Below are positions 1-36,794 of a stretch of DNA of 36,794 bases, in pieces. The stretch lies in NCBI GenBank assembly GCA_021014945.1, contig MU266590.1, forward strand, positions 1 to 36,794, given 5' to 3'. Each line of letters opens with the position of its first letter. Position 1 is the first letter of the stretch. Made by a program: the position numbers and the translations under genes. This DNA is from Leucogyrophana mollusca. Its lineage: Eukaryota; Basidiomycota; Agaricomycetes; Boletales. Below the pieces are notes generated by a model that saw nothing but the letters and a program-made list of their open reading frames with translations, ran no database searches and was not told where the DNA came from.

Positions 1-391
1 TTGAGTGATGACCCAGCATTCCCGAATGTCATACATGCACCCTCGGGACAGAGCAGGTTTGTCTCATGGTTTGCACTTCAGGTCAGCAGGCATTGTAAAG
101 TCGGGTTGTTACTTGCATAATTTTGCATCATGGACATCAAATATTTTGGTTGAACAATGCACTTTGAGTATCCCAACTTAGTCCCGACCACCCAAAATGG
201 TGTCTCATAATGCATACTGACCATGCAAGCCAATGCATTATGCATTATGCAAAATTTTGCATTTTTTCCTGCATCCCATCGTGGGACCTATGATAAGTTA
301 ATGCAGTACGAGATTTATGCATTATGACGACATGCATTATGAGCAATTCAACTGTACCTTCAACTTCATCATATCGTTTCACACAAGCAGA
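1..391. other. Upstream region of the M64 peptidase, AT-rich with short repeats
   Basis: No coding sequence is recognised here. The right half carries a cluster of a ten-base word and a perfect 14-bp palindrome, described as a separate repeat entry. The region lies directly before the start codon of the secreted peptidase, so promoter and 5' UTR should be here. The window edge cuts it off on the left. Confidence 0.5.
206..341. repeat. Cluster of ATGCATTATG repeats with a 14-bp palindrome
   Basis: The word ATGCATTATG occurs directly at 233-242, 240-249 (overlapping), 317-326 and 332-341, and in inverted form (CATAATGCAT) at 206-215. A perfect palindrome TGCAAAATTTTGCA fills 248-261. Five copies within 136 bp, all within 190 bp of the peptidase ATG at 392, are unlikely by chance. 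They could be regulatory sites or the remains of a small repeat element. The sequence does not decide between these. Confidence 0.5.
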
Positions 392-2787
392 ATGAGGGAT
401 TTGTTTCTACTGGCCTTTGCTGTGCTTGTTTGCACGCAATTGGTTAGCGGAAAACTGACCGGCCCCATCGATCGTCCCCTCGAGCTCGTAATTCGACGGA
501 ACATCCTCGAAGGCAGATGTATCGCTGTATCCTTTGGCGAAACGCAACCACACAAAGGCCTCTACCTTGCCGACTACGTCCTGGAGAAGTCTCCGGTTCC
601 CCACCCTGAAGGGGGCTGGATCCACCAGGTCCTACGTTTTATCTCATACGACCGAGTCACCCTGCTTTCTCAAGCACGATTGGAGTGCCCGAACGACTCA
701 TTTGAGACACATGAATCGCAAGCGCCAAGCGTTTCTGGCACCTCTCAGGTATCGTTCTCTCCGGAAGCGAGGAATGAGTTCGATGCCGTCGATCTCCCAC
801 CCCTCGAAGTTATTCCTCTTGTGACTTCAGGCCCCCCTCGGAATCGCGTAGACTTGGCATTTTTCTCCGATGGATGTGCGTTTTACTTAAACGTATCTTG
901 GTTGGGCTTGTTTCAGAAAGCTTATTTAAAAACTCACTCTAGACACCGTTGATGAACGAGAGAAATTCATCCAGGATGCAACACGCCTAGCTCAAGACCT
1001 TTCTGCCAATCAGACATTCCATACAGTCAAGCCTCTCATGAACTTCTGGGCGGTGTTTTCGCCTAGCAAAGAGGTTGTATCTCTATTGTCCTCGACACTA
1101 TCCCCATCTGACCTAATTGGTTGTCAGAGTGGTGTAGGTGTAGGTGGCAAGCCCAAAGAGTGAGACAGACATGAGCTGGGAAGATTGGCAAGTTGGGGTG
1201 CTCATATATCTTTAGCACGGTGTTTGGTCTATATCGTGACGGAACGGAGCTTCGAGGTCTGTATTCCAGCAAGTCCGACGTTGCTCTTGGGGCATGCGCA
1301 TCCCTTCATGACAGATGTGACTATGCCATCCTTCTGGGTAAGTATACCCCATGCGCATGTGCTTGATCCTCAATTCTGAGTACTCGCTATCTAATAGGAA
1401 ATGATCCGCTTTATGGGGGTGAGTTATTTTCGCCCCACAATGTGTCTTATATTATCGTCTAACTTAACCATTGAAAGGCATCGGTGGCGAGTATACGTAA
1501 GTACAGCTCCCTGGCTATTGATATTGACAGAGAAGTATTTCTGAACGTTCGTCAGGTCCGTCACCGCATCACTCGCGAATGGCGCGCTGGTGCTGAGGCA
1601 CGAGATCGGTCACTCCATCATTGATGTCGGGGAGGAATACGATGGTGGTTACGCATACTTTGGTGTCAACGCAGCCGAGGATGTCTCTTCCGTGACTTGG
1701 TCTCATTGGCTAACAAATCCTGAGACCATAGCTCCCCCGCGCGAAGAACGCTCCGTCATGCCAATGCAGGCATATCCCTGGACGCTCCTCAACATTACTA
1801 CTCCATGGTCGCACACTTTTTCGTCGTCGGGAACGTATAGCCGATACCTCGTGAAATTCTCGCTCTCTGGCATACCCGAGAAGAAGGACCTAGACGTTGT
1901 ACTGGATGGTGTCAACCTGAACTGGACGCCCAGGAAAGATATAGGAATCGACCGGTGGCACTATAATATCGAGGTGGGAAAGCCGCTGTCTCCCGGTTTC
2001 CACGAAATCAAGTTTATTTTCAACAACAAACGAAACGAAGGCAGAGCTCAGTTGTGTAGCGTAGAGTTCTTGGAGTTCGGAACTGCGTCAGAGTAAGTCT
2101 AGTCATGCCTCTCCTTTAGGGTTTAATTCAACAATCTTGTCAGATTCAATTCAACTCTAGAGTACTATGGTGCTTTCCCGACGTAAGTGACATCCTTATT
2201 CGCGTCGGGTCTGCACCAAGGCTTCCTTTGCAGCTTTGACATGAGCAACCAAACGACTTATCGGCCAACCTACGAAGGCTGTCTTATGCGAAACGTCGCA
2301 TATCCGAACTTTTGCAAAGTCTGTTTAGAGGGATTATGGATGTCGTTGCTCAAACGCGTCGATCTCATCGACAACGATCGCGAGAGTTGTGCCTGGAAAC
2401 CTGCTCTCATTGCCGGTGTCGCTGGGCACTGGAAGAGGACTGTGGAGCTCGAGCTGGTACCGCTGGCGCACCTCAGGAAGGATCCAGCTTCTACGAAGGA
2501 GAGCTATACAATTACATGGTCCAAAGACGGCGAAGTAATGCAGGCACTTGCTAATCAGACTCAAATCGTGGTGGACGACGTACTAGGAACATATGAGGCC
2601 AACGTGGAGCTTGCCACCGATGGGGTGAGAGTGGATAGACATGGGTGGTTAACGGCCGGGAGAACATTTGTATTTGCCAGCCGCTGCGCAGACATGTGAG
2701 TTGGCCACCTTATGAAGTGCCATGTGCGCCCTCGTCAATGTTGACTCCTCTCATTGCAGCATGCAGGCTGGATTCACTCCGGAATAA
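392..2787 (+). CDS. Secreted M64-family (IgA peptidase-like) zinc metallopeptidase
   Basis: Ten exons: 392-875, 943-1073, 1128-1159, 1216-1337, 1398-1418, 1478-1496, 1556-2092, 2144-2182, 2234-2695, 2760-2787. They sum to 1875 nt, giving 624 residues. All introns are GT-AG and 42-66 nt. The start was chosen because it opens a clear signal peptide (MRDLFLLAFAVLVCTQLVSG) and sits downstream of an earlier in-frame ATG that would hide it. The zinc site HEIGH is at about residues 285-289, followed by the M64-type EEYDGG at 296-301. The segments FFSDGY and NDPLYGGIGGEYT also match the family. By family knowledge this is a secreted endopeptidase; the founding member cleaves IgA in gut bacteria, and the substrate in fungi is not known. 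Exons 5 and 6 are only 21 and 19 nt. It is convergent with the CaaX-protein gene. Confidence 0.9.
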
Positions 2788-3216
2788 TAATATTGTATTG
2801 TAAAATGTGTAAGCCGACAACCCACCCATATCGCCAGCGGCTATCAAGCGGTAAAATAGCTGAGAGTGCAAGGTCATGATATCCATGGTACAAGTGGCAA
2901 AGCGAGTGTGTGTATGAATGTGAAAGGAACGCTTGGATCGTGGATGAGGTAACAAAATGCGACTGGTCAAAGGAAGGGGTATGGAGAACTAGTAGCATCG
3001 AAGTCGCGAGCGGCAGGGTGGCTGCGGCTTTCCGTACGTTATGAGGGGCATGAAAGATGGAGAAAAGAGCTCAGCGAATGAGTAAGCAACGACCTACATG
3101 AGAACCGCGAAATGACCATGCTGGAGTAAAGTCAGAAAGAAAGGCATAGGGGGTTGAGTAGAAGAAGGACAAGTAATGGTTGTCCAGAAAAGTATGCAGC
3201 GAAAAACCCACTATAA
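2788..3216. other. Convergent 3' intergenic region
   Basis: Lies between the stop codons of the M64 peptidase (+) and the CaaX protein (-), so it holds both 3' UTRs and terminators. An AT-rich stretch follows the peptidase stop (2785-2810). No coding sequence, RNA or repeat is recognised. Confidence 0.5.
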
Positions 3217-5509
3217 TCACATGATAACACACTTGCAGCACCCCCCACTGGCGTCGTCATCTTCTCCTCGTTCGACGTCAGTAGATGGCCGAGTCACAGT
3301 AACGGTAGGAATTTGACTTTCCCGGGGACGGATGTACTGCGAAAACGGTGCGGGCGAATCCGGCGGTTTAGCGAAAACGCTGCGTTGGTCTTGTCTGCAT
3401 GTTTCCGATTCTGCGAGGGGTACGAGCTTAGGGCCGTCATTGGAAGCGTCATTGGCCCTCTCCTCACGATGCCCAAACTCGTCCATGGGGATGCGCTCTC
3501 CCAAAGCTCGTTTGTATTTCGAGTAGTCGAAGCCAAAAGTTCCAGGTGCCTGCAGTAATCCCAGTCAAGGGTGCTTCTCAACAGCTGAGCCGGAAAGTGG
3601 CAACCTACCGGTTCAGGTGGGCTGTAATCCGGTTCCTTGGCCCTCGGGCTTCCGTCCGCGAGCTCATACTGGCCATCCAGGCCTTTTTTGCGTGCGACGA
3701 CAGGGAGTACAACCTTTGAATGAATTTCTCCGTCAGCCAAAAAATGGGACAGCATATCCTCCAATACGGCAGGCTCACCTCATCCCAGTTTCCTGATTTT
3801 GGGACCGGTTGTATCCACGTTGGAATCGCATCAGCTATACCGTCTCCCTCTGGGGTTGGGTAGCTGGCAACTGAGCCTCGGACATCTTCCTTCCGCCGAG
3901 AGGGAGGAGTCCGAACTTTCGCCTTCGCCTTTTTAGGCGTCGACGCAGGTGATGCCGTAGCTGGACTCTTTGCGCGCCGCTTCTGGGACTGAGGCGGCTC
4001 GGGGGTCTGTTGTTGGGGCTGCGAGGTCGAGCGTGACATTGTTCGTGATCGAGACGAGGAGGTGGCCGCGGACGTAGAGGGGAGAGGGGGCTCAGAGTGC
4101 ATACGCAAAGGGTCAGTCGGTGTGCCAGCGCGCATTGGCTCAGAAGCGACTCGGGCTACGGGTATACGAGAAGTGGGAGTTGTGTCATGACGAGAGGGTG
4201 GCTGGAATGTTGTTGGAGTTGCACTTCGGGAGTCTACATTTGATGTGGGTAGTCCAGGTGTTGATGTAGTAAAGGCGGGATGGGGCTGCACGTCCTCTGT
4301 CCCTGCAATATAGGCATCATAGATATTCTCCGGGTCAGTGTCGCCTTCACCGTCTATATCCGTTAATGGTCCCTCGTCAAACACCATGTCAACATCCTTT
4401 GCCCGGTCGTCATCAAGGTAGAGGCTTTCTCGTGCTCCTATTCCAGCTACACTATCGGCCCTCTTCCTTCTCCGACTGGCATCCGCCTGTATTGGCATCT
4501 CTCGCGTTGCGGAACGGTTGGGGGTGCGTATGTTGTGTCCAAAATTTGCAATCTGAAGCATTTCCTGATGCTTTCCAACCCGAAGTTCACCAACTCCTCC
4601 GTTTCTATGTACATCACCTCTGTACCAGTGCTCGAAAGGGCGCTCCTCAGAATCATTTGAAGGCCGCGGTGCTGCATACGCGTTGTCATGGGATACATAA
4701 TCCGACTGTTTCGAAAGCAAAGACGACGTAATTGAGCCAGCGCTAAAGGGAGCAGGCTCATTCAGGAGATCGGACCGCTGTCGCCTGGGCACAGAGACGG
4801 TAGACGCAGAAGGGTTTGGGTTATCTGCCTCTTCAACAACCCAAAGGTCCGGTGAAACGTCTGGCGGAGGCGACTGGTAGGGACTATACCCATTTCTGCT
4901 CTCGGTCCTGGCGACTATGCTCTGCGCATGGCTGGAAGTGCTTCCAGCTCTACCGCGGACTACGACTGGTATTCGAGTGGGTTTTGCATCGGAAGCGCGT
5001 GGTGAAGTAGGTCGCGATGAATCAGGAGTGGGCAGCGCTGCGCCATTTGCATGACCATTCGAGTGAGACGCCTCATACGAGTAGGGCTGCGAGTATGTGC
5101 GTGCGCGCGTATACGAAGAACCGTTCGAAGACACGCCGTTTACGCGGTGGTGGTTGACAGAAATATCGGGATGGCCGTCCAGTGGAGCTCTGGTAAGCTG
5201 AAGGCTCGGCCTGGGTATTGCACTGGTTGTGTGGTATTCCGAAGAGTATGTTGGACTTGAAGCTTGATCCCGCGCGGTATGCCCAGAGTTAGAAGGAGCA
5301 TTTAACCTCGGAGTGTCGTCCAGGGAGGATATAGACGCCACCGACATGCGTTTAGCCAAGATACGACTTTCACTTTCTAGCCCTGGTTGTGATAGTTCAA
5401 CCAGGACAAAAAATACAAAGTAGTAGCTGTACGTACGTTTGCGCAAGGCAGGAACAATCGTCTCGTCCCATGATGAGAGGGCAGATTGAGGACTAACAGT
5501 TAGAGCCAT
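3217..5509 (-). CDS. Ser/Pro-rich, largely disordered protein with a C-terminal CaaX box
   Basis: Four exons on the minus strand: 5437-5509, 3779-5382, 3609-3713, 3217-3549. They sum to 2115 nt, giving 704 residues. I do not recognise a named family. The N-terminus (about 1-45) is compact and looks helical. It is followed by some 500 residues rich in Ser, Thr, Pro and Arg, apparently disordered, with acidic patches (DDDRAKDVDMVFDEG) and a Lys/Arg-rich block (QKRRAKSP... KKAKAKVR) that could be a nuclear signal or bind acidic lipid. The C-terminal part contains an ordered-looking motif with WDEVVLPVVARKKG and a short FGFDYSKYKRALGERIP element. The last nine residues are GGCCKCVIM: CVIM is a textbook CaaX box, and the Cys pair just before it is typical of a palmitoylation site. 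I infer a prenylated, membrane-attached regulator. Start chosen at MALTVSP because it precedes the first good donor. Confidence 0.8.
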
Positions 5510-5992
5510 GCAAAAAAAAGACCGAGAATACAAAAACTTGGGGGAGCAATAATCGCCTCGAAAGTCGAGAGCAAAGCGGCCGAGCGAACGCCCGAGAAAT
5601 CAGGCAGAAAGCAAGACTAGAAGGCCTTCAGTAGGCGCCGTGACAAGAAAGTTATAGTCGTTAAGGGTGCTTGATCGTGACTTATCCGGACAGTGCGAAA
5701 TAACTCAGCAAATCAAATTACCAATAAATAACCAATATTATAACCAATAATACCGACTTATATTCGTTTTTGGCATCTTGACCAAAAAAAACAACTTTCT
5801 GCCGACGCTCACCTTCACCGCAAAGGGTTCAGAGGTAAACGATTTCTCCTTGAAGAAAGACGCCATTGAAAAAATACCCACCAGTGAAAGCGAAGGCTGC
5901 GCGCACCTTGGATTCAGAAGCAACTTGAACACAACCCGAAGGTCAGTTTGCAGAAATTCGTAGTCGCGACGGCATGAAGACCATTTCTGTAG
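5510..5992. other. Divergent promoter region, CaaX protein / mitoribosomal uL5m
   Basis: The two flanking genes are read away from each other, so both promoters must lie in these 483 bp. A tract with repeated AATAA-like sequence is at about 5715-5750. I see no TATA box in a convincing place for either gene and no coding sequence. Confidence 0.5.
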
Positions 5993-6880
5993 ATGAGTGC
6001 CGCTGCCCGAGTCGCGCAGACCTCACAAGCTGTGCGCGCGTTTCGGAAGCCGCCAAAAATCCGCAAGCCTTTGAAGTACGACGAGAGCGGGTTACCTATA
6101 CCCCATGTCAACCTTCTGGTCCGCGACACACACCCATGTCGACTTGCAGACCATTACTACACCACTCTCCAAGACGACCTGATGTACATGACCTATAATC
6201 ATGAGTCGGGGCCTCGTCCGCCGCCCCGCGCGATTCGTCTCACCTACGATCCCAATGACCCGTACACGAAAAACCGGTACAATCCTCCGGTCGGTGGCTC
6301 TCAACTAGGAAAGAAGCCCGCACCTCCTACTACCTCAGAAAACGTCGTTCGTCTGGAGAAAATCTCTATCCACACTATGGTGAAGGAAGCCCTTACGAGT
6401 CGGAGCAATCTCCTCGGCGCAATTGCCGCTTTCAGAGCTTTGTCTGGAGAAACGCAGCTCGGTGGAGGTCGCCATTCAAATGAGGGGGTACAGATTGTAA
6501 AAGCCGTCAAAACGGTCGGAGGGTGGGTTCGCCCAGGCCTTCCCGTTGGCGTAAAGGTGGACCTGAAAGGGCCAAAGATGTACGACTTCATGGCCACGTT
6601 GGTGGAGTTCGTCTTACCAAGGCTACGAGAATTCCCTGGCATCATCATGCCTCCGGCATCCTCGACGATGAACTCCCCGAGCGCTGTCTCGGGTGTTGTC
6701 TCCTTCGGTCTACCTCCAGAAGCCATGGGCTTCTTTCCACAGATAGAAGTGAACTTAGATGCGTATCCCAAATCGTACGGTATGCACATACATTTTGTCA
6801 CCAACGCAGAGGGAATTGGGGCACAAAATCGTGCCAGAGCTCTGGTATCGGGCTTCCAGATACCATTTACACGGAAGTAG
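5993..6880 (+). CDS. MRPL7: Mitochondrial large-subunit ribosomal protein uL5m (L7 in yeast numbering)
   Basis: A single uninterrupted exon of 295 residues, unusual in this intron-rich window. The N-terminal 40 residues are rich in Ala, Arg and Lys with hardly any acidic residues (MSAAARVAQTSQAVRAF), as expected for a mitochondrial targeting sequence. The centre and C-terminus carry the bacterial L5-type fold: VRLEKISIHTMVKEAL, a segment corresponding to the L5 LxxItGQ region (LSGETQLGGG), VKVDLKGPKMYDFM, LPRLREFPGI and the closing SYGMHIHFVTNAE with its Phe/Tyr core. The length is close to the yeast protein. The product joins the central protuberance of the mitoribosome and contacts 5S-like elements or their replacement. 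The gene is convergent with the kinase gene, with 219 bp between stop codons. Confidence 0.9.
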   Translation: MSAAARVAQTSQAVRAFRKPPKIRKPLKYDESGLPIPHVNLLVRDTHPCRLADHYYTTLQDDLMYMTYNHESGPRPPPRAIRLTYDPNDPYTKNRYNPPVGGSQLGKKPAPPTTSENVVRLEKISIHTMVKEALTSRSNLLGAIAAFRALSGETQLGGGRHSNEGVQIVKAVKTVGGWVRPGLPVGVKVDLKGPKMYDFMATLVEFVLPRLREFPGIIMPPASSTMNSPSAVSGVVSFGLPPEAMGFFPQIEVNLDAYPKSYGMHIHFVTNAEGIGAQNRARALVSGFQIPFTRK

Positions 6881-7099
6881 ACCTAGTGGTTCGTCGTCTG
6901 TCATTATCTCGTGTCATTATCCCGTGCGTGTATTCACCGTCATCTAACAGAGTTTCGAGAGGCGAGGTTTAAACGAGTGTTCTTGCTTAATTACCATTAA
7001 TCAGAGAAATATACGCTACATGCAAATGAGTGCTGCGATGACAATGCGAAAACGACGACGAAAAAGGAAGGAAAACACGTATATCACCTAACATGCAAG

Positions 7100-10000
7100 T
7101 CATCTTCGACCATTTGACTGCCACGAGATGTCACCTAGCCTTTGTCTTGACGACGATGAAGACGTCGACCTCTCTCCCCCCAACCTTGATGAAGCACCGC
7201 CAATCCCACCACCTAGAGCTGCACCACTCGGGCTTAAAACGGCTGACGTTTCCGAAGCTGTTCGCCGTGCTCGCTTTGGTGCGATGGTGCTACTCTTCGG
7301 CGTCTCGCCGGCCTTCAACAAGAGCGACGACTTGCCGGCCGCAGGCTTCAGTGCCGGTGCTAACGCCGGAAGAATCTCCCTAGCTAGTTCCCGTACTAGC
7401 ACTGCACCGTCGTCCTTGCTCAGCTTGGACACAATCTCATGTAGTCCATACCGTTCCACCAGCATCGCACGATTGGGGTGCACATCGCACACGGTCCTCA
7501 GGATGCGCAAAAGGTTGAGTTTCACGACGGCGCGGCTATGTCCCAGCCTGTCGATGATACGCTTGAAGAACTGTGATTTTGCGAGACCAATTGTGATATT
7601 CGTCGAGATTCGACATATTTTGAGAAGGGGATCAAGGAGGTTCTCAAAGGAGTTGGCCTTGGCTGAGACGAAGCACTTGAGTAGAGCGTTTAGAGACTCG
7701 AGCTTCATGAGCTCGTCCTCGACTTTAGCGGTTTCTTCCTGTAACCTGAGAACTATCAGGTAGGTGTAGTAGGAAAAGCCACAGAACGTACCAAGAAAGG
7801 ATAGATTCCAGAGCGCTCACTTGGAAGTATGGGTCCTCCAAAAGCTTCAAGTACAACGCAAGACCGCCATGCTGCCACAGCAGCGTGCGGCAACTCTTCC
7901 CTGCGCTAACGAGATCACAGAGAACAGGAAGAGCGAACTGTTTGAGCGGAGAACTCGTTTCGATTACTCGCTTGAGGCAAGGGATTATGCCTGCTTGGGC
8001 CGCTTCTTCTTGTCTCGACTTGTTCAAGCGACAGAGATTGTAGCACGTTTGGAAGATATGATTGGAAACTTCCTAAATATCGCGGTGGCTGAGTACTGTG
8101 AGCACACACCCAGAAGCCGTCACATACTGTGCTGTGGGGCCCTGCTTTGTCTTCGTCTAGCAGTTTGGTAAGGATCTCGATCGCGTTCGCATTCTGCAGG
8201 ACCTCAAGCAGATTAGCATTCATTGATAAGTGCTTCACAGCCTTCAGCATTTGAACAAGACAATCCGGTTCTAGGAGCTCGCATGCACGCAGAAGTCCTG
8301 TGAGCGCCCGTCGCTTGATCAAATACCACCCTGAATGAAGGCACGTAAAAAAGCTCACGTCTCACAATCTTGCGGGTTCCCATTGCATTCCGCACATGGA
8401 TATCGCTTTGTGTCACTTGAGAGAACACGAGCAATATTTGTATTATCTTGTGTTTCATCTCCGTTGCGATTGTACTTTGGTTTCCCATGACGTTCAGCAA
8501 GGCCGCAGATAGAGGGTCGAGGAGTCCTTCTCGAATGAACATGCGGCAGAAATCATTCTTGGTGGTAGGACTTTGCAGTTCGAATACGCTGCCTATCCCG
8601 TTAAGAGCGTCGGCGACAAGCTCCGTTTGGTCAGTATAATCTTCATCGAGGAGGTCAACCAGAACTTTGAGGCCACGGCATCTGCAAATGGAGAATCAAT
8701 CAAACAATAAACGGACAGCCAACCGCTGTTCTTACGAGATGAACATTTGTAAAGTGAGTACGGAGGTATGGCAAAGGAGCCGAATGAAGTTCGAAGCTTC
8801 CACTCGGCATTCAGAAGGATACTTCTTTGATGTGAAGCCTGCAAAGCGGATGCAGATACTGGGGATTAGTGGTAGCTGAATGTTGGCCCTGATATACGTA
8901 CCCATCATGACTGGAATGCCTCCGATCAGACAAAAACTCTCCAAGAATCCAAGGTCGGCGGTAACGAGCTGGGGAGATCGTAAGTTGGGAATATCACCAT
9001 TTTGGCAACGCCATACCAGATTGACGATGTGAAGTAATTTCATGATTACGTCCCGAGAGCATTTGCCTTCGAGCACTTCCAAAATCGCCAGCATTCCATG
9101 AGCCGACACTAGCTGAACTTGCATTTCCGGAGTGTCGGCCATGATATTGATCTGTGTATCACCTGTTTGTCCGGGATCTTACTGGAAGCATTGACTCGTA
9201 CTCACTAGCTGGTCACATGCTTCCCGCAGTTGGAAATCTGGTGCCGACGGCGTGAGTTCATCGATAAGCTGATTCACCATATTGGTGAGTCTTGCGTTCT
9301 TGTCACGTTGGAGATTGGTCTCAAGATCGTCTTCTGCAAAACCTTCATCAATCTGAAACGAGGTTATTTATTGGAACACCAGTCCATAACTGAATTTTCT
9401 TTACCTCTGCGAACGGATCATCCTCGTCCGAATCATCGCCCAGCTGCAACAGAAGATAGAGTTATTCGGAAGGGAAAAAAGAGAACACGGGGACAGTGAA
9501 TTTTTACCCATGATTTATTGGATAACCTGGTGTTCAGCTGTAAGGTTTGTATCGGCTGCTCCATAGCTATCCAGTACCGTTGAACAGTGGTCGACTCCTG
9601 GAGCAGGGAATCAACTCACTTGATAGACCCGGTTTCCCGAAAACATCATCGTAATCTTCATCGTCTTCTTCTGCGTACTTATCGATCTCAGACTGGCTGG
9701 TGATGCGTCTGGCGTCCGAACGCCCGAATGATCCGGAACCATTCGACCCGACGAATGATGACGTCCGAGAGTGCGAACGCACGGAGCCCATTGTGGGGCC
9801 TGGTACGCCGCTTATTGGGCTCAGAGACGGACGGGAAGGTTTGCGTGAGAGACTGGGCAATGGAGCGGACATGGGACCAGGAGAGCTTGGAGTGAGACCG
9901 AAGACTTTAATATCATCGGGGTGAAACAAACCACGGCGAACGGAATTTTTCAGCTTTAACAGGGAAATATTAGCGCTGGGACGGACGAAGACAAAAAACC

Positions 10001-12004
10001 GACCTTGAAATCCGCCACCTTTTCCTGAAGTAGCTGTTCTTCTTCCTCAGTGGCCAGGTCTGAATAATCCTCTACGATGGGGACAATATCCGCGGATGGT
10101 GCCTTGGCTAATGGTATAGTGCCTGGACCGGCAGGACTCCGACCGGGTCTGATAGTCTGCCCATTGTCCTCACCTTCTGGTTTCTCGTCATCCGCACAGG
10201 TCTTCTCCAGAGCTACGTCAAGTTAATTTCAGTGTAATTGGTCGTTACAAATAAACTAACCTTGCAGCTTTGTAAAGGATATCCCTTCCTCAAAGTCGTC
10301 GTCCCAATTATCCGTTTGCTCTTCTGGTGGCTGAAGGACAAAAGCCAGAGGTTCGCGGATCTTCTCGACGAGACCAAGGGGCGCTGAAGTCTTTGCACCA
10401 GTGGAAGGGGCCTTGACAACAGTAGGCATTGACGTAGAAGCTTGGAGGCCCAACATCGAGTTCTGCAATAGCGATACGCCCAGTTTATCACGAGATCCCC
10501 GAGTCGGCGAGGGGGGCTGGACACCTGGCATAGAGTCGCGGCCACTCTGCTTTGACGGCCGGGAGGGAGCTGAGCAAAGTTTTAGAGCAGCCAGGAAAGC
10601 ATGAAGATGGGACGGTCACATTTGAGAGCTTCGTTCCACTCTTGTACTTTCAAAACGGCCTCGTCGTAGTTATAATTGCTCGTGGGCCTCTTCGCACTAC
10701 CCGAAGAACCAGATTGACCTTCCTCCGCAGCCTTGCCAGCTTTATTTGCCGAGGCATTCATCTGCTTTCTCGCTGATATCATCCATGGGTGTCTAAGGAG
10801 CTTCTTTGCAGATATGCGTAGATTGCAGTCTTTCTGGAAACAATGAAGCAAGAAATCCTTGACGATGGGAGATGCACCGTCGGGTATTGGAGGGCAATCA
10901 TCTTGCACAATTCGGAAAAGGGCAGGCATAGGATCGAGGAAATGATATGGCGGCTTGCCCTCCAGTAATTCGATCACGACACAACCTACACTCCTTGAAT
11001 TTTCTATCAGACACAACAATACCCGCCACAAGCTGAAGCCAACCAACCAAATGTCTGAAGCTGTAGTTGCGCCCGATTGCTCGATAACCTCAGGAGCCAC
11101 TGAAATAAACCTGCGTCAGGTGATTTTCTGGAAATTTACCGTCGAAGCACCTACTCCAATACGGGCTCCCAACTACTGCATCGTCATTGATGGCTCCGGT
11201 CGTTGTAGAACTGGCCACACCAAAATCCGCAAGTTTAACGCAGCCGTCTTTGTTGGTCAAAATATTTGCACCCTTGATGTCGCGATGGATGACACCCTGA
11301 TCATGCAGATACACGAGGCCTTCAAGAACCTGGCAAATGTACACTGCGACCAAATTCTCGGGAAACTTCCCGAAACGCTTGCAAATATTATGCAACGACC
11401 CATTCTCGCAAAATCTACAATTTTGGTTGGCGGTACCCACGGGAGATAAGTGAAGGGATAACACGTACTCTAGGATGATGTACAGGTACTCTCGCGTTTT
11501 GACAAAGCCTTTGTACTTGACAATATTCGCGTGCTATTGAAAGTTAGATTATTGAAGTTGGGGTAATTAAACCTGAACACACATTGAGGTTTTTAAGCAA
11601 GTCGATCTCAGACTAGAGTTGATAGCAAGACGGTTCACGTAAGGTTTATATGCATGGATCGGGGGCGGAGCACGCTCACCATTATTTGACCAAGTTCGCC
11701 CTTCGGTATGTTGCTCAGCTGTATCTCCTTGACGGCCACTGTCTCTCCGGTGGCCCAGTTAAGAGCTCCTACGTGATTGCCACTGGATCAATCATATCTC
11801 GTTGAGGAAGATTGCTCAGAAACCCACGGTAGACCTGACCAAATGCCCCCTTCCCGAGTGAATCTCCAAGTTGCTGTGCAAGCCACCAGCTATCTCAGCG
11901 TCATCCTCTGCATATCGGGTGGAAGTAAAACAAACGTAGTCATTGAGAAGCTTTGAGCCACCGGCGCGTTTGCCTGGACTGATCGAAGAAGGCGATGCTG
12001 CCAT
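7100..12004 (-). CDS. sepH: SepH/Cdc7-type septation initiation kinase with C-terminal armadillo-like region
   Basis: A large multi-exon gene of roughly 1,250 residues, with about 20 introns of around 50 nt. The kinase domain starts about 24 residues in: [15 protein letters not shown], the invariant Lys in ETVAVKEI, then [35 protein letters not shown], and GSPYWMAPEVIE rebuilt across an intron near 11100-11150. Next come [18 protein letters not shown] and [13 protein letters not shown]. The middle is a disordered Ser/Pro-rich linker with acidic patches ([24 protein letters not shown]). After it comes a helical armadillo-like C-terminal half: [51 protein letters not shown]. This order matches Aspergillus SepH and S. 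pombe Cdc7 of the septation initiation network, which acts at the spindle pole body to start septum formation. Start chosen at [16 protein letters not shown]. Exon borders in the C-terminal half are the least certain. Confidence 0.88.
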
Positions 12005-12492
12005 GTAGTTGCGGTTAGAGTCGGAGCCGCGGGGTGCCAGAAGGAGCGCGAAAGACGCAAGAGTGAACTTAAAGGAAGGTATTCAGCGATGCTGTCTGGC
12101 TTGAAATGTGCAATATTGGGAGTGGTCAGTTGGGAGAAAAGAAAGGAGCAGAAAGAAAATGCTTCAGAGCTCAGAGTCGCGTCCTGCGCTGACGGCAAGT
12201 GAGGAAGCCTTTGGAGAACAGACGGTCGACAAGCAGACCGATTTGGAAACCTCCGGTCTTTTGGCGAAACCACGTGGCATTTAGTAGCCGAACCACCTTC
12301 AAAACATTCGTTCAATGGTACTACAGAACTGTCGTGCTTACACTAACAAACCGTACAGTGCTGCGCTGGCGGCAAAATTCAAGTCCGGATGGAAAGTCCA
12401 TTCATAATATCAAGGAGCATGACAATAGACGACTGGATATATTCAAAAGTGTAATGGTCTAGAATATGTTGCCTCCCCCTAGCATCCCAGTG
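12005..12492. other. Intergenic region: kinase promoter and dehydrogenase 3' flank
   Basis: Both neighbours are on the minus strand, so this stretch should hold the kinase promoter (right of 12004) and the 3' UTR of the dehydrogenase. A minus-strand open frame overlaps the kinase start at 11890-12315, but its protein shows no family resemblance and I take it for a shadow. Nothing else is recognised. Confidence 0.45.
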
Positions 12493-13565
12493 TCAGCAAT
12501 AATCGCGACAGAATGTAAAGAAAAGCGCACCATCGACAAGAATATCAGCACCGTTGATGTACTTCCCCGCCCGGCTGCAAAGCAGCACCACAGTGCCTGT
12601 GAGCTCGCTCGGATCCCCCATTCGACCCGCAGGCTTTCTGGACGCCCACATTCTCCTCGCCTCTCCCAAGTCTATCCCATCATTATAGATACTGTCCATG
12701 TATCCGGGGCTGATACTGTTAACCCGGATACCGTAGCGGGCCCATTCAGCTGCCGCTGAGCTTTTGGGCTGTGGTGACGCTGGCAATGTGCCTCGGCTCA
12801 TCCCCATGTTCGAAACCCGAGGAAGCGGGAAATTGAAACTATGTGCTGATATTGAGGCAGTGAACACGATGCTACCCCCGGTGCCTTGTTGTATCATGCA
12901 TCTGCACAGATCAACCGGCATGTAAATTGGGTGGCAATACGTCAAAATAGACAGTACCTCGCCACTGCTCGCGCGCAGTGCCAACTTGAAGCCACATTCA
13001 TGCCCAGAGTGTGCCGCCATTCTTCAAGACCTACGAGAAGAGCGTGGTTACAGTTTTCTATGCCTGCAAAACACAGGAGCATGTTCACGCTCCCGAGTTG
13101 AACGACAGTTTCCGCAACCGCTCGCTGCACAGCATGCTCATCGTGAACGTCTACTGTTTTAGCTATGATATTAGCTGACGGAAAATCCAAACGCAGCTGG
13201 TTGATGACGATATGCGATCGGGTAGGGTTGACATCGAAAAGTGACACTCCCGAGGCACCGTGCTCTAGGAGAGCACGGGCGATTTCGAGGCCGAAATGTC
13301 CACACCCACCAGTGACTGTGGTTCGGTGAATTCAACTCTCATCAGATATCGCTGCCACTTTGGCAGATAAGTAGGACGGGAGGGAGGACTCACTTATAGC
13401 ATTGCCTTCCACGGAAAAACGGGTAGCTATTTTCTCAGCAGGTGATAACTCGTACAGAAGATCGGAAGAAGATAATGACCAGTTGCATGGATTGTGTGCG
13501 CCCTGCGGCACCAGTGAGGGAAGAGGTTGGTAGAGATAATCCCCAGATGCAGAAACGAAGCTCAT
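12493..13565 (-). CDS. Short-chain dehydrogenase/reductase with the catalytic Tyr-Lys motif missing
   Basis: Three exons: 13394-13565, 12958-13315, 12493-12901. They sum to 939 nt, giving 312 residues. The Rossmann nucleotide site TGGCGHFG is present, as are the LFDVN acidic turn, the Asn-Ala-Gly equivalent CFAGIEN, the active-site Ser region GGSIVFTASIS, and the C-terminal EWARYGIRVNSISPGYMDS, ELTGTVVLLCS and YINGADILVDG. These match the fungal polyol/sorbose-reductase-like SDR subgroup. The block that should carry YxxxK reads SNMGMSRGTL: Tyr is replaced by Ser (codon at 12811-12813), Lys by Arg, and a few extra residues follow. An optional in-frame 48-nt intron (12769-12816) does not restore the Tyr. 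Either the protein is a pseudoenzyme, the gene is decaying, or the assembly has an error here. Substrate unknown. Confidence 0.8.
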
Positions 13566-15028
13566 GATGACGAATAGGTGGAAGTCAAAATCAACGTATG
13601 TCCAAGATATGGGAGCTGGAGATAAAATATCGATTATCGGAGGGTTAATAAGTCAGCCAGCTGCCAAAAGAAGCCTGAAAGACCAGAGGAGTTTATGTTG
13701 CCAGAAGATCAGGTGAATTCAACGGTAGATCGGGTTCTAGTGGCGTCTGCTTGCTGCCTCGTAAGTCTGTGATAAGTCCATGCCCGGTAAAAAGCTCTCG
13801 TCAGTGGCACCCCGTGAGTAGTCCAATTATAAGCCCCCCCTTTCCTCGAAATTAGTTGCACGTAGCGAGTCCGCCCGCGGCCTCGCCAGCCGTTGACACG
13901 AGGGGGTCGACGCGAGTCTAGGTAATAGGCCACTGACGCCGAGAGTTCAAGATGGCACCTTTCCATACTTAAACATGTGGGTATCAGAAGCAGATGGTCC
14001 TGGAAAGAACAAACATAAGCCCGGCTGGAACGACAATATTACTTGAAAGCCAACTGAACAACGTTGAAAATAATAAACTTTAAGATCACAGTGAAAATCA
14101 TGTCTTCGCGAGGAGGTTGATCATAATTAAATACCACAATGCGTCTTTTCAAACTCAGCGTGCCCACCCACCCCAAAGGCCACGGAGACTTACCCGACCT
14201 GTCCACTGGTGTTGGGACGCCCGCCTGTTTTCAGAATGGTCAGCCCGGAGCCAGTAAATTCCTTGACAAGCTGGAATACCTTCATGATGTGCCGCTCGGT
14301 CTGCCCGGGTGTCCCGAAAGCTGCTGAACACATGCCACCCATCGATCTCAGGTGCCGCCTTTCAATTGTTTCTTGCGGTGACGGCGTTGTCGGAATGCGG
14401 AACGTAACGCGGAACCTTTCATGCGACCAGGGTTTTTGAGGTTCGGTTCGGTGTAGGACACACAACTTGATGCACATGTGGTGGGTCTACTTACTTCATA
14501 TGCGCTTCACTGACCCGGTCTGTAACCCACCGCTCTGTCGCCGTGGAGAATAAAGCTTCAAGATCTCCATTATGTACACAAACCGATGCTTAGGTTTCTC
14601 TGGCAAATCACAAACGAGCTTCTGGAATCTGCCTACTTACACTGTGCCCTGTCTTCCCGTGCCGTGAGTTTATAATTCGGTTGCTTCATTCCCTCCGTTG
14701 GACATAACACGTTCGAATGCCTGGAAGACGCTGTTTCCTCCCAGAGTTAGAGCGTTGCATCGGCCTCAGTGTGGCACAGATCTCGCCGTGAATGGTCGAA
14801 GGGTGGCGCTACGGCGATTGTAACTTACAATACAAATGCCCAAGTTTGTCTTGCTTTTTGGGTTATATGTAGATGCAGTTCATTGGCCCTCCCAAGCACT
14901 CTAACAAAATATGGTGCGATGCTTCATAGATAAACAGGTAATTACTAAGGGGTTATGTATCCTCGGTATCCGAATGTGCAACCTTGACGCCCCCTGTCTA
15001 GAATACGATACGAAACGGGCTCGGAAAG
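13566..15028. other. Long intergenic stretch with a possible gene remnant
   Basis: It holds the dehydrogenase promoter on the left and the 3' flank of the DUF6533 gene on the right. The only coding-like signal is the minus-strand segment at about 14190-14560, listed separately. The minus-strand frame at 13709-13966 has no family resemblance and a composition typical of a chance frame. No repeat or RNA gene is recognised. Confidence 0.45.
14190..14560 (-). pseudogene. Possible coding remnant of an unidentified gene
   Basis: On the minus strand a segment reading STATERWVTDRVSEAHMK (about 14508-14560) is followed by a GTAAGT donor at 14501-14506. After a plausible intron comes a second open segment, FRVTFRIPTTPSPQETIERR and then GMCSAAFGTPGQTERHIMKVFQLVKEFTGSGL, which ends at another good donor (CGG followed by GTAAGT, about 14189). 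The composition and splice signals look like real coding DNA, but I find no upstream start and no downstream exon that continues it, and I do not recognise the family. It may be a degraded gene or a piece of one whose other exons I missed. Confidence 0.22.
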
Positions 15029-17168
15029 TCAAACCCCACAAGGTGGCGCGCAGCCCACGTCCCCAATTGCAGTTGACTGCTGTGCTTCAATATCTCTTCC
15101 GCCCAATCTAGCTTCTTGACTCATCATCTCGTGTGCTTCCCGTTCGCCCCGATCACAATGGCCGCTGACAGAGGTCGAGTCGTCTATTGAACTGCGTGCA
15201 TACGGGGTGCTCGTGGCTGAAAAGATGGTGCTCAGCCGAGGTCGTACCGGGGAATCTCGTCGGATATCGTGGATCCCGAAGCTGGTTGGCCGAGTGGCAT
15301 TGGCAGACGCTGATGATCCGACCCGTGAGTGGTAGAGTGGTGGGTCAATAGATAGCGAAGAGCCCGGTCGTGCGCGGAATGATCCAATGGAGGTGTTAGA
15401 ATACGTGGGTGAGCGCGCGAACGATAAGGGATAGATAACTATTTCGTCACGCGTATTGGAGGGACTGGGTCCGTACAAGGCTTGTTTTCTGAGGTTGAGA
15501 GTGATACGTGACATCATTGCCACCTGAAAGCCGTGTTAATAGACATTCGCCACTAGAAGAAGAATCACAGTCGGATAACTGACCGTCAGCCTGTTGAGGA
15601 ATGTCAATGGGTATTAAATGAGATACACGAGGCTGCGTGCGACGGAATCGCACAAATGTCTACTTACAGAAGCTCAAGCCTGCAACAAAACTATCAAACA
15701 TAGCTTTCCATGCAAGAAGTTCATGACGTACTGTGCTGATATATTTTTCAGGCCTTCTGGAGCTTGTATGATCATAATGGTGAGAACGAGATTTACAGTG
15801 CAGATGACACTAACGGGGCACGTGGTGATCACTGGGTCAATATATGTGTCTCGGTGCTCGGACTAATTTACCTGTAATATAGAAGACCATTTGCGAGAAG
15901 TGTCCGGAAAACATGGCCCGTTTGTTTGTTTTTGACGGAGGGTACCGTGGCTTTGAGTGTTAACAAAAACACGACGGTATCGTAAAGCAGCGGCAGCCAT
16001 GCCGATGCGGATGCCATCATCTTCCTGGAAGGTCCTCTCAGCACCTAGTGCTACCGGATAGAGAAAGTGACCCACGGGTTCGGATTAAAAACCATGCTGC
16101 AAGCTGTTCGGTGCGGCCAAACATTAATTCTAAGAAAATGGTGGAAGGAAAACCCACTCACAATTCGCAAGGCTTGAATGGTTCACAGCTAGTAATTTTC
16201 GCGTTAGAGGACGGGCTGGAATATACTGCCAGGCAAGGTCCGCCACATACCCCCAGCGCTAGCTAACAACCAGGCGTTGACAGCTGTCCAAACAGCGAAC
16301 AGGAGCGCCACGATGGCAACGACAATATTCTTTTTGTTGTACATGGCACGTACTCTGCAGAAATCCATCAACGTGGGTCAATCATTCGCAACGTGGGATT
16401 GCTGGGGGTACTTACCGGATCAACATCATTAGTCCTACAATTTGTATCCCCACTACCGTCATTGCACCTTCGTACCGGACAAAATGATTGCATCTGAAAG
16501 GGGTCAGTGCATGGCGCATACTCTGACAAGGCTGCTACATACTTCTGTCACCGTGCAATGAAATGATAAGAACGACCCTGGCCGCATATAATGTGTGTAT
16601 TTCACTCACAAACTTCGGCCACGCTCGTAATGAGTATGCAACGAGATTGACAATGAATCCCAGGGGTGTGAGATATCGATTCTGGAGTCACGGACCCATG
16701 AATGATGCTCTCTTGATCGGTGACATTTCGTAGACATACCAGGAGGAAGAGAAACATAACTAACCTCGGGCACGTTAGCAACAGGTATAAACCACGTGCG
16801 TATGGAACTAGAGAGAAACTCACGCAGGCCTTTTTTGCCTTGCCATATGAGCTCCACCTGGCCATGGTCAGCAATATACTCCACTCTGGTGGACTCTCAG
16901 TGTACCTCGTCATCAAAGGTTATCACATGGTCCCAGATCAGGACCGTAAATCCAACGATACCGACATACTACACGGAGGGGGTTAGTACCCGAGCGTATA
17001 AACTGTCCTGAGACTCACAATCGTTTCCCGGCTGACGCCAGTCGTCAAACGTGATTGAGATTGAAGTCAGGGAGCGTGCTGCAGGCCCAGCAGCCTAGCG
17101 AGGGGCACTGGTACTCACATGTCGTTCAAGTCTTCCTCTATCGCCCCTTTCAAGGATTCTGACATCAT
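15029..17168 (-). CDS. DUF6533 multi-pass membrane protein split into microexons
   Basis: The start ATG is at 17166-17168. Exons I can place with confidence on the minus strand are 17119-17168, 17019-17031 (13 nt), 16906-16968, 16824-16857, 16740-16759 (20 nt) and 16610-16681; the last group includes 15668-15679 (12 nt), 15594-15600 (7 nt) and the final exon down to 15029. The joined N-terminus reads YVGIVGFTVLIWDHVITFDDE then VELIWQGKKGL and NRYLTPLGFIVNLVAYSLRAW, the DUF6533 signature. Later pieces include CNHFVRYEGAMTVVGIQIVG, MYNKKNIVVAIVALLFAVW, SVICTVNLVLTIMII and LTVAMMSRITLNLRKQA. This gives about seven hydrophobic segments and a Ser-rich cytoplasmic tail. The family is abundant in Agaricomycetes, has a GPCR-like layout, and has no established function. 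The splice path at about 16495-16610 is unresolved; the phases of the flanking exons do not match directly. Confidence 0.85.
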
Positions 17169-17987
17169 AACTAACTCCTACCCTGATACGATTGCTGGCG
17201 AGGAGGTTGTAGAATGAACTGCAAAGTAAGTGCTTGGGGAGTCGGAGAATACGAATAGATTCTGCAACGAAACGCTCGAAAATCGGGGGGAGGTGCGGGG
17301 TGCGAGCAGGGACTCATGGGAGAAGGCTAGGAATGATATATGCAGCGGCGTCAATCTGCCTTAACGCATTACCGTGTGTACGAAATTGCTGCCTTGATGT
17401 TTTCATTTTGCGGTGCTGCGGGGCGTCAGTTCTCTGTGGAGCTCCACAAAAAACAAATAGGGAATGTAGTTAGCGCTGAGACCTAAGCGAATATGAGCCT
17501 GATCGGTAACAACACACGAGAAAGAAGGCGGCGGCAAGTCACATGCTGTGAGGGTGTGGTTTGGCATTGGTGAGTAGATAGCATTACACAGTGAATGGCC
17601 CGCAGCATCTTGATCAGAACCGCGACGTCAGCTCGAGTGACTGGAAAGTTATATTAACCCCGGAGGTGTGGCTGTCATTACAACCCTGCGTTTGGCAGGT
17701 CAGTTGGTTGACCGTTGCCTGTGCAGGTGTCTTTCGCCCAGCTGTCTATCACGGCGTTGTAAGAGTGGCATCCATTATGGACGAGCCAAACAGAAAAATA
17801 GGAGTTAGATATAAAAACACCACAACAAAAGCTATTATAAAGACTATACTTCCATGGAAAAAGTTCGTGCATACACAGCTGCCGACTTCAAGCGAAGGCA
17901 GAGCAACAGTAAACATCGCAGTCCTATGACAAGATCTGCGGAAGGCGATGTCAATACTCACACGCGGAGCACCTCGAATAGACGAAG
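17169..17987. other. Intergenic region: DUF6533 promoter and syntaxin 3' flank
   Basis: The 819 bp lie between two minus-strand genes. The plus-strand open frame at 17591-17929 and the minus-strand one at 17678-17872 overlap each other and resemble no family; neither has neighbouring exons that extend it. I see no repeat or RNA gene. Confidence 0.45.
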
Positions 17988-19037
17988 TTAACGCACCGCC
18001 AACAGCACAATGGCAACCACTACGACAAGAATGATCATCAGGCACGCGGCGCGTCTTCCAGCCTTTCGCTGATACTCCGAAGCAGTGGAAAGTTCCTCAG
18101 CGGCACCTTGAGTATCAACGGCGATCGAATAGACGTTGGATTCGATATTATCTGGGGCGATGCGGCAAGAATACCCGTGAGCGCCTGCAACGCCTTAATT
18201 TGTGTTTATACACACCTAGCATACCGCCTTGTTGATTTACGAGAGTACCCAAATCACGAAAGATCTCGGAGAGTTCGTGAATCCCAGATTCAATCTCATG
18301 AATCTCAGCTTCTCGCTCTTGGATCAGGGATTCTTGGTAAGCGAGTTCATGGGGGGATAACTGCGAATGTAACAGCTGGGCTTGGCGTTGCTGGGGTGAA
18401 GAGCTCGGGTCACTGGTATTTGGATTGAGTGGATGGTTTGAATACAAAATGGGCGTCTAGGACAAATTATACGCACGAATCACGTGGTTGTTCGTCCTCC
18501 ACTGCTATCTTGACTCCTTCGACTACTGTTCGTTGTCGCTCTGCACTGACTTGTTGAGCTCGCTGGAACGCGACCAAAGACAGCTGCAGGTCATGCGATG
18601 TCTTCTGCAGTGACGTCTTGTGCTGCGGCTATTTTCTAGAGTGAGGTGCCACGAACAAGATGATAACCGAAGTACGTACGCTGGTCACGGGAATTGACGC
18701 GAGGTTCTTCAAGTCCTCGGATCCCCGCTTCGCCATAGCTCTGGTGGTCTCTGTCAGGTCATGTCTGCGAGAGGTACACCCGGTCAGCGTGCCACGTCTA
18801 ACTTGCAAGCCACGAGAGGGTGGAAACGACGCACAGAGATTTCCTCAAGTTTGCAGAATCCTTTCCTGTCCCGAGTTGATCGACGAGTTTGAGTATCCCT
18901 TGCACGTTTGAGTTGATTTTGAACACTTGGAGCGACAGGGAAGACTGCAGAGCCAGGAAAGTCGAGTCTTCCCGCGACTGCGGGATAATAGTCTGGCTTG
19001 AGCGAGCCACGCCTGTCTCTATATCTGCAAAGCTCAT
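17988..19037 (-). CDS. PEP12: Pep12-like endosomal syntaxin (Qa-SNARE)
   Basis: Five exons: 18835-19037, 18680-18764, 18477-18628, 18216-18412, 17988-18151. They sum to 801 nt, giving 266 residues. The N-terminal part (MSFADIETG, FLALQSSLSLQVFKINSN, LRKSLHDLTETTRAMAKRG) forms the Habc helical region. The SNARE helix runs EREAEIHEIESGIHELSEIF then RDLGTLVNQQGGMLDNIESN, with the zero-layer Gln in VNQQ. After EYQRKAGRRAAC comes a single C-terminal membrane anchor (LMIILVVVVAIVLLAV). Pep12 and its relatives mediate fusion of Golgi-derived vesicles with late endosomes. An in-frame upstream ATG at 19104-19106 would add 23 residues, but the family normally begins at MSFxDIE. The anchor ends one codon before the stop. 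Confidence 0.9.
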
Positions 19038-19427
19038 GGTGGAAGGCGAGGTCGGCGAGTGTCTATCTAATGAGTGAGGTCTAAGGTTGCTGGTTTCGGC
19101 CCACAACCATCGAGGACTGCGACCACAATGACACCACGTGGGAATTTACTCCCGCAGCCCCGCACGGAGTGGCTGTGCAATTTTTGTCTCTCTCCCTTGT
19201 TGGTGAGCCCATTTCTTTCGCAAGGTGGCTCCCTGAATTATATTTTTCGACCATCAAGGGGATGTGGGGTTATAGCGTCGCTCCCCACGACCATCGCTCG
19301 CCGTAAATTTGGACAATGGCCCCGTGACGAGTGAAGCATCTACGACGGAGACTGGCGGCCCGCGAACTCGGGGAGGTTGCTCTACTATAAAGCCTGCTTG
19401 TGTCAAGGTTCTCGAGTGGAAAACATA
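19038..19427. promoter_or_regulatory. Divergent promoter region, syntaxin / pectin methylesterase 1
   Basis: The 390 bp separate two divergently read genes and must hold both promoters. On the esterase side a TATAAAG box lies at 19386-19392, 36 bp before the ATG, which leaves room for only a very short 5' UTR. No coding sequence is seen. Confidence 0.5.
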
Positions 19428-21087
19428 ATGGCGAAAATAGTTGCTTTCTTCGCTCTCCTCGCGCTACAAACTCGCGCTTTGTCACCAAAGTATGTGGCTT
19501 GCCAGTTACAAAAGCCGGAGGGAATATCGCCACTCCTGGGGTGTCCAGAAGGGACTTTGTACGTTTCCCCGACCGACTCTACAGCAACTTTCGCCAGCGT
19601 GCAAGATGCTGTTCAGTCTCTGTAAGAGTTGATTGACTTCCGTTGTCCTAACATACCGAGAAGCGAATCTCCAACAGCCCAGACACAGGCAGCGCCACCA
19701 TACTCATTGGTGAAGGACAATATTTCGAAGCCGTAAACGTATCGCGTACAGGTCCCCTCACTCTTTTGGTATGATCTAAGGCGTGTTCTGTCGTACTTCT
19801 CTGAACGCGCCTCTCTTTAGGGTCAGCTAAACGCTGATACAGCTTTTGATCCTGCTGGGAATTCATCAACTCGAAATCTCGTGCAGATCTGGAATAACAA
19901 ATATGTCCTAACAGGCATGGATGACGCTCAGTCGGCTGTCCTTACAGTCGCTCCCTCTTTCAATGCGTCGCTGATTGGCGCGGGGACCAATGGCGCTCCG
20001 CTGCAACCGCTGTTCGGAAACACAGATTTCAAGGCTTACAATATCGATTTCGAAAATTTGGCAGTGTGTACCAAGTTCTCTCTATATGTGAAGTCGTTCA
20101 TCGGGCTGCCCCAGGCAAATTACTCCATCTCCCAAGCCCTTGTAACTGATATTTCCTACGCGAATGCATCTTTCTATGGATGTACTTTCGCTAGTTACCA
20201 GGATACATGGTATACTGGCCGGAATGCCAGCACCTACGTTGTCGACAGTATCATCTTTGGCCAGACAGATTGTAAGCTCCTTTCACCCGCCTTCCAGTAA
20301 ATAACATCCGCTGATCCGCGCAGACCTATTCGGCTTTGGCACTGCGTACGTGCAGCGAGGTTTTGTGCCGATACGCACATAGCTAATAGTCCCTTTAGAT
20401 GGTTCCAGTCGATCACGCTTGCTAACCGGGCGTGCGGAGGAGGTATCGTCGCATGGAAGGGCACCAATCTGACCGCTGCCCCCGGAAATCGTTACGGGGC
20501 ATATATATCCGACTCAAGGATAATTCGTGTGCGTACCATTTCGTGTAACTATCCACGTCTCATCAGTACTTATTCGTCTCCTCGAACCAAGTCCCCTGAT
20601 GCCAATGCAACAGCAGTGACTCTAGATTCTTGCTGGCTTGGTAAGAATTGCCCGTCAGATATACGAACCCACCTTGCTGACTTTCGATCCTACCACGAAG
20701 GACGACCATGGAACGATCTTGCGACCACAGTTTATCTCCGAACATACATGGACGATAGTATTCAGCCAGCGGGCTTTGAGCCATTTGACAGTGCTAGGTA
20801 TCCGCCTCCGATCTTATGCGTTTTATCCTTTCTAATGCTCCTCCCCCTAAAGACCAGTCATCGCGAACACGACGTACTACGCAGAATATGACTCTTATGG
20901 TATGGCTACAAGTTCCCGTGCGGTCAAACTCAAGCTGAACAGGTTCGTTCCCACAGGCCCTGGAGCAAACACGTCGGCACGGGTGCCAATTGAACATATT
21001 TTGGACACGTCGGAGGCGCAGAACTTCACAATCGAGGGCGTATTTCTGGAGAGGCCGCAGTGGATTGACTACGACTACGTGTACTGA
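19428..21087 (+). CDS. Secreted pectin methylesterase 1 (carbohydrate esterase family 8)
   Basis: Ten exons: 19428-19621, 19678-19768, 19821-20063, 20115-20271, 20324-20345, 20399-20528, 20592-20640, 20701-20797, 20853-20899, 20957-21087. They sum to 1161 nt, giving 386 residues. A signal peptide is evident (MAKIVAFFALLALQTRA). The CE8 beta-helix motifs are in order: LVQIWNN, FKAYNIDFEN, the first active-site Gln in SISQALV, FASYQDTWYTG with the catalytic acid Asp, the nucleophile Asp in FGQTDYLFGFGTA, and the substrate-binding Arg in LGRPWNDL. The enzyme removes methyl groups from homogalacturonan in plant cell walls and opens it to pectinases. It is a paralogue of the gene at 23456. Exon 5 is only 22 nt, and it carries the nucleophile motif. 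Confidence 0.92.
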
Positions 21088-21922
21088 GGCATCGGTTGTT
21101 TACAGTGCACAAGTTTGCTCACTGCAGATTGACTGCAGGGCCATGACACATCCGTTGCCCTGTGATCCGAGCTGTCGTTGGCTGAGAGAACCTTGGCACC
21201 CACTGGGCAGGTGCACAAGATGAAACGCGTTATCTCTCTCACATGACCCTATTTTGACTTAAGCTGGATGAGTTATTGATGGTAATGATGAACACGAATC
21301 CAGGGTCACCGCCTCCTCAGCGCAGGATTCGTGATGGTGACTGATCGCTGTGCGTGCCTCAACCTCTCGTTAATGGTACTTCGTACTTACATATTTCTCG
21401 TCATTTCTGGCTGGATGTTATTTGCCAGGATGCTAGCAGTAGCACAAGGTCGTCAGCAAAGAGAAAGGGCTTTCGCGCGACCGCCAGTTGCCAGTAACTA
21501 TGGGACCAGAGATCCTAAAGTAAAGGTTGCATCATATCTCTTGCGCCCCATGGCTCCTGTGATGGACCAAAGGGGACCAGGTTCAAGGCTGTGGTTCGGC
21601 GGCTTTGGTGCATGTATGGCATAGCTGAATTGGCTGTGCCCCATCAAACGTACAACTTCAAATGGGTCGCGAGGCTTATGGGTATAAAACAGCGAGAGAC
21701 ACGGTGGATTCGCTAGCCTTTCTTTCTTTTCGTTTGGCCCACCTCAGGTACTGGCTAGTAAGTCTCCAACCTTCCCTTGTTGCGCAGATCGCTGACGATA
21801 TGATATCTGCAGCCTGCTTCGTGTTCTTTCATTCACTAGTTGCTCCTTGACGGACTTCCTCCTTGTTTAATCACCAACTATCTTGATCGTCCCTCAAATC
21901 ATCCTATCAACAGTCATTAATA
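21088..21922. promoter_or_regulatory. Upstream region of the peptide precursor, with a TATA box
   Basis: This stretch separates pectin methylesterase 1 from the peptide precursor. A good TATA box, TATAAAA, is at 21683-21689, some 234 bp before the ATG at 21923, implying a long 5' UTR, possibly with an intron. The plus-strand open frame at 21331-21624 has no family resemblance and no splice continuation, so I do not call it a gene. Confidence 0.45.
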
Positions 21923-22854
21923 ATGCGTTCTACTCTCGCTTTCTGCGTTGTCGCCGCCGCCGTCGCGCCCGCCCTAGCCATCCCTGCTCCCGTCCCTGCT
22001 TCGTGAGTACCTTGCGCTACCCAAATTGTTTTTTTCCTTACCCATTGTTATCTTCTAGTGCTAGGGGTACGAAGACGGTTAATGCCAGATGGTCTCCTCC
22101 TCCCATCCCGTCGCCGCCTCCCATCCCATCGCCACCACCGATCCCCTCATGCTGGGAAACGCGCAGTTGTAAACGAGACGATCTCACAACGGATATCACG
22201 AACCTGATCAACCAGGCGGTCAAGCAAGGCGTTATTACCCAGGATGACGCGCAGACGCTAGAGAAGCTCCCCGGGTGAGCTCCTTCGCCAGTCGATCCAT
22301 CGCTGTTTCTTAACCAATAACCTGTGTTAGGCTGGTCAACCCCTCGGACTTGCAGAATCTGCTGGACGCTCTTACGACTGACATCAAGGCGTTCATTCCT
22401 ACACAGACTTCGGCTACCACCACATCCAAGAGAGATGACCTGAAGACTGAGATCTTGAACCTCATCCAGGAGGCCGTGACTCAAGGCGTCATTACTCAAG
22501 ATGAGGCGAATACTCTGGACCAGCTTGTTAAGTATGTGCTTTTCATAACCGACTTACTTCACTGCCTGACATCTGCTCAGCGTTGTCGACTCCTCAAGTT
22601 TCCAGAGCCTGCTTGATTCTCTTGCGACTGATATCAGAGCCTTCCTGCCAACATCGACGCAGTCTAAGAGATGGTGGTCCCCGCCCCCGATTCCATCACC
22701 TCCTCCGATTCCGTCGTGTTGGTGGAGTCGTAGCTGCAAACGCGATGCAGATCTTGCGGAGAGATGGTGGTCGCCTCCTCCGATCCCGTCGCCCCCTCCG
22801 ATTCCTTCGTGCTGGTGGAGCCGTAGTTGCAGGCGGGAGGTAGACCTCGATTAG
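21923..22854 (+). CDS. Secreted, repeated peptide precursor with Kex2-type sites (novel)
   Basis: Four exons: 21923-22002, 22059-22274, 22331-22531, 22581-22854. They sum to 771 nt, giving 256 residues. Residues 1-19 form a signal peptide ending in APALA. Residues 38-64 are peptide copy 1, closed by Lys-Arg 65-66. Residues 67-133 and 134-196 are two copies of a helical spacer, each ending in Ser-Lys-Arg. Residues 197-218 are copy 2 (Lys-Arg before and after), and 228-249 are copy 3 (Glu-Arg before, Arg-Arg after); the tail is EVDLD. Each copy has the plan Trp, repeated SPPPIP units, then Cys-x5-Cys. Lys-Arg is the cleavage site of the Golgi protease Kex2, so release of short secreted peptides is inferred. 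There is no CaaX box, so it is not a basidiomycete a-type pheromone precursor. It resembles no family I know. A structural Pro-rich secreted protein is the main alternative. Confidence 0.85.
22090..22170 (+). repeat. Peptide copy 1 of the precursor (27 residues)
   Basis: Residues 38-64. One Trp, three SPPPIP units, then Ser followed by CWETRSC. Lys-Arg (22171-22176) follows directly. The residue before the Trp is a single Arg preceded by Ala, so the N-terminal cleavage is less clear than in copy 2. Relative to copies 2 and 3 it has one more Pro-rich unit, one Trp fewer at the start, and Glu-Thr where they have Trp-Ser between the cysteines. Confidence 0.8.
22177..22433 (+). repeat. Helical spacer repeat A of the precursor
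   Basis: Residues 67-133, interrupted by the intron 22275-22330. It starts DDLTTDITNLINQAVKQGVI, continues TQDDAQTLEKL, and after the intron has DLQNLLDALTTDIKAFIPT, a Thr-rich stretch and Ser-Lys-Arg. It is clearly homologous to spacer B. The pattern of Leu, Ile and Val suggests amphipathic helices. The Lys-Arg at each end could release it as a separate chain. Confidence 0.8.
22434..22671 (+). repeat. Helical spacer repeat B of the precursor
   Basis: Residues 134-196, interrupted by the intron 22532-22580. It starts DDLKTEILNLIQEAVTQGVI, continues TQDEANTLDQL, and after the intron has FQSLLDSLATDIRAFLPT and ends in Gln-Ser-Lys-Arg. Its intron sits at the same place and in the same phase (after the second base of a codon) as that of spacer A, so the duplication probably included the intron. 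Confidence 0.8.
22672..22737 (+). repeat. Peptide copy 2 of the precursor (22 residues)
   Basis: Residues 197-218: Trp-Trp, two SPPPIP units, Ser, then CWWSRSC. It is preceded by Lys-Arg and followed by Lys-Arg (22738-22743), so it has the cleanest processing sites of the three copies. Confidence 0.85.
22765..22830 (+). repeat. Peptide copy 3 of the precursor (22 residues)
   Basis: Residues 228-249. Identical in protein to copy 2, but 11 of the 22 codons differ, all synonymously. It is preceded by the linker DADLAER, which offers only a monobasic site, and followed by Arg-Arg and the short acidic tail EVDLD. Confidence 0.85.
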
Positions 22855-23455
22855 TTACTTAATATTGTTGATTTTACACACGGATGATCTGTGTAGTCTA
22901 TGATAGAACACTCACGAATTGAAAGAATTTGTGCAAGGCTCAAAACACTCGGGTAGAGATATGATGCAGGTCATGTGGTAGAGCGAATGAACTTTCAGCC
23001 TAAATACAATTCAGTCACTCGATCCACACGCACTCCTTGCACAATTGTTACGTAGCTGCAGAGGTCTCAAGTATTCTCCGATCATCGTGTTCTTTGTCAC
23101 TTGGTCACAACACGATCAGCAGTGCAACAAGTTCACTATGGGGACAAACGGGTCCCAGTCCGTCAAAGTATAGTCGAATTCTGTCGAACACGCAGTGGAC
23201 GCCTTGTCCGCCGGGCATTGTTCGCTTGCAACGAACTCCATCAATGGCATAAAACGGGCGCTATGCGGAAATCGTGCAGGCCGCTCCCAAGGGTTCCAGC
23301 GTTTATTTTGGACACATGCCTCATGACGTTCTTCGCAAGAGACATGCAACACAAGCGGTCAATTAGCGGGCCGCACGGCAGCTCAGGACCTCTGCGGTCT
23401 ACAAAACCAGTCTTCTCGGAGGGATATTCGATCCCACTCCTGCTGTGTCCTCGTC
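22855..23455. other. Intergenic region between precursor and pectin methylesterase 2
   Basis: It should hold the 3' UTR of the precursor and the promoter of the second esterase. Overlapping open frames on both strands at about 23037-23613 look like chance frames; none shows a family motif. I see no clear TATA box near the esterase start. Confidence 0.45.
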
Positions 23456-25063
23456 ATGAAACGCATCGCTGTAGCTCTCGTCGTCCTTGTGGGGCTTGTT
23501 TCGCGGAATTATGGACTGTCCCCTACATACACAGCATGCCAACTGCAAAAGCCTGCAGCTGCATCTCCTTTGACCGGGTGCCCCGAAGGTACCCTGTTCG
23601 TGTCCCCGACTGATTCGAGGGCCGACTTCACAAGTGTCCAGGAAGCTGTACTTTCACTGTGAGCCTTCCTACAGCAGTTGTTGGTATGGTTATCCTCATC
23701 CTCCGTAGTCCGGAGTCAGGTGACGCGACAATCCTCATCGGAGAAGGTGAATATTTCGAGATGGTCAATGTAACGCGCTCGGCCCCTGTTACTCTCTTGG
23801 TAACTGAAATTTTTGCCCCGCGCGGTTACAAGTTCTCCTGACACACTGTCGCGCTCTAGGGTCAATTGGACCCTGAAACAGCTTTCGATCCTGCGGGGAA
23901 CGCGTCTCAGCGTAACCTTGTGCAGATCTGGAACAATATTTATGTCAAAGACGGCTTGACCGACGAAGAGACAGCAACTCTCACCGTGGCCCCTCCTTCG
24001 GGCGTCCAGTTTGGCAATGTCAACTTCAGAGCCTACAACATCGACTTCGAGAACCGCGCTGTAAGTGTCAGTCAGATCAGCCACGTTCTCTACCTGATAG
24101 TGTATCGAGGCCAACTACTCAATTTCCCAAGCCCTTGTGACATCCGTGATGTATGCGAACGCTTCCTTCTACGGATGTGCATTTGCAAGCTATCAAGATA
24201 CGTGGTACACTGGCCATGGTGCGAGCACCTATGCTGTTGATAGCATCATTTATGGTCAAACTGATTGTAAGCATGCGAGCGTCCTATCAAATCGAGTGTC
24301 GAGTGTCCGACTGACATAGTTCTAATTAGACCTCTTTGGTTTCGGAACGGCGTAAGCCATTTGTTGCGAAGTCTTTCCATCGAAATTCATTCTATAATCA
24401 CGTTGCAGTTGGTTCCAATCTGTCACCCTCGCAAACCGTGCCTGCGGAGGGGGAATAACAGCATGGCAGGGCACTAATGGTACCAGGTACGGCGCTTACA
24501 TCGCGGACTCCCGGATCATGCGAGTGAGTATTGTTGTGCATCCAGCTTACCCAAACTAACGTCAGCGCCGTAGTCGCCCGACGCCAATGCCACGACAGTG
24601 ACCGACTACTCGTGCTTCTTAGGTGAGCTCTGGCTTTATATGATAAGAGCAACAGCAATGAATGGTATGCTCATCAGGCCGAGACTGGAACCCTGAAGCG
24701 GTTGCGGTATACCTCCGTAACTATATGGACGAAAGCATCCAGCCTGCTGGGTTCACTCCTTGGGACGGAGAGTACGCCGAGTCCTGCTTCTCATCTCACT
24801 GTAAGGTTTCTGACCCTGGCTCCAGGACCACCGTTCCCAACACTACTTATTACGCCGAATTCGATTCGTATGGTGAGTACACCCTTAAATGGTGAACTTT
24901 GCTGTCATAATTAAGATATCTGGATGCAGGACCGGGTGGAAATACGTCTGCCAGAGTACCACAGGACCATATCCTCACAGCTGTGCAAGCGCAAAACTTC
25001 ACTCTGGAGGACGTGTTCTATGGCACCCCTGCCTGGATTGACTTCGAATACGAGTATCTTTAG
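23456..25063 (+). CDS. Secreted pectin methylesterase 2 (carbohydrate esterase family 8)
   Basis: Ten exons: 23456-23658, 23709-23799, 23860-24060, 24110-24266, 24330-24351, 24409-24523, 24574-24622, 24678-24771, 24826-24872, 24930-25063. They sum to 1113 nt, giving 370 residues. The signal peptide is MKRIAVALVVLVGLVSRNYG. It is a paralogue of the gene at 19428: exons 2, 4, 5, 7 and 9 have exactly the same lengths (91, 157, 22, 49 and 47 nt), and all intron positions correspond. The active-site motifs SISQALV, FASYQDTWYTG and YGQTDYLFGFGTA are intact. Two differences stand out: the loop GTNLTAAPGNRYG of copy 1 is shortened to GTNGTRYG, and the normally invariant Pro after the catalytic Arg is Asp (LGRDWNPE). 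It probably de-esterifies pectin, perhaps with a different pattern or pH range. Confidence 0.92.
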
Positions 25064-28000
25064 GGCTGTCACGTAGTTGAAAACCCTCAGGCCTGTACGT
25101 CGTGATAGCGTCGTTCGTCTCAAATGCACGAGATAGAAGCCAGCGACCGTCACAATCGAATTGCAGGAAACGAAACACAAAAGTGCAGTGATCATGTACA
25201 TGGAGAAAAAAAAGACACAACAAAAACGAAAAACGGGCAGATGAAGAAAAAGGTCGTCTGGCATAGAAGTCAATGTGTGACGAGCCAGAGGGGGTGACGA
25301 GCGGCAGTATGAAGTGCCCTCGCCTCGGGAAGTGATGTCGACTAAGGGACAAAGCAAAAGTCACAACAGATAGTCAGCGCAAGAGAGGGTCTCCCAAGTG
25401 GCAGAGCAACGGTCAAGCACGCGCGCACTACGACTTACGCTCGCGAACGAGCAGCGTAGAAGCAACGTGCCCGACCAAGTGTTGCCCAAACCACTCCAGC
25501 ACGAGGTGCCCAAGAAGGGGCAGGCCAGGACTATGTGCACCATCGTCAACGACAGCACACATGATCAAGTCCGAGCACGCCCTGTGTAGAATACCACACG
25601 TCAGACCTTTTGATCACACCACAGAAAAGCAGGCAGAGACAAACCTCGTGATGGTGGTAGACCTACCCCGGTGCCGCACAACAAGGCCAGCGGCTTCCAT
25701 GAAGCCCACTGCAATCAACCTCCGGGGCGGATTCGGCGTTACTCACGGGAAGCCGGATGACCAGCATCCAGCCCTCTCCGGTGCTGGTAGTCGGTCGTTC
25801 AGGAGACGGCGCCAAACCTGCAAGAAAGGCATCCAGACAGGTCGGAAGGCACAACAGCTCAGGGGCACACAAAGAGCGACATCTGTAAAGCAAAATGTTC
25901 TATCTACGGGCGCAGGAGGAGGGCAAGGTGATCATGCAGGGCACTAACACCTCGCCCACCCCCCACAGTGCGCGGGCCTGAGCCCGCAGAACGACTGTAA
26001 GCAACAGCCAATCAAATCCGAGACTAAGACGACGTACCGTCTGTCATGCATGGATGTGCAGTTCGTTCTAGGTTAGTAAATCGCTGCTGTGTGTGCCCCT
26101 TCGCAAGTGTCTTGCCTCGCTGCCTGTAGCCTTTCAGGCGCAGGTGTCTTGAATGGCAGCTCCCTATTAGACGCAGCTACACGGACCGGAGCCCGCTTGC
26201 TCCGCCGCCGCCTAGAGGAGATTGACAGTAAGCCTCACTTCAACCACCTTGCTGTGACGGCGTGCGCCGCCCATCTGTCGTTGTATTCTGAAGAGCCAAT
26301 GGATCAGCCCAGGAACTTGCGTGCGAGGGGAAGAGAACACATACTGCTATGTCGCTCAGGCGACGCCTGCCATGACCTGGCAGGTGCACAACAAGTTGAA
26401 GTCGCTAAGAAGATTTAGGCTGAGGTTCTGCGAGAGAAGAGCGCGAAGGCCGTGGAACTTACTGCGATGCTGCTAGGGCAGTGCTCGCCGTAACCTGGCA
26501 GGTACCCCCCTGAATGCGCAGTCTGTCGCGGACGTGAGACTAATTATCTCCGGAAGTTAGATGGCTTCACCAACGAAGCACTGACATGCCTACCTCGAAA
26601 AGATCCGACGACAAGGGACTCGCCTGCATCCTTTGAGGCTTGACAGACATTGACAATGCCGGTGCCCAGTAAAAGGCTTGAAGGTGACGACCAAGTGAAA
26701 CGAGCAAGCAAAGTAAAATAAAAAGGGGTAAAGAATAAAAAGGAGGGAAAGAAAAACAATAAATGGACGGTGCAATTCGATGTGACGGGGGACATTGGCA
26801 GAAGGGAGTGTCGGGTAAAGGAGTGTGGCGAGCCACGAGCCACCCTGAAGCGCTATGCGTCGTGTTACTTGCCGATCAAACATAAAGGATAGAACATATC
26901 ATACGCGAGGATGCACTTCGTTTGGCTAATGGCTTTGCGGCATGAAATACGAAAAACGAGTTGTTGTTGGCCGCGGCACGGGACCAAGGTCGTCCAGCGG
27001 ATAAGTCACTAGGTCTTGTCAGCCTAGTCGCGGGCGTGCTATGGTCAGGTATTGGGTCACTCGGGATGATTCTGTAGAACGGCACATAAAGCGTACCCGG
27101 CCAGAGGCTATCACAAGCAGTTAGTTCTGCTGGTTCCCGAGCGCGTAGTGATGATCAAACTCACGTAGTATTGCTATCATAGCATGGTCGTTGCCACACA
27201 TGGAGCGCACACTGGGTCAGCATGGTTAGGCAATTTCAGTTACGATGTATAAGGAAACATACGTCGGATGATCCCAGTCGGCGCACCACGAACGCGTGGA
27301 GATGATAAGATGCCCGGGATCATTGGACACGGATAATCGCCTCAATGCCACAGCCTTTAAGGATCGAGCAGAGCGTCAGTGTCAACGGGAGCAGAGAGTT
27401 GTGTATGATTCACTTCAAAAGAGTGTTTATGCACTGCCCAAGACACGGTAACCATTGGCACGCGAATGTAGGGCATAGAAGCGTGGCACAACTGTTGACA
27501 AAGTCCAGTTCCGAGTCAAATCTAACAAGATGCTCGCCAGAAAATCAAGAGAACTTACGCTGACAACAATCATACCCAACTCCATAGAAATGAACCCTCT
27601 GGAGGCCGGAGGCTGCGGATACTGAAAGCGCCACCGAAGCCAATACGCGCCAACTGGGTGGCACGACTGCAATAGTCGTCTGTCTACAGGGCACTTGCGG
27701 ACTGTGTTTCGCCACGGCAAGGAACTACGAGCACAAATATCAGCCGCGGGGCCTGGTAGGAGGAAAGAGAGGTTGACCCACAAGCCGGATCGCAGGACCA
27801 GTGACAACGAAGGGGAAGTGGTGTAAGTATGGGGAATAGCTGGATGCAGGACCAATCGCAAACCCGATAGGGTTCATATAGGGCTTTGGGCGACGCTTTG
27901 ACCTGTGGCGGTGATGTGTGGAATATTGGTGATTAACGTTCTGAGTGGTGGGGGGTACCCGACCGAGCACCGATCGGGTATCTGAGATCAAAGATCTCAT

Positions 28001-28658
28001 GGCGGGATTGTTTGCTTTGGCTCCGCGGGAGCAAATATCGCTAACCCGAGCGCAGTGTCTTAGTCGAGCCCACATGGACCCATAGAAGAAACCTGGAGGA
28101 GGAAGGGACTTCCACCAAATATACATAAAGCGTTAGAAGGCACGTTCTCCAGGTCCATCCAACACTCGATCCATCAGAGGAAGCTACAACGTGGCCAAAA
28201 GATAATGTGGAAAGTAGATGTCAGTCAAAGCAAAGTCAAAGCGGTGCGCCCACAGAGCAAATCACATGGATTGAGATCGAGCCTCTTTCACTGGACAATG
28301 ACGATCAGCATAAGCGAAACAAGGCGTGTGTAGTACCATGGACACAATTCCTTATATTCTAGCAGCATGATAACTTGATGAAGAAAGCCAAAAGATGCAA
28401 GGCATTGAGAACAGGTAGCCACCCTGACGGGCGAAATCCTTAGCATTAGAGTCAGTCCATCGATAACTCACAATATAATAGAGGCTAATAGAGGTCAAAG
28501 CGGGACAAGGCCTGGGAGAGACATTATACGCGTGACCGCGACGCGCTTCGGAGTTTGAAAAGTCCAACCGTTCCAGCGCGCCTCTTCCTCGCGGCAGCCT
28601 CGGGCTTTTGTTTCTTGTTCTGCGACTGGTTCATTAGCTTTGCCTTTTGTGAACCACT
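25064..28658. other. 3.6 kb without a recognisable gene
   Basis: This is the longest gene-free stretch in the window. Open frames exist on both strands (for example 25561-25947 + and 26089-26418 +, and 27427-27861 and 27740-28126 on the minus strand), but their proteins have biased composition, no family motif, and no neighbouring exons joined by good splice sites. The word ACCTGGCAGGT occurs twice, at 26375-26385 and 26493-26503. I find no terminal repeats, reverse transcriptase or transposase motifs, and no tRNA. It could hold a lineage-specific gene, a non-coding transcript or an old decayed element. The promoter of the Aurora gene lies at the right end. Confidence 0.4.
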
Positions 28659-30023
28659 ATGACTTCTATCGGGGCAGTCACAAAACAGATTGCCGCTCTC
28701 GAAATATCCTCAAAAAAACCAGCAAATCCCGCACGACCTACTCACACCAAACAGCCGAGTCAGACAAATGTCGCAAAGCTTCTAACGAAATACGCCGCAC
28801 CCAATCCCATTACTGCGAAACCCACACAGCCTTCAGCTCTCCGAAATCAGACCAACTCTAGCAGAGCGGCAACGCCCCCGTCGCCTACCAAGGGAGCCAC
28901 TCAATCTGCCCTCGATATCGGGCGCTATGACGGTGGTTTCGAGCTTGATAACGAGAAGAGAGGAGAGAAGGTCTTCGGGGAGGCTGCTGAAGAACTTGCG
29001 CTAGATTCCAGTGTATCAAAGTATGCAGTTACAGCCTGACATGTTCCCTCGACTGATCGAACCGTATATACAGATCACGTCCTACCCGAGAGTGGAGTCT
29101 GAACTCCTTCGATATCGGTCGTCCGTTGGGGAAAGGCAAGTTCGGGCGCGTCTACATGGTCCGAACCAAGTGCGAGCCACAGTACATCCTCGCCCTGAAA
29201 TGCCTCTACAAGTCTGAAATCGTACAATCCCGCGTGGAAAAGCAGACCCGGCGTGAAATCGAGATCCAACAAAACCTCCGACACCCCAATGTTCTCCGGC
29301 TTTACGGATATTTCCATGATGAGAAGCGTATATTCCTCATGATCGAGTTCGCTGGGAAGGGCGAGCTATACAAACAACTCAGCAAACATGGGTGCTTCTC
29401 AGAGAAGCGGAGTTCACGCTACATCGACCAGATGGCGGACGCCCTTTCATATCTTCACTCGAAACACGTTATTCATCGGGACATCAAGCCCGAGAATCTG
29501 TTGTTGGGAATTAATGGCGAACTGAAGATCGGTGACTTCGGGTGGAGTGTACATGCCCCTGGCAATCGTCGGATGACGCTCTGCGGTACCCTTGACTATT
29601 TACCTCCGGAGATGGTAGAGGGCCGGGAGCACAGCGAAAAAGTAGATTACTGGGCACTGGGTGTTCTCACTTATGAGTTCATGGTCGGCAACCCACCTTT
29701 CGAAGACCGAAACAGCGTCAATGGTATGTTCTAGCCTGCCCCTGCAACACCGCTCGCTCGCTAACGATTCGCTCAAAGCTACCTACCGACGGATTGCGAA
29801 AGTGGACCTCAGGATACCATCGCACATATCACCCGAAGCAAGAGACCTAATAACCAAAGTAAGCCTGTGACTTATTTCCCCCGAGAGTGCCCACCGATGC
29901 GTCCATTCGCAGCTTCTCAAATACGAGCCAGAACAACGCCTTGCTCTTTCCGACGTCGCTCGACATCCTTGGATCACCAAATACCGACCGAAGGGGACAT
30001 CGAGGGGCGGTAGCGAGGTTTAG
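28659..30023 (+). CDS. IPL1: Aurora kinase (Ipl1/Ark1 type)
   Basis: Four exons: 28659-29020, 29074-29723, 29779-29858, 29913-30023. They sum to 1203 nt, giving 400 residues. About 125 disordered, Ser/Pro-rich residues precede the kinase domain: glycine loop GKGKFGRVY (140-148), catalytic Lys 163 in [12 protein letters not shown] (255-262) and [13 protein letters not shown] (275-287). The activation-loop Thr 289 lies in [18 protein letters not shown]. The WSVHAP and [12 protein letters not shown] segments are diagnostic for Aurora kinases. As the single fungal Aurora it should act in the chromosomal passenger complex, correcting spindle attachments and driving cytokinesis. The gene is convergent with beta-MPP. 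Confidence 0.95.
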
Positions 30024-30547
30024 CTGTCCGAGCGATCCACATGGGTGATGATTGCGCATACCCTGGACATTTTTTTTCTGACCTACGTAGGACTCTGTAC
30101 TGTAGTGTGTTGTGGTGTGTAGCACGCTGACATGTGTAAGCTGTTTTCCTGCTACTTAGTGCATCTGAATGGAGCCATACTAATACTCGACGACCTCCCG
30201 AAAGTCTCGAGTGTCTACACCAAAGAACGCATAGCAGCCCAGGCCCAGTACTTCTGCCTTGAACTGCATCGCAAGCCTTGTTTGCATAAGCCTGGTAGCT
30301 AATCTCAAAAGTCAACGCTCAGAAGCAGTGCGCCTGTGGTTTGAGAAGTTGCTGGTGATATACATCTCGCAGAACACTGTCGTGGGACGACCTTCTAGTA
30401 GATTATTAGATTTTATTCCGTGGTCTACTCGGAACAAACCATAGCAAACAGCAGTATTCTCTAACTAACGTCTCACCAAGAATCATCACATGTCTGCACA
30501 GGCACATTGGTCTTCTTGATCAATATATGGGAAGGGTGTTTGGGCCT
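30024..30547. other. Convergent 3' intergenic region
   Basis: Lies between the stop codons of Aurora (+) and beta-MPP (-) and holds both 3' ends. No coding sequence, RNA or repeat is recognised. Confidence 0.5.
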
Positions 30548-32133
30548 CTAGTATATCAATGATGACATGTCTGCACGCATGCGGTTGTAGTCCAGGAGAC
30601 CCTCGATGGGACCAAGGGCGGCGACGGCAATCTAGGCATAAATCTTGAGCGACGAACAGATGGTGGTTAAGAAATTTCTTACATCCTTGTCCCACAGATA
30701 CTTCTGTGCAACCCGCTTGATCTCCTCGGGAGTGACTGCGTCAACAGCGTTTTCGATCTGCTTGGGGGTCAGGCGGCGACCAGTGGTAACAAGTTGCCTC
30801 CCGATGTCCTCCGCAATAGCCGTTGTCCCGTCAAGCCCAAGCAACAGACCGGCCTTGAGCTGGCTCTTTGCCCGCTCAACTTCTACGTCCGTTGGTGCCA
30901 TCGACATCCGGGACCATTCCTTCATTGTGAAGTGGGCCATATCGTCGAGGTTCATGACGTTCTCCGAGACGAGGTAGATGCCCCAGAGGCCGGTATCGGA
31001 GTACGAAGTAGAGAAGGACATGAAGCTGTTTGCGAGGTTGTTCGAGGAGATGACGTGGGAGAGACGTGAAGAGAGAAGCGGCGAGGCACCGAGAGAGCGA
31101 TCCCAGTTGCCGAAAATGGATTGCATCACGAGCATGGGGAAATAGTCGGGTGAACTCCAACCTACGCCTTCGACGGCGATGGCAACGTGTGCACAAGGAA
31201 CATCGTCGTCGCGGAGACGGACCTCTGAACCCACGAAGGAAGAGCGGGGGTGCGCGAGGCGGCCGAGGGGAATGGGGTTGGGCGAAACAGGGAGGGATGA
31301 GAAGTGTTTCTCAGCAAGCTTGACGAGCTCTTGATGGTCAACACCACCAGCACCAACGAGGACCATGCGGTCGGCAGTGTAGTTAGTTTTGATGTATGAG
31401 TCAAGATCGTCGCGCTTGATGGAAAGAATGTTCTCCTTAGGCCCGAGAATAGTCCTCCCGAGAGGCTGGCCTAATGACGCTATCAGTTACAGGTGCGGAG
31501 GTAAAGCGAGCACGGGACAGCGCACCCTGGAAAGCGACAGCATGCAAGTGGTCGAAAACGACCTCTTCTAGTTGTTTGTCCACTTCCTGTTGTTCGCGCA
31601 AAATAACATCCCGTTCCCTTTCTACGGCAGCGGACTCCAGCTTCGAATTTTGCAGAATGTCGCTGACAATGCCAACAGCGGTAGACACATCCTTGCGGAA
31701 GCTCTTGGCGTAGTAAACAGTTTGCTCGCGGGAGGTATACGCGTTCAGGTGAGCACCAAGATTCTCAACTTCGAGCTCGAGCGCGTGCTGGTTCCTGCTC
31801 TTCGTTCCCTTGAAGGCCATGTGCTCCAGGAAGTGAGCAGTGCCATTCGTTTTGTCTGTCTCCGCTCTCGAGCCCGCGTCTATCCACACCCCGACAGTCG
31901 CTGTCTGAGCATGTGGGTGAGATTCCGTCGCGACGGTGAGGCCATTTGAGAGTGTAGTCGTCTCAGTGATGGGTGACGGGATGTTTACAGCGGTTGCGAA
32001 AGACCGCAAAGACCGCTAAAAAGCGGTCAGCTTCTCTAGCTTTTGTGTACCAGGCAGAATAAAAGCTTACAGGATTGCGCGCTGCGCTCCTTAGGGCACG
32101 CCCAAGCGACGCCGACAGCGTTCGAGAGACCAT
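30548..32133 (-). CDS. MAS1: Mitochondrial processing peptidase, beta subunit
   Basis: Four exons: 32071-32133, 31526-32015, 30683-31470, 30548-30631. They sum to 1425 nt, giving 474 residues. The first exon encodes [20 protein letters not shown], an Arg/Ser/Ala-rich mitochondrial presequence with no acidic residue. The inverted zinc site HFLEH is at residues 82-86, and the downstream Glu-rich block [20 protein letters not shown] carries the third zinc ligand region. This marks the catalytic beta subunit rather than the alpha subunit or core proteins. The GxxDxxY-like [17 protein letters not shown] and the C-terminal [16 protein letters not shown] also match. With the alpha subunit it removes presequences in the matrix. 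Start chosen at the ATG that opens the presequence; an earlier in-frame ATG at 32244 would bury it. Confidence 0.95.
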
Positions 32134-32810
32134 TCGGAAGAAGACAAAGTGTGTAGCGCCAATTTCTGAAGCTTCAAAATATTGCACTCGGAAGTTCTCG
32201 GTCACCCGCGGAGTTCCCCGAATTTCAGTCTCCGTCATCCACACGTGGTCTCCCTTCCCTCAGCACCTGTAGTGCAGAGTTGCTCGAAGATTTGCACCCA
32301 TTCAATAATAGTCCACTCAATAACAATATCTATCTGAACGCGTGGTATCCATCCTTTCAAGTACATTCTCGGTATGGTTTAAGCATATACTAGCGAGGCC
32401 GACCGGTAACTAAATGACTGCAGAGTGCTTCGTGGTATACACTAACAGAAAAACGAACACCAGCACGATGCCGAATGCTTGTTTCTTTTGCAGGACTTTT
32501 CAGCTGGCGATGCTGAGGCTGTGATGACATTAAGCTGCCGGATTGTCAGCTACCTAAAATATGTGCACTGTCACCATGTCAGGGGATGATACACCCTGGT
32601 CGTCTCAACTTTATCAGCGTTTAGTGTAAATCGGCAGCTGACGGGGACTTACACGATATGTACCTCCTTTCAGCAGAGCTAGTAGTGCACAGCTGGCCTG
32701 TTGCCTTCGGTCGTTCTATTCCGAAGTCATTGTTCTCCGGGCATTGGTCCACTCCGCGTTCACCCGCGTTTATAAGGCCTACAAACCGGAGCATACGAAG
32801 GCGAAGCACA
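32134..32810. promoter_or_regulatory. Divergent promoter region, beta-MPP / CoA-transferase
   Basis: The flanking genes are read away from each other. On the transferase side a TATAAG box lies at 32771-32776, about 35 bp before the ATG at 32811. No coding sequence is recognised in between. Confidence 0.45.
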
Positions 32811-34631
32811 ATGACCGCCACCGATTCGCAAGATCGTGCCAGAGCACTTTGGCTCGAGAATGGCCTTCCCCCTGAAATGTTATCCCACCTGAATCTTAGC
32901 AAGAACCCCAATAGTGCCATCGATTCATCCTTCAAGATTGCCAGCGCTGCTCAGGTGAGTGGGAATTTCATTAGGTCACTGATCTAATATGTTGTCGACG
33001 TCCGCTAGACGTCGATTGGCCTATCGGGCCTAGCAGCTGCATACTTTCATTCCCTTCGGACAGGGGTTACACAAGACGTGACCGTGGACGCCCGCCATGC
33101 CATCCTGGACATTAGTGTGTCTCGATTGTCATCACCTTCCCGCACATTGATTCAGAAAGCGTCAATAGGTAGCGAATTCTGGTATACTGTCGACGGCGAG
33201 CTCCCGAAACCGGACTCTATCTGGGATCCGTTGGCTGGGATCTATAAGACAAAAGACGATAGCTATGTCCGGCTCCACACCAACTTCCCTCAGTGAGCTA
33301 TGCCAGTAGAGTACCGTTTCGCCTATCTGACAAACCCTCGCTCCTAGCCACCGAGATGGTCTCCTAAAGATTCTCCGCTGTGATGCAACCAGAGAAGCAG
33401 TCCAGAAGGAACTGTTGAAATGGAATGCAGAGGAATTTGAAACGCAGGCCGCGTTGGCTAGGATGTGCGCCTCAGCATTCAGATCTTTTGAGGAGTGGGA
33501 CAAGCATCCGCAGGCCATCGCATTATTGAATACCCCCCCTGTATCCCTTGTGAAGATTGGCGATGCCCCTCGACGGGTGGTCGCTGGTGAAGTGAATTCT
33601 CCTCTCGAGAACATTCGAGTCTTGGATCTCTGTCGTGTGTTGTCTGGACCAATTTGTGGACGCACCCTCGCAGGTAGGTGGCCGCAACATTCAGCATGCA
33701 TGATCTTCATTCATGAGTTCCACTAGCCCACGGTGCAGATGTTTTGCTCGTCACCTCACCTCAGCTACCCGCGTTGCCCTTGTTGGACGTCGACACCTCC
33801 AGGGGCAAGCGAACTACGCAGCTAGACTTGACACTTTCCTCCGATCGCGACACGCTTGCCACCTTGGTGAAAGACGCGGACGTCTTCCTGCAGGCATATC
33901 GACCCGGCGGCCTTCGTGAGAAAGGTTTCGGACCTCAAGACCTCGCCAAGGTGCGCCCAGGAATCGTCTGTGCCAACTTGACGGCGTATGGCTGGGAGGG
34001 ACCTTGGAAAGATCGACGAGGTGTGAGTCGAGTTCGATGTTCACCAGATAGCCGGACTAACTATCTTGTGAACCCAGTTCGACTCACTGGTGCAAACTGC
34101 AACAGGGTTCAACTGGGCAGAGGCAGAGGCACATGCAGCATTCTCTGGCAAGTTGTTCGAAGGAAGGCCCGTGCCCAGGCCCTTCCCCCTACAGGCACTT
34201 GATCACGTAGGAGGATACCTCCTGGCATTCGGAATCAACGCAGCGTTAGCCAAGACGATTACCGTCTGTACATCCCTGCATTTGAAAGTTATACCGCGCT
34301 AACAATTCTCCCGTCACAGGAAGGGGGCTCTTGGGAAGTGCGGGTCTCGTTGGCAGCGGTTGGCCAGTGGCTTCGTTCGATGGGACAGCTTAGTCCCCAA
34401 GCAGCTTTCGGAGACGGAAAGCCACTCCCACCACGCACTATACCGCAGCATCCAGAGGTGGCAGCATTGGTTGTGACATCCCGAGAAGCTTTGGGAGATA
34501 AACGTGACGCATCTGAGGCCCTGAGGGCGATGACAGGCATAAGTCAATCGGCCATCCTCTCGAAGACTCCTGTGAGGGAGGTCGACGCACCCATGGGCCT
34601 TGACCGCAATGACCCGGTGTGGTTGCAGTGA
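32811..34631 (+). CDS. Family III CoA-transferase (CaiB/BaiF type)
   Basis: Six exons: 32811-32954, 33009-33292, 33348-33673, 33727-34022, 34078-34263, 34320-34631. They sum to 1548 nt, giving 515 residues. Start chosen at MTATDSQDRARALWLENG, which follows a TATA box; an earlier in-frame ATG at 32658 lies upstream of that box. Family marks are LENIRVLDLCRVLSGPICGRTLAAHGADVLLV, the DTSRGKRTTQLDL segment, DADVFLQAYRPGGLREKGFGPQDL, ANLTAYGWEGPW and LQALDHVGGYLLAFGINAAL, where the Asp is in the position of the catalytic residue that forms the anhydride with CoA. Members move CoA between carboxylic acids or racemise branched acyl-CoAs (formyl-CoA transferase, carnitine-CoA transferase, alpha-methylacyl-CoA racemase). 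The substrate here cannot be told from sequence. There is no clear targeting peptide or C-terminal SKL. Confidence 0.88.
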
Positions 34632-35016
34632 AGACTAGAGGTGTACTGGGGTTCGTTGGTTGTACAGGTAACAGGAAAACGACGTATAGATTTAGTATGC
34701 GATGGCCGTGGACGTTATACCTGGTCAGCTTAAATATCGCTCTCCCGTGGTATAGGTGAGGACCGTTCTGAGAACAATGGATTCGATCCAGTAAGCTAGT
34801 GGGGGCGTGCTTGTTGCCTCCACAATGTCCGCACTTGCAAGTCAGTCATAGGGAGCGGGTCTATGTTCCTGCAGGTCACCTCAACTTAGGCGTCCAGACT
34901 GGCCAGTGTTCATATGATCACCGAGCAGCGGCTGTTCAGCTCTCAAGAGTGGTCCGATTAAGGCGTCAGCGTCCTGTAGTATGATTCCCGCGTAGCATCT
35001 ACCGCTGTACACGTAT
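34632..35016. other. Convergent 3' intergenic region
   Basis: Between the stop codons of the CoA-transferase (+) and NDUFS4 (-). No coding sequence, RNA or repeat is recognised. Confidence 0.5.
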
Positions 35017-35771
35017 CTATTTCGTACGCATTATCCGCAGGGTGTTGGGCTTGTATACGAAATTTTCCGAGTAGTTCTTGGGAGGAATCTTCTTGGTGGG
35101 CGGAGGTTGCCTGTATAGACGACAGTGAGTGTTTTACACCTGAAATGATTGTAGACACATACACATAGTAATCCCAGCCTGGTTTAGAAGGCGGGGTCAT
35201 AAAGTCGTCCAATACTCAAGCTGACAAAGACGTACCTTGTTTCTCCGCAAAATGAATAGCATCCTCCTTACTCTTGAAAGAGATCCGCGTGCCCTGCATG
35301 TAATCGGCTCTGGTAGACGATCAATGGAGCATACAAGACGGGATCGGGGGTAAGTTACTCACGAACTCGCGTAACCCATCAGAGGGTTCTCCCACCGGCC
35401 GGCGCCTTGCAGGATTTCCCAGTCAATACGCCAGCGTTCCATCTTGCCAGGACCACTCTGCATGGTGTTGCGTGCAGGCTGGTATATCCGCACTGCGCGG
35501 TGACGCAGCTCCGCTTCAAACAGTTGTATGAATTAGTATCCTGACTCTGGTCAGAAACGAAACACTCACCTGGCGCACCGCTAATGACGTCTGCAGTAAG
35601 AACATCCATGTGGAGGGGCTCGACGATCTGGGTGCTCTCCTTTTCAGCCGGGTCTCTGGTTTGGACGGGCTGTGCAGATGAATCTACTGCGAAACTACGA
35701 GAGTGAATGGCTGGTGACGCCAAAGCACGACTTGGGAGTGCTTGGCGGCAGGCCCGGAGAAGAGACATTTT
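35017..35771 (-). CDS. NDUFS4: Mitochondrial complex I 18-kDa-type accessory subunit (NDUFS4 family)
   Basis: Five exons: 35570-35771, 35363-35513, 35236-35309, 35163-35178, 35017-35110. They sum to 537 nt, giving 178 residues. The N-terminus MSLLRACRQALPSRALASPA is a typical mitochondrial presequence. The body has the conserved ETC complex I subunit region: [44 protein letters not shown] and AIHFAEKQGWDYYV. The end, PPPTKKIPPKNYSENFVYKP, is also characteristic. The protein sits at the junction of the N- and Q-modules of NADH:ubiquinone oxidoreductase and stabilises the assembled complex. Exon 4 is only 16 nt and carries the GWDYYV core, so automated annotation may lose it. Confidence 0.93.
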
Positions 35772-36358
35772 CTTGGATAACGAGAAAGTTAGCTGCCACT
35801 CTGGGGATAAGACGAGTACCAGCACTCACCAAAACGATGTTGTGTCAAGGCAAGCCACTTTCAAACTCCGGTTCATCCCGTTGGTGGCGGTGCAGAGCTG
35901 GTTCTGGTTTATCTCTGGTTCATCCATGAGGAGTCCTTTAAGCTTGTCACACCTGACTGGTTCTCTCGCACGATCTCGCCTGAGGTGCTCTATAAGTATC
36001 GTGGGGTCTCCTCCTACCAATAACTCAATAACTCGAGCATCGCCTGTTCAGCCGCCATGATCATGGCTACTGGACCCAGTGAAGATATGTCCTTATGTCC
36101 TGTACGTTTGTCGAATGCCATCGTGCGAGTCTTTGATGGCGATAAGGCGCGCTTGTGCGCAAATCTAGTGAGACTTTGAGCACATGGATAATGCGCAGAG
36201 ATATCCTATTTACGACATCAGTCCAGTGACTCGGCCAATCGGCCCCCCAGTGCACAAGGCTCATGGACGACGGAACTCAGAACCGAAATAGCGCTATAAT
36301 GCCACTATCCACATAGCAGGTTATCGAGCGCTCTCACAAAGCTAGTTCCACGACCAAC
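35772..36358. other. Divergent promoter region, NDUFS4 / flavin monooxygenase
   Basis: Both flanking genes start outward from here. Overlapping open frames at 35672-36060 (+) and 36067-36264 (-) show no family motif and are taken as chance. No clear TATA box is seen. Confidence 0.45.
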
Positions 36359-36794
36359 ATGTCCCAACCAAAAATCGTGATCATTGGAGCTGGGTGGGTT
36401 GACCTCCTTGTTCAGTAGTCGCGGTCTCACATTCGTCGCCTTGTAGGGTAGGCGGACTCTCGTTTGCTATCGCCTTGAAGCGCAAGCTCGGCTTTGTGAA
36501 CTTTACGGTGAGGAAACATTGGGCCACGTCATAATCATGATGATGTTCATGTTGTGTTATAGATCTATGAAAAGGCCTCCGAGGTTGGCGGTTGCTGGAG
36601 GGTTAGTGCATTATTCTCGTACTTGCTCCCCACTAATATATCTTCATCAGGCAAATACTTATCCGGTGCGCATACCAGGGGTTGCTGGTTCCTATGGGCC
36701 TGGCTAACCTCGCTCAGGGATGTTCCTCAGACGTTCAAATCCACTGGTATAGTCTCTCGTCGGATTTGAATCCCTATTGGACCAAATCCCACGG
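36359..36794 (+). CDS. Flavin-containing monooxygenase, Baeyer-Villiger-like (5' part, cut by window end)
   Basis: Partial. Exons 36359-36393, 36447-36507, 36563-36601, 36651-36665 (15 nt) and 36718 onwards. The joined start reads MSQPKIVIIGAGVGGLSFAI with the GxGxxG FAD-binding loop, followed by FTIYEKASEVGG with the acidic Glu that binds the ribose of FAD. Then come CWRANTYPG and CSSDVQIHWYSLSSDLNPYW. These match the fungal branch of FAD/NADPH monooxygenases with the TYPGxxxDxPxHxYS pattern (cyclohexanone- and steroid-monooxygenase-like). The usual Thr before Trp is Cys here. The NADP site and the rest lie outside the window, so the substrate is open. Confidence 0.8.

Follow-up and report, generated by a model that had tools for sequence, protein, structure and literature searches.

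A probable Kex2-processed precursor of Trp/Pro/Cys peptides in Leucogyrophana mollusca, with relatives in boletes

The window analyzed here, a stretch of 36,794 nucleotides from Leucogyrophana mollusca, contains a gene for a protein in which short Trp/Pro/Cys peptides recur among dibasic sites. Is this protein a precursor from which small secreted peptides are released? Judging from its sequence, we consider it quite probable that it is a prepropeptide, cut by Kex2-type processing into small secreted peptides. The peptides belong to a genuine and conserved family in boletes that appears to be undescribed.

Gene, precursor and peptide copies

The gene (21923-22854, + strand) has four exons and encodes 256 residues, with splicing computed from the sequence.

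21683..21689, + strand: TATA-like element, about 240 nt 5' of the ATG, as read directly from the sequence
21923..22002, + strand: exon 1, encoding the hydrophobic leader MRSTLAFCVVAAAVAPALA (splice model; leader aligned with relatives)
22059..22274, + strand: exon 2 (splice model)
22331..22531, + strand: exon 3 (splice model)
22581..22854, + strand: exon 4 including the stop (splice model; an acceptor ending at 22598 is an in-frame alternative)

All three introns are of the GT-AG type (56, 56 and 49 nt) and in phase 2. When GT/AG pairs were tried around introns 2 and 3 within short ranges, intron 1 being fixed, two combinations remained open, yielding 256 or 250 amino acids and differing solely in the third acceptor (22580 versus 22598). 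Splicing that would remove the repeats had been a concern of the earlier note; both predicted variants retain all three. P0001, one of the relatives listed below, aligns with the leader (exon 1), with a stretch spanning intron 2, and with the exon 4 stretch before KR-W, so that relatives back the exon chain. The spliced 256-residue protein with a leader and three peptide copies, as described in the earlier note, is thereby confirmed.

Downstream of the leader, the precursor consists of peptide 1, KR, unit A, KR, unit B, KR, peptide 2, KR, DADLAER, peptide 3, RR and EVDLD. Except for the two units, these features were read from the protein sequence.

22084..22089, + strand: AR, residues 36-37, single-Arg site ahead of copy 1
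22090..22170, + strand: peptide copy 1, WSPPPIPSPPPIPSPPPIPSCWETRSC, residues 38-64
22171..22176, + strand: KR, residues 65-66
22177..22427, + strand: acidic unit A, residues 67-131, probably helical, with intron 22275-22330 inside (P0001 model)
22428..22433, + strand: KR, residues 132-133
22434..22665, + strand: unit B, residues 134-194, duplicate of unit A, with intron 22532-22580 inside (A/B alignment)
22666..22671, + strand: KR, residues 195-196
22672..22737, + strand: peptide copy 2, WWSPPPIPSPPPIPSCWWSRSC, residues 197-218
22738..22743, + strand: KR, residues 219-220
22744..22764, + strand: spacer DADLAER, residues 221-227, with a single-Arg site at its end
22765..22830, + strand: peptide copy 3, WWSPPPIPSPPPIPSCWWSRSC, residues 228-249
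22831..22836, + strand: RR, residues 250-251
22837..22854, + strand: C-terminal tail EVDLD and stop, without a CaaX box

The leader is a probable signal peptide whose cleavage site is placed roughly after residue 19, a call made from hydrophobicity and alignment only; it is alignable in four relatives (P0001, P0003, P0004 and P0005). All five dibasic sites lie where they had been placed before (65-66, 132-133, 195-196, 219-220 and 250-251), and are followed by DD, DD, WW, DA and EV. A KR/RR count at least as high as that observed arose in 99 of 100,000 shuffles of the post-leader chain. Enrichment was much weaker when KR, RR, KK and RK were counted together (3,280 of 100,000). A dibasic pair directly follows all three peptide copies and directly precedes one. 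Copy 2 is the only one with dibasic sites on both sides, and for this copy the description of peptides lying between Kex2-type sites holds; it does not for copies 1 and 3, which follow a single Arg (NAR and AER, respectively).

The three copies share the motif W-S-PPPIPS-CW-x4-C. The earlier note had counted three copies of one peptide, which is accurate for copies 2 and 3, the same 22-mer, while copy 1 is a 27-mer variant with one leading Trp, three SPPPIP units and the loop ETRS. For the 22-mer, the computed monoisotopic mass is 2562.198 Da in the linear and 2560.182 Da in the disulfide form (27-mer: 2921.424 and 2919.409 Da), and pI and GRAVY are 8.07 and -0.5; a sequence search with the 22-mer against solved structures gave no match at E <= 10. 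Each peptide copy contributes two Cys, and these six are the only ones in the predicted secreted chain (Cys 8 would be removed with the leader), which favors one ring per peptide in the window protein.

The codons reveal constraint on the peptides. Copies 2 and 3 differ at 11 of 66 nucleotides, all 11 changes being synonymous and none amino-acid-changing, and random placement of 11 changes left the peptide intact in 0 of 200,000 trials. By the Nei-Gojobori method, the 11 changes fall on 14.7 synonymous sites, so that dS is saturated and not estimable, and dN is 0. Between copies 1 and 2, the 15-residue scaffold likewise shows 11 synonymous and no amino acid changes; adding the loop (20 residues in all) brings dN to 0.08. 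Since units A and B differ with a dN of 0.27 (dS 1.4), the silent-only divergence indicates stronger constraint on the peptide than on the spacers, in a comparison that involves few sites and many synonyms for Pro and Ser codons.

Units A and B align with a score of 183 (1,000 shuffles: mean -9, maximum 29). Introns 2 and 3 lie at about equivalent positions of these homologous modules, both in phase 2, and the module was therefore probably duplicated together with its intron. A Pfam search with the 256-residue protein gave 19 weak families at E <= 10, none above the curated cut-off. A known domain was rejected as an explanation; these matches are mutually inconsistent and nearly all lie in the helical units.

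Relatives in boletes and genomic setting

Relatives were identified by a single-sequence search (5 proteins at E <= 1) and a profile search (10 proteins at E <= 10, including the first 5). Scoring in these whole-protein searches was limited to the 7,990 and 7,992 candidates with the most words in common with the query, so a restriction of the peptide family to Boletales is not established. Seven of the ten carry an organism name, in each case Boletus, Imleria or Pisolithus.

P0001: Imleria badia
P0002, P0005 and P0007: Boletus edulis
P0004: Boletus reticuloceps
P0003 and P0006: Pisolithus albus

Imleria and Pisolithus were assigned to Boletales by taxonomy look-up, and Boletus belongs there as well. 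P0010 is a marginal match (E 0.06) with the motif present.

A scan of the ten relatives for [IV]PS[CS]W, which misses copies lacking this string, found 14 copies (1-3 per protein), making 17 copies in 11 proteins together with the three of the window. In an aligned 14-residue segment, 13 of the 17 are distinct; P0004, P0005, P0007 and P0008 hardly differ in their C-terminal peptide, which leaves fewer than 17 independent copies. Entropy over the distinct segments was 1.4-2.2 bits for the four positions between the Cys versus 0-0.8 bits for PPxIPSCW. Counted by eye, all 17 copies have Trp after the Cys position (as the scan string requires), 16/17 have the first Cys, 15/17 the second and 14/17 both. 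KR or RR was likewise counted by eye shortly upstream of 14/17 copies, the exceptions being window copies 1 and 3 and P0010.

These figures support the earlier proposal of a family of secreted peptides that are putatively processed and perhaps disulfide-bonded. The disulfide part of the proposal fits the 14 copies with both Cys and cannot be extended to all, as the second Cys is lost in 2/17 copies (P0001 copies 2 and 3, one of them with Tyr in its place) and the first in 1/17 (P0009 copy 2). Because of these one-Cys copies in P0001 and P0009, and because P0004 and P0005 have extra Cys beyond those of the peptide, the argument for one ring per peptide is not general.

Similarity to the helical units is present in P0001, P0003 and P0006 and was undetectable in P0004, P0005, P0007 and P0008, though these keep the peptide. 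Local phmmer with the spacer region gave E-values of 3.5e-4 for P0001 and 1.6e-4 for P0006; a database search with this region returned none of 362 scored candidates, yet both proteins were expected to pass at equal database size, so the empty result is no guide to whether other peptide families share the spacer. The predicted fold of P0001 (6-sequence alignment, mean pLDDT 60.9, peptides mostly low) contains helices at 67-83, 89-97 and 105-117, with pLDDT blocks of 79-87, in the part corresponding to unit A. A PDB fold search with this model gave 25 matches at E <= 10 and none at E <= 0.001, and no fold was assigned.

A full leader is present in six relatives (P0001, P0003, P0004, P0005, P0007 and P0008). 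In the database models it is shortened in P0006 and absent in P0002, P0009 and P0010, perhaps due to the gene models. P0010 (123 aa) continues, past its motif copy, with a stretch that by eye resembles another copy in a different frame; this may be a gene-prediction or sequence problem.

The family appears undescribed, to judge from literature searches on motif and topic. The strings PPPIPSC and PPPIPSPPPIPS were not found in openly accessible papers, and queries on Kex2-processed peptides of Boletales and on ribosomally synthesized peptides of Boletus edulis had no match. The main texts of PMC6339444 and PMC7329392 make no mention of Boletus, Pisolithus or Boletales, and the W-S-PPPIPS-CW-x4-C motif is not mentioned in the consulted parts of these two papers or of PMC9769878.

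The precursor gene is the only one of its kind found in the 32.3 Mb genome. Degenerate DNA searches with 0 mismatches for PIP-x-CW and for W-S/T-PP-x-IP gave 3 matches each, all in this gene (1 for either reversed control), and a protein query, with three candidates scored, found the precursor locus only. No paralogue was seen; a diverged one could escape these searches.

On the same strand, the gene is flanked by pectinesterase-type genes at 19428-21087 and at about 23456-25064, the latter extent being derived from similarity pieces and sequence reading, not from a spliced model. The left gene matches Pfam Pectinesterase (2.5e-24); pieces of the right gene with E <= 0.002 show 46-75% identity to the left one. 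Pfam also recognized, among the other neighbors, a ribosomal L5-type protein, two protein kinases, a short-chain reductase, an M16 peptidase and a CoA transferase; 8 of the 16 scanned sequences had no match, including two exon pieces from the pectinesterase genes.

UstYa (DUF3328) matches number 35 genome-wide at E <= 0.001, 34 of them over the cut-off. Many are exon pieces, so the gene number is below 35. They lie on 17 other contigs and none is on the contig that makes up the window, which covers some 21.9 kb on the left side of the precursor gene and 13.9 kb on its right. Several are on contig C364, where a separate repeat locus (minus strand, 2563-2939) carries the repeat GAD[KQ]P[EK]ELDSNLFVYDYKR four times: three copies share a frame behind a hydrophobic leader (a leader-like stretch at about 3.0-3.1 kb) and the fourth is in another frame, with introns assumed. 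The repeats are about 1.5 kb from the UstYa match at C364:4476-5225, and this locus is likely a dikaritin-type precursor cluster in the same genome.

One locus with a kexin-type P-domain was found; its frames include a hydrophobic segment and stretches that we take to be subtilase-like. Three kex2 genes are reported for C. cinerea (PMC9769878), so further kexin loci may have been missed here.

Proposed processing, function and alternative readings

In the route that we propose, the signal peptide would be removed in the ER and a disulfide between the two Cys of each copy would close a seven-residue ring. Kex2 in the Golgi would then cut after KR and RR, and with less certainty behind the single Arg that precedes copies 1 and 3; the basic residues would be trimmed off by a Kex1-type carboxypeptidase. 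Predicted products are the 22-mer WWSPPPIPSPPPIPSCWWSRSC in two copies, the 27-mer variant once and both acidic helical spacers. Peptides from Kex2-processed repeat proteins (KEPs) of mushrooms have been detected by mass spectrometry, and single-Arg cleavage products were inferred for mushroom KEPs expressed in Pichia (both in the part of PMC9769878 consulted), which makes release of all three window peptides plausible. Observations that count against Kex2 processing include the lack of an upstream dibasic site for two window copies and P0010, the incomplete leaders of four relatives, and a dibasic pair directly downstream of only 6/17 family copies (another 4 copies have a single residue between the Cys and the protein's end; both counts by eye).

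The product is probably a small, disulfide-closed secreted peptide; in its mature form, a stiff proline rod would begin with Trp and end in a small Cys-closed loop. The constant rod could present the variable loop to a binding partner, either in the fungus itself or in another organism. We suggest, with less confidence than for the processing, that it is a secreted signal or interaction peptide read through its loop. Signalling may be the likeliest role, at less than even odds, and an antimicrobial or some other biotic action is only a little less likely; the remainder is structural or unknown. In the sections of PMC9769878 consulted, six KEP knockouts in C. cinerea had no phenotype and synthetic KEP peptides revealed no specific function on bacteria, which weighs against assuming a hormone or antibacterial role. 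More speculatively, boletes may possess a 'rod-and-loop' class of secreted peptides from modular precursors with 1-3 copies, in which the rod is constant and four variable loop residues set the specificity for a receptor of the fungus or of a partner organism; we regard this wider reading as possible but doubtful.

Several other readings have to be weighed; they and Kex2 processing are not mutually exclusive, and our estimates for them and for it are not meant to add up to one. Hyphae might be coated by the peptides, or by the proline-rich protein in intact form, as surface or wall material that acts by bulk properties and without a receptor. This would be compatible with Kex2 processing and has a precedent in Rep1 of smut fungi, from which Kex2 processing yields peptides that are attached to hyphae (PMC6339444). 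It also suits the Trp/Pro-rich composition, pI and GRAVY of the 22-mer. We nevertheless judge it unlikely, since 1-3 copies per precursor and one genome locus would provide little for bulk, and a near-invariant scaffold with a variable loop is unlike a constraint on composition only. Also compatible with Kex2, and distinctly improbable, is further modification of the core, as in a RiPP cross-linked (for example Trp to Cys, or through oxidation of side chains) by enzymes whose genes lie elsewhere, much as UstY proteins act on dikaritins. Trp adjoining Cys is conserved and the UstYa matches on 17 other contigs show that such enzymes exist in the genome, but none of the 35 is on the 36.8-kb contig, the window cores have no Tyr, and the Pfam-matched neighbors, beside several frames without a match, include no tailoring enzyme from a known peptide pathway.

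The roles of spacer and peptide could also be reversed, with the acidic helical units as active products and the Trp/Pro peptides as linkers. The units have KR on both sides, are duplicated, have similar counterparts in P0001, P0003 and P0006, and the P0001 unit is predicted to be helical. Their much faster divergence than that of the peptides, and the missing similarity in the four relatives that retain the peptide (P0004, P0005, P0007 and P0008), make this very unlikely. Proline repeats expand easily, and the modest enrichment of all basic pairs (3,280 of 100,000 shuffles) would suit a low-complexity proline-rich frame with dibasic sites by chance. This reading is hardly credible, being contradicted by the purely synonymous divergence of copies 2 and 3, by relatives in three named genera, and by motif patterns that are absent elsewhere in the genome.

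Kex2 processing into small secreted peptides is thus the reading that we prefer. Little is known of what KEP-derived peptides do, according to the part of PMC9769878 consulted, and the bolete family offers a concrete testable case, with an exact predicted mass, a conserved scaffold and naturally variable loop, a single gene found, and natural one-Cys variants. Surveys requiring three repeats would miss forms with fewer copies, and mushrooms may thus have more such peptides than have been counted. What makes the family interesting is how cleanly conservation separates scaffold from loop, and how easily it can be tested, not a new principle.

Comparison with known systems

Basidiomycete a-factor-like lipopeptide pheromones are small peptides from a precursor as well. 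The window protein differs in its secretory-type leader and in ending VDLD; with a C-terminus of REVDLD and no CaaX box, a CaaX pheromone was rejected, in agreement with the earlier note.

Ascomycete alpha-factor-type precursors and their basidiomycete look-alikes resemble the window precursor in the organization of Kex2 sites, and their small peptides seem to be of the Trp/Pro/Cys kind as well. The core is different, and there are no repeated XA/XP STE13 dipeptides; in place of a STE13 ladder, a single DA follows the Kex2 sites, and this type was rejected.

Dikaritins (ustiloxin/phomopsin type) share cores repeated between Kex2 sites. The earlier note had drawn this parallel, which finds no support: the window contig has no UstYa gene (0/35 matches), and Tyr is missing from all three window cores. 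In the part of the PMC7329392 survey consulted, only 6.1% of basidiomycete KEPs have a DUF3328 gene nearby, so a missing UstYa neighbor is usual for a basidiomycete KEP.

Rep1 of Ustilago maydis, set beside the window precursor by description only, is likewise a Kex2-processed secreted precursor; few copies, a Cys pair and a specific conserved motif distinguish the window precursor from it.

The likeness to KEPs comprises a leader with a hydrophobic N-terminus, three near-identical peptides where at least three similar ones define a KEP, KR/RR sites, and no Pfam domain over the cut-off. The window precursor differs from KEPs in having only one copy with dibasic sites on both sides (KEP boundaries are KR/RR or KK, present here downstream of 3/3 copies and upstream of 1/3) and in its large duplicated helical spacers. 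One published pipeline requires three repeats (PMC6339444, consulted in part), and the relatives with one or two copies fall below that rule. With Kex2 cleavage predicted from its sites, the window precursor would work like a KEP, and it fits most of that definition.
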